In this document: positions 1 through 64,000 of the stretch, piece after piece
Layout: every line of letters begins with the position of its first letter
Position numbering within the stretch: the stretch's first letter is position 1
Assembly (NCBI GenBank): GCA_016790225.1
Contig: JAEUOZ010000054.1
Coordinates: 62,001-126,000, forward strand
Direction of reading: 5' to 3'
DNA length: 64,000 bases
DNA from: Rubrivivax sp.
GTDB lineage: Bacteria; Pseudomonadota; Gammaproteobacteria; Burkholderiales; Burkholderiaceae
The notes under the pieces: generated by a model
What the model saw: the letters and a program-made list of their open reading frames with translations, nothing else
The model's database searches: none
What the model was told of the DNA's origin: nothing
Position numbers and translations under genes: made by a program

Positions 1-777
1 CAGGCTCTGGCCCGGAAAGGCCTTGCGTCCGGCCAGCAACTCGTAGAGCACGACGCCCAGCGAATAGACATCGGAGCGTTCATCGGCCGCGCTACCCGCC
101 AGCTGTTCCGGCGCCAGGTAGTGCGGCGAGCCCAGCATCAGGCCGCCCAGATCGGGTATCGAGGTGCTGCTGGCGGCGCGCGCGATGCCGAAATCCAGCA
201 CCTTCGGGCGGCCGCTGCGCGTGAGAAAGACATTGCCCGGCTTGATGTCACCGTGAATGACACCGCGGGCGTGTGCATGGGCCAGGGCATCGGCCACGCG
301 GCGTGCGATGTGCAGCGCCTCAGCCGTGCTGGGGCGCCAGCCTTCGGCCAGTGCCTGGCGCAGGTCTCGCCCCTTGAGCAGTTCCATGCTCAGGTAGACG
401 CCATGGGCCGACAGGCCGGCGTCGTAGACCGTGGCGATATGGCGGTGATTCAGGCTGCTGAGCTGGCGGGCTTCAGCCAGCAGCGCGCGGTCCAGCGCGA
501 TGCGCGAGGCCATGTTGAGGCCGAATTGAAGCGTCTTGATGGCCACGCCGCGGGACAGCAGCGGATCCCAGGCTTCGAAGACGCTGCCCAGCCCGCCATC
601 GCCGATCGGCGACTTGATCTGGTAGCGGCCGACATGGCTCACCAGCGCGCGATCGCGCAGGACATCGGAGTTGGCGGCGTCCTGCGGCGCGGGAGCGGCG
701 GCCGAGGGCAGGCGGGCGGTATCGCTGCCGGCAGCTTCAGCCGGTGCGCTTCTTGATCGGGGCGTGTTGCTTTCCAC
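1..777 (-). CDS. Serine/threonine protein kinase, N-terminal part (cut by window edge)
   Basis: The minus strand reads continuously to base 1 as a Hanks-type protein kinase catalytic domain. Visible motifs in order are a glycine-rich loop (GDGGLGSVFEA), the AIK lysine, the catalytic loop HGDIKPGNVF, DFGIAR (the DFG metal site), SPHYLAPEQ (activation segment end) and SDVYSLGVVLYELL. The catalytic loop has HGD instead of the commoner HRD, which is frequent in bacterial kinases. About 60 low-complexity Ala/Pro residues precede the kinase domain. No good ATG is seen; a GTG at 777 is my best start and has no convincing ribosome binding site. The C-terminal part (membrane or sensor region) lies outside the window, so its signal is unknown. 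Confidence 0.85.
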   Translation of the reverse strand, partial: MESNTPRSRSAPAEAAGSDTARLPSAAAPAPQDAANSDVLRDRALVSHVGRYQIKSPIGDGGLGSVFEAWDPLLSRGVAIKTLQFGLNMASRIALDRALLAEARQLSSLNHRHIATVYDAGLSAHGVYLSMELLKGRDLRQALAEGWRPSTAEALHIARRVADALAHAHARGVIHGDIKPGNVFLTRSGRPKVLDFGIARAASSTSIPDLGGLMLGSPHYLAPEQLAGSAADERSDVYSLGVVLYELLAGRKAFPGQSL

Positions 778-908
778 AGGGAGGCAGCTTACGGTGCCGC
801 CCTGCGCGGATAGACGCTGAAATGGGGGAGGCTGGCCCCTGCAGACATGGCCTGTTACGCAATGCCCCTTGAACGCGTTGCGCGCAGGTTGAAGTGCCTG
901 CGTGCCCC

Positions 909-2099
909 TCAGCGCGACATCACGCCACGCAGCCGCGTGAAGGCTTCCTGCAGCTGCGGCATGGCGCTGGCGAAGGACAGGCGCAGGTGCGATGCCGCGG
1001 TCGCGGGGCCGAAATCCCGGCCGGGTGTCAAGGCCACCTGGGCCTGCTCCAGCCAGCGATGGCACAGGGCCCAGCTGTCGATGTCGTGCTGCCGGCAATC
1101 GGCCCAGGCATAGAAAGCGCCGTCAGGTTCCACCGGCACGGGCAGCTGCAGCTCGGCGAGCGATCGCAGGACAAAGGCCCTGCGCCGCTCGAATTCGCCG
1201 CGACGCTGCTCGCACAGGGCCAGGGATTCCGGCTCGAAGCAGGCCAGCGCCGCATGCTGAGCCAGGCTGCTGGCGCAGATGTAGAGGTTCTGGGCCAGAC
1301 GCTCGACAGGCTCCACCAGCTCCGGCGGCAGCACCAGCCAGCCCAGGCGCCAGCCGGTCATCGCGAAGTATTTGGAGAAGCTGTTGATGGAGATGACATC
1401 CTCGCCCAGCGCCAGCGCGCTGTGGCCGAAGCGGCTGTCGTAGCTCAGACCCAGGTAGATCTCGTCGACCAGGGTCACGCCGCCCCGCGCGCGCACGGCC
1501 TCGACGATGGCACGCATCTCCAACGGATGAATCGAGGTGCCGGTGGGATTGGACGGTGAGGCAAGCAGCACGCCGCGTGTGGCGGGGTTCCAGGCCTGCT
1601 GCAGCGACACGGCGTCGAGCTGGTAGCGCTGGGCCGGCCCGGCCGGCAGCAGCCGCGGTGTAGCCCCCACCGCGGCCACGAAGTGCCGGTTGCAGGGGTA
1701 GCTGGGATCGGGCATCAGCACCTCGTCGCCCGCTTCGAAAAGCGCCGTGCACACCAGCTGCAGCGCCGCCGATGCGCCTGCCGTGACGAGGATGCGTTGC
1801 GGATCGATTTCCAGCCCCCAGCGCTGCGCATACCAGGCGCTGATGCGAGCTCGCAGCGCCGGCAAGCCGGCCGCGTGCGTGTAGCCGGTGCGACCGCGCT
1901 CCAGACAGGCCTGCGCGGCAGCCACCACCGCGGGCACGGCCGTGAAATCGGGTTCGCCGATGTTCAGGTAGATCATCGGCCAGCCGCCCTGCGCCGGATC
2001 GCAGACGGGGCTCAGCGCCAGCTGGTGCGCCGCCTTGGCCATCTCCAGCACGTAGAAGGGTTCGATGGAACTCAGCCGGCCCGCAAGGCGAATGGCCAT
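909..2099 (-). CDS. Class I/II pyridoxal-phosphate aminotransferase
   Basis: This 396-residue fold-type I PLP aminotransferase has the family landmarks YLNIGEPDF near the N-terminus, the Asn/Asp/Tyr PLP-binding region (SPSNPTGT, LVDEIYLGLSY) and the Schiff-base lysine in SINSFSKYFAMTGWRLGW. I place the start at the ATG at 2099, giving MAIRLAGRLSSIEPF, the expected N-terminus; a longer reading would run into nusB. It is the last gene of the rib-nusB run, 10 bases after the nusB stop, so it is probably co-transcribed. The amino donor and acceptor cannot be read from sequence; AlaT-like or valine-pyruvate-type activities are possible. Confidence 0.9.
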   Translation of the reverse strand: MAIRLAGRLSSIEPFYVLEMAKAAHQLALSPVCDPAQGGWPMIYLNIGEPDFTAVPAVVAAAQACLERGRTGYTHAAGLPALRARISAWYAQRWGLEIDPQRILVTAGASAALQLVCTALFEAGDEVLMPDPSYPCNRHFVAAVGATPRLLPAGPAQRYQLDAVSLQQAWNPATRGVLLASPSNPTGTSIHPLEMRAIVEAVRARGGVTLVDEIYLGLSYDSRFGHSALALGEDVISINSFSKYFAMTGWRLGWLVLPPELVEPVERLAQNLYICASSLAQHAALACFEPESLALCEQRRGEFERRRAFVLRSLAELQLPVPVEPDGAFYAWADCRQHDIDSWALCHRWLEQAQVALTPGRDFGPATAASHLRLSFASAMPQLQEAFTRLRGVMSR

Positions 2100-2109
2100 C
2101 GGCGGGCCT

Positions 2110-2604
2110 TCAGGCGCGGCGTTCGCGTTCGGCGCGCGCGGCGGCCACTTCCACAGGCCGCAAGTCGGCGGCCGTGCGATCGAGCACGCCGTTGACATAC
2201 TTGTGGCCGTCGGTGCCGCCGAAGGACTTGGTCAGCTCCACTGCCTCGTTGATGACCACGCGGTAGGGGATGTCGATGCAGTGCGCCAGCTCCCAGGCGC
2301 CGATCAGCAGCGCGGCGTGCTCCACGGGCGACAGCGCGCTGCTCTTGCGATCCAGGTGCTTCTGCAGCGCCGCATCCAGCTCGGCCGCCTGGCCGATGCA
2401 GCCGTGCAGCAGCGCATCGAAGTGGGCGCTGTCGGCCTGGGAGAAGGATTCTTCCTCGCGAAGATGGGCGTCGATCTGGCCGGCGTCGGCGGCCGAGATC
2501 AGCCACTCGTAAAGGCCTTGCAGGGCCAGCTCGCGCGAGCGGCGACGCGCCGAATGGGCAGCGGGCTTGCGTGCCGGCCGCTTGCGTGCGGGCGCATCGG
2601 TCAC
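2110..2604 (-). CDS. nusB: Transcription antitermination factor NusB
   Basis: The 164-residue protein has the all-helical NusB fold signature: [15 protein letters not shown] at the N-terminus and [26 protein letters not shown] near the C-terminus. NusB binds boxA RNA with NusE (S10) during rRNA antitermination. A basic Lys/Arg/Pro/Ala leader of about 20 residues precedes the domain. The start is a GTG at 2604 that overlaps the ribH stop (GTGA), which indicates translational coupling. Linkage of ribH and nusB is widespread in proteobacteria. Confidence 0.95.
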
Positions 2605-3065
2605 GAGAGGTCTTCCACGAGGTTGGCGAGCTCCACCGCCACGCGCGCGGCATCGCGGCCCTTTTCCTGGACGCGGGCCAAGGCCTGGGCTTCGGTCTCC
2701 ACGGTCAGGATGGCGTTGGCGATGGGGATCGAGTGATCCAGGCTCACGCGCATCACGCCGGCGCCGCTCTGGTCGGCCACCAGCTCGAAGTGGTAGGTCT
2801 CGCCGCGGATCACGCAGCCGATCGCGATGAGGGCATCGTGATCGCCGCTCTCGGCCATCAGCTTGAGGGCCAGCGGGACCTCCAGCGCGCCGGGTACGGT
2901 GACGTGGCGGATGTCCCGGGCGCGCACGCCCAGCGCCGTCAGCTCGGCCACGCAGGCGGCTGCGAGTGCGGCCGTGAGGCCATCGTTGAACCGCGCGCGA
3001 ACGATGCCGATGTTGAGGCCTTCGCCCATCAGTTCGGCGCTCTCGCCCTTGTCCGACTTCTGCAT
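2601..3065 (-). CDS. ribH: 6,7-dimethyl-8-ribityllumazine synthase
   Basis: RibH condenses 5-amino-6-ribitylaminouracil with 3,4-dihydroxy-2-butanone 4-phosphate in the penultimate step of riboflavin synthesis. The 154-residue length is normal. Visible motifs include [36 protein letters not shown] and the catalytic-histidine region. A strong Shine-Dalgarno (GAGGAGG) precedes the ATG at 3065. It lies 27 bases downstream of ribBA and overlaps nusB by 4 bases. Confidence 0.97.
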
Positions 3066-3092
3066 CTTGTCCTCCTCTGACGTGCCGGCCGC

Positions 3093-4193
3093 TCAGGCAG
3101 AGCCGGGCGGCACGAAGCCGGTGACCTCGAGCCCATAGCCCGCCATGCTGGGCATCTTGCGCGGTGTTCCCATCAGCTTCATGCGGGCCACGCCTTGTTC
3201 GCGCAGGATCTGCGCGCCCACGCCGTAGGTGCGCAGATCCCAGGGCGCGCGGGCCATCTCCGGCCTTCGCAGCGCCGGCAGCAGCTGGGGCAGCAGCAGC
3301 TCGGCAGCCGGGCCGGCATTGAGCAGCACGGCCACCCCCGCGGGGGCCTGGCTGAGTGCCGACAGCGCCTGGGGCAGCGGCCAGGAATGCCCGCTGCCGG
3401 CCGTATCCAGCAGATCCACTGCGGTGAAAGGTTCGTGAACACGAACCAGCACTTCGTCGCCCGGGCGCCAGCTGCCGCTGCGCAAGGCCAGGTGAACCTG
3501 GCCGCCTCTGTCGCGGTAGGCCGAGCAGGCGAAGCGGCCGAAGGGCGTCTCCAGCTCGCGCCGGCCGACACATTCGATGAGCGTCTCGTTGTGGCTGCGA
3601 AAGCTGATGAGATCGGCGATGGAGCCGATCTTCATGCCGTGCTCGCGGGCGAAGAGCTCCAGATCCGGCAGCCGTGCCATGGTGCCGTCGTCCTTCATGA
3701 CCTCGCAGATCACGGACGCTGGCGAGAGCCCGGCCATGCGCGCCAGATCGCAGCCCGCCTCGGTGTGGCCGGCGCGCATCAGCACACCGCCGTCTTCGGC
3801 CTGCAAGGGGAAGATGTGGCCCGGCTGCACCAGATCGCTGGCCTTGGCCTGGCGCGCCACGGCGGCCTGCACGGTACGCGCCCGATCGGCGGCGGAGATG
3901 CCGGTGGTCACGCCTTCGGCGGCCTCGATCGAGACCGTGAAGGCCGTGCCGTGCTTGGTGCCGTTGCGCGTGGCCATCGGCGGCAGCTGCAGGCGTTCGC
4001 AGCGCTCGCGCGTGAGCGTCAGGCAGATCAGGCCGCGGCCGAAGCGCGCCATGAAGTTGATCGCCTCCGGGGTGACATGATCCGCAGCGAGGACGAGGTC
4101 GCCCTCGTTCTCGCGGTCTTCTTCATCGACCAGAACGATCATGCGGCCGGCGGCCAGCTCGGTGACGAGCTCCGGAATGGGTGACAAAGGCAT
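3093..4193 (-). CDS. ribBA: 3,4-dihydroxy-2-butanone 4-phosphate synthase with degenerate GTP cyclohydrolase II domain
   Basis: Residues 1 to about 205 form a complete RibB domain: the acidic metal loop [10 protein letters not shown], plus [12 protein letters not shown] and [10 protein letters not shown]. It converts ribulose 5-phosphate to dihydroxybutanone phosphate for RibH. The remaining 160 residues align in position with RibA (GTP cyclohydrolase II). They lack the zinc-binding cysteine cluster (Ser-x-Cys-Leu-Thr-Gly-Asp ... Cys-Asp-Cys) of active RibA: where it should be, the chain reads [18 protein letters not shown] infer that the C-terminal half is not an active cyclohydrolase and that a separate ribA exists elsewhere. 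Such RibB-RibA-like fusions are common in betaproteobacteria. Confidence 0.93.
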
Positions 4194-4245
4194 GGCCGGG
4201 ATTGTAGGAGGCGGGTCCCGCAGCTGCCCTGCGCGTACGCGACAG

Positions 4246-5370
4246 TCAGCGAGGCGAGTCAGGTCTTGCGGCCTGCGGGCGCAGCAGGAGGCGCAGATCC
4301 TCGCCGACGGCGCGGAACCCGGTGATGCGCCAGCGCTGTGCCTGATCGAGCCGCGCCAGCGTGCCCAGCGCCGCCATCTCGCGCCCGTCGCCCAGCAGCA
4401 CGGGCGCCAGGTAGACCAGCAGCTCGTCCACCAGGCCGGCCTTCAGCAGCGAGGCGTTCAGCTTGTGCCCGGCTTCGACATGCAGTTCATTGATCTGGCG
4501 CCGCGCGAGATCGTCCAGCATCGCCGCGAGATCCACCTTGCCGCGCGCATCGGGCAGCGGCACGGTGCACGCGCCGGCTTGCTCCAGCGCCCGTTCGCGG
4601 GCCGGCTCGGCGCCGGCCGTGAATACCAGCACCTCGCCGGGGGGCGCCAGCAGCCTTGCGTTCAGCGGGGTCATGGCGTGCGAATCCACCACCACGCGCA
4701 GCGGCTGCCGCGCAGTGGTCACCAGGCGCACGTCCAGCCGGGGATCGTCTTCGAGCACGGTGCCGATGCCGCTGAGCACCGCGCCGGCGCGGCGTCGCCA
4801 GGCATGGCCATCGGTGCGCGCGGCTTCGCTGGTGATCCACTGGCTGCTGCCGTCGGGCAGCGCGGTGCGGCCGTCCAGCGATGCGGCGATCTTCATGCGC
4901 ACCCAGGGCCGGCCGCGCTCGCAGCGCGCAAAGAAGCCGATGTTGAGTTCGCGGCAGGCCAGCGCGAGGCTCTCATCGGCCATGTCCACCGCGAGCCCGG
5001 CCGCCCGCAGCTGCTGCAGCCCGCGGCCATCGACCTGATGAAAGGGATCGGCCACGCCCACGACCACCCTGGCGATGCCCGCATCGATCAGGGCCTGGCT
5101 GCAGGGCGGCGTGCGGCCGTGGTGGGCGCAGGGCTCCAGCGTCACCCAGGCCGTGGCGCCGCGCACATCGGCACCCTGGGCCTGCGCCTGCTGCAGCGCG
5201 TGCGCCTCGGCGTGGGCCTGGCCGGCCGCCTGCGTGTGCCCCTGAGCCAGCACTCGGCCATCTTCATGGCCGATGACGCAGCCCACGCGCGGATTGGGAT
5301 CGCTCAGGCCGATGGCCTGCTCGGCCAGGGCCAGGGCTTGAAGCAGTCGGTCACGGTCCAGCGCGCGCAT
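4246..5370 (-). CDS. ribD: Bifunctional riboflavin deaminase/reductase RibD
   Basis: The 374-residue protein has an N-terminal cytidine-deaminase-like domain with the zinc motif HAEAHAL followed by PCAHHGRTPPC (about residues 45-90), and a C-terminal reductase domain (KIAASLDGRTAL, SEAARTDGHAWR, HVEAGHKLNASLL). It deaminates and then reduces the pyrimidine product of GTP cyclohydrolase II. I chose the ATG at 5370 (MRALDRDRLLQAL); upstream in-frame sequence overlaps the pilin gene and does not resemble RibD. ribBA follows after 52 bases. No riboflavin synthase gene is present between them. Confidence 0.95.
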   Translation of the reverse strand: MRALDRDRLLQALALAEQAIGLSDPNPRVGCVIGHEDGRVLAQGHTQAAGQAHAEAHALQQAQAQGADVRGATAWVTLEPCAHHGRTPPCSQALIDAGIARVVVGVADPFHQVDGRGLQQLRAAGLAVDMADESLALACRELNIGFFARCERGRPWVRMKIAASLDGRTALPDGSSQWITSEAARTDGHAWRRRAGAVLSGIGTVLEDDPRLDVRLVTTARQPLRVVVDSHAMTPLNARLLAPPGEVLVFTAGAEPARERALEQAGACTVPLPDARGKVDLAAMLDDLARRQINELHVEAGHKLNASLLKAGLVDELLVYLAPVLLGDGREMAALGTLARLDQAQRWRITGFRAVGEDLRLLLRPQAARPDSPR

Positions 5371-5414
5371 GGCGCCATTGTGCGGTGCGCGGGGGTTGCC
5401 GGCCGCCGCGGCCC

Positions 5415-6722
5415 TCAGGGCAGCGGCTTGTGGACCAGGGTGTTGCTGTTGACGAAATCGCCTGCTGCCGGGTTGGCTGGCACATCCGTGGGGCAGGTGT
5501 TGGCGATCAGGATGACCAGGAAGTTCTGGTTCACCAGGGGCGGCATGGGCAGCGGCTGCAGGTTGCGCGGCGGATCGGCAAACTCCGTGCGGTAGACCCA
5601 GGGATGCTGGGCGTTGCTGACGCGCTGCTCGTCCGTGGCGGCCGGTGTATAACGGCACAGTTGATGATCCAGCGTCGCGCCCTCGGGCAGGATCTTCGCC
5701 GGAATGGCCCACGCGCTGGCCGGCGCATCGCTGAAGGCCTGGGGCAGCACGGTGGCGTAGCCTTCCCAGGTGCGCGTGGCGTTGGCAGGTATGGCGCAGT
5801 AGTAGCGCACGGCGGTGCGGGCGGCCGCCTCGGCGCTGGTGGCAGGCGCGTCGTCGAAGCAGGTCGGCGTGCGGCTGTCGGTGATCAGCAGCTGGATGTC
5901 GAGGTTGCGCGCCAGCCCGGTGGGGTTTTCCGCGTCGGCGGCCGTGGGCTGCGCCGCGGAGGTGGCAAAGCGCACAAAACCCGACAGCAGATGCGCCAGC
6001 GCGTTGTCCTTGCAGCTGGCGATGTCCACTGCGCTGAGCAAGGCCGTGCTGGTGCTGGCCGCCACGGTGCAGATGCCCTGGATCATGCCGGTCGTGTTGT
6101 TGAACACCCAGGCCGTGGTTCCGCCGCCTTCGGCCGGCGGCTTGAAGGCGCTGAGCCCGCCGCCCATGTCCTTGGCCTGGATCGGGATGCCGGGGTGCCG
6201 GCCCAGCGGCCGGGATCCCGGCCCGCCGGGTGCCGGGGTGCTGAGGACCGAGGCGGTGAGGGCCGGTTCGATGCGCGCCACATGGCTGTCCAGCGTGACG
6301 CTCTGCGGAGTGTTGTTGCGATCGACCCAGCTCACGGTGACGCGGATCGCCTTGTGCGCCTGGTCGGCGGATTCCGTCACCGTGCGCTGCAGCGTGAACT
6401 CGGTGTTGGTGGTGTAGCCGGCCACGGCGGCGCCGGCAGTCGACGCGATGTCCGCATACGTGGTGACCAGACCATCGGGATCGTTGTCGACCTGCGCGAA
6501 GGCGCGCCAGCGCTCCATCGCTTCCTGGGCGATGCGCACCCCTTCAGAGCGCTGCTTGGCCACATCGGAGTTCAAGCGCAGGCTGGCCTGCACGCCGACC
6601 ACGGCCAGCATGCCGAAGGACATCACCGTCAGCGCGACCAGCGCCTCGATCAGCGAGACGCCGTGCAACGCGCGGCGTGCGTGCCGCGCGTGGCGACGGG
6701 CTGGCAGCTGCCGTCCGGGCAT
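5415..6722 (-). CDS. PilV-like minor pilin, unusually large
   Basis: A type III signal peptide is visible: a basic leader with several Arg/His, then a Gly before VSLIEALVALTVMSFG, with Glu at position +5 of the mature pilin helix. Such prepilins are cleaved by PilD and assembled into the inner-membrane priming complex of type IV pili. At 435 residues it is much longer than a typical PilV (about 150-190). The extra C-terminal region of about 300 residues is Ala/Thr-rich, contains several cysteines and matches no domain I recognise. Its ATG overlaps the stop of the upstream gene (ATGA), so the two are coupled. The operon reads fimT - pilE - fimT - pilW - pilX - pilV. Confidence 0.8.
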   Translation of the reverse strand: MPGRQLPARRHARHARRALHGVSLIEALVALTVMSFGMLAVVGVQASLRLNSDVAKQRSEGVRIAQEAMERWRAFAQVDNDPDGLVTTYADIASTAGAAVAGYTTNTEFTLQRTVTESADQAHKAIRVTVSWVDRNNTPQSVTLDSHVARIEPALTASVLSTPAPGGPGSRPLGRHPGIPIQAKDMGGGLSAFKPPAEGGGTTAWVFNNTTGMIQGICTVAASTSTALLSAVDIASCKDNALAHLLSGFVRFATSAAQPTAADAENPTGLARNLDIQLLITDSRTPTCFDDAPATSAEAAARTAVRYYCAIPANATRTWEGYATVLPQAFSDAPASAWAIPAKILPEGATLDHQLCRYTPAATDEQRVSNAQHPWVYRTEFADPPRNLQPLPMPPLVNQNFLVILIANTCPTDVPANPAAGDFVNSNTLVHKPLP

Positions 6723-8068
6723 CAGAAGTCCCTCCAGCCGCCCGGCACGCGCACCACGGGGCCCTGGGTGACGCGGATGCGGTTGATCACCGCGGCGTCA
6801 TAGCGCACGTCCGGGCCCGAGCTGCCGTCGATGGAGCCTTCGCTGAGCAGCGCGCCTTGCAGGCTGCCGCGCCCGGCGCTGGGCCAGGTAGCGGCCTGGG
6901 CATAGACCAGCCCGGTGATGCTGGCTCCAGCGGAGCTCATCTCCAGCCCGCCGCCCAGCACCAGCAAGGCCGGCATCGCGGGGCTGCCGATGGCCACCGG
7001 CGCATCGAGCGTGAGCGTATCGGTGACCCAGATCGGGCGGCCCGGCTGCCGCGCGACCAGATCACGCAGGCGCTCGCCGCAGCCGCCGCCACAGGTGAAG
7101 CTCAGCGTGGTGGGCTTGCGCTGGAAGGCCGCGCGGGAGACACCGAAGAAGCTGACGAACATGCGATCGGCCGTGAGCCCGGCCAGCGTGGCATCGTTGG
7201 AGACGATCGATTGCCCGCCCGGCGTACCGGGGGCGGTGTCCAGCACGGCAGCGTCTGCGCTCACGGAGCCGCCGGCCTGGATCGTGATGCCGTTGGTGCC
7301 CGCGTCGTCATTGCCGACGCGCTGCGCGCCGGTGATGCGGTAGCTGCCGCGCACGGTGATGGCGGCATTGGGCAGCATCGCCAGGGCCGGCGCGAGCGCC
7401 ACCGTGACGTTGACACGCGCTGCCGCCTCGGCGCCTTCGCCACGCCCCAGTCGCAGGCAGTTGTCGTCATTGGCCGTGCAGCCGGTGGAGCGGATGCGGA
7501 AGATGCCGGGCGTGGTGGTGCCTTCGAACTGGATCCGGAAGACCGGCTTGACGCCGACACCGCCGCCATCGTCGAGCACCGGCGCGCTGGCGGCCGGGCA
7601 ACTGCAGCTCCAGCCGCCGGCCTGCCGTACGCAGCTGGGATTGAGCGGCGCAGTCCCGGCGGGCGAAGCCCAGGTCACGGGTGCCACGGTGCCCAGGGTC
7701 GGATCGACGACGATGAAGCGCTCCCGGAAGCTGGCGGCGGCCGGGTTGGCCGTGCCGTTGCAGCTGGCATCCACGCGGCCACCATTGAGCTGCGACAAGG
7801 CCCATTCGACGCCCCCTTCGGCGACCTCGAAGGCCTGCGTCGAGCGGTACTGGTTGGCCGAGGTGCGCTGCTCGAAGACCAGGTTGCGGCTGGCGTAGGC
7901 CGCCACCATCGACACCAGGAAGAACAGCGCCATCACGACCAGCAACGTGGCCACGCCCCGCTGCCCTCCGGGGCCGCAAGCGCGCGCCGCCAGACGCTGC
8001 CGGGTCGTCGCCGAGCGCTCAACGGGCGGCGCGCCCGGGCGGGTGAGGGAGCGAAGCGCTGCGGTCAT
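6722..8068 (-). CDS. PilX-like type IV pilus assembly protein, large
   Basis: The N-terminus has a basic stretch then QRGVATLLVVMALFFLVSMVAAYASRN, matching the PilX N-terminal family, in which the hydrophobic helix lacks the usual Glu+5. At 448 residues it is more than twice the classical PilX length (about 170-200). The long distal region has paired cysteines (SCSC, CGGGC) suggesting disulfides in the periplasm. I take the ATG at 8068, just after the pilW stop; a GTG at 8083 in the same frame is the alternative. It probably forms part of the minor pilin complex encoded by neighbouring genes. Confidence 0.75.
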   Translation of the reverse strand: MTAALRSLTRPGAPPVERSATTRQRLAARACGPGGQRGVATLLVVMALFFLVSMVAAYASRNLVFEQRTSANQYRSTQAFEVAEGGVEWALSQLNGGRVDASCNGTANPAAASFRERFIVVDPTLGTVAPVTWASPAGTAPLNPSCVRQAGGWSCSCPAASAPVLDDGGGVGVKPVFRIQFEGTTTPGIFRIRSTGCTANDDNCLRLGRGEGAEAAARVNVTVALAPALAMLPNAAITVRGSYRITGAQRVGNDDAGTNGITIQAGGSVSADAAVLDTAPGTPGGQSIVSNDATLAGLTADRMFVSFFGVSRAAFQRKPTTLSFTCGGGCGERLRDLVARQPGRPIWVTDTLTLDAPVAIGSPAMPALLVLGGGLEMSSAGASITGLVYAQAATWPSAGRGSLQGALLSEGSIDGSSGPDVRYDAAVINRIRVTQGPVVRVPGGWRDF

Positions 8069-8070
8069 GA

Positions 8071-8790
8071 TCAATCGCGGCACTCGCCGATCACCACGTC
8101 GTTGCGCACGCGCACGGTGCTGCGGATCGAGCGCTGCACCCGCGCGTCATTGGCGGCCTCGCCGGTGATGTCCACCGTGTAGCTGCGCACCTGCTGCACC
8201 GGCGGGCAGGGTGTGGCGCCGGCGGAGCAGGCCAGTGGGCACTCCAGGGTCACGGGCTGTACCTGGGCGCGCACGTCGAAGCGCGTGATGCGCAGCACCG
8301 CGGGATCGGTCAGCGGCTGCCAGTTGCCGGCGCCCAGCTGCGTCTCTATCGTGCCGTTGCTCAGCCGGAAGCCGTGGCGCTCGTCGCTGTCGACGGCGTT
8401 GTTCTCGGTGCGGTCGCGATCGGCGTAGCTGAAGCTCACCAGGGAGCCGGTCTCGCCGGACAGCGCGGGCGCCATCGCCGTATACGGGTTGCTCAGCCGC
8501 GGCAGCAGCACGGCGGCGGCGGAGGTGCTGCGTGGGGCATCCTTCCAGAAGCCGGCGCGGCGCAGCTCGCGGGTCACCAGATCGGTGGCGGCGCGAAGGT
8601 CCTGCTGCACCTGGGTTTCCAGCAGCAGCCGCCGGTTGTCCGCCAGCTGACCGGCCACCATGAGGGTGGCGGCGGCCACGATGATCAGCCCGACGGTGAC
8701 GCCGACCAGCATCTCCACGATCGACAGGCCGCGCTGGCGCGCCGGCCTGGCCTGCGTCGAGCCGAAGTGCCGCGGAGTGCGGCTCAGCAT
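8071..8790 (-). CDS. PilW-like minor pilin
   Basis: The 239-residue protein begins with a basic leader and RQRGLSIVEMLVGVTVGLIIVAAAT, a prepilin cleavage site (G^L) with Glu at +5. The following helix (QVQQDLRAATDLVTRELRRAGFW) is the diagnostic PilW heptad region. Its start overlaps the upstream FimT stop by 7 bases. PilW joins PilV, PilX and PilE in a pilus-tip or priming complex. Confidence 0.85.
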   Translation of the reverse strand: MLSRTPRHFGSTQARPARQRGLSIVEMLVGVTVGLIIVAAATLMVAGQLADNRRLLLETQVQQDLRAATDLVTRELRRAGFWKDAPRSTSAAAVLLPRLSNPYTAMAPALSGETGSLVSFSYADRDRTENNAVDSDERHGFRLSNGTIETQLGAGNWQPLTDPAVLRITRFDVRAQVQPVTLECPLACSAGATPCPPVQQVRSYTVDITGEAANDARVQRSIRSTVRVRNDVVIGECRD

Positions 8791-9374
8791 CGCGGCACCT
8801 GCTTCATCGAGCCATCGGGCGAGCAGGACGACACGCGTCCGGCCGCGTTGACGTTCACGCGCAAGGCGCCCCGCACATCGCTGACCAGATCGACCCGCAG
8901 GTCACCGGGCCGGCTGGAGCCGTCGTCGGGCTCGAAGGTGGCCATCGCCGCGGCGGAACTCGCGGCCGTCAGCGAGATGCCCGTGGTCCTGGCGACCTGT
9001 ACCGTGCGCACCTCTCGGAATGCGCCGGTACAGGCGCTGCCCGGCGTGCGCAGGCAGCTGCAGCTGCCCGCGCCGGCGGAGATCGAGGTGCGCACCATGT
9101 AGCACGAAGCGTTGGCGTCGCCGTCGACCTCGAAGATCAGCGCCTGCCGCATGCGCACCGCTTCGCTGCGCGCCAGCTGCAGATCGGTGACGAGCGCCGC
9201 ATGCACGTTCTGCAGGCGCTGCACGGCCAGCAGCTCGCGGATCGAAGGCGCGCCCAGCGCCACCAGCACCACCACCAGTGCAATGGCCACCAGCATCTCG
9301 ATCAGCGTGAAGCCGCAGGACGCTCGCCGCTGCACCGGCCGTGCAGACGCGCGAAGCGGGCTGCCCAGCCTCAC
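8784..9374 (-). CDS. FimT/GspH-family pseudopilin
   Basis: This is a 196-residue prepilin. The cleavage motif CGFTLIEMLVAIALVVVLVALG is followed by LQLARSEAVRMRQAL, which is characteristic of the GspH/FimT domain. Several cysteines (CSCL, CTG) are seen in the mature domain. FimT proteins are minor pilins, and in some bacteria they bind DNA during uptake; which role applies here is not visible. The start overlaps the pilE stop (ATGA). Confidence 0.82.
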   Translation of the reverse strand: MRLGSPLRASARPVQRRASCGFTLIEMLVAIALVVVLVALGAPSIRELLAVQRLQNVHAALVTDLQLARSEAVRMRQALIFEVDGDANASCYMVRTSISAGAGSCSCLRTPGSACTGAFREVRTVQVARTTGISLTAASSAAAMATFEPDDGSSRPGDLRVDLVSDVRGALRVNVNAAGRVSSCSPDGSMKQVPRC

Positions 9375-9865
9375 TGGCGGCTCCAGCAGCGCGAGGGATC
9401 GGTCAAGGGCACGGCCAGCTCGCAGGTGCTGCAGGCAGAGCCGTACTGGACCGCGCCGTTGGCGGTGCGCAGCGCCATGGTGCTGCAGTTCTTGTCCTGA
9501 GCCTGGCTGCCGCGCGCCACCGCACGCAGCGTGTAGCTGGTGGCATCGGCCGCGCTGACCGAGACCGCGTAGTGGCCGCTGGCGGTGACCGCGGTGACGC
9601 CCAGCGCCGTCAGATCCGTGCTGTAGGCCGCATTGCTGGCGCGCCAGCGTTCCTGGGCCTGCTGCAACAGGGTCAGCGCGGCAAAGGCATCGCTGCGCCG
9701 CCCCTTGCGCACGGTATCGAAGAAGGAAGGCAGGGCGATCGAAGCCAGGATGCCGGCCAGTACCAGCGCGATCAGCAGTTCAATCAGGGTGAAGCCGCGT
9801 CTGCGCGCCCGCGGCGCTGGAGCGCGGGCCGTTCGCGGGTGCGGTCGTGCTTCGGGAAGCGGCAT
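9371..9865 (-). CDS. PilE-like type IV pilin
   Basis: The 164-residue protein has the classical prepilin sequence RRRGFTLIELLIALVLAGILASIALPSF, followed by an alpha-beta domain with a C-terminal cysteine pair (CSTCELAV ... CW). This is typical of the PilE family of minor pilins encoded next to pilV/W/X. I start at the ATG at 9865 (MPLPEARPHPRT). A longer reading exists but carries no pilin features. It overlaps the following fimT gene by 4 bases. Confidence 0.85.
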   Translation of the reverse strand: MPLPEARPHPRTARAPAPRARRRGFTLIELLIALVLAGILASIALPSFFDTVRKGRRSDAFAALTLLQQAQERWRASNAAYSTDLTALGVTAVTASGHYAVSVSAADATSYTLRAVARGSQAQDKNCSTMALRTANGAVQYGSACSTCELAVPLTDPSRCWSRQ

Positions 9866-9993
9866 GTGCGAATTATCACGAGCAGGCCCGTGAAGGATGT
9901 CACTGGCTGTGCCGCCTGTCGGCCCTGGGCGACCGCTCATCGTTGCCGGCGCTGCACGGCCGAGGCCTGAACGCATGCCCGACATCGCAGACT

Positions 9994-10557
9994 TCAGCAG
10001 GACCGGTAGCCGGAGAGGCCACCGCCCGGCACGCAGGAGCGCACGCGGCCCATGATGCCGACCACCTGGTGGACGGTTCGCGCGCCCTGGGCCGAAAAGC
10101 GCACCGTGGCTGCCGGCGAGACCGTGCCGTGGCCGGGATCGAAGGCCATCGTGCCGGCGTTGGTCTCCAGGCGCAGGCCCTTGGCGCCGGCCAGGGTGGC
10201 ATGGCGCAGCAGCCGGGCGTCACCCTCGCAGCGTGCCTCGGCCGTGCCCTCGCATTGGCAGCCCCCGCGCGGCCCGGTGTGGATCACCCAGCAGGCGCCG
10301 GCATCGGATGCATCGAAGCCGAGCCGCACCGTCTCGTTGTGGGTCAGCGCCAGGGAGCGCGCGTGGTAGACATCCGTCTCGAACTCGGCCGCCGCGTGGC
10401 GCACGCTGAGCTGTGCGCGCCAGGTGCTGAGGCCCGGGATCACCGCGGCGGCGGCTGACGCGGCGATGCCGGCGGCCACCAGGCTTTCGATCAGGGACAG
10501 CCCGCGCGAGCGGCGGCTGCAGCGAAGCGCGAGGGGGCGCAGGAAGCGGCGGGACAT
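9994..10557 (-). CDS. FimT/GspH-family pseudopilin, first gene of the pilin operon
   Basis: The 187-residue prepilin has a basic leader, then RGLSLIESLVAAGIAASAAAAVIPG with Glu+5, then YHARSLALTHNETVRLGFD, the GspH-like helix and strand. Cysteine pairs (CQCEG, CEGD) occur mid-chain. A GGAG element lies just upstream of the ATG at 10557. It is the first pilin gene reading leftwards, 136 bases downstream of nrdR, so it probably starts the minor pilin operon. Confidence 0.8.
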   Translation of the reverse strand: MSRRFLRPLALRCSRRSRGLSLIESLVAAGIAASAAAAVIPGLSTWRAQLSVRHAAAEFETDVYHARSLALTHNETVRLGFDASDAGACWVIHTGPRGGCQCEGTAEARCEGDARLLRHATLAGAKGLRLETNAGTMAFDPGHGTVSPAATVRFSAQGARTVHQVVGIMGRVRSCVPGGGLSGYRSC

Positions 10558-10693
10558 GGACAGGACTCCGAGGCATTTGACGCATGGCTTGCGTCGTTGG
10601 AGTCACTGTAGGAAGCCGCCCCGTGCTGCACATCGCCACGCGGTGTCCCTCCGGTGGGAGGTGGGACGGGGGTGCCCTCGGCCGGGGGAGGGC

Positions 10694-11134
10694 TCAGATG
10701 TCGCGGATCAGCTGACGGAACTCGTCCACATCCTCGAAGCTGCGGTACACCGAGGCAAAGCGCACATAGGCGACCTTGTCGATGCGCTTGAGCTCGCGCA
10801 TCACCAGCTCCCCCAGGCGTGTGCTGGGCACCTCGCGCAGACTGCCGGCGAGCAGCTTTTCCTGGATGCGGTCGATCGCCGCATCCACCTGCTCGGTGCT
10901 CACCGGGCGCTTGCGCAGGGCCAGCATCATCGAGGCGCGCAGCTTGCCGGGATCGAACTCTGCGCGTCCGCCGTCGCGCTTGACGACCACCGGCATCGCC
11001 ACTTCGGGGCGCTCATAGGTGGTGAAGCGGCGCTCGCACTTCAGGCAGCGCCGCCGGCGGCGCACGAAGCCTTCATCCGAGTCGCGCGTCTCGGCGACCT
11101 GGGTTTCCTCGTGGCTGCAGTAGGGGCAGCGCAT
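10694..11134 (-). CDS. nrdR: Transcriptional repressor NrdR
   Basis: The protein is 146 residues, the normal length. The N-terminal zinc ribbon MRCPYC ... CLKCERRF is followed by the ATP-cone domain ([16 protein letters not shown] ... [14 protein letters not shown]). NrdR senses ATP/dATP and represses ribonucleotide reductase operons. It lies 18 bases after glyA on the same strand. The glyA-nrdR pair is a conserved proteobacterial operon. Confidence 0.97.
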
Positions 11135-11152
11135 GCCGCGGTGTCGCCGCGT

Positions 11153-12403
11153 TCAGCGGTAGACCGGGAAATCGCGCGTCAGCGCCGAGACGCGCGCACG
11201 GACGGCGTCGATGTGGGCGGCGTCCGTGGGCTTGTCCAGCACATCGGCGATCAGGTGCGCGGTCAGGCGGGCCTGCTCTTCCTTGAAGCCGCGCGTGGTC
11301 ATGGCCGGTGTGCCCAGCCGGATGCCGCTGGTCACCATGGGCTTCTGCGGATCGTTGGGAATGCCGTTCTTGTTGCAGGTCATGTGGGCGCGGCCCAGCA
11401 GGGCTTCGGCCTCCTTGCCCGTCAGGCCCTTGGGGCGCAGGTCCACCAGCATCACATGGCTTTCGGTGCGGCCGGAGACGATGCGCAGGCCGCGCTCGAT
11501 CAGCGTTTCGGCCAGCACGCGGGCATTGGCCACCACCTGCTGCTGGTAGACCTTGAACTCCGGCGCGAGCGCCTCCTTGAAGGCGACGGCCTTGCCGGCG
11601 ATCACGTGCATCAGCGGGCCGCCCTGAAGCCCGGGGAAGATGGCGCTGTTGATCTTCTTGGCGATGTCTTCGTCGTTGCTCAGCACGATGCCGCCGCGCG
11701 GGCCGCGCAGGCTCTTGTGCGTGGTGCTGGTCACCACGTGAGCATGAGGCACGGGGTTGGGGTAGACGCCTGCGGCGATCAGGCCTGCGTAGTGCGCCAT
11801 GTCCACCATCAGGTAGGCGCCCACCGCCTTGGCGACGCGCGCAAAGCGCTCGAAATCGATGTGCAGGCTGTAGGCCGAAGCGCCGGCGATGATGAGCTTG
11901 GGCCGGTGCTCGTGGGCCAGGCGCTCCATCGCGTCGTAATCGATGGCTTCCTGCGCATCCAGGCCGTAGCTGACCACCTTGAACCACTTGCCGCTCATGT
12001 TGAGCGCCATGCCGTGCGTGAGGTGGCCGCCTTCGGCCAGGCTCATGCCCATGATGGTGTCGCCCGGCTGCAGCAGCCCGAAGAAGACCGCCTGATTGGC
12101 CTGCGAGCCGCTGTTGGCCTGCACGTTGGCGAAGCCGGCGCCGAACAGCTGCTTGAGCCGGTCGATGGCGAGCTGCTCCACCACATCGACGTTTTCGCAG
12201 CCGCCGTAGTAGCGCTTGCCGGGGTAGCCCTCGGCGTACTTGTTGGTGAGCTGGGAGCCCTGCGCGGCCATCACGGCCGGCGAGGTGTAGTTTTCCGAGG
12301 CGATCAGCTCGATGTGCTCTTCCTGGCGGCGGTTCTCGGCCTCGACGGCCGCGAAGACCTCGGGGTCGATGCGGGCCAGGGTGGATTGGGAACGGTCGAA
12401 CAT
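11153..12403 (-). CDS. glyA: Serine hydroxymethyltransferase
   Basis: The 416-residue PLP enzyme interconverts serine plus tetrahydrofolate with glycine plus 5,10-methylene-tetrahydrofolate. Characteristic sequences include [31 protein letters not shown], the PLP lysine in [16 protein letters not shown], and [21 protein letters not shown] Shine-Dalgarno precedes the ATG at 12403, which gives the canonical MFDRSQSTL start. Confidence 0.98.
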
Positions 12404-12531
12404 GGTGGCAGTCCTCTTCGGGGTGGAAGGGCCTTCGAGAGCCATCGGCACGCAACCGAAGCTCGAGGGCTGCCCAGGCGCACGGCGGGATCCGGTTGCC
12501 GCCTGCACGCGGCACGGCCGGCCTGCGCTCC

Positions 12532-12556
12532 CCGGTGGTCAACCACCTCGGCGCGG
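12532..12556. other. Perfect 14-bp palindrome upstream of glyA
   Basis: The glyA leader (12404-12606) holds a perfect inverted repeat with arms GGTGGT and ACCACC separated by CA, about 130 bases before the glyA start. It could be an operator (a symmetric dimer site) or a short hairpin with a TCAA loop. I see no known riboswitch consensus around it. This is an unconfirmed observation. Confidence 0.25.
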
Positions 12557-12606
12557 GTGGCCGCTGGGGCCGCCGCACCTATCGCCAGTTGCGCAGAAGC
12601 AGAAGT

Positions 12607-13911
12607 TTAGCGGACGGCTCCGCCCAGCAAGGCCACGCGGCCGTCGGGGCCGACCGAGGCGGTCTCGGTCTTGGGCTTGGCAGGCCGCGGTTCGGGCTCG
12701 GCAGGTGAAGAAGCCGCCGGCTGGGCGCCGGGTGCCTTGGCCGGATGCGCTGCCGGTGCGACCACCGGGATGCTGAGCGGCGCGGCTGCTTGCGGCTGTG
12801 GCGCGGCTGGCGTGGGGGCGGGGCCAGGCGAGGGCTTTTCCAGGACAGCAGCCGGAGCAGCCACGGGAACGGTGGCGTTGGCGGGGATGCCCACCGACAG
12901 ATTGGCCGACACGGGCGCGCCGAGGGCGGGTGCCATCAGCGTCTGGCCGGCGGAGAGCGCGGCTGGTTTGCCGGGCAGCGTGGCGCCGCCGTAAGGCAGG
13001 CTCGCCGGCGCGCCAGAGGAGGCCTGCACGACCAGCGTGCCGTTGGCGGGCGCCGGGGCGGGGGAGGCGGGCGGAGCCGCCGGAGTCGCCGGGGCCGGGG
13101 TCGATGAGCGCGTGCTGGGCACGTTCAGCGGCACGTTCTGGCCGCTGGCCACGGCCCGCAGGTGACCCAGTTCGATCATCACGCGCTCGGCATAGCCACC
13201 GTCATCCGGCAGGTTGGCCGCACCGACGTAGAACTTCAGCCCGGCTTCGATGCCGCCGCCGGCCCGCGAGATGCATTCGGTGAGCACCTGCACACCGACT
13301 CGAAGGTTGGTGATCGGATCGAAGGCCGCCAGGCGGCCACCGAAGGACTCGTACTTGTCGTCATGCACATGGGTCATCACCTGCATCAGGCCCTGCGCGC
13401 CCACCGGGCTCTGCGCAAAAGGATTGAAGCTGGATTCGATGGCCATGATGGACAGGATCAGCAGCGGGTCCAGATCGGCCTTCTTGCCGACCACCCAGGC
13501 TTCCTGGACGAGCCGTGCAATCGGCTCCGGCGCCACGCGGTAGCGGCGCGAGACCCACTGGGTCACCAGCTGCTGCTGACGTGGAAGGGTGGAGATCTTG
13601 AGCGCCGTGGCGCGCGTCACGGCATCGGGCTCGGACAGCTCCGACAGCAGATCGACGGGGCCTTCGGCCTGCACGCTGGCCACGCCATGCCGCAGGTTCA
13701 GCCACTCCAGCGCCTGGCGCTCGATCTGCTGGCGCAGGGCGCTGTCGCTGGAGAAGAACAGCACGACGGCAATGCAGGCCAGGCCCAGCACGGCGAGCGA
13801 GTTGTGACCGATCTCCACCACGCCCTGCCAGGCCAGACGGGCCCAGTGGCGTGCGGAGTCGGCTGTGGACGTGCCCAGTCGGGACAGTCGCTTGGAAGCC
13901 AGCACTTGCAT
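12607..13911 (-). CDS. Membrane-anchored lytic transglycosylase with Ala/Pro-rich tail
   Basis: The 434-residue protein has a cytoplasmic basic N-terminus, one transmembrane helix (about residues 38-54) and a periplasmic SLT domain. The catalytic Glu is about residue 159 in IMAIESSFNPFAQSPVGAQGLMQV, followed by the family's conserved Tyr region (KFYVGAANLPDDGGYAERV). It cleaves peptidoglycan glycan strands to 1,6-anhydro ends. The last 190 residues are Ala/Pro-rich low complexity, possibly a flexible wall-spanning linker. GAANLP replaces the more usual GAYNAG-type motif. Confidence 0.85.
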   Translation of the reverse strand: MQVLASKRLSRLGTSTADSARHWARLAWQGVVEIGHNSLAVLGLACIAVVLFFSSDSALRQQIERQALEWLNLRHGVASVQAEGPVDLLSELSEPDAVTRATALKISTLPRQQQLVTQWVSRRYRVAPEPIARLVQEAWVVGKKADLDPLLILSIMAIESSFNPFAQSPVGAQGLMQVMTHVHDDKYESFGGRLAAFDPITNLRVGVQVLTECISRAGGGIEAGLKFYVGAANLPDDGGYAERVMIELGHLRAVASGQNVPLNVPSTRSSTPAPATPAAPPASPAPAPANGTLVVQASSGAPASLPYGGATLPGKPAALSAGQTLMAPALGAPVSANLSVGIPANATVPVAAPAAVLEKPSPGPAPTPAAPQPQAAAPLSIPVVAPAAHPAKAPGAQPAASSPAEPEPRPAKPKTETASVGPDGRVALLGGAVR

Positions 13912-14160
13912 TTCTTCTTCCTCTCTTCACAGCACCGCGCGCAATCAAGCCCGAAGGGCGAGCGGCCAGGGTGCCGGAGATAATGATTCGGGTCGGGGAC
14001 CAGGAGCACCGCAAGCGGCGGCGCGTGACACTGGGCCCGCGGGATCGGCCTGCAAAGAGGCGGTTTGGGCCGACCGGAATGGTCAGGATTCTCCCTGATT
14101 GTAGAAAGCCCTAGTTCGTGGCGCCTGACAGCGCTCTTTGTCACTTCAGCAACCTGATGT
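13912..14160. other. Divergent intergenic region (transglycosylase / ubiD)
   Basis: These 249 bases separate divergently transcribed genes and must hold at least two promoters. I see an AT-richer patch just before ubiD (around 14090-14110), but no promoter elements good enough to assign and no small gene. Confidence 0.4.
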
Positions 14161-15711
14161 ATGCGCTACGCGGATCTGCGTGACTTCATCACCCAGCTTG
14201 AGCAGCAGGGCGAACTGCGCCGCGTGACGCAGGCGGTCTCTGCGCACCTGGAAATCACCGCGGTGGCCGATGCCGTGCTGCAGGCCCAGGGCCCTGCACT
14301 GCTGTTCGAGAAGCCCGCGGGTCATTCGATTCCCTGCCTTGCCAATCTCTTCGGCACGACGCGCCGGGTGGCGCTGGGCATGGGTGCGCAGGATGTCGCG
14401 GAACTGCGCGATGTGGGGCGCCTGCTGGCCGCACTGAAGGAGCCCGAGCCGCCCGCCGGCCTTCGAGAGGCCGGCAAGCTCTGGCACATGGCCAAGGCCG
14501 TGTGGGACATGAAGCCTGCGCTCACACGCAAGGCGGCCTTCCAGGCCGTGATCGAGACCGCGGACGAGATCGATCTGGGCCGGCTGCCGGTGCAGACCTG
14601 CTGGCCCGGCGACATCGCGCCGCTGATCACCTGGGGTCTGGTGGTGACACGCGGGCCGCAATCTGTGGCGCGGCCGCGACGCCGGCAGAACCTGGGGATC
14701 TACCGCCAGCAGCTCATCGGACGGCGCGAGGTGATCATGCGCTGGCTGGCCCACCGCGGCGGTGCACTGGACTTCCGCGAATTTGCCCGGGCCAACCCGG
14801 GCCAGCCGTTTCCGATCGCGGTGGTGCTGGGGGCGGATCCGGCCACCATCCTGGGCGCGGTGACGCCCGTGCCCGACACACTGTCGGAGTACCAGTTTGC
14901 CGGCCTGCTGCGCGGCAGCCGCACCGAGCTGGTGGACACCGCCATCGGCGAGGGCGATCTGAAGCTGCAGGTGCCGGCGAGCGCGGAGATCGTCTTCGAG
15001 GGCCACATTCCCGTGGCCCCGGAAGGCTACGTGGGCGAGAGCGAGACCGGGGTGCGGCTGAAGTCGATCGGTGGCTATCTGCACGCCCTGGAAGGCCCCT
15101 TCGGCGATCACACCGGCTACTACAACGAGCAGGACTGGTTCCCCGTGCTGCGCGTGGATCGCCTGCTGCGCCGCAGCGACGCGATCTACCACAGCACCTA
15201 CACCGGCAAGCCACCGGACGAACCGGCCGTGCTGGGCATGGCGCTGAACGAGGTCTTCGTGCCGATCCTGCAGAAGCAGTTTCCGGAGATCGTCGATTTC
15301 TATCTGCCGCCCGAGGGCTGCAGCTACCGGATGGCCGTGATCAGCCTGCGCAAGGCCTATCCCGGCCACGCCAAGCGCCTGATGTTCGGCTTGTGGAGCT
15401 TTCTGCGCCAGTTCATGTACACCAAGTTCATCGTGGTCACCGATGACGACGTGGACATCCGCAACTGGAAGGATGTGATCTGGGCGATCACGACGCGCAT
15501 GGATCCGCTGCGCGACACGACCCTGGTGGGCGAGACGCCGATCGACTACCTGGACTTCGCCTCGCCGGTGAGCGGCCTGGGCGGCAAGATGGGGCTGGAC
15601 GCCACGAACAAGTGGCCGGGCGAGACCTCGCGCGAGTGGGGGCGGCCGATCCGCATGGACGATGCGGTGCGCGAGCGCACGCGGGCACTGGTGGATCAGT
15701 TGCTGCGTTAG
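14161..15711 (+). CDS. ubiD: UbiD-family 4-hydroxy-3-polyprenylbenzoate decarboxylase
   Basis: The 516-residue protein matches UbiD throughout: [14 protein letters not shown] at the start, [17 protein letters not shown]-type region [21 protein letters not shown], and the ending [17 protein letters not shown]. UbiD enzymes use prenylated FMN (made by UbiX) to decarboxylate the ubiquinone precursor. The conserved Arg/Glu/Glu active-site region (around [16 protein letters not shown]) is intact. It stands alone on the plus strand, facing the sulfatase gene. Confidence 0.95.
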
Positions 15712-15754
15712 GCGTCTTCGGCCCGCGCGGCACGCGGACGGGCCACGCAGCGAC

Positions 15755-17509
15755 TCACAAGCGCCTGAGGAACGTCGGTCCCGGAAGGGCTTCGCCGAGA
15801 TCGGATCCGACCTCCTGGTCCAGCAGCGCCTGAAGTCGGGCGTTGAGGTCCGACACCAGCCCCCGCATCCATTCGGGCGCGTGAGCCAGGTTGTTCAGTT
15901 CACCGGGATCGTCACGCAGGTCGTACAGCTCCAGGCTGTTGTGGTGCGTGAGCGTCTCCCAATCGGTGGGCCGGTGGTGCTCGGTGGGCTTGAAATAGCG
16001 CGCGAACTTGTGGCGCCCCGTGTGGATGCCGCGAAAGAGGGTCGGCTGGTCGCGACGCGGCCGCCGCGGCAGGCCGGCGGCCATCGCGCGCAAGGGCAGG
16101 TGCCGGTCGGCCGGCACGCCACGCTCGATCAGCGCTGCGGCGAAATCCACATCCATGTCCTGCCAGGTGTTGCCGTTGAACAGGACGCCGCGCTCGTCGC
16201 GCGCCGTGCGCGCCTCGGGCTGTGCCACGGCGGCGGCCAGCGAGACGCCGGCCAGCTGCGGGTACTGCCGTGCCACCTGGGCTGCGTCGCAGCCGGCCAG
16301 GGTCAGCAAGGTGGGGATCAGGTCCACCGCGCTGCCCAGGGCAGCCGTCTGGCGGCCCGGCTTCACGTCCGGATGGCGGACGATGAAGGGTACGCGCGTA
16401 TTCTCCTGGTACATGAACGGGCCCCGCTGGCGCAGGCCGTGCGCGCCGGCCATCTCGCCGTGGTCGGAGGTGTAGACCACGACCGTGCGGCCCGCCTGGC
16501 CGCTGCGGTCCAGCGCCTGCAGCACGGTGAGCAGGTGGCGGTCGACATCGCGGATGCAGTTGAAGTAGTAATCCTGGTAGACCTGCCAGGCAGCCTCGCC
16601 AGGATCCATCCGGCCGAAGGCCATGTCGCAGAAGCGCTGGTGGTTGCGCTGCGCCCAGGGCTTGCGCGAGAGATCGTCAAGGTGGTTGGCCGGCAGCGGC
16701 AGTTCCCAGCGCGCGCCGTAGTGGGCATCCAGCGGCGCAGCGGCCAACGGTGCCAGATAGTCGCGATGCCGCCGGCTGTGATTCTGCGCCGCGCTGGTGG
16801 CCAGGAACATCACGTCGTGCGGGTTGACGAAGTTGACGGCCAGCAGCCAGGGCTCATCGCCGCGCGGTGCTTCGTCGGTCAGCCAGCGTGCCGCATCGGC
16901 CGCGATCTGCGCATCGAACTTGTAGCCTGTCCAGGTGCTGCCCTGCGGATCGCCATCCCGATTGAAATCGGCAAAGCCGAAGGGCTCCAGCGCATCGCGC
17001 GTGTCCTCATGGCGGCCAGCGGCCTGCGCTGTCGGGCTGGGCACGGCGCTCAGCTGCCACTTGCCCTTGTAGGCCGTGCGGTAGCCGTTGGCGCGGAAGT
17101 AGTCGCCCAGGCTGGGCATGCGGCGCGGCAACTGCGGTGCCGGGTGCACGCCCAGATTGACGATCATGCCGGTGTGCTGCGTGTGCCGGCCGAAATAGAA
17201 GGTCGATCGCGAGGGTGTGCAGGGCGTCGTGTTGACGTGGAACTGCGTGAAGCGCGTGCCCTCTTCGCGCAGCCGCTCATGGCCGGGCAAGGGCAGGGCA
17301 GCCGGCAGATCGAAGCGCTCCTGGTCGCTCATCACCAGCAGCACGTTCAGCGGCCGGCTGCCGGCCGCGCGTGCGCTGGGCAGGGGGGGCACCTCGCGCG
17401 GGCCCTGCGCCAGCGGCGTCTCCCACCAGTGCCGGCCGGCCAGCGCCGCCGAGGCGGCCGCCAGCGCGGCGGCCGACGCGGTCAACCATTCCCGACGGGC
17501 GGCGCTCAC
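15755..17509 (-). CDS. Tat-exported sulfatase, Cys-type
   Basis: The 584-residue protein starts with a twin-arginine-like signal (ARREWLTASAAALAAASAALAG). The alkaline-phosphatase-superfamily fold shows the metal site LLVMSDQERFD, the sulfatase signature CTPSR (residues 97-101, whose Cys becomes formylglycine), GKWQLS, and YTSDHGEMAGAHG with metal-binding Asp/His. It hydrolyses sulfate (or phosphonate) esters outside the cytoplasm. The start overlaps the stop of the upstream monooxygenase gene (ATGA). Substrate unknown. Confidence 0.88.
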   Translation of the reverse strand: MSAARREWLTASAAALAAASAALAGRHWWETPLAQGPREVPPLPSARAAGSRPLNVLLVMSDQERFDLPAALPLPGHERLREEGTRFTQFHVNTTPCTPSRSTFYFGRHTQHTGMIVNLGVHPAPQLPRRMPSLGDYFRANGYRTAYKGKWQLSAVPSPTAQAAGRHEDTRDALEPFGFADFNRDGDPQGSTWTGYKFDAQIAADAARWLTDEAPRGDEPWLLAVNFVNPHDVMFLATSAAQNHSRRHRDYLAPLAAAPLDAHYGARWELPLPANHLDDLSRKPWAQRNHQRFCDMAFGRMDPGEAAWQVYQDYYFNCIRDVDRHLLTVLQALDRSGQAGRTVVVYTSDHGEMAGAHGLRQRGPFMYQENTRVPFIVRHPDVKPGRQTAALGSAVDLIPTLLTLAGCDAAQVARQYPQLAGVSLAAAVAQPEARTARDERGVLFNGNTWQDMDVDFAAALIERGVPADRHLPLRAMAAGLPRRPRRDQPTLFRGIHTGRHKFARYFKPTEHHRPTDWETLTHHNSLELYDLRDDPGELNNLAHAPEWMRGLVSDLNARLQALLDQEVGSDLGEALPGPTFLRRL

Positions 17510-19017
17510 CGGCGGGCGCTCCTGGCCGCGAAATCGGGCCCGGCCGCCACCGCGTGGCCGGGCGCCGTCTCAAAGTCCGGCCAGTGGATGCGGGCCAGCT
17601 GCTGCCTGAAGCGGAACGTGAAGTCCGGCCACAGCGTGTGGTTGTGGCCGTCCGCATCAAGATACCAGCTGCGGCAGCCGCCGCGGTTCCAGACCGTTTG
17701 CGCCAGAGCGGCCTGAATCTGCGCGTTGTAACGCTGCTGGGCCTGGGCAGTGGGTTCGAGCCGGCCGATGCGGCCGCTGCGCAGGGCCTTCAGGGCCGCC
17801 TGCACGAAGCGGGTCTGGGCTTCGATCATCACGATCATCGAGTTGTGGCCCAGGCCCGTATTGGGCCCGGTCATCAGAAAGAGGTTGGGGAAACCCTGCA
17901 CCATGGTGCCCAGATGGGCCTGGGGCCGAGTGCCCCAGGCTTCGTCCAGCGTGCAGCCCTGCGCGCCGGTGATCTCGAACGGCGCGCCGGCATCGGCCAC
18001 CTGGAAGCCGCTGGCCGCGATCAGCACATCCAGCGCATGGCTGCGGCCGTCCGCGGTGATCACGCCCTCGGGCGTGGCGCGCACCACCGCCTGGTTAACC
18101 AGGCTGACGCCGGGCTTCAGCAGCGCCGGGTAGAAGTCATCTGACAGCAGGACTCGCTTGCAACCCATGGTGTAGTCCGGGCGCAGCTGGCGCCGCAGCG
18201 CTGCGTCCGGGATCTGGCGCTGCAGATGGCGCAAGGCTTCGTGCGAGGCCAGCTGCAGCAGGCCGGGCGCGCGTGTGAAGGGCCAGGCGCGCCACTCCAG
18301 CAGCGCGTAGGTCAGGGAGCGGTTCCAGCGCTGTCGCCAGGGATGGCGGCGGTAGAGCTCCCGCCGGCGCTCGCTGATGGCGTGGTCGCGCCGCGGCATG
18401 ATCCAGGCCGGCGTGCGCTGGAAGAGCAGCAGCCGGCCGCCGTTCGCCGTCACCTCATCTGCGATGGCAGGCACGATCTGGATGGCGCTGGCGCCCGTGC
18501 CGATCAGGCCCACGCGGCGTCCGGCCAGCGGCACATCCGCGCGCCAGCCGGCGCTGTGGAAGAGCGGTCCGGCAAACCGGTCCAGATCGGTGACCGCGGG
18601 CATGCGCGGCCGGCTCAGCCCGCCCGTGCCCAGCGCCAGCAGGCGCGCGCGGTGCCGGCCGCCGTCAGCGGTGTGCACCTCCCAGGCCTGCTCCTGCGGC
18701 AGCCAGCGGGCGCTGCGAACGGCGGCATTGAAGGACATGCCAGGGCGCAGGCCGCCGGCATCGGCGCAGCGGTTCATGTAGGCCTCGATCTCCGCCTGCG
18801 GCGGATACAGCCGCGTCCATTCCGGATTAGGCATCGCCGACAGCGAGTACAGGTTCGAGGGGACGTCGCAGCAGGCGCCCGGATAGCGGTTGTCGCGCCA
18901 GGTGCCCCCCAGGCTGGACGCCTGCTCCAGCAGGTGCCAGCGGTAGCCGCCCCGCTGCGCCGCCAGCGCCAGGCTGAGCCCTGAAAATCCGGCCCCGACG
19001 ATCAGAATGTCCAGCAT
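17506..19017 (-). CDS. Flavin-dependent monooxygenase, Baeyer-Villiger type
   Basis: The 503-residue protein has an N-terminal FAD-binding GAGFSG, a second Rossmann motif GTGASA for NADPH, and between them FAGPLFHSAGW (residues 148-158). The last matches the BVMO fingerprint F-x-G-x-x-x-H-x-x-x-W, which separates BVMOs from N-hydroxylating relatives. Other family sequences are GGTWRDNRYPGACCDVPS and MTGPNTGLGHNS. Such enzymes insert oxygen next to a carbonyl, making esters or lactones. It is translationally coupled to the sulfatase, suggesting a shared catabolic substrate. Substrate unknown. Confidence 0.88.
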   Translation of the reverse strand: MLDILIVGAGFSGLSLALAAQRGGYRWHLLEQASSLGGTWRDNRYPGACCDVPSNLYSLSAMPNPEWTRLYPPQAEIEAYMNRCADAGGLRPGMSFNAAVRSARWLPQEQAWEVHTADGGRHRARLLALGTGGLSRPRMPAVTDLDRFAGPLFHSAGWRADVPLAGRRVGLIGTGASAIQIVPAIADEVTANGGRLLLFQRTPAWIMPRRDHAISERRRELYRRHPWRQRWNRSLTYALLEWRAWPFTRAPGLLQLASHEALRHLQRQIPDAALRRQLRPDYTMGCKRVLLSDDFYPALLKPGVSLVNQAVVRATPEGVITADGRSHALDVLIAASGFQVADAGAPFEITGAQGCTLDEAWGTRPQAHLGTMVQGFPNLFLMTGPNTGLGHNSMIVMIEAQTRFVQAALKALRSGRIGRLEPTAQAQQRYNAQIQAALAQTVWNRGGCRSWYLDADGHNHTLWPDFTFRFRQQLARIHWPDFETAPGHAVAAGPDFAARSARR

Positions 19018-19265
19018 CGTGATTTCGGTCGTGGCCAGGCGCAGAGGTTCAGCGGCGGACGGTGCATGGCATGCAGTCTAGTTTCGACGCGCGCGCCGTG
19101 ACACGGCGCGGTTTTCGCGCTGGACGGCGGACGCCTCCGATTGCCGGCGCCCGCACCGTTCCGTAAGCTTGGGCTGGTGCCGCCCACGCTCGTTCGACCG
19201 GGATCGCCGCACGGCCTGCTGCCGCCCCGGCCCGTGGGCCCCGTCTCTCTTGCATGGACCGTTGA

Positions 19266-20798
19266 ATGCGTCCTCTGGATCTGGCCGTCATTGCGGCCTA
19301 CTTCGTCCTCACGCTGGCGCTGGGCTGGTGGGCCTCGCGGCGCCAGTCGTCGGCGAGGACTACTTTCTGGGCGCGCGCGATCTGCCGGCCTGGGCGGTGA
19401 TGCTGTCCATCGTGGCCACGGAGACCTCGGCGCTGACGGTGATCTCGATCCCGGGCATCGGCGCGCGTGGCGACTTCAGTTTCCTGCAGCTGGCGCTGGG
19501 TTACCTGGTCGGGCGCATCGGCGTGGCCATCTGGCTTCTGCCGGGGTACTTTGATGGCCGACAGCAGACCGCCTATCAGCGACTGGAGGCCTGCTTCGGC
19601 GCCAACACGCGGCGCGCCTTGTCGGTGCTGTTTCTCGTGACACGCTTCCTGGCCGACGGGGTGCGCATCTTTGCCGGCGCCATCCCGCTGGCGCTGGTGA
19701 CGGGCTGGGATGTCGCCTGGTCCATCGTGGCGATGGGTGGCGTGACCCTGCTCTACACCTTCTTCGGCGGCCTGAAGGCCGTGGTCTGGGCCGATGCCCT
19801 CCAACTGTTCATCTACGTGGCCGGCGGACTGGCGGCGCTGCTGATCGCGCTGCAGATGGCCGGGGGCGCCGGGGCGGCGTGGTCGATGGCGGAGGCCGCG
19901 GACAAGCTGCGCGTATTCGACTTCCAGCTGTCCTTCAGCACGCCCTACGCCTTCATCGGGGCGCTGGTGGGCGGCGCCCTGCTCTCGGCGGCCAGCCATG
20001 GCACGGATCACATCATCGTGCAGCGGCTGCTGGCCACGCGCTCGCTGCGCGCCGCGCGCGTGGCGCTGGTGGGCTCGGGCCTGCTGGTGCTGCTGCAGTT
20101 TGCGCTGTTTCTTGCCGTGGGCACGGCGCTGTGGGCGGCGGGCCAGGCGCCGGCCGATCTGCCGGGGCGATCAGCTGTTCTCGCGCTTCATCGTGCAGCA
20201 GCTGCCGGTGGGCGTGGCCGGCCTGGTGGTGGCCGGCATCCTGGCGGCCGCGATGAGCACCATCAGCTCCTCGATCAACGCGCTGGCCTCGTCGATGACG
20301 CACGATCTGTATGCCGGCCTCAGCGGGCGCCACGAGAAGGCGCATCTGCTGGCCGTGGGCCGTGCCTTCTCGCTGCTGTGGGGGGTGCTGCTGATCGGCG
20401 CGGCGCTGGCGTTTCACCTGATAGGCAGCCAGCGGGATACGCCGGTGGTCGTGCTGGCCCTGTCCGTAGCCTCCGTCACCTATGGTGCGCTGCTGGGGGC
20501 GCTGATCCTGTCGCTGGGTGCCCAGGCATCGGCGCCTGGCGGCGCCGAGCCGATCACCGAAGGGCGCAGCGCCGTGATCGGCACGGACATCGTGCGCGCC
20601 GCGGCGCTGTCGATGCCGCTGATGCTGATCGTCGTCTTCGCCGGGCGCCTGGCGCCGCACATGCCCTGGCTGGAGCCCGTCGCCCGCCTGGCCTGGCCCT
20701 GGTATGTGCCGCTCGGGACGCTGCTGATGCTGCTGGCCGCACAACTCAGCCGTGGCTGGCGAAAGGCGCGTCAACAGGCGCTGCAGACAGGCCGCTGA
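19266..20798 (+). pseudogene. Sodium:solute symporter gene interrupted by two frameshifts
   Basis: Three pieces in two frames join into one SSS-family transporter of about 510 residues with 13 or so membrane helices. Piece 1 (from ATG 19266: MRPLDLAVIAAYFVLTLALG) ends near 19350, where one base appears missing before GEDYFLGARDLPAW. Piece 2 runs to about 20165, where a GGGG run appears to carry one extra base. Piece 3 (GDQLFSRFIVQQLPVGVAGL) returns to the first frame and ends at 20798. The fully preserved family sequence on both sides (FFGGLKAVVWADALQ, AAMSTISSSINALASS) suggests either a very recent pseudogene or sequencing/assembly errors. As written, no full-length product is made. Confidence 0.75.
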
Positions 20799-20871
20799 GG
20801 ATCCGTGCGCCGCCCGCCTGCCTGAGCGCCGGCGGGTCCGAAGGCTCGCACGCTGACCAGGACGCCCACCC

Positions 20872-20919
20872 GAACGCCCGATCGAACGCCTGATCAAACG
20901 CCCGAAAAAACGCCGGATC
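20872..20919. repeat. 12-bp degenerate tandem repeat, four copies
   Basis: Four consecutive 12-base units (GAACGCCCGATC, GAACGCCTGATC, AAACGCCCGAAA, AAACGCCGGATC) fill the gap between the symporter stop and the mobA stop. They are non-coding and sit between convergent genes. Slippage expansion is the likely origin; no function is visible. Confidence 0.6.
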
Positions 20920-20925
20920 GAGGGC

Positions 20926-21558
20926 TCATCCCTGCAGGCGCAGCAGTTCCTCGCGCGTATTGGCATTGAAGAAGGCGCTCGCGTCGTCGAAGACCACGGT
21001 CGCGCAGCGCTGCTGTGCCGTCCAGCGATCGATCTTGCGCTGGCCCGCATCCAGGTAGGCGCTCAGGCTCTCCAGCAGCGTGGCGCGCATCAGCGCAAAC
21101 ACGGGCTGCGGCTGGATGCCGTCTTCCAGGGTGCCGCCCTCCGGCGCGGCATCCGCGCGCGTGGCGGCAATGGCGATGTCGGCGTTCTCGGCCACCACGG
21201 CCTGCGCCAGGCGGCTGACCAGGTCTTCAGGGAAGTTTGGCGTGTCGCAGGGCACGGTCACCAGCCAGGCGGTTTCGCAGCGCTCCAGCCCCACCAGCAT
21301 GCCCGCCAGCGGGCCGGCGAAGTTGTCCACGCTGTCGGGCCACACCGGTGTGCCCAGGGCCTCGTAGGCCGGGATGTTGCGGTTGGCATTGACCATCAGA
21401 TGGCCGACCTGCGGCTGCAGGCGCAGCAGCGTGTACAGCGCCAGCGGCACGCCGCGGTGCGTCTGCAGGCCTTTGTCCACGCCGCCCATGCGCGTGGCCT
21501 TGCCGCCGGCCAGCACGATGCCGGTGATGTCGTCCAGCGGAATGGGGCAAGGGGTCAT
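20926..21558 (-). CDS. mobA: Molybdenum cofactor guanylyltransferase MobA
   Basis: The 210-residue protein has the nucleotidyltransferase signature [21 protein letters not shown], then [21 protein letters not shown] and VPCDTPNFP. MobA adds GMP to molybdopterin to make the guanine dinucleotide cofactor required by the formate dehydrogenase encoded further right. It is divergent from the DUF3305 gene, with 95 bases between the two starts, consistent with a shared regulatory region. Confidence 0.95.
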
Positions 21559-21653
21559 GACGTTCCACGGGCAGCCAGGAGATCACCATTGTGAGCGCGG
21601 ATGCGGCACCCGTGACAGCCACAGGGGCGCAGCCTTGGGCCTAGACTCCTGGC

Positions 21654-22235
21654 ATGGAACACCCCGGCATCCGCGTGGCCGTCGTCATGGAGCGTGTGGC
21701 CGATCCCAACCCCTGGGAGGCCTTCCGCTTTCGCCTGATCGAGGTGGTGCCCGACGAAGGCGCCTTCGGGGCCGAGCCCCGCAAGCTGCTGGATGACGGC
21801 AAGGTGTCGCGCTGGCTCTACCCGGGCTTCGGGCTGCAGCTGTATGCCGATGAGTGCAAGGGTTATTTCCTCAACCTGACCTCTGGCCGGCCTTCGTGGT
21901 TTGTGGCCTGGCGGCCGGCAGAAGGCGATGCTTCGCAGGTGGACATGAGCGCGGTGAGCGTCTCCTACATCGAGGCTGACCGCCGCATGACGGCCGAAGA
22001 GCAGGTGGAGAGCGTGCCGCTGGCGCCCGAGCTGTGCGAGTGGCTGCAGAACTTCACCAACCAGCACTTCAAGCCCGAAGGCCGGCGCAAGCAGCGCGCG
22101 ATGTCCTTCGTGAGCCCGCAGGAGCGCGAGCGGCAGGCGCGCGAGATGCCGGCCGGGGCGCAGCCGGGCGGGCCGAGGCGCGGCGATACCCAAGGTGCCC
22201 AAAGCGCTGACAGCGCCGGCGGTGACGATGACTGA
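21654..22235 (+). CDS. DUF3305 family protein, formate dehydrogenase cluster
   Basis: The 193-residue soluble protein matches the DUF3305 family (RVAVVMERVADPNPWEAFRFRLIEV, VSRWLYPGFGLQLYADECKGYFLN, PSWFVAWR). The C-terminal 50 residues are charged and low complexity. The family is found almost only in FDH3-type formate dehydrogenase clusters, just before DUF3306; its function is unknown, presumably maturation. Its stop overlaps the next gene by 8 bases. Confidence 0.85.
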   Translation: MEHPGIRVAVVMERVADPNPWEAFRFRLIEVVPDEGAFGAEPRKLLDDGKVSRWLYPGFGLQLYADECKGYFLNLTSGRPSWFVAWRPAEGDASQVDMSAVSVSYIEADRRMTAEEQVESVPLAPELCEWLQNFTNQHFKPEGRRKQRAMSFVSPQERERQAREMPAGAQPGGPRRGDTQGAQSADSAGGDDD

Positions 22236-22995
22236 GCGCGGCAAGCCGGATCCGGACGCCGGCTTCCTCTCGCGCTGGTCGCGCCGCAAAGCCCTGGCTC
22301 GGGACGGCGAGCCGCTGGCGCCGGAGCCACCGCCACGAGCACCGGGGGCCCATCCCTCGGCGCCTTCACCCGCGGTGGCCCGCGGCGGCCTGATTGCGCC
22401 CGTGGGCGGCGCTGCGGTGCCTGGTGCCGGTGGCGCCGCGCCGCGGGTCGATCCCGCGGGCAGCCCGGCCGGCGATGCCGACTCGGCCCGCGCATCACCA
22501 TCGTCAGAGGCGCCGCAAGCCCCAGCTCCGCGTCCAGCGCTCACGCTGGCTGACGTGGAGCGGCTCACGCCGGAGAGCAACTTCGCCCCGTTCACGGCGC
22601 GCGACGTGGATCCGCAGGTGCGCAACGCCGCGATGAAGAAGCTCTTTCATTCGCAGCCGAGCTTCAATGCGATGGACGGGCTGGATGTCTATGTCGACGA
22701 TTACAGCGTGGGCGAGCCGCTGCCCAAGGCCATCATGCGCACGATGCTGCAGGCCCGTGCGCTGGGCCTGCTGGACGATGAACTGAAGGATCAGGACAAA
22801 CCCGAGCCGGATGAAGGCAACGGGGTTTCTTCGGCCCCCGATACTCAGCGCCCTGATGAAGACGCTGATCTGCAACTGCAACCGCTCGATGCCGCTGGAC
22901 CCGGCGGCACTGACCCAGGCGCTGACGCCCCCGCCATCGGCCCTGCCGGCACCGAAGGGCTGGAGCCCGGCCCCGCAGGGCAGCCCGAGCGCTGA
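22228..22995 (+). CDS. DUF3306 family protein, formate dehydrogenase cluster
   Basis: The protein is 255 residues from the ATG at 22228 (MTERGKPDPDAGFLSRWSRRK, containing the family hallmark GFLSRWSRRK). A Pro/Ala-rich linker follows, then a conserved core (LTPESNFAPFTARDVDPQVRNAAMKKLFHS, FNAMDGLDVYVDDY). The function is unknown, and the family co-occurs with DUF3305. The last 140 bases also encode the start of the polyferredoxin in another frame. The DUF3306 C-terminal tail there is low complexity. Confidence 0.83.
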   Translation: MTERGKPDPDAGFLSRWSRRKALARDGEPLAPEPPPRAPGAHPSAPSPAVARGGLIAPVGGAAVPGAGGAAPRVDPAGSPAGDADSARASPSSEAPQAPAPRPALTLADVERLTPESNFAPFTARDVDPQVRNAAMKKLFHSQPSFNAMDGLDVYVDDYSVGEPLPKAIMRTMLQARALGLLDDELKDQDKPEPDEGNGVSSAPDTQRPDEDADLQLQPLDAAGPGGTDPGADAPAIGPAGTEGLEPGPAGQPER

Positions 22996-25099
22996 CACCG
23001 TCGAAGCCGGCTTTACGACCTTGTGTCGCCGCGAGGCGCCGGCCTTCCAGCGCGCGGCGCGCTCGGGCGAACCGCTGCTGGTGGCCTGCACGCAGGAATC
23101 CCGCCTCTTCCTGGAACTGGCTGAACAGACCGAAGGCGCGCCCGCGCTGCAGGAGCGGCCGATCCGCTTCGTCAACATCCGCGAGACAGCGGGCTGGTCG
23201 CGCGATGCGGGCGAGGCCACGCCCAAGATCGCGGCGCTGATCGCTGCGGCGCGTCTGCCCGATGCCGAGCCGGTGGCCAGCGTCAGCTACCGCAGCGAGG
23301 GCCGCTGCCTGGTCATCGGCCCGGCCGATGCCGCCGAAGCGGCTGCCCGCCTGCTGGAGCCCGATCTCACGGTCAGCGTGCTGGCCACGGCCGGTGCCGG
23401 TGCGCTGGCGCAGCGCCATGAGCGCGCGGTGCACAACGGCTCACTGCAGCGGCTGACCGGACACCTGGGCGCCTTCGAAGTCACGTGGCGCAGCGCCAAC
23501 CCGATCGATCTGGATCTGTGCACGCGCTGCAATGCCTGCATCGATGTCTGCCCCGAAGGCGCGATCGATTTCAGCTACACCGTGGATCTCACGCGCTGTC
23601 GCAGCCACCGCGCCTGCGTCGTGGCCTGCGAGGCTGCCGGCGCCATCGATTTCCAGCGTCCGCCGCAGGACACGACCGAACGTTTCGATCTGGTGCTGGA
23701 TCTGCGCGAGACGCCGGCCTTCACGCAGCACCAGCCGCCACAGGGCTATCTGCACGTCGGATCGGATGCGCTGAAGCTCGCACAGGCGGCGATCACGCTG
23801 CGCGGCTGGGTTGGCGAGTTCGAGAAGCCGCGCTTCTTCCACTACAAGGCCAAGCTCTGCGCCCACAGCCGCAACGAGCAGATCGGCTGCACGGCCTGCA
23901 TCGATGTGTGTTCGGCGCGCGCCATCCGCAGCGATGCCTCGCTCAAGGGCAAGGCGGAGCGCAAGCTGCGCACGACCACCCAGGCCGTGCCCGTGGCGGG
24001 CGGGCAGGGTGGCGGCATCGTGGTCGATCCGCACCTGTGCGTGGGCTGCGGTGCCTGCACGACCGTCTGCCCGACCGGCGCGCTGGGCTACGCCGCGCCG
24101 GACACGGTGGACCAGGGCCGCCGGATCCGCACCCTGCTGCAGGCGTTCCAGAAAGCCGGTGGCCGGCAGCCCGCGCTGCTGGTGCACAGCGAAGGCGCTG
24201 GGCGCCGGCTGATCGAGGATCTGGGCCGCGCCGCGCGTGTGGACCGCAGCCTGCAGGGCGTGCCCGCCCGTGTGCTGCCGATGGCTGTCTGGCACACCGC
24301 CAGCATCGGGCTGGATCTGTGGCTCACCGCCATCGCCCAGGGCGCCAACCAGATCTGGGTGCTGCTCACCGACGAAGAGGCGCCCGAATACCGCGAGGCG
24401 CTGGCCAACCAGATGGCGATCGGCGAAGCCATCCTGCAGGGTCTGGGCTTCGGCGGCATGCACTTGCGCACCCTGCACGCCCGCGATGCGCGGGATCTGG
24501 CGGCACTGGACGCCGCGCTGCGTGCCCAGCCTGCGCAGGGCGTGGCCCGGCCGGCGGCGGTGGCCGCGCAGGCCGAGAAGCGCAGCACGCTGGAACTGGC
24601 GCTGGATGCGCTGCTGGTGGCCGCACCCGAGCGCCCGGCCAGCATCGCGCTGCCCGCCGGCGCGCCGCTGGGCAGCCTGATCGTCGATGCCCAGAAGTGC
24701 ACGCTGTGCCTGTCCTGCGTCGGCGCCTGCCCGCAGGCGGCGCTGGCGGACAACCCCAACCAGCCGCAGCTGCGCTTCATCGAGAAGAACTGCGTGCAGT
24801 GCGGGCTGTGCGTCAAGACCTGCCCGGAAGACGCGCTGACGCTGCAGCCGCGGCTGTGGCTGGAGGACGAAGGCAAGGCGCGCAAGCAGCTGCGCGTGCT
24901 GAACGAGGCCGAGCCTTTCCACTGCGTCAGCTGCGGCAAGCCGTTTGGCACGCTGCGCGCCATCGAGGCCATGGTGGCCAAGATCGGCCAGCACCCGGCC
25001 TTTGCCGGTGCCAACGCCCAGCGCCTGAAGATGTGCGGTGATTGCCGCGTGAACGCGATGTTCTCCAACCCCAACGAAACCCGCATCACGGATCTCTGA
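22856..25099 (+). CDS. Polyferredoxin (4Fe-4S) of the formate dehydrogenase cluster
   Basis: The 747-residue cytoplasmic protein begins with MKTLICNCNRSMPLD, the usual start of this family. It carries several ferredoxin-type clusters: CTRCNACIDVCPEG, CRSHRACVVAC, CTACIDVC, CVGCGACTTVCPTG, CTLCLSCVGACPQ, CVQCGLCVKTCPED, plus a C-terminal CVSCG ... CGDC pair. It probably passes electrons to or from formate dehydrogenase or its maturation system, though direct evidence is lacking for the family. It overlaps DUF3306 by 140 bases and is coupled to the next gene by TGATG. Confidence 0.88.
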   Translation: MKTLICNCNRSMPLDPAALTQALTPPPSALPAPKGWSPAPQGSPSADTVEAGFTTLCRREAPAFQRAARSGEPLLVACTQESRLFLELAEQTEGAPALQERPIRFVNIRETAGWSRDAGEATPKIAALIAAARLPDAEPVASVSYRSEGRCLVIGPADAAEAAARLLEPDLTVSVLATAGAGALAQRHERAVHNGSLQRLTGHLGAFEVTWRSANPIDLDLCTRCNACIDVCPEGAIDFSYTVDLTRCRSHRACVVACEAAGAIDFQRPPQDTTERFDLVLDLRETPAFTQHQPPQGYLHVGSDALKLAQAAITLRGWVGEFEKPRFFHYKAKLCAHSRNEQIGCTACIDVCSARAIRSDASLKGKAERKLRTTTQAVPVAGGQGGGIVVDPHLCVGCGACTTVCPTGALGYAAPDTVDQGRRIRTLLQAFQKAGGRQPALLVHSEGAGRRLIEDLGRAARVDRSLQGVPARVLPMAVWHTASIGLDLWLTAIAQGANQIWVLLTDEEAPEYREALANQMAIGEAILQGLGFGGMHLRTLHARDARDLAALDAALRAQPAQGVARPAAVAAQAEKRSTLELALDALLVAAPERPASIALPAGAPLGSLIVDAQKCTLCLSCVGACPQAALADNPNQPQLRFIEKNCVQCGLCVKTCPEDALTLQPRLWLEDEGKARKQLRVLNEAEPFHCVSCGKPFGTLRAIEAMVAKIGQHPAFAGANAQRLKMCGDCRVNAMFSNPNETRITDL

Positions 25100-25734
25100 T
25101 GAGCGAGCCCGCCAGCCAGACCCTCTCGTTCAGCAGCCCCGAGGAGGGCGAAGAGCTGCAGCGCGCCGAGCTCTACGGGCTGCTGGCGCGGCTGTGGTTT
25201 GCCCCGCCCGATGAGCCGCTGTTGCAGCAGTTTGCCGTGGCCGTGACCGAGGCGCCCGAGGCTGGCGCCTGGCTGGAAGAGCCCTGGCGCCAGCTGGTTG
25301 GCGAGATGCGCAGCATGTCGCTCGCGGACGCCACGGCGGAATTTGTCGCCTTGTTCCAGGGTGCCGGCAAGGCGGAGGTCCTTCCGTATGGCTCCTGGCA
25401 CCTGGCCGGTGCCCTGAACGAACGCCCGCTGGTGGACATGCGCACCGACATCGCCGCCCTGGGCCTGACGCATGCCGCGCCCGAGGGTGAAACCGAAGAT
25501 CACATCGCTTTCCTCTTCGAGGTGATGCGTTACCTGATTGCCGGTGATGATCTGTCGGTATGCAACCTCGAACAGCAGCGCCGCTTCTTCCGCGCCCACA
25601 TCCAGCCGTGGGTCGGCCCCGGCCTGTGCGATGCCGTCGAGCAGCACCCGCAGGCGCGCCTGTACGCTGCGCTGGCCCGCATGACCCGCGCCTTCATCGA
25701 GGTGGAGACGCAGGGCTTCGATCTGATCGAGTAG
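25099..25734 (+). CDS. TorD-like molybdoenzyme chaperone
   Basis: The 211-residue all-helical protein matches the TorD/DmsD family: ELYGLLARLWFAPPDEPLL near the start, EYxxLF-type AEFVALFQGAGKAEVLPYGSWHL, and EDHIAFLFEVMRYLI. It is expected to bind the twin-arginine leader of FdhA and hold the apoenzyme until the molybdenum cofactor is in. The start codon overlaps the ferredoxin stop. Confidence 0.88.
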   Translation: MSEPASQTLSFSSPEEGEELQRAELYGLLARLWFAPPDEPLLQQFAVAVTEAPEAGAWLEEPWRQLVGEMRSMSLADATAEFVALFQGAGKAEVLPYGSWHLAGALNERPLVDMRTDIAALGLTHAAPEGETEDHIAFLFEVMRYLIAGDDLSVCNLEQQRRFFRAHIQPWVGPGLCDAVEQHPQARLYAALARMTRAFIEVETQGFDLIE

Positions 25735-25849
25735 TGCGGGGAAGGCCGTGATGGCTGCCGCGGCTGCGCCAATCCAGCAAGGGCTGATGTGCGCCGCCGA
25801 GGGGGCCTGGTCCCGGGTCTGCGCGAGGGCGCGGCGATCCTCGCAGAAC

Positions 25850-27013
25850 ATGCGGGCCGTGGCCCAAGGCAGGGCTGTGCTGATGGCGCTGTCGGCGGCC
25901 TTGCTGGTGGCCTGCGGAGGCGGCGGCAGCGAGGGCCCGGCCACGCCGCCGCCGGCCGGCAACCCGGAACTGCGCCTCACGGCGCTGGGCGCGCGGCTGA
26001 CCAGCCCCTGGGGCCTGGCGGTCTTGCCCGACGGCCGGCTGCTGGTGACGCAGAAGGGCGGCAGCCTGGTGATCGTCTCGGCCGATGGCGCCACCGTGTC
26101 CGCACCGCTGACCGGCGTGCCGGCGGTGGCCAGCGCCGGGCAAGGCGGCCTGCTGGACGTGGCGCTGGATCCGGATTTCGCCACCGACCCCTGGGTCTAC
26201 TGGACCTACGCCGAACCCGGCAGCGGCGGCACCGCGGGCACGGCCGTGGCGCGTGGCCGCCTGCAGGGCACTGCGCTGGCGGATGTGACGGTGATCTTCC
26301 GCCAGATGCCCAAGGTCAGCGGCGGCAACCACTTCGGCGCGCGCCTGGCCTTCGGCGCTGATCGGCATCTGTTCGTCACGCTGGGCGAGCGCGCGCTGGG
26401 CGATCCGGCGCAGGAGATCGGCAATCACCTGGGCAAGGTGCTGCGCATTCGCCGAGATGGCAGCGTGCCGGCCGACAACCCGGCCTTCGGCGCGGGCGCT
26501 GCGCCGGGCCTGTGGAGCATCGGGCACCGCAACCCCCAGGGCGCGGCCATCCACCCGACCACGGGCGAACTCTGGCTCACCGAACACGGGCCGCAGGGCG
26601 GCGATGAACTCAACCGCGTGCTGCCCGGGCGCAACTACGGCTGGCCGCTGCGCAGCTACGGCTGCAACTATGGCGATCCGCCCGGCGAAGCCTGCCGCAT
26701 CGGCCGCGGTACGCACGCGCCCGGATTCGAGGAGCCGGTCAGCTACTGGGTGCCCACGTCCACCGCGCCCTCGGCGATGCTGTTCTACACGGGTGCGCGC
26801 TTCCCGGCCTGGCGCGGCCATGTGTTCATCGGCGCGCTGGCCGGCGCCACGCTCTGGCGCGTCGCGCTGGACGGCAGCCGCGTGCTGGAACGCGCCGAAG
26901 TCGAACCCGTCAAGGCCCTGGGCGAACGCATCCGGGCCCTTGCCCAGGCCCCCGACGGCGCGCTGCTGATGTTGACCGACAGCGGCAGGCTGCTGCGCCT
27001 GGATGGGGTTTGA
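25850..27013 (+). CDS. PQQ-dependent aldose sugar dehydrogenase-like lipoprotein
   Basis: The 387-residue protein has a lipobox (ALLVACGG), then a six-bladed propeller of the soluble glucose/sorbosone dehydrogenase family: LTSPWGLAVLPDGRLLVTQKGG, GGLLDVALDPDF, GGNHFGARLAFG, WSIGHRNPQGAAIHP, WLTEHGPQGGDELN and NYGWP. The His, Arg and Asn residues around IGHRNPQG are those used for PQQ and calcium in characterised members. It sits between torD and selA, interrupting the FDH maturation genes. Nothing else here links it to formate, so it may be an insertion. The start is the ATG at 25850; longer in-frame starts exist. Confidence 0.85.
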   Translation: MRAVAQGRAVLMALSAALLVACGGGGSEGPATPPPAGNPELRLTALGARLTSPWGLAVLPDGRLLVTQKGGSLVIVSADGATVSAPLTGVPAVASAGQGGLLDVALDPDFATDPWVYWTYAEPGSGGTAGTAVARGRLQGTALADVTVIFRQMPKVSGGNHFGARLAFGADRHLFVTLGERALGDPAQEIGNHLGKVLRIRRDGSVPADNPAFGAGAAPGLWSIGHRNPQGAAIHPTTGELWLTEHGPQGGDELNRVLPGRNYGWPLRSYGCNYGDPPGEACRIGRGTHAPGFEEPVSYWVPTSTAPSAMLFYTGARFPAWRGHVFIGALAGATLWRVALDGSRVLERAEVEPVKALGERIRALAQAPDGALLMLTDSGRLLRLDGV

Positions 27014-27036
27014 GGCCAGCGGGTCGGCCGAGACCC

Positions 27037-28440
27037 TCAAGCACTCAGGTTCAGGTAACCGAGCTGCGCCAGGAAGCGGGCTTCGGGCTCCCCCGCTTCG
27101 AGGCAGCGCAGGTCCAGGCGCAGTTCGCCGTCTTCGATGCGGCCGATCACGGGCACGGGCAGGGCGCGGAAGGCTTCGGCCAGGCGCTCCGGCAGCTTGC
27201 CGGCGCGACGCGTGCCGGGGGCCGGGCCGAGCGCCAGGCAGGCGCTGTCCAGGCGGTCAACCGGCAGCGAGCCGCTGCCGATCTGGCTGCGGCAAGCGCG
27301 AACATGAACCAGGGCGTGGAGACCCACGGCCTGCTGCAGTGGCGGCTGCAGACGCTCAGCCTGCTGGCGCAGCTCAGCGGCGCTGCGTGTGAGCAGCCGC
27401 AGCGCAGGCAGGCGTTGGGCCAGGCGATCCGGATCGCGGTAGAGCTTGAGCGTGGCTTCGAGTGCCGCGATGGTCATCTTGTCCAGGCGCAACGATCGCT
27501 TCAGCGGGCACTTCTTGATGCGTGCGATCAGGTCCTTGCGGCCGACGATCAGCCCGGCCTGCGGGCCGCCCAGCAGCTTGTCGCCGCTGAAGGTGACCAC
27601 GTCCACGCCGGCGGCGATGGATTGCGCCGGCGTGGGCTCGGCAGGCAGGCCGAAGCGGGTGAGATCGACCAGCGTGCCGCTGCCCAGATCCTCGGCGAAG
27701 GGGATGCCCTTGGCAAGGCACAGCGCGGCCAGTTCCGACGGCGGCACGGCAGCCGTGAAGCCCTGCACCGCGTAGTTGCTGGTGTGCACCTTCATCACCA
27801 GGCCCGTCTTGGGGCCGATGGCCTCGGCAAAGTCACGCAGGTGCGTGCGGTTGGTGGTGCCCACCTCGACCAGCCGGCAGCCGGCGCGGCGCATGATGTC
27901 CGGGATGCGGAAGGCGCCGCCGATCTCGATCAGTTCACCGCGCGAGACCGGCACTTCCTTGCGCTCGGCCAGGGCCGCCAGCACCAGCAGCACGGCGGCG
28001 GCATTGTTGTTGACCACCGTGGCCGCCTCGGCACCGGTGAGTTCGCGCAGCAGGCCGTCGAGGTGGTCGTCGCGGTCGCCGCGGGCGCCGGTGGCCAGAT
28101 CGAACTCCAGGTTCGAGGCGCCGCGCATCACGGCCACCACGGCCTCGATGGCCTCGGGCGCCATCAGCGCGCGGCCCAGGTTGGTGTGCAGCACGGTGCC
28201 GGTGAGGTTGAATACCGGGCGCAAGGCGGCCGATGCCTTGCGCTCCAGTTCAGCCGCGCACCGCGCTTCGAAGCTGGCGGTATCGAAGCCGGTGCCAGGC
28301 GCCTGCGCGCGCCAGGCCTCCAGCTGCGATCGCGCCACGCCCAGGGTGGCCGCGCGGCCGTGCTGCGCCACCAGCTGCCTCAGCGGGGCCGAATCGAGCA
28401 GCTTGTCCAGCGAAGGCGGGCGGATCAGGGTGTCGGCCAT
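27037..28440 (-). CDS. selA: L-seryl-tRNA(Sec) selenium transferase
   Basis: SelA converts Ser-tRNA(Sec) to Sec-tRNA(Sec) with selenophosphate in a decameric PLP enzyme. The 467-residue protein is full length (E. coli about 463). Sequences seen include [49 protein letters not shown], the PLP lysine in [22 protein letters not shown], and [14 protein letters not shown] start at the ATG at 28440 ([15 protein letters not shown]); it lies 25 bases after the tRNA-Sec 3' end, so gene and tRNA are likely on one transcript. The enzyme looks intact, with no sign of decay. selD is not in the window. Confidence 0.96.
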
Positions 28441-28465
28441 GGGGGTGACGCAGCAAGGAGCTTGT

Positions 28466-28562
28466 TGGCGGAGGGGGGTGGGAGTCGAACCCACCTGGGA
28501 CTGCGGAGCAACCCCACCCGGTTTTGCAGACCGGACGCCCCACCGGGGGTCGATCCTCCTCC
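28466..28562 (-). tRNA. selC: Selenocysteine tRNA with GCA (cysteine-codon) anticodon
   Basis: The 97-base gene encodes its CCA. Reading the minus strand: acceptor 5' strand GGAGGAGG pairs with CCCCCUCC (7 of 8 bp, one A-C mismatch); two linker bases; a 6-bp D stem with one bulged A closed by a CGGU loop identical to the one I recall for E. coli tRNA-Sec; a 6-bp anticodon stem UCCGGU/ACCGGG; a long variable arm of 8 bp (GGGGUUGC/GCAGUCCC, UCC loop); a T arm of 5 bp with UUCGACU loop; G73. The 8-bp acceptor plus 5-bp T stem (13 bp in all) and G73 define bacterial tRNA-Sec. The anticodon loop (28523-28529) reads CUGCAAA, so the anticodon is GCA, not UCA. It should decode UGC/UGU, not UGA. It lies 3 bases after the selB stop. 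Confidence 0.95.
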
Positions 28563-28565
28563 AAC

Positions 28566-30488
28566 TCAGGCGCCGAACATCTTGCGCGGATCGCGCTTGA
28601 AGTGACGGCCCAGGGCATCGCGCGCCGTCAGGCCCACCTGATCAAAGAACTCTACCAGCGGCACGCTCAGGTGGCGGCTGATGCCCATCTTCTCCCTCAT
28701 CTCACGCACGTTGAGGCGCTGGTGGGCATCGGCCTGCGCCAGCGCCTGCGCACCCAGCGCCAGTTGCAGCAGGTGGTGCGTCTGGATCACGTACTCCGCG
28801 CCCACCGCATGGACCTGGCCCATGCGCTGCAGGCGCTGCAGCGTGCGCATCACCTGATCCTTGCGCAGGCTGCGATCGCGCTCCAGCATCTCGCTGAGCT
28901 TGGGCGGATGGATGCCGCCTTCGTCCAGCCAGGGCTTCAGCCGTTCCCAGATCTGCTTCTCCGCCCCCTGCAGCGTGACCTCATGGCCGGCCAGTGCCAG
29001 GTGCGGGCCGCTGCGCCGCAGCAGGCCTTCCTTGACCCAGGCAGCCAGCAGCAGGGCAAAGACGGCGGTGGCCGGCTTGTCGCGCAGCTGTCGCGTCAGC
29101 TGCTCCTGCGTCAAGCCCGGGCTGTCCGGTGATTTGCGGTGGTAGTTGCCCAGCAGCTCGGTCACGCGCGTGGCGTAGCGCTCCAGCTGGCCGGGCGCAA
29201 ACAGCAGGCGGCGCGTGCCGTCCACCAGCGCGCGGTGCGGCACGGCGGCCAGCAGCGCAGCCTGGGGCTCGGGCGTGAGGTTCCACAGCGTGAAGAAGGG
29301 CTGGGCATCCACGCCCTGGGCGGGCTCCAGCGCCAGCAGGCCGGCCAGGGCCTCCGGCGCGGTCGGCCGTTCCAGCGCCTGCAAGGCGGCCAGGCGCTGT
29401 GCGCGGCGGCGCCGCGTGGGTGGCGGAAAGATGTCGATGACCGTGCCGCCGCCCAGGGTGCGCAGCGCGGACTGATCGCGCAGGATGAAACGGTCACCCC
29501 GCAGCGCGCCGATCGGGCGATCCAGATCCAGCTGCACCAGCGCTTCGCGGCCCGGTCGAACGGCTTCGTCCTCCAGCAGCACGACGCGGGCGTTCACGTC
29601 TTCCGCGCCCAGGTGCAGGTGCACCGGCGTCCAGTGCGCCAGCGCCCGCGCTTCGCCGGGCAGCAGCCGCAGCCGCACGTCCAGCCGTGCGCTGGGCGCG
29701 TGCACGGCGTCGGCCAGCAGCCAGTCGCCACGCTGCACCTCGCTTTTCTCGACGCCGGCGAGGTTCAGCGCCAGGCGCTGGCCGGCATGTCCCGCCGTGG
29801 CCTGGCGGTTCTGCGCATGCAGCCCGCGCACGCGGACTTCCAGGCCCTTGGGCGACAGCCGCAGCCGATCGCCCACGGCCACCTGGCCGCTCACGGCCGT
29901 GCCGGTGACGACCGTGCCGATGCCGGCCAGCGTGAAGCTGCGGTCGATCGCCAGCCGGAAATGGCCTTGGGTGGATCGTTGGACGATCGCCCGGCGGGCG
30001 GCTTCCAGTGCCTCGCGCAGCGCGTCCAGACCCTCGCCGGTGACGCTGGAGACGGGCAGCACCGGTGCCTGGGCCAGGCCCGTGCCGGCCAGCAGCGTGC
30101 GCAGCTGAGCGCGCAGCTCGGCCAGGCGCTCGGGGCTGGCGAGATCGCACTTGCTCAGGACGACGATGCCCTGATCCAGGCCCAGCAGATCCAGGATGGC
30201 CAGGTGCTCCAGCGTCTGCGGCATCGGGCCGTCATCGGCGGCGATCACCAGCAGCACATGGTCGATGCCGGTGGCGCCGGCCAGCATGTTGCGCACCAGC
30301 TTCTCGTGGCCCGGTACGTCGACGAAACCCAACACATCGCCGTCTGCAAGGGGCTGGTAAGCGAAGCCCAGATCGACGGTGATGCCGCGCTCCTTCTCTT
30401 CCTTCAGGCGGTCGGCGTCGATGCCGGTGAGCGCCTTCACCAGCGAGGTCTTGCCATGGTCGATATGGCCGGCAGTTCCTACGATCAA
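28566..30488 (-). CDS. selB: Selenocysteine-specific elongation factor SelB
   Basis: SelB carries Sec-tRNA(Sec) to the ribosome and binds the SECIS hairpin with C-terminal winged-helix domains. The 640-residue protein has G1 [19 protein letters not shown] at its start, the switch region [16 protein letters not shown]3 [13 protein letters not shown]4 SKCD, then EF-Tu-like domains II/III, a fourth domain and C-terminal winged helices (about residues 380-640; [37 protein letters not shown]). I choose the TTG at 30488, which gives the canonical M-I-V-G-T-A-G-H start behind an AAGGG element; there is no in-frame ATG there. The gene is complete and not degraded. Confidence 0.95.
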
Positions 30489-30596
30489 GTTGAAGCCCTT
30501 GGTGGATTGAGGGTCAAAGGGCCCCCTGCTTGGGGTGGCCGAAGGCGTCGTTTTTACCTCTGTCACGAGCGACAGACGGGACTGGAATGGTTGACT

Positions 30597-30608
30597 CGGG
30601 TTTACCCG
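30597..30608. other. Inverted repeat in the selB / fdh divergent region
   Basis: The 210-base divergent spacer (30489-30698) between selB and the fdh operon holds a short palindrome with arms CGGGT and ACCCG around TT, just after a TTGACT hexamer at 30591. A matching -10 hexamer is not found at normal spacing, so promoter and operator remain unassigned. Confidence 0.2.
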
Positions 30609-30698
30609 CACTTGTGGCACTTGTGTCGAGTGCTTCCAATGTTCGTGTCGCAGGATCGTCATGGCACCCATGACGGCGCGTTCCACACAGGAGTCACG

Positions 30699-30911
30699 AT
30701 GTCCGAGCGCAAGGAGACCCTCGCACGCCGCACGCTGCTTGGCGGCGCCGTCACGGCCACCGCCGCAGCGGGTGCTGTCGCGTTGATGCCCTCGCGGCCC
30801 GAGCCGCAAGCCGTGCCGCAAGCGCTGGCCCAGGCCGGCGACGCGGCCCAGGGCGAGGGCTATCGCCTGACCGAGCACGTCCGGCAGTACTACGCCACCA
30901 CCCGCATCTGA
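30699..30911 (+). CDS. Formate dehydrogenase region twin-arginine target protein
   Basis: The 70-residue protein has the twin-arginine leader ARRTLLGGAVTATAAAGAVAL and a short C-terminal domain ending YRLTEHVRQYYATTRI. This matches the small family found immediately before fdhA in FDH3 clusters. It may assist FdhA export or assembly; its role is unproven. The ATG at 30699 has an ACAGGAG ribosome binding site five bases upstream. Confidence 0.88.
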   Translation: MSERKETLARRTLLGGAVTATAAAGAVALMPSRPEPQAVPQALAQAGDAAQGEGYRLTEHVRQYYATTRI

Positions 30912-30965
30912 CGGCCCGGCACCCTTGTCGTACTGTCTGCTTCAGTCGTCCCACAGGAGGGATTC

Positions 30966-33926
30966 ATGCTGTTGACACGCAAGTCACCGGGGGGAGGGGC
31001 GGCTGCGTCGTCCCGCACCCTGGTCGACAGTCTGGCGCGCGGCATCTCGCGCGCCGTGCCGACGATGGATCGGCGCAGGTTCCTGCGCCGTTCCGGGCTC
31101 GGCCTGGGGGCCGGCATCGCGGCTTCGCAACTCACCCTCGTGCGCAAGGCCGATGCCGCCGATGCGCCGGCCGCCAAGGATGGCGGCAAGAAGATCGAGG
31201 TCAAGCGCACGGTGTGCACGCACTGCTCGGTGGGCTGTGCCATCGATGCGGTGGTCGAGAACGGCGTCTGGGTGCGCCAGGAGCCGGTCTTCGATTCGCC
31301 CATCAACCTGGGCGCGCACTGCGCCAAGGGCGCGGCGGTGCGCGACAACGGGCACGGCGAATACCGCCTGAAGTACCCGATGAAGCTGGTGGACGGCAAG
31401 TACGTCCGCATCAGCTGGGATCAGGCGCTGGACGAGATCAGCGCCCGCATGCTGGAGCTGCGCAAGGAAAGCGGGCCCGACAGCATCTTCATCGTCGGTT
31501 CCTGCAAGAGCAATAACGAACAAGGTTATTTGCTCAGGAAGTGGATGAGCCTCTGGGGCAGCAACAACTGCGACCACCAGGCACGAATATGCCACTCCAC
31601 GACTGTCGCCGGTGTGGCGAATACGTGGGGATACGGTGCGATGACCAACTCGTACAACGATATGCAGAACGCCAAGGCGGCGATGTATATCGGCAGCAAC
31701 GCAGCCGAGGCGCATCCCGTCTCCTTGCTGCACATGCTGCATGCGAAGGAAAAGGGCTGCAAGATGATCGTGGTGGACCCCCGGTTCACCCGCACGGCGG
31801 CCAAGGCGGACATGTACGTGCGCATGCGCTCGGGGGCGGACATTCCGTTCCTCTACGGCGTGATGTACCACGTGTTCAAGAACGGCTGGGAAGACAAGAA
31901 ATACGTCGAGGACCGCGTCTGGGGCATGGACAAGGTGCGCGACGAGGTGATGGCCAAGTGGACGCCCGAGAAGGTGTTCGAGGCCTCCGGCGTCAGCGAA
32001 GACCAGTGCTACCAGGTTGCCAAGACGCTGGCCGAGAACCGGCCCAGCACGCTGGTCTGGTGCGTGGGCCACACGCAGCACACCATCGGCAATGCGATGG
32101 TGCGGGCTTCCTGCCTGCTGCAGCTGGCGCTGGGCAACATCGGCAAGAGTGGCGGCGGGGCCAACATCTTCCGCGGCCACGACAACGTGCAGGGCATCAC
32201 CGATGTCGGCATGAACCCCGATTCGCTGCCGGGCTATTACGGCATCACCGAAGGTGCGTTCAAGCACTACGCCGCTGTCTGGGGCGTCGACTTCGAGTGG
32301 ATCAAGAAGCAGTACGCCCCGGGCATGCTGAGCAAGCCGGGCCTGACGATCTCGCGCTGGTTCGACGCCGTGCTGGAGAAGAACGAGGTCATCGACCAGC
32401 CGAGCAACCTGCGCGGCATGTTCTATTGGGGCCATGCACCCAATTCGCAGACGCGCGGGCTGGAACTCAAGCAGGCGCTGGACAAGCTGGATCTGCTGGT
32501 GGTGGTGGATCCCTTCCCCAGCGCCACCGCGGCCATGGCCGCGATGCCGGGCAAGGCGGCGGATCTCAACCCCAAGCGCGCGGTATACCTGCTGCCGGCC
32601 TGCACGCAGTTCGAGACCACCGGTTCGGTCACGGCCTCCAACCGTTCACTGCAGTGGCGAGAGATGGTCATGGAGCCGCTGTACGAATCGCGCAGCGACC
32701 ACATGATCATGTACCAGCTCGCCAAGAAGCTGGGCTTCGGCACGGAGCTGGTCAAGAACTACAAGCTGCAGAAGATCAAGGGGCAGGAGGAGCCGCTGCC
32801 GGAGGACATCCTGCGCGAGATCAATCGCGCGGTCTGGACCATCGGCTACACGGGCCAGAGCCCGGAGCGTCTGAAGGCGCACATGCGCAACATGCATGTG
32901 TTCGACGTCAATACGCTGCGGGCCAAGGGTGGCATCGACAAGGAGACCGGCTACAAGCTCGACGGCGAGTACTTCGGCCTGCCCTGGCCCTGCTACGGCA
33001 CGCCGGAGATGAAGCACCCGGGCACGCACATCCTGTACGACCCGTCCAAGCACGTGATGGAAGGGGGCGGCAACTTCCGCGCCAACTTCGGCGTGGAGCG
33101 TGACGGCCAGAGCCTGCTGGCCGGCGACGGATCGCATTCCAAGGGGGCCGACATCACCACCGGCTACCCGGAGTTCGATCACCTGCTGCTGAAGAAGCTG
33201 GGCTGGTGGGATGAGCTGACGGACGAAGAGAAGAAGAAGGCCGAAGGCAAGAACTGGAAGACCGACCCCACCGGGGCGATCATCCGCGTGGCCATGAAGA
33301 ACCATGGCTGCCATCCCTTCGGCAACGCCAAGGCGCGCGCCATCGTCTGGAACTTCCCGGATCCGATCCCGCAGCACCGCGAGCCGCTGTACTCCACCCG
33401 CCCCGAGCTGGTGGCCAAGTACCCGACGCACGATGACCGCAAGACGTTGTGGCGCCTGCCGACCCTGTTCAAGTCCGTCCAGGAGAAGAACAAGGACAGC
33501 GTCAAGGCCTACCCGCTGATCCTGACCAGCGGCCGCCTCGTGGAATACGAAGGCGGTGGCGACGAGACGCGGTCCAACCGCTATCTGGCCGAGCTGCAGC
33601 AGGACATGTTCGTCGAGATCAACCCGGCTGCGGCCAACGACCGTGGCATACGCCACGGCGAGAAGGTGTGGGTGACCACGCCGACCGGCGCGCGGATCAA
33701 GGTCAAGGCGCAGGTGACGGAGCGGGTGGACCGAGAGACGGCCTTCATGCCATTCCACTATGCCGGCCACTGGCAGGGCGTGGACATGCAGGCCTACTAC
33801 CCGGCTGGCACGGTGCCCATGGTGCGCGGTGAAGCGGTCAATACGGCAACGACGTATGGCTACGACATCGTGACCATGATGCAGGAGACCAAGACCACGG
33901 TCTGCCAGATCGAGAAGGCTGCTTGA
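30966..33926 (+). CDS. fdhA: Formate dehydrogenase catalytic subunit, predicted selenoprotein with Sec at a UGC codon
   Basis: The 986-residue molybdopterin oxidoreductase starts behind AGGAGG. It has a twin-arginine signal (DRRRFLRRSGLGLGAG, about residues 35-50), an N-terminal [4Fe-4S] site (C84, C87, C91, C119), molybdopterin domains (TQHTIGNAMVRA, GGANIFRGHDNVQG) and a C-terminal MGD-binding domain (ILTSGRLVEYEGGGDETRSNRY). The residue that ligates molybdenum is position 209 in ARICHSTTVAG; in Sec-type formate dehydrogenases this is ARxU-H. Here the codon is TGC at 31590-31592, followed by a SECIS-like hairpin and matched by the tRNA-Sec(GCA) encoded 3 kb away. I therefore predict Sec at residue 209, possibly mixed with Cys. 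If the tRNA were inactive, it would be an ordinary Cys enzyme. Confidence 0.93.
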   Translation: MLLTRKSPGGGAAASSRTLVDSLARGISRAVPTMDRRRFLRRSGLGLGAGIAASQLTLVRKADAADAPAAKDGGKKIEVKRTVCTHCSVGCAIDAVVENGVWVRQEPVFDSPINLGAHCAKGAAVRDNGHGEYRLKYPMKLVDGKYVRISWDQALDEISARMLELRKESGPDSIFIVGSCKSNNEQGYLLRKWMSLWGSNNCDHQARICHSTTVAGVANTWGYGAMTNSYNDMQNAKAAMYIGSNAAEAHPVSLLHMLHAKEKGCKMIVVDPRFTRTAAKADMYVRMRSGADIPFLYGVMYHVFKNGWEDKKYVEDRVWGMDKVRDEVMAKWTPEKVFEASGVSEDQCYQVAKTLAENRPSTLVWCVGHTQHTIGNAMVRASCLLQLALGNIGKSGGGANIFRGHDNVQGITDVGMNPDSLPGYYGITEGAFKHYAAVWGVDFEWIKKQYAPGMLSKPGLTISRWFDAVLEKNEVIDQPSNLRGMFYWGHAPNSQTRGLELKQALDKLDLLVVVDPFPSATAAMAAMPGKAADLNPKRAVYLLPACTQFETTGSVTASNRSLQWREMVMEPLYESRSDHMIMYQLAKKLGFGTELVKNYKLQKIKGQEEPLPEDILREINRAVWTIGYTGQSPERLKAHMRNMHVFDVNTLRAKGGIDKETGYKLDGEYFGLPWPCYGTPEMKHPGTHILYDPSKHVMEGGGNFRANFGVERDGQSLLAGDGSHSKGADITTGYPEFDHLLLKKLGWWDELTDEEKKKAEGKNWKTDPTGAIIRVAMKNHGCHPFGNAKARAIVWNFPDPIPQHREPLYSTRPELVAKYPTHDDRKTLWRLPTLFKSVQEKNKDSVKAYPLILTSGRLVEYEGGGDETRSNRYLAELQQDMFVEINPAAANDRGIRHGEKVWVTTPTGARIKVKAQVTERVDRETAFMPFHYAGHWQGVDMQAYYPAGTVPMVRGEAVNTATTYGYDIVTMMQETKTTVCQIEKAA
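31590..31592 (+). other. Proposed recoded selenocysteine codon UGC in fdhA
   Basis: This codon 209 occupies the exact alignment position of the E. coli FdhF Sec codon (E. coli UHGPSVAG; here CHSTTVAG). The three bases are the Watson-Crick complement of the GCA anticodon of the neighbouring tRNA-Sec. Both ends of the usual UGA/UCA pair have changed in concert. Incorporation of Sec is inferred, not shown. Confidence 0.75.
31595..31630 (+). promoter_or_regulatory. SECIS-like hairpin directly after the fdhA UGC codon
   Basis: The lower stem of 7 bp pairs 31595-31601 (CUCCACG) with 31624-31630 (CGUGGGG, one U-G pair). An asymmetric internal loop is ACUG opposite AUA. The upper stem of 5 bp pairs 31606-31610 (UCGCC) with 31616-31620 (GGCGA). 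The apical loop GGUGU (31611-31615) contains the G-U needed by SelB. Exactly 18 bases lie between the UGC and the loop GGU, the same as I recall for E. coli fdhF. Base U31606, next to the internal loop, could act as the bulged U of known bacterial SECIS, or it could pair with A31620. A purely Cys enzyme would have no reason to keep this structure. Confidence 0.8.
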
Positions 33927-33987
33927 GACGGATCCCGGCCGCGCAGGCCCTGGCGGGCGGCGCGGCGGGTGACAAAAGGGAAATCCG

Positions 33988-34617
33988 ATGGCCCGAATGA
34001 AATTCATCTGTGACGCTGACCGCTGCATCGAATGCAACGGCTGCGTCACCGCCTGCAAGGCCGAGCACGACGTGCCCTGGGGCGTGAACCGCCGCCGCGT
34101 GGTCACGCTCAATGATGGTCTGCCCGGCGAAAAGAGCATCTCCGTGGCGTGCATGCACTGCTCGGATGCGCCCTGCATGGCCGTGTGCCCGGTGGACTGC
34201 TTCTACCGCACCGCCGAGGGTGTGGTGCTGCACGACAAGGACGTGTGCATCGGCTGCGGCTACTGCAGCTATGCCTGCCCGTTCGGCGCGCCGCAGTTCC
34301 CCACCAACGGCACCTTCGGCCTGCGCGGCAAGATGGACAAGTGCACCTTCTGCGCCGGAGGCCCCGAGGCCAACGGCTCCGATGCAGAGAACAGCAAGTA
34401 CGGTCGCAACCGGCTGGCCGAGGGCAAGCTGCCCATCTGTGCGGAGATGTGCTCGACCAAGGCGCTGCTGGGTGGTGACGGCGACGTGGTGGCGGACATC
34501 TTCCGCAGTCGCGTGCTGCAACGCGGCAAGGGCAGCGAGGTCTGGGGCTGGGGCACCGCCTATGGCAAGCCCGCCGGTGGCGCCACGAAGCCGCCGCCCC
34601 AAGGGCCGCGGTCATGA
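33988..34617 (+). CDS. fdhB: Formate dehydrogenase FDH3 iron-sulfur (beta) subunit
   Basis: The 209-residue electron-transfer subunit has four cysteine clusters: CDADRCIECNGCVTACKAEH, CMHCSDAPCMAVCPVDC, CIGCGYCSYACPFGAPQ, and CTFC ... CAEMCSTKAL. It passes electrons from FdhA to the membrane subunit. The ATG at 33988 follows an AAAGGGAAAT ribosome binding region. The stop overlaps the next gene by 4 bases (ATGA). Confidence 0.95.
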   Translation: MARMKFICDADRCIECNGCVTACKAEHDVPWGVNRRRVVTLNDGLPGEKSISVACMHCSDAPCMAVCPVDCFYRTAEGVVLHDKDVCIGCGYCSYACPFGAPQFPTNGTFGLRGKMDKCTFCAGGPEANGSDAENSKYGRNRLAEGKLPICAEMCSTKALLGGDGDVVADIFRSRVLQRGKGSEVWGWGTAYGKPAGGATKPPPQGPRS

Positions 34618-34859
34618 GCCGGCTTCAGACCTTGCGCCTGCCCACCCTGGGGGTGCTGCTGGTAGCCAGTCTTCTGGTTGCCTGCAGCGATCGCCGCGAC
34701 ACCACTTCCACCACCCGCAAGGTGGATGACAGCGTGATCGCCGGGGCTCAGCCGGGCTATCACTCGCCAGGCTGGAAGGCGGGTGACGCCACGAGCTGGG
34801 AGGTGCACATGCGCATGCGCGCCCAGGCACAGAACGAATATGTGAAGACCGGCAACTGA
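34614..34859 (+). CDS. Small lipoprotein encoded between fdhB and fdhC
   Basis: The 81-residue protein has a lipoprotein signal (LVASLLVACSD, Cys about residue 24), so it should be anchored to a membrane facing the periplasm. The short mature part has a basic Asp/Thr/Arg stretch, then AGDATSWEVHMRMRAQAQNEYVKTGN. I recognise no family. It overlaps both fdhB (ATGA) and the long reading of fdhC (TGATG), so it is an integral, translationally coupled part of the operon. A role in holding the formate dehydrogenase complex at the membrane is only a guess. Confidence 0.75.
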   Translation: MSRLQTLRLPTLGVLLVASLLVACSDRRDTTSTTRKVDDSVIAGAQPGYHSPGWKAGDATSWEVHMRMRAQAQNEYVKTGN

Positions 34860-34882
34860 TGCAGCGTGCTGGAGGATCCGGG

Positions 34883-36061
34883 ATGAACCGTTTCACCCTT
34901 GAGGCGTGCATGCAGCGGCCCATTGCCTGGATGGCGATGCCGCTCGCCGCGCTCGTGATGTGCCTGGGGCTTGCAGGCCCGGCGGCCGCGCAAGACAAGG
35001 CCTCAGAGGCTTCGGCCGCGCCCAAAGGCCCGCCAGCCGGTTTTGTGGCCCCAGCGGAACCCAAGCCGGGCGAGACGCAGGCGGAGCGCGCGAAGTCACA
35101 GCCCGGCAACAATGCGCCGACCTGGTCTGCCGTGCGTGACTCCGGCCAGAAGCCGGGCGTCACTTCCCTTCCGGGGGCCGAGAAGGGCGTGCTCATCCAG
35201 TCCTTCGTCCAGTACCCGGGTTCGCGCCTCACCACGGCCGGTGAGGCCTGGCGCCAGGTGCGCAACAACTGGATCATTCCGTATGGCGGTGCGCTGATGC
35301 TGATCGTCGGTCTGGCGATCGCCATCTTCTACTGGCGCAAGGGGCCTCTCGGCCACGCGGGCAACGACGGTCCGCCGGCCATCGAGCGATTCACGCCGCT
35401 GGAACGCGCGGCGCACTGGACAACCGCGATCAGCTTCGTGATCCTGGCGGTGTCCGGCATCGTGATGGCTTTCGGCAAATACATCCTGCTGCCCATCATC
35501 GGCAGCACGTTGTTCGGCTGGATCACCTATGCACTGAAGACGGCGCACAACTTCGTCGGCCCGGTGTTTTCCGTCGCGCTGGTGATCCTGTTGCTGATCT
35601 TCGTGAAGGACAACATCGCCCGCAAGGCGGACTTCGTCTGGGTCAGCAAGGCCGGCGGCATGCTGGGCGACCACGAGATTCCCTCCCACCGCTTCAATGG
35701 CGGCGAAAAGGGCCTGTTCTGGTGGGGCATGTGCTTCCCCGGGCTGATCGTCATCGGTTCCGGCCTGGTTCTGGATCTGCTGGTGCCGGGTCTCGGCCAG
35801 ACCCGTGGCCAGATGCAGGTCGCCCACATGATCCACGCGGTGGCGTCGATCTGGATGATGGCGGCGCTGGCAGGACACATCTACATGGGCTCGGTCGGCG
35901 CCCGCGGAGCCTACAAGGCCATGCGCACGGGCTGGGTCGACGAAGCCTGGGCGAAGGAACACCACCAGCTCTGGTACGACGACGTCAAGGCCGGCAAGAT
36001 CCCTGCGCAGCGCTCTCAGGAACCGGCGCCGCCGATCGGCTCCGCTGCGCCTTCGGCCTGA
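34883..36061 (+). CDS. fdhC: Formate dehydrogenase cytochrome b556 (gamma) subunit
   Basis: The 392-residue protein has an N-terminal signal/transmembrane segment (WMAMPLAALVMCLGLAGPAAAQ), a periplasmic Pro/Ala-rich linker, then at least four helices of the FdhC/FdoI type (WIIPYGGALMLIVGLAIAIFYW, FVILAVSGIVMAFGKYIL, FVGPVFSVALVILLLIFV, MCFPGLIVIGSGLVLDLLV, MIHAVASIWMMAALAGHIYMG). The histidines (AAHWTTA, KTAHNF, AHMIH, GHIYMG) would bind two b hemes. It transfers electrons to quinone. I use the ATG at 34883 because GGAGGA lies 6 bases before it; an ATG at 34859 is possible. Confidence 0.93.
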   Translation: MNRFTLEACMQRPIAWMAMPLAALVMCLGLAGPAAAQDKASEASAAPKGPPAGFVAPAEPKPGETQAERAKSQPGNNAPTWSAVRDSGQKPGVTSLPGAEKGVLIQSFVQYPGSRLTTAGEAWRQVRNNWIIPYGGALMLIVGLAIAIFYWRKGPLGHAGNDGPPAIERFTPLERAAHWTTAISFVILAVSGIVMAFGKYILLPIIGSTLFGWITYALKTAHNFVGPVFSVALVILLLIFVKDNIARKADFVWVSKAGGMLGDHEIPSHRFNGGEKGLFWWGMCFPGLIVIGSGLVLDLLVPGLGQTRGQMQVAHMIHAVASIWMMAALAGHIYMGSVGARGAYKAMRTGWVDEAWAKEHHQLWYDDVKAGKIPAQRSQEPAPPIGSAAPSA

Positions 36062-36195
36062 AGCCGTGCGGAAGGCTCAAGGCCCCGTCCGCGCTTCATG
36101 CCGCTCGCGCCCGCCGATGGCCGATCCCGCTTGCTGATCCCTGTTGCTGATCCCGGTAACCGAATCCGATGGCTGATTTCTCCAGGACCGAAGTC

Positions 36196-36564
36196 ATGAA
36201 CAAGCTCCTGCCTTCATCGCTGGCTCTGCTGGCGGGCTGCCTCATCGGCAGCGCCGCGCTGGCCAAGCTGCCGCCGCTGTCCGACGAAGCCAAGGCCAAG
36301 GCCGCCGAAGCGTCGGCCAAGACAGCGCATGGCAACAAGGTGGCCGACTACAAGCTGTGCCAGTCGATGGACAGCGTGGCCGCGCGCTACTTTGCTGCCA
36401 ACAAGAAGGAGCGCAAGGACGTGCCGGCCCCGACGCCCACGCCGGCCTGCGCAGACCCTGGCCCCTTCGTCTATCCGCCGCCCGCCGCTGCGGCGCCAGG
36501 CGCGGCGCCGGCGGCTGCCCCTGCGGCCACCGCGGGCAAGACGGCGGCCGCGCCGAAGAAGTAG
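36196..36564 (+). CDS. Hypothetical periplasmic Ala/Pro-rich protein in the fdh operon
   Basis: The 122-residue protein has a signal peptide (MNKLLPSSLALLAGCLIGSAALA), a charged helix (SDEAKAKAAEASAKTAHGNKVADYK), two cysteines (LCQSM, PACADP) that could form a disulfide, and a C-terminal Ala/Pro-rich tail. An AGGA lies 8 bases before the ATG at 36196; an upstream ATG at 36169 would add 9 residues. I recognise no family. Its position between fdhC and fdhD suggests a formate dehydrogenase-related role. Confidence 0.7.
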   Translation: MNKLLPSSLALLAGCLIGSAALAKLPPLSDEAKAKAAEASAKTAHGNKVADYKLCQSMDSVAARYFAANKKERKDVPAPTPTPACADPGPFVYPPPAAAAPGAAPAAAPAATAGKTAAAPKK

Positions 36565-36576
36565 CATCGGCGGGAC

Positions 36577-37506
36577 ATGCCGCCACTGCCCAAGCCTGCC
36601 CTCGACAGCGAGCGCGCCTTCGCCTGGCCCGAGCCGCCCGCGCGTGCGTCTGTGCCGGGTGCGCCGCGTCTCACGCAGGCCCGCTGCGAGTGGCTGCGCG
36701 AGATCGAGATCCTTGATGAGCACGGCGAGCGGCGGCCGATCCACATTCCCTGCGAACGGCCGCTGACGATCTTCGTCGACAAGCGCGAACTGGTCACGCT
36801 GATGACGCTGGGCGCGATGCCCGAGCTGCTCGTGCTGGGCTACCTGCGCAACCAGCACCTGATCGCGCAGGCGGCCGAGGTCGAATCGATCACCGTCGAT
36901 TGGGACGTCGCTTCCGCCGCGGTGAAGACGCACCATGGCATCGACGGGTTCGAGACCCGCACCTCGCGCCGCGTGGTGACCACCGGCTGCGGCCAGGGCA
37001 CGGTCTTCGGCGATGCGATGGCGCAGGTCGATGCGCTGACGCTGCCGGATGTGCACAGTGCGCGCCTGCGCCAGGGCACGCTGCACCGCATGCTGGAGAC
37101 CATGCGCCAGCAGGACAGCATCCACCGCAAGGCCGGCTCGGTGCACGGCTGCGCGCTGTTCCAGGAAGGCGAGCTGCTGATGTTCGTCGAGGACGTGGGC
37201 CGCCACAACGCCATCGACACCATCACCGGCTGGATGGCGCTGCACGGGGTGCAGGGCGGCGACAAGGCGCTCTACACGACCGGGCGCCTGACCAGCGAGA
37301 TGGTGATGAAGGCCGCCACCATCGGCGTGCCCATCGTGGTGTCGCGCAACGGCGTCACGGCGATGGGCTTCGATCTGGCGCAGCGCCTGGGCATGGCCCT
37401 CTTCGGGCGTGCGGCCAACCGCCATTTTCTCTGCTACACCGGCGCCGAGCGCTTCGATTCCGAGCCGGAGCTGCGGCCCGTGCCGGTGCGCGTGGTCAGC
37501 GGCTGA
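36577..37506 (+). CDS. fdhD: Formate dehydrogenase accessory sulfurtransferase FdhD
   Basis: FdhD carries sulfur from IscS to the molybdenum cofactor, which is essential for formate dehydrogenase activity. The 309-residue protein has IPCERPLTIFVDKRELVTLMTLGAMPELLVLGYLRNQHLI, the loop TTGCGQGTVFGD, EDVGRHNAIDTITGW, TTGRLTSEMVMKAA and SRNGVTAMGFDLAQRLG. The sulfur-carrying CxxC known from E. coli is here CGQG, so only the first Cys is present. The stop is one base from the end of the convergent next gene. Confidence 0.95.
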   Translation: MPPLPKPALDSERAFAWPEPPARASVPGAPRLTQARCEWLREIEILDEHGERRPIHIPCERPLTIFVDKRELVTLMTLGAMPELLVLGYLRNQHLIAQAAEVESITVDWDVASAAVKTHHGIDGFETRTSRRVVTTGCGQGTVFGDAMAQVDALTLPDVHSARLRQGTLHRMLETMRQQDSIHRKAGSVHGCALFQEGELLMFVEDVGRHNAIDTITGWMALHGVQGGDKALYTTGRLTSEMVMKAATIGVPIVVSRNGVTAMGFDLAQRLGMALFGRAANRHFLCYTGAERFDSEPELRPVPVRVVSG

Positions 37507-37507
37507 T

Positions 37508-38617
37508 TCAGGGCGTTGGGGTCGGGGTGCTGCGTGGCAGCGTGCTGCCCTCACGCGCCATGAAGTAGGCGAAGCGCAGGCCGCGGCCGTCCAGCGGCAT
37601 CATCGCACCCCGCTCACCGTCCTGCGTGAAGAGCCTTGCCGGCAGCATCGCCGCCATGAAGCGCTGCTGGGCGGCTGCGTCGGCGTGCTGCACATCGACG
37701 CGGCACATCGTGCTGCGGCAGGTGGCGTCCAGCACCTGGGTGCCGAGCGGGCTGACGCTGTCGTAGCTGCCGCGCAGGCGGGCTTCCATCGAAGGGGCCC
37801 AGCGAGGGTCCTGCGCCTCAGCCGCAAAGGTCTTTTCCAGCGTGGCGAGCTGCAGCACGGCCGCCGGCGCGCTGCGTGCCGTGCCGGCGGCATCGCCGGC
37901 CGCTGCCAGCTGCGTCAGGGGCGCGGCAAGGCTGGCGCTGGCGCTGACGCCCAGGCTGGTCGCCGTGATGCGCACATACGGCACGGGCGTGGTCGAGTTG
38001 GCGTAGGTCTGCAGGCAGCCCTTGTTGATCCAGCCGAACCAGCTTTGCGCCTTGCCGTTTTCGCGGCCCATGCATTCCAGGCCCAGCTTGTTGAAGACGC
38101 GATAGATCTGGACCCCGCCGTTGGCCGAGCCCTGGGTCACGCGCAGCGCGGTCATGTACAGCGGCGGATCGAAGGCGTTGTCCAGGTACCAGCAGGAGGC
38201 CGGCAGGCTCAGCTTGCTGCCGGCGCCGTGTATGGCATCGCCGGACGGATCGAAGGCGGCGTCGGGGCTGGGCATCAAGGTGGTGACCTGGGTCCACGAT
38301 TCCGTGCCGTCGAAGGGGTACAGGCCGCCGTGGCCAGCCTTGCTGCACTCCAGCTTCAGTGGCCGCGTCTTGTCCGTGGTCCAGGCTTGCACCGGGATGG
38401 GCGTGGTCGTGCTAGCAAACTTCTGACCCCAGTAGGGGCTCTCCAGCACGCAGCCGGTCAGCGGTGCCGCGGCGGCGATCAGCAGCAGCGTGCGACGGCG
38501 CCAGCGGGCGGGCAGGGCAGGCCCGACAGGGCCGGTGGAAGGCGCAGAGGCCGAGGTCGTGGCGGCGATGGCGCAGGCCGCGGAACGATCGGACGTGTTG
38601 TCGAGGATGGTGGTCAT
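37508..38617 (-). CDS. Hypothetical lipoprotein
   Basis: The 369-residue protein has a long N-terminus, then an export signal with lipobox (RRRTLLLIAAAAPLTGCVLES). The mature part contains WGQKF, GGLYPFDGTESWTQV, CWYLDN, GWINKGCLQTY and several paired cysteines (ATCRSTMCRVDV). I recognise no family with confidence. The C-terminal region (about residues 260-350) resembles a small domain seen in gammaproteobacterial and betaproteobacterial lipoproteins. It is monocistronic and preceded by GGAG. Confidence 0.7.
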   Translation of the reverse strand: MTTILDNTSDRSAACAIAATTSASAPSTGPVGPALPARWRRRTLLLIAAAAPLTGCVLESPYWGQKFASTTTPIPVQAWTTDKTRPLKLECSKAGHGGLYPFDGTESWTQVTTLMPSPDAAFDPSGDAIHGAGSKLSLPASCWYLDNAFDPPLYMTALRVTQGSANGGVQIYRVFNKLGLECMGRENGKAQSWFGWINKGCLQTYANSTTPVPYVRITATSLGVSASASLAAPLTQLAAAGDAAGTARSAPAAVLQLATLEKTFAAEAQDPRWAPSMEARLRGSYDSVSPLGTQVLDATCRSTMCRVDVQHADAAAQQRFMAAMLPARLFTQDGERGAMMPLDGRGLRFAYFMAREGSTLPRSTPTPTP

Positions 38618-38881
38618 GGGAATCTCCTGAGGTGAAGCGTTTGCTCATCCCGGGAGATCCTTGCGGCGGTTCGCCCGGCATGGGCCGGACTGTGCGTGCG
38701 CCGCCTGGGCACGACATCCTCACGACGCATGAAGGCGGCCCGCTGCGGCGTGCCGGCGCGCTGATTCATCCCACAGGCTGCGGACAGCCCGGCCAGGCCC
38801 ACAGGCTGGTCAGGAGCGAAGGCCCGAACGCACGAACGCCCGGAGGCCCGAAGGCCCGAAGCCTGTCAGTCCAGGCTTGCC
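38618..38881. other. Intergenic region with an 8-bp repeat tract
   Basis: These 264 bases separate two minus-strand genes. Apart from the repeat at 38823-38862 I see no gene or RNA; the lipoprotein promoter should lie near 38640-38700. Confidence 0.4.
38823..38862. repeat. 8-bp degenerate tandem repeat, five copies
   Basis: The five units CCCGAACG, CACGAACG, CCCGGAGG, CCCGAAGG and CCCGAAGC lie just downstream of the beta-propeller lipoprotein stop. The composition resembles the repeat at 20872-20919, suggesting a similar slippage-prone motif at gene ends. Confidence 0.55.
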
Positions 38882-40729
38882 CTACTGCACGTAGAAGCCG
38901 CCCGTGGCGCCCACCACGGCCCAGATGCCGGTGCCCAGGTAGCGCAGGCTCACGGGGCTGGCCGGGCGCAGGTTCAGCGCACCGGGGCTGCCCGGGGTGG
39001 TGGCTGCGGCCGCGCGGTAGATCTTGTCGTCACGCGCCAGCGCCACGCGCGCCAGGCCTTCGGCCGTGATGCCCATCGCCGCGATGCGGTGCGTGGCGTG
39101 CTCGGCCGTCCAGCGTTGCCCGCCGTCGGAAGAGCTCCACAGCATGCCGCCTTGCGTCGCGCTGGCCAGCGTGCTGCCGTTGGCAGACAAGGCCACCGCG
39201 TCCAGCGGCGTGTCGTCCAGGCCCGGCTGTCCGGGCGCCTGCCAGGTGTCGCCGTGGTCATCGGTCCAGCGCAGCGTCGGCTTGCCGTTTCGGGCAGAGA
39301 CCATCACCCGGGAACCGTCGGCCGATACGGCCACGCCCGTGTGATCGGCGGCCGGGCCCTTGACCTGCCAGGTCTGGCCGCCATCGCGTGAGAGGTGCAG
39401 CCGTCCCCCGCGCGGCACCGCGGCCAGCACCTGGCCATTGGCCGACGCGGCCACAGCGGCCCAGTCGGCGCGCGGTGCGCGGCGCGACCAGCGGCTGGCC
39501 CCATCGTGCGAAACGAGCAGCTGCTGGCCATGGCGCACGGCCACCAGCGTCAGGCCATCGGCCGAGGCCGCCACGGCGCCCCATCCCAGGCCCAGGCTGC
39601 GGCGTGACCACTGCTGGCCGCCATCGGTGCTGGTGTAGAGCGCGTCACTGATCGAGGTGGCGACCAGGCGCCGGCCGTCGGCTGAAGAGGCCACGCCGGT
39701 CCAGCGCAGGCCTTGCGTCGGGCCGACCGGCACCCAGCTGTGGCCGCTGTCGGTGGAGCGCAGCAGCACGTCGTCGCCCGCGGCCAGCAAGCGCCGGCCG
39801 TCGTCCGATTGCGCCAGCGCGCGCCAGCGAGCCTTCGGGCCGGTAGGTGCCCAGTTGCCGCCCCACACACCGCGCAGCTGTTCGGTGTTGATGCGCTGGC
39901 CGACGGCCTGCTCGATGCGCCAGCTGCGGCCATCAGCGCCGCCGCCCAGCTGCACGATGTGGCCGATGGGCGCGCTGTCGGGCAGGGTGGTGACGATCTC
40001 GTGATCCAGCGGCCCTGGGCTGTGAGCGCACAGCAGCTGCGTATTGCGGACTTCGGCTTCGTCCAGCAGGCCGTTGCGGTTGACATCGAGTCCGGTCAGC
40101 ACGCGCAGCGTGCCTTCGCGGCAGGGCCCGGCTTCCGCGACGCCCTCCACGCGCAGCAGCAGGGCGAGCTCGGCGCTCGCGACCGTGGCGCCGCCTTCGC
40201 CGGCTGCCGTGCCGCCGGCCAGCAGGCGCCCGGGCGGCTGCGGGAATGCGCTGTTGCACCACAGGCTGAGCGATCGGTCACGCGGGTTCGGCCGCGGGCT
40301 GTTGCCGATGTCATAGCGTGCCTCCACCAGCGCGCCGCCGGCCGGGCACTCCGCCGAAGCACCGGCGCTGCTGATGCGCACCCAGGCGGAGACGGGCGCG
40401 GCGCCGTCCTCGGCCCGTGCCGTGGGCGGACACAGGCGCAGCTGGTGGCTGGCCTCCGGCGTGTCCAGTACCTGGTTGCCGTTTTGATCCAGGCCCAGGC
40501 GCAGCAGCTGGCCGCCGCCCGCGCATCGGCCATCGGGCGCTGCCTGGACGACGACCGCCTTGATCAGCTCGGTGGGGGTACCCTGCACGCCCTCGCCACA
40601 GGCGCCCAGCAGCAGCGCGGCAAGCGCCGCGGCTCCTTGCATCGGCCAGTGACGAAACCATCCTGTGGTGCTGAGCTTCGACCCGAGGAACGGGCCGGAT
40701 ATCGGCGACGAAGGCGCGACGCGGTGCAT
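38882..40729 (-). CDS. Secreted lipoprotein with EF-hand-like and Asp-box (BNR) repeats
   Basis: The 615-residue protein has a lipobox (LAALLLGACGEG). Two Asp-rich EF-hand-like loops follow (GLDQNGNQVLD, GLDVNRNGLLDEAEV), each closed by conserved cysteines. Residues about 290-560 form seven or so repeats of the kind SSADGRRLVA ... LYTSTDGGQQWSRRS, that is, S-x-D-x-G-x-x-W Asp boxes alternating with ASADG turns, as in sialidase-like or photosynthesis-stability-factor propellers. It is likely an extracellular beta-propeller. No catalytic residues are identifiable. Confidence 0.78.
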   Translation of the reverse strand: MHRVAPSSPISGPFLGSKLSTTGWFRHWPMQGAAALAALLLGACGEGVQGTPTELIKAVVVQAAPDGRCAGGGQLLRLGLDQNGNQVLDTPEASHQLRLCPPTARAEDGAAPVSAWVRISSAGASAECPAGGALVEARYDIGNSPRPNPRDRSLSLWCNSAFPQPPGRLLAGGTAAGEGGATVASAELALLLRVEGVAEAGPCREGTLRVLTGLDVNRNGLLDEAEVRNTQLLCAHSPGPLDHEIVTTLPDSAPIGHIVQLGGGADGRSWRIEQAVGQRINTEQLRGVWGGNWAPTGPKARWRALAQSDDGRRLLAAGDDVLLRSTDSGHSWVPVGPTQGLRWTGVASSADGRRLVATSISDALYTSTDGGQQWSRRSLGLGWGAVAASADGLTLVAVRHGQQLLVSHDGASRWSRRAPRADWAAVAASANGQVLAAVPRGGRLHLSRDGGQTWQVKGPAADHTGVAVSADGSRVMVSARNGKPTLRWTDDHGDTWQAPGQPGLDDTPLDAVALSANGSTLASATQGGMLWSSSDGGQRWTAEHATHRIAAMGITAEGLARVALARDDKIYRAAAATTPGSPGALNLRPASPVSLRYLGTGIWAVVGATGGFYVQ

Positions 40730-40937
40730 GCAATCCCCGAGGGGCCCTGCGCCGCGCCGGATCGTTCCGGCACCTGTGGATCACACGGGGCCCTGTTCCC
40801 CGGATTCTGGAAAGGCGCCTGTGTGCGGGAAGCGCGGATAAGTCCTGCGCTGGCCGGCCATCTCGGGCGCGGCGCGCCTGCGCCGGGGCCGTCAGGAACG
40901 CCAGCCCCGCCGGCCGCGACCGCGCGGCCCGTGTCGC

Positions 40938-41522
40938 TCAGGCCTTGGCCGCTTTCGGCAGACGCCCCATCAGGAAGAACTCGTCGTTGGGACGCATGCC
41001 GGTGACATTGGCCATGCGGTTGCTCAGGCCGAAGAAGGCGGTGATGGCGGCGATGTCCCAGATGGCCTCGTTGTCGAAGCCGTGGGCGTGCAGGGCCTGG
41101 AAGTCGGCCTCTTCGATCGCCGCGGAGTCCTCGCAGACCTTCATCGCAAAATCCAGCATCGCGCGCTGGCGCGGCGTGATGTCTGCCTTGCGGTGGTTGA
41201 CGGCCAGCTGGTCGGCCAGCAGCGGCTTCTTCTCGTAGATGCGCAGGATCGCGCCGTGCGCCACCACGCAGTACAGGCAGTGGTTGGCCGCCGAGGTGCT
41301 GACGATGATCATTTCGCGCTCGCCCTTGCTCAGCCCGCCCTCCTTGAGCAGCAGCGCATCGTGGTAGGCCATGAAGGCGCGCCATTCGGCCGGGCGGTGC
41401 GCCAGCGCCAGGAAGACATTCGGCACGAAGCCAGCCTTCTCCTGCACCTGCAGGATGCGTTCGCGCAGGTCTTCGGGCAGGTCCTTCAGCTCGGGCACGG
41501 GATAGCGGGAGATCGCGGTCAT
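40938..41522 (-). CDS. AhpD/peroxidase-related carboxymuconolactone decarboxylase-family protein
   Basis: The 194-residue all-helical protein has the redox motif HCLYCVVAHG and EREMIIVSTSAANH, typical of the AhpD-like core. PVPELKDLPEDLRERI and FGLSNRMANVTGMRPNDEF are characteristic of the peroxidase-related subfamily. It may act in peroxide or thiol redox balance; biochemical function is not established for this subfamily. It lies just downstream of msbA on the same strand (31 bases), so it may be co-transcribed. Confidence 0.87.
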   Translation of the reverse strand: MTAISRYPVPELKDLPEDLRERILQVQEKAGFVPNVFLALAHRPAEWRAFMAYHDALLLKEGGLSKGEREMIIVSTSAANHCLYCVVAHGAILRIYEKKPLLADQLAVNHRKADITPRQRAMLDFAMKVCEDSAAIEEADFQALHAHGFDNEAIWDIAAITAFFGLSNRMANVTGMRPNDEFFLMGRLPKAAKA

Positions 41523-41553
41523 GGCGGTTTCCGTTCAGGACAGGGGTTGAACG

Positions 41554-43290
41554 CTAACTTCTGAACTGCATGGCATGCAGACGGGCATAGACGCCGCCGA
41601 GTGCCAGCAGCTCGGCATGCGTGCCCTGTTCGGCCACACGCCCGGCTTCGAGGGCCACGACGCGGTCCGCGTGCTCGATGGTCGACAGCCGGTGGGCGAT
41701 GACCAGGGTCGTGCGGCCCTTCATCAGGTCCTCCAGCGCCGATTGCACGGCGCGCTCGCTCTCGCTGTCCAGCGCCGAGGTCGCTTCGTCCAGGATCAGG
41801 ATCGGCGCGTCCTTGAACAGCGCCCGCGCGATCGCCAGGCGCTGGCGCTGGCCGCCCGAGAGCTGGCTGCCGTTGTGACCCACCAGCGTTTCCAGGCCCT
41901 GCGGCAGCCCTTCGGCAAACTCCAGCAGGTGCGCACTGCGCAGCGCCGCGCGCACCCGATCGCGCACGGCGGGATCGGCGCCGTGTGCGCCCAGGCTCAC
42001 GTTGGCGGCGATGCTGTCGTTGAAGAGCACCACGTCCTGGCTCACCAGTGCAAACTGGCCTCGCAGGCAGGCCAGATCCCATTGCGCCAGCGGCACGCCA
42101 TCCAGACGGATCTCGCCCTGCGTGGGCTCGATGAAGCGTGGCAACAGGTGCACCAGCGAGGACTTGCCGGCGCCGGACGGCCCGACGAGCGCCACCACTT
42201 CGCCGGCCGCCACCTGCAGATCCACGGCATCCAGCGCCGGGCTCTGCGCCTGCGGGTACTGCAGCCCGGCGCCATGGAAGCTGATCTCGCCGCGGGCACG
42301 CGCCACGCGGTGCGTGCCGCCACTTTCGGCCGGCACCTCGTCGATCAGCGCCACGCCGCGCTCCAGCGCCGCCAGGCCGCGGGTGATGGGCGTCATGACG
42401 TCCGACAGGTGCTTGATCGGCCCCACCAGCATCAGCATGGCGGTCACGAAGGCCACGAAGCCGCCCACCGTGGTCGTGCCGCTGGTGCTCTGCCACAGGG
42501 CCACCGTGATCACACTGGACAGCACCACCGCCGCCAGCAATTGCGTCAGCGGCGTGATGGTCGCGCTGGCGATGGTCGATTTCAGCCAGAGCCGGCGCAG
42601 CTTCTCGGCGGCCGTGAAGAGCCGCCCGCTCTGCGCTGCCTCGGCGCCATGCAGCCGCACGATGCGCCAGGCCAGCGCGTTTTCCTCGACCACGTAGGCC
42701 AGGTCGTCGGTGGCGTCCTGGCCGGCCACGGTCAGACGGTGCAGGCGCTTGCCGATGCGCTGCATCACGAAGGCGATCAGCGGAAACAGCACTGCCACCA
42801 TCAGCGTGAGCTTCCAGTTCAGCCACAGCAGGTAGACCAGCAGCGCCACCAGCGTGAGCAGGTCCTTGGTGCCCATCAGCAGCGCATACACCAGCTGGTT
42901 GGTGCCCTGCTGCACTTCATAGACCACGGTGTTGGTGAGGTGGCTGGCCGACTGCCGCGTGAACAGGCCCGGCTCGGCGCGCATCAGGTGCGCAAACATG
43001 GCGCGGCGCAGTTCCAGGATGCCGCGCGTGGCTGCCGAAGACAGCGCGTACTGGGCCACGAAGCCGGCGAGCCCGCGCACCAGGAACAGGCTGATGAACG
43101 CCGCCGGAATCCACCACAAGGGAAAGCCGGGGCCGGCAAAACCCTTGTCCAGCAAAGGCTGCATCAGCGCCGGCAGCATGGGTTCTGTCGAGGCCGCGAC
43201 GAGCGAGCCGAGCACCGCCACGCCGATCGCCGGACGCGAACGCTTGAAATAGGGCGCCACACGCGCAAAGCGTTGCAACAGCGAAGCCAT
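41554..43290 (-). CDS. msbA: Lipid A flippase ABC transporter MsbA
   Basis: The 578-residue half-transporter has six transmembrane helices followed by an ATPase: Walker A GPSGAGKSS, Q-loop SQDVVLFNDS, signature LSGGQRQRLAIARAL, Walker B ILILDEATSALD, H-loop IAHRLST. It flips lipid A-core across the inner membrane. Length and N-terminus (FKRSRPAIGVAVLGSLVAASTEPMLPALMQPLLDKGF) fit MsbA rather than peptide exporters. Confidence 0.93.
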   Translation of the reverse strand: MASLLQRFARVAPYFKRSRPAIGVAVLGSLVAASTEPMLPALMQPLLDKGFAGPGFPLWWIPAAFISLFLVRGLAGFVAQYALSSAATRGILELRRAMFAHLMRAEPGLFTRQSASHLTNTVVYEVQQGTNQLVYALLMGTKDLLTLVALLVYLLWLNWKLTLMVAVLFPLIAFVMQRIGKRLHRLTVAGQDATDDLAYVVEENALAWRIVRLHGAEAAQSGRLFTAAEKLRRLWLKSTIASATITPLTQLLAAVVLSSVITVALWQSTSGTTTVGGFVAFVTAMLMLVGPIKHLSDVMTPITRGLAALERGVALIDEVPAESGGTHRVARARGEISFHGAGLQYPQAQSPALDAVDLQVAAGEVVALVGPSGAGKSSLVHLLPRFIEPTQGEIRLDGVPLAQWDLACLRGQFALVSQDVVLFNDSIAANVSLGAHGADPAVRDRVRAALRSAHLLEFAEGLPQGLETLVGHNGSQLSGGQRQRLAIARALFKDAPILILDEATSALDSESERAVQSALEDLMKGRTTLVIAHRLSTIEHADRVVALEAGRVAEQGTHAELLALGGVYARLHAMQFRS

Positions 43291-43382
43291 GCGGGGATTA
43301 TCCGCGGGGCCGCCGGGGGTGCCGCCGGCGGATGCCGGGTGGTCGGCCGGCCGGCCGACGAGGCCTTCGCAGCCTGCCTAGA

Positions 43383-44666
43383 ATGCCCCGCATGTGGACC
43401 AGAAGACAGTTTGGCGCCGCGTTGGGTGGCGCCGCCACGGCGGCTGCGCTGCCAGCGCAGGCGCAGTTCCGGGTGGAAATCTCGGGCGTGGGCGCCACGC
43501 AGCTGCCGATTGCCATCGCACCGTTTCGTGGCGAAGGCGCGGGCAATGCGGCCACTTCGGCCATCGTGCGTGCCGATCTGGAGCGCAGCGGCGTCTTCAA
43601 GAGCAGCACGCCGGCCTCTGCGCTGGATGAGCGCAGCCCGCTGCCGCAGGCCGAATTGCGCGCGGCTGGCGCCGATGCGCTGCTGGCGGGATCTGCCATG
43701 CGCCTGGCCGACGGCAGCTTCGACATCCGCTACCGGCTCTGGGATGTGGTGCGCAACCGCGAGCACCTGGCGCGCACGCTCAGCGTGCCGGCGGCCGATC
43801 TGCGGCTGGCGGCACACCGCATCGCCGACGAGGTGTTCGAGAAGCTCACCGGCGACCGCGGCATCTTTGCCACGCGCATCGCCTACGTCACCAAGTCTGC
43901 GCGGCAGTTTGTCCTGCACGTGGCCGATGCCGATGGCGAAGGCGGCCGCGTCGCGCTGACCAGTAACGAGCCGATCATCTCGCCGGCCTGGTCGCCCGAT
44001 GGGCGCGAACTGGCCTACGTGAGCTTCGAGACGCAGCGCGCCGTGGTCTGGGTGCAGGATCTGCAATCGGGCCGCCGCAGCACGGTGGCCAACTTTCCGG
44101 GCACGAACAGCGCCCCGGCCTGGGCGCCCACGGGCGGGCAGCTCGCGGTCACGCTGTCTCGCGACGGCCCCGCGCAGCTCTACATGGTCAGCCGCGAAGG
44201 CGGCAACCCGCGGCGGCTGACCGTGAGCAGCGCCATCGATACCGAGCCCGTCTTCACGCCGGATGGCCGGCAGATCTATTTCGTCAGCGATCGTGGCGGC
44301 GGCCCGCAGATCTACCGCATGGGCCTGGATGGCAGCTCGCCCGAGCGTGTGACGTTTGCGGGCAGCTACAACATCAGCCCCGCGATCAGCCCGGACGGCA
44401 AGACGCTGGCCTACGTCACGCGCCAGGGTGGCGCCTTCCGCGTGACGACACTGGAACTGGCCAGCGGAACCCTTCGCACCCTCAGCGACACTCAGCATGA
44501 CGAGAGCCCCAGCTTCGCGCCCAATGGACGCCTGCTGGTCTATGCCAGCCGTGATGGCGGGCGCGACGTTCTGATGACCTCCACGCTGGATGGCCGCATC
44601 AAGACCACGCTGCTGAGCAGCGGCCTGGACATGCGCGAGCCGGCCTGGGGGCCCTTCGGGCGATGA
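43383..44666 (+). CDS. tolB: Tol-Pal system translocation protein TolB
   Basis: The 427-residue periplasmic protein has an export signal (TRRQFGAALGGAATAAALPAQAQ), an N-terminal anticodon-binding-like domain, and a six-bladed propeller with TolB repeats such as SPAWSPDGRELAYVSFE, EPVFTPDGRQIYFVSDRGGGPQIYRM and SPAISPDGKTLAYVTRQ. It binds Pal and maintains outer-membrane constriction. I use the ATG at 43383; the next ATG (43392) is equally plausible. The upstream tolQRA genes are not here. Confidence 0.97.
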   Translation: MPRMWTRRQFGAALGGAATAAALPAQAQFRVEISGVGATQLPIAIAPFRGEGAGNAATSAIVRADLERSGVFKSSTPASALDERSPLPQAELRAAGADALLAGSAMRLADGSFDIRYRLWDVVRNREHLARTLSVPAADLRLAAHRIADEVFEKLTGDRGIFATRIAYVTKSARQFVLHVADADGEGGRVALTSNEPIISPAWSPDGRELAYVSFETQRAVVWVQDLQSGRRSTVANFPGTNSAPAWAPTGGQLAVTLSRDGPAQLYMVSREGGNPRRLTVSSAIDTEPVFTPDGRQIYFVSDRGGGPQIYRMGLDGSSPERVTFAGSYNISPAISPDGKTLAYVTRQGGAFRVTTLELASGTLRTLSDTQHDESPSFAPNGRLLVYASRDGGRDVLMTSTLDGRIKTTLLSSGLDMREPAWGPFGR

Positions 44667-44734
44667 ACCTGCGCAGCGCGGTCGTGCATGCCGCGCCGGT
44701 GGCCCTGTCGAAATCTTTCCGTGGAGTGCACAAG

Positions 44735-45304
44735 ATGAAGCAAAGAATCCCCGCCCTGGCCGCCTGTGCCGCTGCCGTCCTGCTGCTGGCCGCTTGCGGC
44801 TCCAGCGTCAACCTCAACGATGTGCCGGTCGAGACCCGTACACCGGCCGCCGGCGCCACGCCCAGCACAGGCCCCGCTCCCACGGCGCCCACTCCACCGC
44901 AATCGCAAGTGACCACCGTGCAGGCCGGTGCGGCGCAGAGCTCGGCCGCATCGGCCCTGGCAGCAGCCCAGGCTGCCGGGCGCGTGGTCTATTTCGATTA
45001 CGACAGCTTCGTCGTGCGCGACGACGGCAAGCCGGTCATCGATCTGCATGCCAAGGCACTGGTGGCCGACCGCTCACGCAAGATCGTCATCGAAGGCCAT
45101 ACCGACGAACGTGGCGGCCGCGAATACAACCTGGCGCTGGGCCAGAAGCGCGCGCAGGCCGTGGTGCAGGCCATGAAGCTGCTGGGCGTGGCCGACAACC
45201 AGCTGGAAGCCGTCAGCTACGGCGAAGAGCGCCCCGCCGCGCAGGGCGCCGACGAGGCCGCCTTTGCGAAGAACCGCCGCGCTGAACTGAAGGAAGCCCG
45301 ATGA
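44735..45304 (+). CDS. pal: Peptidoglycan-associated lipoprotein Pal
   Basis: The 189-residue lipoprotein has a lipobox (LLLAACGSS), a Thr/Pro-rich linker and the OmpA-like domain VVYFDYDSFVVRDDGKPVI ... IEGHTDERGGREYNLALGQKRAQAV, with the diaminopimelate-binding Asp and Arg. It anchors the outer membrane to peptidoglycan. It follows tolB by 68 bases and overlaps cpoB by 4. Confidence 0.97.
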   Translation: MKQRIPALAACAAAVLLLAACGSSVNLNDVPVETRTPAAGATPSTGPAPTAPTPPQSQVTTVQAGAAQSSAASALAAAQAAGRVVYFDYDSFVVRDDGKPVIDLHAKALVADRSRKIVIEGHTDERGGREYNLALGQKRAQAVVQAMKLLGVADNQLEAVSYGEERPAAQGADEAAFAKNRRAELKEAR

Positions 45305-46110
45305 GTCTGCGCACCTTGCGGCCGGTCTGGCTGGCGCTGGCGCTGGCCACGGCCAGCCTGAACGCGCAGGCCTTGTTCGACGACAAGGAAGCGCGCCAGG
45401 CCATCCTGGATCTGCGCGCCAAGGTGACGGCGCAGGAAGAGGCGCACAAGGCCAAGGTGGCGGAACTGGCGGCCGCGCAGGCGCGCGCCGAAGCCACCCA
45501 GGCTGCCTTGAACGAACAGATCCAGGCGCTGCGCCGCAGCCTGCTGGAATTGAACAGCGCGATCGAGACCCTGCGGGCCGATCTGGCCCGCCAGCGTGGC
45601 ACGGATGAGCAACTGGCCCGCGATCTGGCCGAAGTGCAGCGCCGCCAGCGCGACATCACGCAAGGTGTCGACGACCGGCTGCGCAAGCTGGAGCCCACGA
45701 AGGTGGCGCTCGACGGCCAGGAATTCCAGGTTGATCCGGACGAGAAGCGCCTGTTCGAAGAGACCATGGGCCAGATGCGTGCCGGCGATTTTGACAAGTC
45801 GCTCGCCGGCTTTCAGTTGCTGCAGCGCCGCTGGCCGACCAGCGGCTACCTGCCGGCCACCCAGTTCTGGGCGGCCAACGCCCACTATGGCCGCAAGGAG
45901 TACAAGGAGGCTGTGGCCACCTTCCGCGCCTTTCTTGCCGCATCGCCCAGCCACCCGCGGGCGCCGGAAGCCATGCTGGGCCTGGCCAACAGCCTGGCCG
46001 AGATGAAGGATGTCCGCACGGCACGCAAGACGCTGGAAGACCTGCAGAAGGCGCATCCCGGCACCGATGCCGCGGCGGCGGCCAAGCAGCGCCTGACCAC
46101 CCTGCGCTGA
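45301..46110 (+). CDS. cpoB: Cell division coordinator CpoB (YbgF)
   Basis: The 269-residue protein has a signal peptide (LRTLRPVWLALALATASLNAQA), a coiled coil (residues about 25-120, rich in Ala/Gln/Leu/Glu heptads) that trimerises in relatives, and a C-terminal TPR domain (FEETMGQMRAGDFDKSLAGF, WAANAHYGRKEYKEAVATF, APEAMLGLANSLAEMKD). CpoB coordinates Tol function with PBP1B. The ATG overlaps the pal stop (ATGA). Confidence 0.95.
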   Translation: MSLRTLRPVWLALALATASLNAQALFDDKEARQAILDLRAKVTAQEEAHKAKVAELAAAQARAEATQAALNEQIQALRRSLLELNSAIETLRADLARQRGTDEQLARDLAEVQRRQRDITQGVDDRLRKLEPTKVALDGQEFQVDPDEKRLFEETMGQMRAGDFDKSLAGFQLLQRRWPTSGYLPATQFWAANAHYGRKEYKEAVATFRAFLAASPSHPRAPEAMLGLANSLAEMKDVRTARKTLEDLQKAHPGTDAAAAAKQRLTTLR

Positions 46111-46144
46111 CGCTTCACATCAGCCGACGCCTGCCACTCACGCG

Positions 46145-47260
46145 ATGACCGAAGCCCAGCTGGCGACGCTGACCACCCAGCTGCTGGCCGCGGCTTTTGT
46201 GCTGGGCATGCTGTTCGGCGCGGTCGCGCAGCGCAGCCACTTCTGCACCATGGGTGCCGTGGCCGACGTGGTCAATACCGGCGATTTTGGCCGTCTGCGC
46301 ATGTGGGCGCTGGCCATCGGCGTGGCCGTGATCGGCTTCAATGGCATGGTCGCCCTAGGCTGGGTGCAGGCGGCCGACAGCATCTATGCGGGTCCGCGCG
46401 TGATGTGGCTGTCGGCTGCGGCCGGCGGCGTCCTCTTCGGCTTCGGCATGGTGCTGGCCTCGGGCTGCGGCAGCAAGACCCTGGTGCGCATCGGCGGCGG
46501 CAGCCTGAAATCGCTGGTGGTCTTCTCGGTGCTGGGCCTCACGGCCTACGCCACGATGCGCGGGGTCTTTGCGGTCGGTCGCGTGGCCACCGTGGATACC
46601 GTGGCCGTCTCGCTGCCGGCTGCGCAGGATCTGCCCTCGCTGCTGGCCTGGGCCACCGGCTGGCCCCTGGAAAGAGCCGCTGCGGTGGCGGGCCTGCTCG
46701 TCGGCGGGCTGCTCGTGGCCTGGGTGCTGCTGCGGCCCGAAGGGCGCAGCCTGGAGGTGCTGACCGGCGGTCTGGGCATTGGCCTGATCGTCGTCGCGGC
46801 CTGGTGGGTCTCCGGTGTGCTGGGGCACATCGACGAGCACCCGGTGACGCTGGAAGAGACCTTCGTGGCCACCAGCACGCGCAACATGGAGTCGCTGACC
46901 TTCGTCGCGCCGATCGCCTACTCGCTGGATTGGATCATCCTGTTCAGCGACAGCAGCAAGCGCCTGAGCATGGCCGTGATGTCGGTGTTCGGCGTGATCG
47001 CGGGTTCGGCGGTCTACGCACTGGCCACGCGGAGCTTCCGCTGGGAGGGCCTGTCGGGTACCGAAGACACGGCCAACCACCTGGTCGGCGGCGCCCTGAT
47101 GGGCATCGGCGGTGTCACGGCCATGGGCTGCACCGTGGGCCAGGGCCTGTCGGGCATTTCCACGCTCAGCCTGGGCAGCGCCATTGCGCTGGCCGGCATC
47201 CTGGGTGGTGCCTGGGCTGGCGTGCGCTACCAGGCCTGGCGCGTGGAGCGCATGCTGTGA
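46145..47260 (+). CDS. YeeE/YedE-family membrane transporter
   Basis: The 371-residue protein has about nine hydrophobic helices and the conserved cysteine motifs of the YeeE/YedE family: RSHFCTMGAVADV, LASGCGSKTLVRIGGG and GCTVGQGLSGIS. Characterised members import thiosulfate; other members are proposed selenium transporters. Which ion applies here is not visible. The stop overlaps the next gene (GTGA). Confidence 0.88.
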   Translation: MTEAQLATLTTQLLAAAFVLGMLFGAVAQRSHFCTMGAVADVVNTGDFGRLRMWALAIGVAVIGFNGMVALGWVQAADSIYAGPRVMWLSAAAGGVLFGFGMVLASGCGSKTLVRIGGGSLKSLVVFSVLGLTAYATMRGVFAVGRVATVDTVAVSLPAAQDLPSLLAWATGWPLERAAAVAGLLVGGLLVAWVLLRPEGRSLEVLTGGLGIGLIVVAAWWVSGVLGHIDEHPVTLEETFVATSTRNMESLTFVAPIAYSLDWIILFSDSSKRLSMAVMSVFGVIAGSAVYALATRSFRWEGLSGTEDTANHLVGGALMGIGGVTAMGCTVGQGLSGISTLSLGSAIALAGILGGAWAGVRYQAWRVERML

Positions 47261-48132
47261 TCGATGCCGGTCCGGCCGCCACGGCAACGGGGCCCGATTC
47301 TCTAGCCGATCTGGAACGCCGCTTCGGCGGCCTGCGGCGCCTGTATGGCGATGCGGGCTACGGGGCACTGCGTGCCTTGCGCGTGGCTGTCGTCGGCGTG
47401 GGGGGCGTCGGCTCCTGGGCGGCGGAGGCGCTGGCGCGATGCGGTGTGGCCGAACTGGTGCTCATCGATCTGGATCATGTCGCCGAGTCCAACATCAACC
47501 GCCAGGTTCATGCGACGCAGGCCACGCTCGGCCAGGCCAAGGTCCAGGCGCTGCGCGAGCGCATCCAGGGCATCCACCCGGCGTGTCGCGTGCACGCGGT
47601 CGAAGCCTTTGTCGAGCCCGGCAACTGGCCTGCGCTGCTTCCGGTGCCCGTGGATGTGCTGATCGATGCCTGCGACCAGAGCGCCGCCAAGCTGGCGCTG
47701 GCGGCCTGGGCCCTGCGCGAGCGCATGCCGCTGGTGATTGCCGGCGCCGCGGGCGGCAAGCGCATGGGACACCGGGTGGAGCTGGCCGATCTGGCCGAGA
47801 CCACGCACGACCCGTTGCTGGCCGCCTTGCGCCAACGGCTGCGGCGCGATCATGGCGCGCCGCGCCAGGGCGCCATCGGCCTGCGCTGTGTGTTCTCGCG
47901 CGAGCCGGTGAGCGCGCCCGCCGCGCCTGAGGATGCCTGTGCGCCCGACGGCAGCCTCAACTGCAACGGCTACGGCTCCACTGTCACGGTGACCGCCGCC
48001 TTCGGCCTGGCGGCAGCCGGTGAGGCGATCGAGCTGGCCGTGGCGCGGGCCGCTTGCGCTCCAAGCGCGGCCCGCCAGGCCGGCGGCCAGGCCGCCACGG
48101 CCCACCGCACCGCGCCTGAAGCGGCTGCGTGA
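47257..48132 (+). CDS. tcdA: tRNA threonylcarbamoyladenosine dehydratase TcdA
   Basis: The 291-residue ThiF/E1-like ATP-dependent enzyme has RFGGLRRLYGDAGYGALR, the nucleotide-binding VVGVGGVGSWAAEALARCG, DLDHVAESNINRQVHA and IDACDQSAAKLAL. TcdA cyclises t6A in tRNAs decoding ANN codons. I use the GTG at 47257 that overlaps the transporter stop. The Ala-rich C-terminal 30 residues are probably unstructured. Confidence 0.93.
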   Translation: MIDAGPAATATGPDSLADLERRFGGLRRLYGDAGYGALRALRVAVVGVGGVGSWAAEALARCGVAELVLIDLDHVAESNINRQVHATQATLGQAKVQALRERIQGIHPACRVHAVEAFVEPGNWPALLPVPVDVLIDACDQSAAKLALAAWALRERMPLVIAGAAGGKRMGHRVELADLAETTHDPLLAALRQRLRRDHGAPRQGAIGLRCVFSREPVSAPAAPEDACAPDGSLNCNGYGSTVTVTAAFGLAAAGEAIELAVARAACAPSAARQAGGQAATAHRTAPEAAA

Positions 48133-48140
48133 CGATTTGC

Positions 48141-48149
48141 TGCTATGAT
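48141..48149 (+). promoter_or_regulatory. Extended -10 promoter for the tRNA-Lys pair
   Basis: TGCTATGAT is an extended -10 element (TGn plus TATGAT) ending 16 bases before the first tRNA-Lys, followed by a GC-rich discriminator (GCGCGG), as in stringently controlled stable-RNA promoters. No clear -35 is seen. It lies at the end of tcdA and in the short spacer. Confidence 0.45.
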
Positions 48150-48165
48150 GCGCGGCTCTGCGGAC

Positions 48166-48241
48166 GGGTTGTTAGCTCAGTCGGTAGAGCAGCGGACTTT
48201 TAATCCGTTGGTCGCAGGTTCGAATCCTGCACAACCCACCA
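48166..48241 (+). tRNA. tRNA-Lys (UUU anticodon)
   Basis: This is a 76-base cloverleaf with encoded CCA: acceptor GGGUUGU/ACAACCC, D arm UAGCUCAGUCGGUAGAGC, anticodon stem CGGAC/..CCG with loop CUUUUAA, T loop UUCGAAU. The anticodon UUU reads AAA/AAG. A 37-base spacer follows, then a second lysine tRNA. Confidence 0.97.
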
Positions 48242-48278
48242 AAGTCCGCCAGGTGGCTTTCGCCCCCGGACTTTCCCA

Positions 48279-48354
48279 GGGCTCTTAGCTCAGTTGGTAG
48301 AGCAGCGGACTCTTAATCCGTTGGTCGTAGGTTCGAATCCTACAGGGCCCACCA
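48279..48354 (+). tRNA. tRNA-Lys (CUU anticodon)
   Basis: This is a 76-base cloverleaf with CCA. Anticodon loop CUCUUAA gives CUU, reading AAG only. D and anticodon arms are nearly identical to the UUU copy just upstream, while the acceptor (GGGCUCU/AGGGCCC) differs. The pair is probably co-transcribed and derived by duplication. Confidence 0.96.
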
Positions 48355-48363
48355 GATCCTCCC

Positions 48364-48400
48364 ACGGCCCAGGCTGCAAAGTCTGGGCCGTTCTCTTTGT
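48364..48400 (+). terminator. Rho-independent terminator after the tRNA-Lys pair
   Basis: A 9-bp stem (ACGGCCCAG with CTGGGCCGT), 10-base loop, then a pyrimidine tract TTCTCTTT. It lies 10 bases after the second tRNA. Confidence 0.75.
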
Positions 48401-48527
48401 CTGATGCATTGCGACGTTAGGTGTGCCGCGTGGGCGGCGCCGGGTTCGGTGCGCCCGCGTCCCTGACGGTGGCTTGCCCGGCGGCCGGTCCTGGGGTTCA
48501 ATCGGGGTGCCCACCGGAGGCTCCCTG

Positions 48528-48941
48528 ATGACCCCGATCCGCCCCGCGATTGCCCTGCTGCTGTCCGCCGTTTCCGCGGGATGCGTGGCCGGTTCGCCCG
48601 GGCAGGCCGCATCGACGCCCAAAGCGGCGGATTGCAGCCCGGCGGCAACAGGAGGTGCTGCGCCGCCGCGCATCCTGTCGGACGAACACCTGAAGGCGCT
48701 GGGGCGTGTGCTGAAGGGCCACGTGCCCGACAAGCTGGATGCTGCAGGCGCAGCCGCCATCCGCAAGGGGCTCTGCGAAGCCGGCATCCCTGAGGGTCCG
48801 GCCCTGAATGAGGCCTTGGCGCGCCAGGGCTTCAGCGCCCGGCGGCTGGCGGAACTCGCGCCGACGCCGGCGCCTCAGGCCAGCCCTGCGGCTTCCGCGC
48901 CGCTGACCCCTTCGGGCCGACGTGTCCCGCCACCGCAGTAG
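48528..48941 (+). CDS. Small hypothetical secreted (lipo)protein
   Basis: The 137-residue protein has a GGAGG ribosome binding site and an export signal ending in a lipobox-like SAGCVAG. The mature part has a compact helical region (RILSDEHLKALGRVLKGHVPDKLDAAGAAAIRKGLCEAGIPEGPAL) and a Pro/Ala-rich tail. I recognise no family. It is monocistronic and follows the tRNA terminator. Confidence 0.65.
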   Translation: MTPIRPAIALLLSAVSAGCVAGSPGQAASTPKAADCSPAATGGAAPPRILSDEHLKALGRVLKGHVPDKLDAAGAAAIRKGLCEAGIPEGPALNEALARQGFSARRLAELAPTPAPQASPAASAPLTPSGRRVPPPQ

Positions 48942-49240
48942 CCCTCGCTCAGCGCACCCGTTCGCCGATTCGGATCGGGTGTGATGGACAGCACGCAATT
49001 TCTCCGCCGAAGGCCATCGCCCGCAAGTGGGGGCCCAGGCCTAGCAATGGGCCCGAAGCCACTTGACTCGGGGGGGTTACCCGGGCGAAAAATGACCTTG
49101 AATGCGGTCTGCGACATCGACATGTGTCAGACCGGACATTCACTTCGGATCGATGCCGCCAGGGGCCCGGAGGGAGCTTCTGAGGCTGAAGGTTAACCAT
49201 CGCGTCGGAAAGACGCACGCCAACCGAGGAGTCCTTGAAC
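48942..49240. other. Intergenic region before the Asp-box protein
   Basis: This 299-base gap is somewhat less GC-rich than its surroundings. It should carry the promoter of the next gene; a possible AT-rich patch lies near 49088-49110 (AAAAATGACCTTGAATG). I see no small gene or structured RNA that I can name. Confidence 0.4.
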
Positions 49241-51859
49241 ATGATGTTGTCCGGCAAGACCATCCGCAGCGCGCTGGTGCTCGCCTGCATGGCGCCGCTG
49301 GCCTGGGGTGCGCTGGCGCAGACGTCCGCGCCAGCGCCTTCGGCAGCCAGCCCTTCGACCGAGGCGCCTGCGACAGCGCTGCCCAAGGAAGAGTCCCAGC
49401 CGCTAGTCGCTGCTGACAAGCTGAAGTACCTGGAGTCGCGCCACGCGCGCAAGACCCGCCAGTCGAACCCGGCCCGCCCTGACAAGCCGCAGGAGGCGAT
49501 CAACTGGTTTGTCGGCAAGCGCACCGGCCCCATGGAGACCCGCGGCCCGAATGCCAATGCCCGCCCGGCTCCGCTGGACGTGATGCGCTACCCCGCCGCA
49601 ATCCAGGCGGCCAAGCAGACCCCCTTGTACGTGTCGGCCACGCGCCAGCTGATGCCCGGCAATACGCGGGTCGACGTCGCGGCCGCGGCGCCCGGCGGTG
49701 CGCTGGGCACCTGGCAGAACCTGGGCCCGTCGAATCAGGGCGGTCGCACGCGCCAGTTGCTGGTCGACCCCACGAATCCCAGCATCCTGTACGCCGCGGC
49801 CGTGGGCGGCGGCGTCTGGAAGAGCGTGAATGCCGGCAACAGCTGGACGCCCCTGACCGACCTGCTGCTGCCCAACATCGCGGTGGCCAGCCTGGCCATG
49901 GATCCGAAGAACCCGCAAGTGCTGTACGCCGGCACCGGCGAAGGCTTCTTCAACGGCGATGCCATCCGTGGCATGGGCATCTTCAAGACGACCGATGGCG
50001 GTGCCAGCTGGTCCGCCTTGTCCGCCACCACGCCGGCCACCGGCCCGGCTATCGGCGACTTCAGCTACGTCAACCAGATCGTCGTGAGCCCGCGCGATTC
50101 TCGGCGCCTCTATGCCGCCACGCGGACCGGGCTGTTCCGCTCCAACGATGGCGGTGCCAGCTGGACCCGGCTGATCGACGGCAGCACCGTGAGAGGCTGC
50201 ATGGATATCGCCGTGCAGGCCAAGCGCGCGCTGGGCTTTGTCTTCGCGACCTGCGGAACCTTCGCCCAGAGCACCATTTACCGGGCGCTCGATTCGGGCA
50301 GCAGCAGCTTCGCCTCGGTCTACACCGAAGCCGGCATGGGGCGCACGTCCCTGGCCATTGCGCCTTCGAACGAGAACGTGATCTATGCGCTGGCCGCCAA
50401 CGCAAGCAGCTCGGGGATGCACGCCGTCTTCCGCTCCACCACCGGCGGTGCTTCGGGCAGCTGGACGGCGCGGGTGCGCTCTTCCGACCCCAACAAGCTG
50501 AATCGGCTGCAGCTGACCAATCCGGTGTACGCGTACCCCGAGTGCGTCGGTTCCCTGGCGGCGAACTTCAACCAGGGCTGGTACGACAACGTCATCGCCG
50601 TGGATCCGCTGGATTCCAATCGGGTCTGGACGGGTGGCATCGATCTGATGCGTTCGGACGATGGTGGCGCCAATTGGGGCATTGCCAGCTACTGGTGGTT
50701 CAACCAGGGCGATGCGAACTACGCGCATGCCGACCAGCACGCCATCCGCTTCCATCCCGGCTACAACGGCACCACGAACAAGATCATGTACGTGGCCAAT
50801 GACGGCGGCATCTTCCGGACCGACGATGCGCGGGCCAACGTGGGCACCACGGTCACCAATGTCTGTGGCTTCCCCACCAACGGCATGGTGAGCTGGACTG
50901 AGCTGAACACCGGCTACACCACCACCCAGTACTACCACGGTGCCGTCTGGCCGGATGGCCAGACCTTCATGGGCGGCATGCAGGACAACGGCACCTGGCG
51001 GGGAACGACAGCCACCACCGTCGGCACCAAGTTGCTGGGTGGTGACGGCGGTTATGTGTCCGTCGATACCAAGGGCGACGCGAATCCCGCGAATGACGTC
51101 CTGTTCAGCGGCTACACCGGCCTGTCCTTGCAGAGGTCGATCAACGGAGGCGGCAGTTTCTCCGGCGCGACGAGCGGCATCGCCGGCGACAGCGGCTTCG
51201 CGTTCATCGCGCCGCATGAGATGAATGCCGGCAATCGACAGAGGATGTTCACCGGCGGCTGGTACATCTGGCGCACGGTGAACCAGGCGAGCAGCTGGGC
51301 CAGGGCCAGTGAGGTCACCGATGGGCAGGGCTCGGTCTCCGCGATCGCTTCCTCACCGCTCAACGCCAACCGCGTGCTCGTGGGCATGACCGATGGCTAT
51401 ATCCACTACTCGTCATCGGCCTTGACCACCACGAGTGCGACCATCTGGGCCTCGGCGAGACCGGTCCAGGCATTTGTTTCCAGCATGGCGTTCGATCCGA
51501 ACAATGAGCAGGTGGCCTATGTCGCCTACTCGTTCTTCCCGACCCTCGGGCAGGCCACGGTGCTCAAGACGTCCGATGGCGGCGCGACCTGGAGCTTGTT
51601 GCCAGGGACCGGGGCCAACGTGCTGCCCGCGGTGCCGGCCACGGCCATCGTGGTGGATCCGTCGGACTCGCAGCGCATCTATGTGGGCACGGACATCGGC
51701 GTCTACACCACGGTGGACGGCGGCCAGAACTGGTACCGCGAAGTCACCAGCTTCGGCCACGTGAGCATCGACGCCCTGGCGATCAACGCCACGGATCCGA
51801 AGTATCTGTATGCCTTCACGCACGGCCGCGGGGCCTGGCGTGTGCAGATCAACCCCTGA
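49241..51859 (+). CDS. Large secreted Asp-box (BNR) beta-propeller protein
   Basis: The 872-residue protein has a signal peptide (SALVLACMAPLAWGALAQ), a disordered segment of about 130 residues, then repeated sialidase-like blades: YAAAVGGGVWKSVNAGNSWTPL, FKTTDGGASWSAL, FRSNDGGASWTRL, LMRSDDGGANWGI, LKTSDGGATWSLL, YTTVDGGQNWYRE, each with S/T-x-D-x-G-x-x-W boxes. The architecture resembles exported glycosidase or VPS10-like ten-bladed propellers. Catalytic sialidase residues cannot be assigned. GAGGAG lies 9 bases before the ATG at 49241; a TTG 6 bases upstream is in frame. The PEP-CTERM gene follows. Confidence 0.83.
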   Translation: MMLSGKTIRSALVLACMAPLAWGALAQTSAPAPSAASPSTEAPATALPKEESQPLVAADKLKYLESRHARKTRQSNPARPDKPQEAINWFVGKRTGPMETRGPNANARPAPLDVMRYPAAIQAAKQTPLYVSATRQLMPGNTRVDVAAAAPGGALGTWQNLGPSNQGGRTRQLLVDPTNPSILYAAAVGGGVWKSVNAGNSWTPLTDLLLPNIAVASLAMDPKNPQVLYAGTGEGFFNGDAIRGMGIFKTTDGGASWSALSATTPATGPAIGDFSYVNQIVVSPRDSRRLYAATRTGLFRSNDGGASWTRLIDGSTVRGCMDIAVQAKRALGFVFATCGTFAQSTIYRALDSGSSSFASVYTEAGMGRTSLAIAPSNENVIYALAANASSSGMHAVFRSTTGGASGSWTARVRSSDPNKLNRLQLTNPVYAYPECVGSLAANFNQGWYDNVIAVDPLDSNRVWTGGIDLMRSDDGGANWGIASYWWFNQGDANYAHADQHAIRFHPGYNGTTNKIMYVANDGGIFRTDDARANVGTTVTNVCGFPTNGMVSWTELNTGYTTTQYYHGAVWPDGQTFMGGMQDNGTWRGTTATTVGTKLLGGDGGYVSVDTKGDANPANDVLFSGYTGLSLQRSINGGGSFSGATSGIAGDSGFAFIAPHEMNAGNRQRMFTGGWYIWRTVNQASSWARASEVTDGQGSVSAIASSPLNANRVLVGMTDGYIHYSSSALTTTSATIWASARPVQAFVSSMAFDPNNEQVAYVAYSFFPTLGQATVLKTSDGGATWSLLPGTGANVLPAVPATAIVVDPSDSQRIYVGTDIGVYTTVDGGQNWYREVTSFGHVSIDALAINATDPKYLYAFTHGRGAWRVQINP

Positions 51860-51897
51860 GCCGTCAGCAGACGACGAAATCCCCAGAAGGCCACTTC

Positions 51898-52635
51898 ATG
51901 AGCCCATCCATGACTTCCATTCGACGTGCCACTCAAGTGCTGGCCCGCACCCTCTCGCTGGGCGTACTGCTTGGCGCCGCGTTCCAGGCGCAGGCCCTCA
52001 CCGTTCAATTCGGCAGCCGTGCAGCGCTGGCAGGTACTGACACGCTGACCTGGGGTCAGCTGGGACCTGACATCACCTTCGGCATCACCTCGCCGTCGGC
52101 GGTGACGACCACCGGGCTGGCGTCGGCTACCGTCAGCAATCCTGGCGGCGACATGATCCGCGCGGACGAAGGCGGGCTCATGAGTGGCTACAAGGGCAGC
52201 TTTGCCGTGGGCGCGCAGTTGCTGGGCACGATCGACAATGCCGGGCCCTTGACCATCAGCTTCGCCAATCCTGTGGCGCGCGTGGGCGCCCAGATCCAGA
52301 GCCTCGAATACGGCACTTTCACGGGCTGGCTGAGCGCCTACGACGCCGGCAACAGCCTGCTGGGTACGGTGAGTGTGGGCGGGCTTTCGGGCGATCTGCA
52401 GACGAACACGGCTCCCTTCCTGGGCATCGGCTCCTCGGCGGTCAACATCAAGTCGGTGAGTTTCAGCGTGACCGGCACGCCCAACGACTACCTGATGATC
52501 AACACGGTCGATCTGTCGCAGCAGGTGGTGCTGGCCCCCATTCCCGAGCCGCAGGCCTATGTGCTGGCGCTGGCCGGTATGCTGGTGCTGGGTGTGGCGG
52601 CGCGTCGTCGGCAAGGGGCTTCTCGCAAGGCTTGA
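51898..52635 (+). CDS. PEP-CTERM sorted extracellular protein
   Basis: The 245-residue protein has a signal peptide ([16 protein letters not shown]), a beta-rich mature domain with many Gly/Thr/Ser, and a C-terminal sorting tail [29 protein letters not shown] motif, hydrophobic helix, basic end. PEP-CTERM proteins are processed by exosortase and linked to exopolysaccharide; no exosortase gene is in the window. The mature domain has no family I can name. Confidence 0.9.
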
Positions 52636-52641
52636 TGCTTC

Positions 52642-52712
52642 GGGCGGCGCTCGCCGCCCAAGGCCCGCCATCGAAACGGCCCGGACGGAAACCCCGGGCC
52701 GTACTCACTTGT
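52642..52712 (+). terminator. Two hairpins after the PEP-CTERM gene
   Basis: The first hairpin has arms GGGCGGCG/CGCCGCCC (8 bp, 2-base loop). The second (52676-52702) has arms ACGGCCCGG/CCGGGCCGT (9 bp, 9-base loop). The second is followed by ACTCACTTGTT, which is a weak T tract. They probably act as transcription stop or mRNA-end stabiliser. Confidence 0.45.
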
Positions 52713-52804
52713 TGGGGCAAGTTGCTTGGTGTTGTTCCGCGCCTGGCGCACACTCCGCGCATGAACCGGAAGCCACGGGTCGATGGGTTGGCGGGGACTG
52801 GCGC

Positions 52805-53491
52805 ATGACGGCCGATGCCCCGAGCGGCAAGACTCCGCTGGTGACGCCCGCGTCGCCGGATGATCATGACCAGGCCGATGACCACAGCCACTTCGACGAA
52901 ATGGAACTGCGGGTGCGTGCGCTGCAGTCCGTGCTGGTTGCCAAGGGCTATGTGGATCCCGCTGCGCTGGATCAGCTGATCGATACCTATGAGCACCGCA
53001 TCGGCCCACGCAACGGCGCGCGCGTGGTGGCGCGTGCCTGGTCCGATCCGGCATTCATGGCCTGGCTGCGGCGCGATGCCACGGCGGCCATCGCGTCGCT
53101 CGGCTACGAAGGGCGCCAGGGCGAGCACATGGTGGTGCTGGAGAACACGCCCGCGGTCCATCATCTGGTGGTCTGCACGCTGTGCAGCTGCTACCCGTGG
53201 CCCGTACTCGGCCTGCCGCCCACCTGGTACAAGAGCGCCCCGTATCGGGCGCGCGCGGTGCGCGACCCGGCTGGGGTGTTGGCTGAGTTTGGCGTGCAGC
53301 TGCCCGAAGGCACGGCGCTGCAGGTGGCGGATTCCACCGCCGAAGTGCGCTACCTGGTGCTGCCGCTGCGGCCTGCCGGCACCGAAGGCTGGAGCGAAGA
53401 GCGGCTGGCCGAGCTGGTCACGCGCGATTCGATGATCGGCACGGGCCTGGCGCGCGAACCCTCATCTGTCGATGACCAATCATCCACCTGA
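52805..53491 (+). CDS. nthA: Nitrile hydratase alpha subunit, cobalt type
   Basis: The 228-residue subunit has the metal-claw motif [10 protein letters not shown] (Cys124, Cys127, Ser128, Cys129), in which Thr after the first Cys marks cobalt-type enzymes and Ser iron-type. [19 protein letters not shown] matches the family. It hydrates nitriles to amides with the beta subunit. The beta gene starts 20 bases before this stop. A GGGG stretch upstream is the only weak ribosome binding candidate. Confidence 0.93.
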
Positions 53492-54200
53492 GCCACCGAT
53501 CAGCGGACAGCCGCCGGCTGGGTGGTACCTCACCCATGCCGATCTGGGCGGCACGGCGGTCGCCGAGCCCATCGATCGGTCCGACGAGGCCGAGGCCTTC
53601 CATGCACCCTGGGAACGCCAGGCCTTTGCGCTGACGCTGGCCATGGGCGCCTGCGGCCTGTGGAACATCGACATGAGCCGTGCGGCGCGCGAGCAGCTGC
53701 CGGCCTACGCCCGCCTGGGCTACTACGGCATCTGGCTGGAAGCCTTGCTGCAGCTGCTGCAGGATGCCGGGCTGCTGACGGCGCAAGAGCTGGCCCGCGG
53801 CGAGCCCCAGGAGCCGCCTCGCCAGGGCGTGCAGGCGCTGAAGGCCGGCGCCGTGGCGGCCGTGCTGCGAAGGGGCTCGCCCAGCGAGCGCCCGGCCGCG
53901 GCGCCGGCGCGGTTTGCCGTGGGCGACAGCGTGCGCACACGCGCCAGCGCGGCAGCCCATCACACGCGGCTGCCGGCCTATGCCCGGGGTCGCCGCGGTC
54001 GCATCGTGCAGGTGCACGGCGTTCACGCCTTTGCCGACGCCCGCGCGCAGGGGCAGGGCGACGATCCCCAGTGGCTCTACCGCGTGAGCTTCGAGGCGCG
54101 CGAACTGTGGGGCTCGGACACCACGGCCACGGCGGTGAGCCTGGATCTGTGGGAGCCCTATCTGCAGGCTGCCGCACCCACGGTGCCCGGCAGCGCCTGA
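53472..54200 (+). CDS. nthB: Nitrile hydratase beta subunit
   Basis: The 242-residue protein has the two-part beta-subunit layout: an N-terminal helical region ([47 protein letters not shown]) and a C-terminal SH3-like barrel ([52 protein letters not shown]). A linker of about 30 residues rich in Pro and Ala joins the halves. Overlap with the alpha gene suggests stoichiometric translation. Confidence 0.93.
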
Positions 54201-54219
54201 TCTCATCAGCTTTCGGACG

Positions 54220-54597
54220 ATGCAAGCGCCTGAACTGCCGTGCCCAGGCTTGCCTCGCGGGCCGGATGCCGAGCCAGTGTTCCATGCTCCCTGGCAGGCC
54301 CAGGCGTTTGCGCTGGCCGTGCAGCTGCACCAGCGGGGCCTGTTCAGCTGGACCGAGTGGGCGCAGAGCTTGAGCGGCCACTTGCATCCCTTGAGCGCGC
54401 AGGCCGCGCGCAGCGAAGCCGAGGCCGCAGAGGACTACTACCGCGCCTGGCTCATGGCGCTGGAAGACCTGGTGCAGCGCCACGGCGCGGGATCGTCGGC
54501 TGAGCTACAGCGTCATGCACAGGCCTGGGATCATGCGGCCCATCGCACGCCGCACGGCCAGCCCATCGAGTTGCGCGACGAGGATTTCGCTCGCTGA
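54220..54597 (+). CDS. Nitrile hydratase accessory protein (P14K-like)
   Basis: The 125-residue protein resembles the N-terminal helical half of the beta subunit (PVFHAPWQAQAFALAVQLHQRGLFSWTEWAQSL, YYRAWLMALEDLV). It fits the small nitrile hydratase activators that deliver cobalt by swapping subunits with the apo enzyme. It sits 19 bases after nthB. I see no metal-binding cysteine pair; only one Cys is in the protein (residue 8). Confidence 0.88.
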   Translation: MQAPELPCPGLPRGPDAEPVFHAPWQAQAFALAVQLHQRGLFSWTEWAQSLSGHLHPLSAQAARSEAEAAEDYYRAWLMALEDLVQRHGAGSSAELQRHAQAWDHAAHRTPHGQPIELRDEDFAR

Positions 54598-54728
54598 GGC
54601 ACCAGGGCCTCAGCCGCGACACCTCGCCGTGACGCCGCGCCGCGGCGACCCTGCTGCCCTGGCGCCTATCGTTCAGTGAAACGAGCCTGGTGTACGCTGG
54701 CGGCTCACGATCGCAGGAGACGCCCCCC

Positions 54729-55127
54729 ATGAAGAAGACTGCCCGCCAGCTGGTGGAAGAAGCGATGGCCCTGGTGCGCACCCTCAAGCTGGACGAGGCC
54801 CGCGCGCACCATGCCTCGGGCGAAGTGCTGTTCGTGGATCTGCGCGACGTGCGCGAGCTGGAGCGTGAAGGCGTGGTGCCCGGTGCGGTGCACGCTCCGC
54901 GCGGCATGCTGGAGTTCTGGGTCGACCCCGAGAGCCCGTACTTTCACAAGGCCTTCGCAGAAGGCAAGCCGCTGGTGCTGTTCTGCGCGGCGGGCTGGCG
55001 CTCGGCCCTGGCCGCACGCACGCTGCAGGAGATGGGCTTCGAGGACGTGAGCCACATCGAAGGCGGCTTCAGCGCCTGGAAGGCTGCGGGTGCCCCGGTG
55101 GCGGAGAAGCTCGCGCGCAAGGCCTGA
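54729..55127 (+). CDS. Rhodanese-like sulfurtransferase
   Basis: The 132-residue single-domain rhodanese has VLFVDLRDVRELEREGVVPGAVHAPRGMLEFWV and the active-site loop LFCAAGWRSALAA, with the catalytic Cys first in the loop. CAGGAG precedes the ATG at 54729. It moves sulfane sulfur, and the acceptor is unknown. It stands between the nitrile hydratase genes and ppk without obvious linkage. Confidence 0.9.
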   Translation: MKKTARQLVEEAMALVRTLKLDEARAHHASGEVLFVDLRDVRELEREGVVPGAVHAPRGMLEFWVDPESPYFHKAFAEGKPLVLFCAAGWRSALAARTLQEMGFEDVSHIEGGFSAWKAAGAPVAEKLARKA

Positions 55128-55222
55128 GGGGCCGGGCCACGCTGCCGCGCGGCCGGCGGCGCGCCGCAGGGGCGGCGGAGACGGTCACAGGCCTGTCACG
55201 CATCTGTCGTAGATTGATTCGC

Positions 55223-57346
55223 ATGTCCGATGACGCTCTGCCGCCAGACCCGCAGCCCGAGGCCGTGGATTCGGGTGAACTCCCGTGCCTGATCGACCGC
55301 GAGTCTTCTTCGCTGGCCTTCAATCACCGCGTGCTGGCGCAGGCGCGGCGCCCTGACGTTCCGCTGCTGGAACGCCTGCGCTACATCACCATCGTCTCGT
55401 CCAACATGGACGAGTTCTTCGAGGTTCGCTTTCCGGACTATCTGGAGACCCTCAGCGACGACATCTCCGAGAGCGCGCGCTACCACCTCGAGAGCCTGGC
55501 CGCCGACGCCCATGCGCTGATCGACGAGCAGTACCGCGTCTTCAACGAAGAGGTGATGCCGGCGCTGGCCGGGCAGGGCATCCGCATCCTCAATCATGCC
55601 GATCGCACGGCCGAACAGCGCCGCTGGGTGGCGGCGCTGTTCGAGGCGCAGGTGCGGCCGCTGCTGGTGCCGGTGGCGCTGGATCCGGCGCACCCGTTTC
55701 CGCTGGTGGCCAACAAGAGCCTGAACTTCATCATGCGCCTGTCGGGCGACGATCTGCAGGGCGAGGGCGGCCGCGTCGCCATCCTCAAGGTGCCCCGCGT
55801 GCTGCCGCGCGTGATGCGGCTGCCGGATCGCCTGATGCCGCGCGGCGAACAAGGTTTCGTGCTGCTGACCAGCGTGATCCGCGCACACCTGGCCGATCTG
55901 GTGCCGGGCCGCGTGGTGGAGGTTTTCTCGCAGTTCCGCGTGACGCGCGATTCCGATCTGGATGTCGATGAGGATGATGTCACCAACCTGCGCCAGGCCC
56001 TGCGCACGGGACTGACCACCCGCCACTACGGCGAGGCGATCCGGCTGGAGGTGGTGCGCAGTTGCCCGGCGGAACTCTCGCAGCTGCTGCTCGAACAGTT
56101 CAGCCTGCCGGAGGCGGCGCTGTATGCGGTCAATGGCCCGGTGAACCTGGTGCGCCTGAACCAGCTGATCGATCTGGTGCGCGCCGATGCGCTGCGCTTT
56201 CCGCCCTTCGAACCCGGTTGGCCGGCCAATCGCTGGCCGCGCGGCGTGCCGGTGTTCCAGCAGCTGCAGCACGGTGACGTGCTGCTGCACCACCCGTTCG
56301 AGAGCTTCGAGCCCGTGGTGCAGTTCCTGCGCGAAGCGGTGCAGGATCCGGATGTGCTGGCGATCAAGCAGACGATCTACCGCACCGGCAGCGAGAGCGT
56401 GCTGATGGACCTGCTGATGGAGGCCGTGCGTCGCGGCAAGGAAGTCAGCGTCGTGCTGGAGCTGAAGGCGCGCTTCGACGAGGAGGCCAACATCAACTGG
56501 GCGGAGCGGCTGGAAGCCGTCGGCGCACAGGTGGTCTACGGCGTCGTGGGCCTGAAGACGCATGCCAAGCTGCTGCTGATCACGCGCCGCGAGACCGGCG
56601 CGCGCGGTCAGACGCATTTGAAGCGTTATGCCCATCTCTCCACCGGCAACTACAACCCGAAGACCGCGCGGCTCTACACGGATCTGGGCATGCTCACGGC
56701 CGAGCCGCAGATCACGGCCGACATCGATGCGGTGTTCCTGCATCTGGCCAGCGGAGCGCCGGTCGGCGCGGTACGGCGACTGCTGGTCGCGCCGACGCAC
56801 CTGCATGCGCAGATGTGCCGCCATCTCGAAGAGGTGGCCGAGGCGGCCCGCGCCGGACGGCCCGCCCGGGTGGTCATCAAGGTCAACGCGCTCACCGATG
56901 TCGCGCTGATCGAGGCGCTGGAGCGCAGCTCGCTGGCCGGCGCGCAGATCGATTGCATCGTGCGCGGTGCCTGCATGCTGCGCCCGGGCGTGCCCGGACG
57001 CAGCGAGAACATCCGCGTGCGCTCGGTGGTGGGCCGCTTCCTGGAGCACTCGCGTGTCATGTATTTCCGCTGGGGGCCTGGCGCGGATGACGAGGTCCTC
57101 TACCTCAGCAGTGCAGACTGGATGAGCCGCAACATGTTCCGCCGTGTGGAGGTGGCCTGGCCCTTGCGGGACCGGGCCATGCGACAGCGTGTCATCGATG
57201 AATGCCTGGTGCCCTATCTGCTGGATGCGCGGGATGCCTGGCAGCTGCAGCCGGATGGCCGCTACCGGCGCGTCGCCGAGCAGGGGATCGCGGCGCAGCC
57301 GGCCCTGCTGCAGCGCTGGGCGGCGAGCAGCGTCACCGTGAGCTGA
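55223..57346 (+). CDS. ppk1: Polyphosphate kinase 1
   Basis: The 707-residue enzyme makes polyphosphate from ATP. It shows IDRESSSLAFNHRVLAQA, LRYITIVSSNMDEFFEVR, the ATP-binding region QTIYRTGSES and AVRRGKEVSVVLELKARFDEEANI, the phosphohistidine in VGLKTHAKLLLI, and LYLSSADWMSRNMFRRVEVAWP. An in-frame TTG 9 bases upstream is possible, but ATG 55223 (MSDDALPP) is preferred. sixA follows after 8 bases. Confidence 0.97.
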   Translation: MSDDALPPDPQPEAVDSGELPCLIDRESSSLAFNHRVLAQARRPDVPLLERLRYITIVSSNMDEFFEVRFPDYLETLSDDISESARYHLESLAADAHALIDEQYRVFNEEVMPALAGQGIRILNHADRTAEQRRWVAALFEAQVRPLLVPVALDPAHPFPLVANKSLNFIMRLSGDDLQGEGGRVAILKVPRVLPRVMRLPDRLMPRGEQGFVLLTSVIRAHLADLVPGRVVEVFSQFRVTRDSDLDVDEDDVTNLRQALRTGLTTRHYGEAIRLEVVRSCPAELSQLLLEQFSLPEAALYAVNGPVNLVRLNQLIDLVRADALRFPPFEPGWPANRWPRGVPVFQQLQHGDVLLHHPFESFEPVVQFLREAVQDPDVLAIKQTIYRTGSESVLMDLLMEAVRRGKEVSVVLELKARFDEEANINWAERLEAVGAQVVYGVVGLKTHAKLLLITRRETGARGQTHLKRYAHLSTGNYNPKTARLYTDLGMLTAEPQITADIDAVFLHLASGAPVGAVRRLLVAPTHLHAQMCRHLEEVAEAARAGRPARVVIKVNALTDVALIEALERSSLAGAQIDCIVRGACMLRPGVPGRSENIRVRSVVGRFLEHSRVMYFRWGPGADDEVLYLSSADWMSRNMFRRVEVAWPLRDRAMRQRVIDECLVPYLLDARDAWQLQPDGRYRRVAEQGIAAQPALLQRWAASSVTVS

Positions 57347-57354
57347 GTCTCGTC

Positions 57355-57816
57355 ATGGATCTGATCCTCTGGCGCCATGCCGATGCGCGCGAAGCCGAAG
57401 ACGAGCTGGCGGACCTCGATCGCCCGCTGACGCCCAAGGGCGAGCGGCAGGCGCAGCGCATGGCGCACTGGCTGCACCGCCACATTCCGGACAGTACGCG
57501 GATCCTGGTCAGCCCGGCGCTGCGCGCACGGCAGACCGCGGACGCGCTCAACCGCAAGTACAAGCTGGCGTCCGAGCTGGCGCCGGAACGCACGGTCACC
57601 GAACTGCTGGCCGCGGTGCGCTGGCCCGAAGCGCGCCAGCCCGTGCTGGTGGTGGGTCACCAGCCGACCTTGGGCCTGGCCATGGCCTATCTGCTGGCCG
57701 CCTTGCCGCAGCCCTGGGCCTTTCGCAAGGGTGCGGTGTGCTGGCTGCGCTGCCGCGAGCGCGAAGGCCAGGAGGGCGTGGTGCTGCACGCGATGGTGGC
57801 ACCGGACCTGCTCTGA
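57355..57816 (+). CDS. sixA: Phosphohistidine phosphatase SixA
   Basis: The 153-residue histidine-phosphatase-superfamily protein has the catalytic WRHADA at its N-terminus, LTPKGERQAQRMAHWL, SPALRARQTADAL and VGHQPTLG (second His). SixA removes phosphate from histidine phosphotransfer proteins. It is placed directly after ppk1, a common pairing, and probably co-transcribed with it. Confidence 0.92.
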   Translation: MDLILWRHADAREAEDELADLDRPLTPKGERQAQRMAHWLHRHIPDSTRILVSPALRARQTADALNRKYKLASELAPERTVTELLAAVRWPEARQPVLVVGHQPTLGLAMAYLLAALPQPWAFRKGAVCWLRCREREGQEGVVLHAMVAPDLL

Positions 57817-57852
57817 TCGCCCGCACCCCGCAGCGCAGGCTGCCAAGGGTGC

Positions 57853-58707
57853 TCAGGCCAGCCGAACGTCCTGGGGCGCAGCGCTCGGCCCGTGCGCGAG
57901 CAGCAGTTGCTGGTGCCGCGACATGTCCAGCACCTCCAGGCGCCCGTCGGGGTGTTCCACCAGGGCGGTGAGGCTCTCGACCCAATCCCCATCGTTGGCG
58001 TAGATGACGCCTTCGATGGTGCGGATCTCGGCATGGTGGATGTGGCCGCAGACCACACCATCGGCGCCGCGACGGCGCGCTTCGCGTGCCACGGCGACTT
58101 CAAAGTCGGCGATGTAGCTGACGGCCCGCTTCACGCGCAGCTTCAGGTAGCGCGAGAGGCTCCAGTACGGCAGGCCCAGCCGCGCGCGCCAGGAATTGAA
58201 GTGCCGGTTGACCCGCAGTGCCAGCTCATACAGCGTATCGCCCAGGTAGGCCAGCCACTTGTGGTGCTGCACGACGGCATCGAAGAGATCCCCGTGCGTG
58301 ACCCAGAGCCAGCGTCCGTCGGCCAGCTGATGCACGTGGTCCTCCACGACCTCCACGCCGCCGAAGGTATGACCCACGTAGCGCCTGGCGAACTCGTCAT
58401 GGTTGCCCGGCACATAGATCACCCGCGTGCCCTTGCGCGCCCGGCGCAGCAGCTTCTGCACCACGTCGTTATGGCTCTGCGGCCAGTACCACTGGCGACG
58501 AAGCTGCCAGCCATCGATGATGTCCCCCACCAGGAACAGCGTGTCGCAGTCAAAGCTCTTCAGGAAGCGCAGCAGCGCTTCGGCCTGGCAGCCCGGTGTG
58601 CCCAGATGCAGGTCAGAGATCCACACCGTGCGCAGCCGGCGCTTGGGCCCTTCGTGCTCGGTGTCGTCATCGGGCAGGGCGGGCAGGGGCAGGTCGAGTG
58701 CACGCAT
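57853..58707 (-). CDS. UDP-2,3-diacylglucosamine diphosphatase-like metallophosphoesterase
   Basis: The 284-residue protein has the calcineurin-type metal motifs WISDLHLGT, LVGDIIDGWQLRRQWYWPQSHND, YVPGNHDEF, WVTHGDLFD and GHIHHAEI. WQLRRQWYWP is typical of LpxH-like relatives (UDP-2,3-diacylglucosamine pyrophosphatase family). I use the ATG at 58707; another ATG at 58722 is in frame. Lipid A synthesis is possible but not certain, since a canonical lpxH may exist elsewhere. Confidence 0.85.
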   Translation of the reverse strand: MRALDLPLPALPDDDTEHEGPKRRLRTVWISDLHLGTPGCQAEALLRFLKSFDCDTLFLVGDIIDGWQLRRQWYWPQSHNDVVQKLLRRARKGTRVIYVPGNHDEFARRYVGHTFGGVEVVEDHVHQLADGRWLWVTHGDLFDAVVQHHKWLAYLGDTLYELALRVNRHFNSWRARLGLPYWSLSRYLKLRVKRAVSYIADFEVAVAREARRRGADGVVCGHIHHAEIRTIEGVIYANDGDWVESLTALVEHPDGRLEVLDMSRHQQLLLAHGPSAAPQDVRLA

Positions 58708-58829
58708 GGGTGCATCGTGCATCGGCCGCAAGACAACGCCGTGACAGCGGCCGGCCGCACGCCGTGCGGGCGGGTCTGCCACAGCGCAGACACAGCGGTG
58801 TCATCCAATGACGGCCAACGATCCGTCTC

Positions 58830-60074
58830 ATGCCACCGCGCTTTCGCCTGCTCATCGTCACCCAGTTCGTCTCGGCACTGGCGGACAACGCCTTGCTGAT
58901 CGTCACCATCGCCTGGCTGCACCAGCTGGGCTCGCCGCTGTGGTGGGTGCCGCTGCTCAAGGTGAGCTTCCTCGCGCCCTATGTGCTGCTGGCACCGGTG
59001 CTCGGGCCGCTGGCCGACGCCTGGCCGAAGGCGCGGCTGATGGCGGTGATGAATGCCTTCAAGCTGCTGGGCGTGCTGGCGCTGGCCTGGGGTCTTCAGC
59101 CGCTGCTGGCCTACGCCATCGTCGGCGTTGCGGCATCGGCCTATGCGCCGGCCAAGTACGGGCTGGTGACGGAGATGGTGCCGCCGCAGCAACTGGTGCA
59201 GGCCAACGCCTGGCTGGAGTGCTCGGTGGTCAGTGCCGTGCTGCTGGGCACGGTGCTGGGCGGGTTTCTGGTCAGCACGGCCTTTGTCGAGGCGGCGCAC
59301 GGCACAGGGCTGGGACTCTGGCTGCAGCAGGCCGGCCTGGCGCGGGAGACCACGCTCGGGCCCTCGCTGCTGCTGCTGAGTGCGGTGTATGGCCTGGCCG
59401 GTCTGCTGAACCTGGGTGTTCCGGACAGCGGGCGCCGCTACGAGCGCCGCAGCCTGCGCTGGCGGGCCTTGATGCGTGACTTCGCTCAGGCCAACGCCAC
59501 GCTGTGGCGCGATGCCGAAGGCGGCCTTTCGCTGGCCGTCACGGTGCTCAGCTGGGGTGCCGGTGCGGTGCTGCAGTTTGCCGTGCTGCGCTGGGCGGTG
59601 GACGTGCTCGGCCTGGGCCTGGATCGTGCGGCCTACCTGCAGGCGGTGGTGGCGGTGGGTGTGATGGCAGGCGCTCTGATCGCCGGACGCTGGGTAAACC
59701 TGCAGGACGTTCGCCGCCTGCTGCCCCTGGGCCCGCTGCTGGGTTTGCTGGTGGCCTGCGGCGGACTCAGCACGCAGCTGGGTTCCGGGGCGCTGCTGAT
59801 GGCGCTGGTGGGTCTGGCAGGCGGACTGCTGATCGTGCCGATGAATGCGCTGCTGCAGCACCGGGGATATCAGCTCCTGACCGCCGGACGCTCGATCGCG
59901 GTTCAGGGCTTCAACGAGAACCTGGGCGTGCTGGTGATGCTGGGCATCCACGCGGCGCTGATCGCCCTGCAGCTGCCGATCGATGTGCTGCTGGTCGGCT
60001 GGGGTTCGGCCTTGGCGCTGGCCATGGGCGTGCTGCTGCTGCGCCTGCAGCACCTGCACCGCCGCGCGGCCTGA
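58830..60074 (+). CDS. lplT: Lysophospholipid transporter LplT
   Basis: The 414-residue MFS protein has about 12 membrane helices. LLIVTQFVSALADNALLIVTIAWL, GVAASAYAPAKYGLVTEMVPPQQLVQANAWLE and LQHRGYQLLTAGRSIAVQGFNENLGVL are LplT landmarks. LplT flips lysophosphatidylethanolamine inward for re-acylation. It is divergent from the phosphoesterase gene, with 122 bases between starts. Confidence 0.93.
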   Translation: MPPRFRLLIVTQFVSALADNALLIVTIAWLHQLGSPLWWVPLLKVSFLAPYVLLAPVLGPLADAWPKARLMAVMNAFKLLGVLALAWGLQPLLAYAIVGVAASAYAPAKYGLVTEMVPPQQLVQANAWLECSVVSAVLLGTVLGGFLVSTAFVEAAHGTGLGLWLQQAGLARETTLGPSLLLLSAVYGLAGLLNLGVPDSGRRYERRSLRWRALMRDFAQANATLWRDAEGGLSLAVTVLSWGAGAVLQFAVLRWAVDVLGLGLDRAAYLQAVVAVGVMAGALIAGRWVNLQDVRRLLPLGPLLGLLVACGGLSTQLGSGALLMALVGLAGGLLIVPMNALLQHRGYQLLTAGRSIAVQGFNENLGVLVMLGIHAALIALQLPIDVLLVGWGSALALAMGVLLLRLQHLHRRAA

Positions 60075-60079
60075 TCAGC

Positions 60080-61318
60080 TCAGAGAACGGCGGCGCGAAG
60101 GTCCGGCTGCGGTACGGGCTCGGGGAGCGGTGTCTGGGTCTCCAGCAGCAGCGCCTCGAACTGGTCGATGACCCGTTCCCAGTCCAGCGTGAGCGCGGTC
60201 TGTCGGGCCTGCAGGCCCAGAGACTGACGCAGCGGCTCATCGTCGACGGCACGCCGTGTCGCCTGCAGCAAGGCGGCCGGGTCATCCGGTGGCGCGAGCA
60301 GCCCCTGGCGGCCGTCCTGGATGATCAGGCCGGCCGCGGCCTGCCGGAAGGCCACCACCGGCAGCCCGCTGGACAGGGCCTCGAGCGTGACGTTGCCAAA
60401 AGTCTCGGTCAGGCTCGGAAAGACGAAGAGATCGGCACTGGCGTAGTGGGCCGCAAGATCCTCGCCGTGGCGCATGCCCGCCATGAGGCAGTGCGGTGAG
60501 CGGCTGGCGATCGTCTCCTTCATCGGGCCGTCGCCCACCAGCACCAGGCGCAGATCCGCCCGCTCGGCACGCAGCGTGTCGAAGATGTCCAGCAGCAGGC
60601 TCAGGTTCTTCTCGGGCGCCAGCCGGGAGACGCACAGCATCACGGGCGTGCCAGGCCCGGCACCCCATTGCTCGCGCAGCGCCGCAGACCGTCTGGCGGG
60701 ATCGAAGCGCTGCGTGTCCACGCCCCGGGGCACCACGCGCAGCCGCTCGAAGCCCAGGGCGCTGAGCTCGTCACGCAAGGCCGGCGTGGGCACGCAGGTC
60801 ACGCGCGTGCGGTTGTGGAACTTGCGCAGGTACGCGGTCATCGGCTTGCGCAGCCAGGCCATGCCGTAGTGCTGCATATAACTTTGGAAGTTGGTGCGGA
60901 AGTCCGATGCCACGGGCAGCTTCAGCTTCAGCGCGGCCCGCAAGGCGGACCATCCCAGCGGTCCTTCGGTGGCGATGTGGACCAGGTCGGGACGCTGCCG
61001 CGTCCACAGCGACACCAGCGCCCGCGTGGAGGGCACGCCCATGCGCAGATGCGGATAGCGCGGCACCGGGAGCCCGCCGAGCAGCACTTCGTCGAACCGA
61101 CCCGAGCTGGCGCCACCATCGCCGGCCGCGGACTGGCGAGGCCGGATCAGCTGCACCGAGTGCTGGCGGCTGCGCAGACCCTGAACGACACGGGCCACCG
61201 TCAGCGCCACGCCGTTGACTTCCGGCGGGTAGGTCTCCGTGACCATCGCGATGCGCAGGGAGCGACGAGCGGCCGGCAGATCCAGCACGACGAAATCCGA
61301 TTCGGCAACGCTTGGCAT
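60080..61318 (-). CDS. GT4-family glycosyltransferase
   Basis: The 412-residue GT-B fold enzyme has an N-terminal IAMVTETYPPEVNGVALTVARVV (acceptor side), the donor-binding VVPRGVDTQRFDP, MLCVSRLAPEKNLSLLLD, LVLVGDGPM, and the ESG-like PSLTETFGNVTLEALSSGLPVVAF. It resembles the alpha-mannosyltransferase group of glycolipid synthesis, but the sugar and acceptor are not defined by sequence. It is convergent with lplT, with 5 bases between ends. Confidence 0.88.
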   Translation of the reverse strand: MPSVAESDFVVLDLPAARRSLRIAMVTETYPPEVNGVALTVARVVQGLRSRQHSVQLIRPRQSAAGDGGASSGRFDEVLLGGLPVPRYPHLRMGVPSTRALVSLWTRQRPDLVHIATEGPLGWSALRAALKLKLPVASDFRTNFQSYMQHYGMAWLRKPMTAYLRKFHNRTRVTCVPTPALRDELSALGFERLRVVPRGVDTQRFDPARRSAALREQWGAGPGTPVMLCVSRLAPEKNLSLLLDIFDTLRAERADLRLVLVGDGPMKETIASRSPHCLMAGMRHGEDLAAHYASADLFVFPSLTETFGNVTLEALSSGLPVVAFRQAAAGLIIQDGRQGLLAPPDDPAALLQATRRAVDDEPLRQSLGLQARQTALTLDWERVIDQFEALLLETQTPLPEPVPQPDLRAAVL

Positions 61319-61482
61319 GTCGGCATGTTCGCGAGCGCCTGCAACAAAACGATGACAGCGCGACCCGGCTGATCGTCACCGGCCTGACATGCGTATTTGT
61401 CAGCATCGCGTCGCACATCCGGAGCGGGCATCGCGCTGCCCCGGTGTCGCCGATCTTCAACTGTCCACCCCAGGAGCCATCT

Positions 61483-62085
61483 GTGCCATCCTTCCTGCAA
61501 GCCCTCGAAGAACAGCGCTGGGACGACCACCGCTACTACCACCAGAGTCGCATCAACCAGAGCCTTCACCTGGTCAGCGCCCTGAGCTTCATCGTCGCCT
61601 ACGGCCTGCTGTTCATCGATCCGGCCAAGGCGGCGCTGGTGGCCTGGGGCATCTCGATGGTCACGCGCCAGTCGGGCCACGTCTTCTTCGAGCCGCAGGG
61701 CTACGACCATGCCAACCAGTGCAGCCACGAGCACAAGGAAGCCATCAAGGTGGGCTACAACCTGCGCCGCAAGGTCGTGCTGCTGTCCGCCTGGGCTGCA
61801 GCGCCCGTGGCGCTGTGGATGTCGCCGTCCCTGCTGGGCCTGATCGAGCCCAGCACCACGCCGGCGGAGTTTGTCAATGACGTGGGCCTTCTGTGGCTGG
61901 CCCTGGGCATCGCGGCGCTGCTGTTCCGCACGCTGCACCTGTTCTACCTGCGCGACGTGCGCACGGGTCTGGTGTGGATCACCAAGATCATCACGGATCC
62001 CTTTCATGACGTGATGCTGTACTGGAAGGCGCCGCTCTATCTGCTGCGCGGCGAACTCATCGATCCGGCGCCGAACAAGCGCTGA
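61483..62085 (+). CDS. Hypothetical multi-span membrane protein
   Basis: The 200-residue protein starts at a GTG with AGGAG 7 bases upstream (VPSFLQALEEQRWDDHR). It has about four hydrophobic helices (LHLVSALSFIVAYGLLFI, AALVAWGISMV, VVLLSAWAAAPVALWM, LLWLALGIAALLFRTLHL). Conserved-looking polar residues in or near membranes are HHSRINQSLH-type HQSRINQSLH and GHVFFEPQGYDHANQCSHEHKE. The His-rich region could bind metal, as in Mpo1-like proteins, but similarity is too loose to claim. Family unknown. Confidence 0.7.
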   Translation: MPSFLQALEEQRWDDHRYYHQSRINQSLHLVSALSFIVAYGLLFIDPAKAALVAWGISMVTRQSGHVFFEPQGYDHANQCSHEHKEAIKVGYNLRRKVVLLSAWAAAPVALWMSPSLLGLIEPSTTPAEFVNDVGLLWLALGIAALLFRTLHLFYLRDVRTGLVWITKIITDPFHDVMLYWKAPLYLLRGELIDPAPNKR

Positions 62086-62147
62086 GCGTGTCCCCGGTTC
62101 TCGTGTCCCCGGTTCTGTCGCGTTCCGACCCGCCCGGCACGCTTGCG

Positions 62148-62371
62148 TGGCTTTGCCACTTTGCTTGAACCCCCACGGGGGGCGGGCTGGGCGCAGTCCG
62201 GCCCTGGGGGCGCTCTCAAGCAAATGTGGCTTTGCCACTTTGCTTGAACCCCCTCGGGGGGCGGCCTGGGCGCAGCCCGGCCCTGGGGCGCTCTCAAGCA
62301 AATGTGGCTTTGCCACTTTGCTTGAACCCCCTCGGGGGGCGGGCTGGGCGCAGCCCGGCCCTGGGGGCGCT
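62148..62371. repeat. 78-bp tandem repeat, about 2.9 copies, with internal inverted repeats
   Basis: Copies start at 62148, 62227 and 62305 (units 79, 78 and 67 bases). Each begins TGGCTTTGCCACTTTGCTTG, runs through a C/G-rich core, and the first two end CTCTCAAGCAAATG. The TTTGCTTGA at the start and TCAAGCAAA at the end of each full unit are perfect inverted repeats, so each unit can form a long hairpin. The third copy is truncated at the aminotransferase stop region. Such intergenic palindromes are frequent in Burkholderiales genomes; a terminator or mRNA-end role is possible. Confidence 0.85.
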
Positions 62372-64000
62372 AGAAGTACCGCCCCAGCATCTCGCGCAGG
62401 ATGCCGCGGCGGATCGAGCGGCTGGTCTGGCCGGGGTCGCTCCACCACCAACCGTCAGCCCGCATCTGATGACCCGCAGCGACAAAGCGATCCAGCACCT
62501 GCGCAAACTCCGCGTCGCTGAAGGCCAGGCTGAAGATCAGCCGCCCGGTGCCCACCCAGCTCAGCGCCAGCCCCTGCTCGCGCAGATAGAACTGCAGCAT
62601 CCAGTGGTAGCGCGAAGGCTGCTCGTAGCTGATGGTCCAGATGCTCTGCAGATGGGCGGCCCGCATCGGCAGCTGCTCAGCGGCCATGCGTGTATTGAAG
62701 GCTTCGCAGCGGCTGGCCCACAGGGCATCCTGGCCCGGGTACAGCGCCTGGATCTCCGGCCGCTGCAGGCGATCGAGGAAGGCCTTCATCGCCGTCATCA
62801 CATAAGGATGGGCGTTGAAGGTGCCGCGCGCAAAGCAGATGTCGACCGGGCGCTCCTCGCGGAAGCGCTTCATCAGATCGGCTCTGCCGCAGACCACGCC
62901 CACGGGCAGGCCGCCGCCGAGGGTCTTGCCGTAGGTGACCATGTCGGCGCGCACGCCGAAGTAGGCCTGTGCGCCGCCGGCAGCCAGCCGGAAGCCGAGG
63001 AAGACCTCATCGAAGATCAGCACGATGCCGCGCTCGGTGCACACCTCGCGCAGCTGCTGCAGCCAGCGGGTGTAGGCCTCGCGGTCGAAGCCGGCACGGC
63101 GCGAGCCGTCGATGAGCGAGGAGTCCCCCGGCGCGGCCTGGTTGGGGTGAAGTGCCTGCAGCGGGTTGACCAGTACGCAGGCGACGTCCCGGCGGGTGCG
63201 CAGCACCTGCAGCGATCGATCGCTCATCTCGCGCAGCGTGTAGGTCTCGCGCGGCGGCAGCGGATTGCCCGGTCCGGGCTGCACGTCTTCCCACCAGCCG
63301 TGGTAGGCACCGCAGAAGCGCACCAGGTGAGAGCGCCGCGTGTGGTAGCGCGCCAGCCGCACGGCCTGCATCACGGCTTCGGTGCCCGACATGTGGAAGG
63401 ACACCTCGTCCAGGCCGGAGATCTCGCGCAGGCGCCGAACGTTGCCGGCCACGGCCGGGTGGTAGCTGCCCAGCACCGGCCCGAGCGCATCAGCCTCGGC
63501 GACGGCTTCGCGGATGCAGGCCTTGTAGAAGTCCACGCCGAAGACGTTGACGCCGTAGGAGCCGGTCAGATCGATGAAGCGGTTGCCGTCCATGTCGGTC
63601 AGCCACACGCCCTCGGCACCCTGGAGGAAGGACCCCACCTTGAGGTGCTGTCGCAGCAAGGGTGCGTACTGGAAGGGCACGCGGTAGCGGCCGGTGAACT
63701 GCAGATCGCTGATCGCCGCGCTGGCCTCGGCGGTGAGGAGGGCGCTGCGGGGAAAGCGTTGCGCGTAGATGCCTGCCAGGCGTTGCAGGCCGGCGCGACG
63801 CTGTTCCTGCACCGCCGCGGGCGCGCCGTCCGAGCCGAAGAACTGCGCGTCGTCGTAGCTGTAGCCCGGCACCCAGCCCGCTACACGTTTGGCCATGCGC
63901 GAGTGGCCGGTGAGCGAAGGGTGCTTGGCGCGCGAGAGCTGCAGCCGGCGGCGGGCGGCCGGCCCGAAGCCGGCCAGCGCGGCCAGGGCCAGCGCGGAGA
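62370..64000 (-). CDS. Class III aminotransferase (glutamate-1-semialdehyde aminomutase-like), 5' end off window
   Basis: The 508 residues from the ATG at 63896 include a class III PLP fold: GSFLQGAEGVWLTDMDGNRFIDLTGSYGVN, SFHMSGTEAVMQAVRLAR, YHGWWEDVQPGPGN, LIFDEVFLGFR (PLP Asp), and VTYGKTLGGGLPVG (Schiff-base Lys). The reading frame stays open upstream of that ATG to base 64000 with plausible coding (SRAKHPSLTGHSRMAKR), so the true start probably lies beyond the window. About 60 residues between this region and the aminotransferase domain have no assignment. The product is not a canonical HemL: the N-terminal extension is too long. Confidence 0.8.
   Translation of the reverse strand, partial: SALALAALAGFGPAARRRLQLSRAKHPSLTGHSRMAKRVAGWVPGYSYDDAQFFGSDGAPAAVQEQRRAGLQRLAGIYAQRFPRSALLTAEASAAISDLQFTGRYRVPFQYAPLLRQHLKVGSFLQGAEGVWLTDMDGNRFIDLTGSYGVNVFGVDFYKACIREAVAEADALGPVLGSYHPAVAGNVRRLREISGLDEVSFHMSGTEAVMQAVRLARYHTRRSHLVRFCGAYHGWWEDVQPGPGNPLPPRETYTLREMSDRSLQVLRTRRDVACVLVNPLQALHPNQAAPGDSSLIDGSRRAGFDREAYTRWLQQLREVCTERGIVLIFDEVFLGFRLAAGGAQAYFGVRADMVTYGKTLGGGLPVGVVCGRADLMKRFREERPVDICFARGTFNAHPYVMTAMKAFLDRLQRPEIQALYPGQDALWASRCEAFNTRMAAEQLPMRAAHLQSIWTISYEQPSRYHWMLQFYLREQGLALSWVGTGRLIFSLAFSDAEFAQVLDRFVAAGHQMRADGWWWSDPGQTSRSIRRGILREMLGRYF

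What the first reader, a model, noticed from the sequence alone, without database searches (positions are those of the whole stretch)
28466..31630. Sense-codon selenocysteine system: tRNA-Sec(GCA), selA, selB and an fdhA with UGC at the Sec site
Seen directly: an intact tRNA-Sec fold whose anticodon is GCA; intact selB and selA flanking it; fdhA reading TGC (codon 209) at the Sec position; and a SECIS-like hairpin right after that codon. GCA and UGC pair exactly. Established: SerRS and SelA recognise tRNA-Sec by acceptor and variable arm, not anticodon, and SelB excludes ordinary tRNAs, so other Cys codons would stay Cys. Sense-codon Sec insertion, including at Cys codons, has been reported before for a few bacteria (from memory, work by Mukai, Söll and co-workers, 2016). 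Inference: this organism inserts Sec at UGC in formate dehydrogenase, competing with Cys-tRNA(Cys). The codon and anticodon appear to have changed together from UGA/UCA.
Basis: partly seen in the sequence, partly recalled or inferred. Interest (0 to 1): 0.97.

Follow-up and report, generated by a model that had tools for sequence, protein, structure and literature searches.

The report
Selenocysteine likely read at cysteine codon
In a lineage of Rubrivivax-like bacteria the selenocysteine tRNA carries a cysteine anticodon and an unchanging RNA hairpin sequence follows one cysteine codon of formate dehydrogenase, so that codon is predicted to be read as selenocysteine, an amino acid this enzyme likely gained without any change of the codon itself.

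Summary
The window has a tRNA-Sec with GCA anticodon (28466-28562, minus), open selA and selB beside it, and fdhA with TGC at codon 209 followed by a SECIS hairpin. It is no lone mutation: 20 further genomes carry the GCA tRNA-Sec, and all 20 have the same UGC site. In 22 genes (window, those 20, and G031, where no tRNA-Sec was found) 57 of 57 scored bases agree, while 48 cysteine relatives with nearly always the same peptide have 43-51. selD was over cut-off in 16 of 19 GCA genomes searched. UGC is therefore very probably read as Sec, with Cys-tRNA competing; no Sec was measured. Sec at Cys codons is already known (Aeromonas salmonicida), so this is a new member of a known kind. The likely gain route, clade-wide fixation and a cultured carrier (Rubrivivax sp. 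A210) appear new, but the 2016 founding paper could not be read.

The parts
28466..28562 (-). tRNA-Sec with GCA anticodon (anticodon 28525-28527); G73, 8-bp acceptor stem with an A.C mismatch at pair 6, 5-bp T stem, 8-bp variable arm
   Evidence: RF01852 65.3 bits; covariation over 18 GCA sequences
28566..30497 (-). selB, Sec-specific elongation factor (conserved part; start codon not determined, frame open further upstream)
   Evidence: TIGR00475 405.5 bits, over cut-off
27037..28440 (-). selA, Sec synthase (start codon chosen by eye)
   Evidence: TIGR00474 575.2 bits, over cut-off
30966..33926 (+). fdhA, catalytic subunit of an FDH3-type formate dehydrogenase
   Evidence: best model TIGR01591 (463 bits, below its cut-off of 666), next to an FDH3 beta subunit
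31590..31592 (+). UGC codon 209, predicted Sec (that this position binds molybdenum is recalled)
   Evidence: TGC in 22 of 22 SECIS-bearing genes; aligns with UGA codon 140 of E. coli fdhF
31595..31630 (+). SECIS hairpin; apical stem 31606-31620, loop GGUGU 31611-31615, 18 nt between the codon and the loop
30699..30911 (+). formate dehydrogenase region TAT target, small protein
   Evidence: TIGR02811 50.7 bits, over its cut-off of 48.45
33988..34617 (+). FDH3 beta subunit (iron-sulfur)
   Evidence: NF038355 336 bits, over cut-off
34859..36061 (+). formate dehydrogenase gamma subunit (cytochrome b)
   Evidence: TIGR01583 160.8 bits, over cut-off
36577..37506 (+). FdhD-like sulfurtransferase
   Evidence: TIGR00129 134.4 bits, just under its cut-off of 140.9

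Best explanation
The window holds a tRNA-Sec with a cysteine (GCA) anticodon, selA, selB and an fdhA whose codon 209 is UGC followed by a SECIS hairpin, and this UGC is predicted to be read as selenocysteine. Inferred steps: SerRS charges the tRNA with serine, SelA converts it to Sec with selenophosphate from SelD, and SelB carries it to the one UGC that has a SECIS behind it. Other Cys codons would stay Cys, because SelB needs the hairpin. At codon 209 EF-Tu with Cys-tRNA-Cys must compete, so the enzyme probably carries Sec when selenium is available and Cys otherwise. History (inferred from trees): a Cys-type FDH3 was captured. The tRNA-Sec anticodon changed from UCA to GCA, and the SECIS arose in fdhA by synonymous substitutions, so the codon itself did not change.
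For: (1) GCA tRNA-Sec in the window and 20 other genomes. A model of the SECIS finds one strong site, 76.8-78.6 bits, in each of the 20 and in G031, and the next best place in the 22 genomes searched has 22.4 bits. (2) 22 genes keep 57/57 bases. AUA stands before the site in 21 of 21 against 0 of 48 Cys relatives, and the loop has GGU in 21 of 21 against 16 of 48 (G630 added later has both). AUA is 3 of 154 Ile codons in eight genes of the window. (3) Mean pairwise synonymous codon difference at the site is 0.09 against 0.314 elsewhere in 19 SECIS genes; in 27 near Cys relatives it is 0.373 against 0.261. (4) The 18-nt spacing from codon to loop, the U at position 17 and the GGU equal E. coli fdhF (that SelB contacts these bases is recalled). 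(5) tRNA arms covary: 4 pairs with changes on both sides against a shuffle mean of 0.5; G73 invariant in 18. (6) selD over cut-off in 16 of 19, selA in 18 of 19, selB in 18 of 19 GCA genomes. (7) SECIS-fdhA is one clade (SH-aLRT 98) nested in Cys enzymes; GCA SelB is one clade (100).
Against: No selenium or protein data. No whole genome is held for the window itself, so its selD and tRNA-Cys are untested. Pair 6 of the acceptor stem is mismatched in 9 of 18 GCA tRNAs, the window's included, and pair 8 in 5 of 18. Some relatives lack a part in their assembly: selD in G003, G004, G022; selA in G001; full-length selB in G022. G031 keeps the SECIS but shows no tRNA-Sec and no SelB. The eight carriers named by record title (L001-L008) are all metagenome assemblies. 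Folding is only moderately unusual, and over 69 nt the SECIS genes (z -1.35, -0.74, -0.54) hardly differ from one Cys relative (-0.29). A UGA form of this FDH3 could exist outside the sample.
Confidence: 0.87

Rival explanations
1. Joint change: the ancestor read UGA with UCA in this fdhA, and codon and anticodon both moved to UGC and GCA. Decoding today would be the same.
For: Sec-to-Cys conversions are commonest in FdhA (PMC1794560, passages seen). The tRNA anticodon did probably move from UCA.
Against: Of 22 class-sampled genomes with this FdhA the site was read in 21: 20 Cys, 1 Tyr, no TGA; none of the 29 near relatives has TGA. The peptide is the Cys-type RICHSTTVAG, unlike the HGPTV or HAPTV peptides of the UGA enzymes found. 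The SECIS clade is nested among Cys enzymes.
Confidence: 0.15
2. Relic: the enzyme has gone to Cys, and the tRNA, SelAB and hairpin are leftovers of a lost Sec system.
For: Remnant SECIS-like hairpins after Cys codons are known, for example in Mannheimia FdhA (PMC1794560, passages). Acceptor mismatches are present. G031 has the hairpin without a detected tRNA-Sec or SelB.
Against: Synonymous sites are frozen in genes whose proteins are as little as 73% identical. tRNA pairs covary, and selA, selB, selD are kept across most of the clade. A relic tRNA would not be expected to hold the matching anticodon in all 21 carriers.
Confidence: 0.04
3. The tRNA is a Cys or Ser carrier: SelB delivers Cys (like selC* tRNA-Cys) or Ser, not Sec, to the site.
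For: GCA is a strong CysRS identity element (PMC7609411, passages).
Against: All 18 aligned tRNAs have G73, not the U73 of tRNA-Cys (PMC7609411), and the 8+5 Sec acceptor branch. selA and selD are kept. In the window the neighbours of selB are the tRNA with selA and the small TAT gene, not a second CysRS gene. Ser would be expected to spoil the metal site (recalled chemistry).
Confidence: 0.04

Closest known systems
Sense-codon Sec systems of Mukai et al. 2016 (Aeromonas salmonicida, tRNA-Sec GCA)
   Same: tRNA-Sec with a Cys anticodon and recoded Cys codon (known here only from passages in PMC10778597, PMC8124441, PMC11415595; reviews differ on UGU or UGC)
   Different: Other lineage (Burkholderiales), FDH3-type enzyme, fixed in 21 sequences (window and 20 genomes), and evidence that the codon was already Cys; the 2016 paper itself is not held, so overlap with its metagenome list is unknown
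Canonical UGA Sec system of E. coli (fdhF, selABCD)
   Same: Same parts, SECIS spacing and GGU in the loop
   Different: UGC and GCA instead of UGA and UCA; the competitor is Cys-tRNA, not release factor 2
selC* tRNA-Cys
   Same: Sec-like tRNA, some with GCA anticodon
   Different: Those have U73 and CysRS identity (PMC7609411, passages); here G73, with selA kept
UAG Sec systems of Geodermatophilaceae
   Same: tRNA-Sec anticodon variant with matching codon (PMC5330540, passages)
   Different: Stop codon, not sense codon; other phylum

Membership tests
Bacterial tRNA-Sec (selC) | Matches the tRNA-Sec covariance model over the curated cut-off | tested here: met
   65.3 bits against 47
Bacterial tRNA-Sec (selC) | 8-bp acceptor plus 5-bp T stem, long variable arm, G73 | tested here: met
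   97.0% of pair cells standard over 18 sequences, G73 invariant; acceptor pair 6 mismatched in 9 of 18, window included
Sense-codon Sec recoding | tRNA-Sec anticodon matches the codon at the Sec site of a selenoprotein family | tested here: met
   GCA with UGC at fdhA codon 209; 20 of 20 other GCA genomes have the UGC-SECIS site
Sense-codon Sec recoding | SECIS directly after the codon | tested here: met
   folding energy alone is modest
Sense-codon Sec recoding | selA and selB present in the same organism | tested here: met
   Both in the window, over cut-off
Sense-codon Sec recoding | selD present in the same organism | tested here: inconclusive
   The window's genome is not held and selD was not searched in the window; over cut-off in 16 of 19 GCA relatives
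Sense-codon Sec recoding | Sec measured at the codon | not testable with these tools
   Needs mass spectrometry or 75Se
selC* tRNA-Cys | U73 and CysRS identity | tested here: not met
   G73 in 18 of 18
FDH3 formate dehydrogenase | FDH3 beta subunit next to the catalytic gene | tested here: met
   NF038355 over cut-off

The most novel reading that the evidence does not exclude
A cysteine enzyme was turned into a selenoenzyme with no codon change and no amino-acid change around the site: a tRNA-Sec moved its anticodon onto the existing Cys codon while synonymous substitutions built the SECIS. The result is a fail-safe site that reads Sec when selenium is present and Cys when not, inherited by a whole clade; at least one relative (G053, less surely G086) runs this UGC code beside a UGA code with a second tRNA-Sec and second SelB sharing one SelA.
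Probability: 0.5. Interest if true: 0.85.

Novelty: new member of a known kind. Interest (0 to 1): 0.68.

Why it matters
If true, a protein can gain a new amino acid at a sense codon without any change of that codon: only the tRNA moves and silent bases build the address label. It also means that an unknown number of selenoproteins may be filed as plain cysteine proteins, since ARAGORN calls this tRNA 'tRNA-Cys' and public records name the enzyme an ordinary formate dehydrogenase. A cultured environmental carrier (Rubrivivax sp. A210) makes it directly testable.

Tried and rejected
Sequencing error at the anticodon: rejected, 20 other assemblies agree. Chance hairpin: rejected by the synonymous freeze and the Cys controls, not by folding energy. 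Relic, and Cys- or Ser-carrier tRNA: see rivals. Further UGC-SECIS genes: one strong site per genome and nothing else over 22.4 bits in 22 genomes; the model leans on the fdhA sequence and only 150 candidates per genome were scored, so a divergent SECIS would be missed. UGA FDH-N: found only in G086 and in UCA genome G065 of 22 (E up to 1e-150). A longer stem including upstream GGCA was looked at; it folded differently between relatives and was dropped. Plasmid records: no match of the tRNA over 90% identity; anticodons there were not read. tRNA-Cys was sought with one strict pattern: hits in 10 of 21 clade genomes and in G065, all called tRNA-Cys (gca) by ARAGORN; the other 11 are undecided. 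Protein search with FdhA: 120 of 7999 scored relatives listed; their DNA was not read. Rows dropped or doubled: one search left out hits under 50% identity, so L201 (Tyr at the site) was read only, and L203 does not cover the site; one search used full-length or nearly full-length genes (19 SECIS, 27 near, 19 far); one far gene (G100, as L204 and L207) stands twice, so the far group is 18 different genes; one search counts it once. TAA inside a fragment of G217 was taken as assembly noise.
Full report
WHAT IS THERE. The window holds, on the minus strand, selA (27037-28440), a tRNA-Sec (28466-28562) and selB (28566-30497, start codon not determined), and on the plus strand a small TAT protein, fdhA (30966-33926), an FDH3 beta subunit, a cytochrome b gamma subunit and an FdhD-like gene. 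The tRNA scores 65.3 bits on the Rfam tRNA-Sec model (cut-off 47) and has anticodon GCA, so ARAGORN files it as tRNA-Cys. fdhA codon 209 is TGC, which aligns with UGA codon 140 of E. coli fdhF. The hairpin behind it folds at -19.4 kcal/mol, z -2.36 over 43 nt, but only -1.36 over 54 and -1.35 over 69 nt. In both genes 18 nt lie between the codon and the loop, and both have U at position 17 and GGU in the loop (that SelB contacts these bases is recalled, not from a call).

IT IS A CLADE, NOT ONE GENOME. A long tRNA was found beside SelB in 56 of them: 8 GCA and 48 TCA; 24 loci showed none. The 8 GCA loci are the top 8 of the list (65-72% SelB identity; the next, L009, 51%). In the genus of one carrier (81 genomes, G001) 36 have a tRNA-Sec at E up to 1e-9; all 38 genes were read: 15 GCA, 23 TCA, with G053 and G086 having one of each. 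A family sample of 399 genomes gave 107 with a match to a model made from the GCA tRNAs; only the best 30 were read, 6 GCA and 24 TCA, one GCA genome being new (G630). In all: the window plus 20 genomes.

THE SITE. fdhA was read in all 20 and in G031. With the window that is 22 genes, all with TGC and 57 of 57 scored bases of the site identical (21, G630). A model of the SECIS finds one strong site in each of 21 of 22 genomes (the 20 and G031; not in UCA genome G065), 76.8-78.6 bits; next best is 22.4 bits, a second fdhA of G085 without the SECIS. The control is strong because the peptide does not differ. Near Cys relatives (29) and far ones (19) have the same RICHSTTVAGVANTWGYGAM (one has S for A), yet 43-51 of 57 bases. 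AUA before the site is used in 21 of 21 against 0 of 48, GGU in the loop in 21 of 21 against 7 of 29 and 9 of 19; AUA makes up 3 of 154 Ile codons in eight genes of the window. Mean pairwise synonymous codon difference in the site window is 0.09 against 0.314 in the rest of the gene for the SECIS group (19 genes, 0 of 288 other windows as low). In 27 near Cys relatives it is 0.373 against 0.261, with 143 of 158 other windows as low or lower; in 19 far rows (18 different genes) 0.532 against 0.508, 51 of 64. Over 43 nt the fold is better than shuffles in the three SECIS genes tried (z -1.84 to -2.36) and not in five Cys relatives (z 0.34 to 2.46); over 69 nt the difference is small. The consensus was taken from the SECIS group itself, so the 57 of 57 measures uniformity, and one search is the test.

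THE MACHINERY IS KEPT. The cloverleaf over 18 GCA tRNAs has 97.0% standard pairs (shuffles 95.6) and 4 pairs with changes on both sides (shuffles 0.5). Acceptor pair 6 is mismatched in 9 of 18 and pair 8 in 5 of 18; G73 is invariant. selD is over cut-off in 16 of 19 GCA genomes searched (missing in G003, G004, G022). selA is in 18 of 19 (missing in G001); five carriers (G003, G025, G034, G046, G081) have a selA of another lineage that is not beside the tRNA, in G081 about 6.6 kb away and in the others on another contig. selB is in 18 of 19, with G022 holding only a partial one. G630 was not in these three searches; its contig has selA and selB. Ordinary tRNA-Cys(GCA) was confirmed in 10 of 21 clade genomes with one strict pattern, the rest undecided. 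A UGA FDH-N was found only in G086 and in UCA genome G065 of 22.

HISTORY. In the FdhA tree (65 rows, one gene twice) the SECIS genes are one clade (SH-aLRT 98) with a Cys sister group (96), and further Cys genes outside. Of 185 class-sampled genomes 22 had this FdhA at E up to 1e-150; the site was read in 21: 20 Cys, 1 Tyr (L201, 49% identity), no TGA; one fragment does not cover it. The UGA enzymes near UCA systems are another subfamily at about 28-35% identity. SelB of GCA carriers is one clade (100), next to the UCA SelBs of L009 and L306 (94). SelA of UCA genome G065 groups with 15 adjacent GCA SelAs (99; these 15 together 96), and its tRNA is up to 93% identical to GCA tRNAs, the closest of nine UCA tRNAs compared; the SelB of G065 belongs elsewhere. 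The simplest reading is that the anticodon changed from UCA to GCA, the codon stayed, and the SECIS was built from silent sites. Trees are quick searches without bootstraps; the root of the SelA and SelB trees is not inferred.

MECHANISM, SHOWN AND INFERRED. Shown: parts, matching codon and anticodon, constraint, co-occurrence. Inferred: charging by SerRS, conversion by SelA, SECIS-bound SelB delivery, competition with Cys-tRNA, a Sec/Cys mixture set by selenium. E. coli can place Sec at 58 of 64 codons with some efficiency when the tRNA-Sec anticodon is changed (PMC10778597, passages), so the mechanism needs nothing new. Under excess selenite E. coli also mis-inserts Sec at Cys codons without selC (PMC3636253, passages); I would not expect that route to freeze a SECIS.

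KNOWN OR NEW. Reviews state that tRNA-Sec variants read ten sense codons, including Cys UGU in A. salmonicida (PMC10778597), that UGC/UGU are used (PMC8124441), and that A. salmonicida has a GCA tRNA-Sec reading UGC (PMC11415595); passages only were seen. The founding paper (doi 10.1002/anie.201511657) is not held. Searches for selenocysteine with sense codon (25 of 193 listed), tRNA-Sec with Mukai and cysteine codon, Rubrivivax with selenocysteine and FDH (none), Cys-codon recoding (9 listed), sense codon with betaproteobacteria (15 of 27 listed) and tRNA-Sec GCA (none) showed no report of this clade in titles, abstract starts or the passages read; that is not proof of absence in print. Evolution of Sec from Cys is known in general (PMC1794560, passages); a gain without a codon change was not seen described.

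A CULTURED CARRIER. G081 has the contig length (402,683) and 983 of 983 FdhA residues of Rubrivivax sp. A210, an isolate from an iron-manganese biofilm of a freshwater pond (PMC8218464, passages; 'selen' and 'formate dehydrogenase' do not occur in its main text).

Noticed in passing
G053 (L119, L131, L224-L228) and G086 (L118, L132, L229): Two relatives hold both a GCA tRNA-Sec with its SelB and a distinct UCA tRNA-Sec with a second SelB, and one SelA. In G053 the two contigs are alike in tetranucleotides (0.09) and unlike other members (0.2 or more); in G086 composition is inconclusive. Mixing of genomes in the assembly is not excluded, and binning itself selects for composition. No UGA FDH-N was found in G053.
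   Followed up: partly
window 31587-31589 and the same codon in relatives: The codon before the Sec site is the rare AUA in all 22 SECIS genes and in 0 of 48 Cys relatives; it lies outside the hairpin, perhaps an effect on decoding.
   Followed up: partly
G003, G025, G034, G046, G081: Five carriers have a selA of a different lineage, not beside the tRNA, unlike the selA beside the tRNA in the others.
   Followed up: partly
G085:C80 (L214): Second fdhA without the SECIS pattern (46 of 57 bases), a natural internal control for a site that should stay Cys.
   Followed up: partly
G031:C302 (L158): fdhA with the full SECIS but no tRNA-Sec or SelB found in the assembly; incomplete genome or recent loss.
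   Followed up: partly
window 28466-28562, acceptor pair 6: A.C or C.A mismatch in 9 of 18 GCA tRNAs.
   Followed up: no
window 22811-25734: Multi-cluster ferredoxin-like protein and TorD-like chaperone (below cut-off) upstream of the Sec cluster, perhaps part of the formate dehydrogenase region.
   Followed up: no
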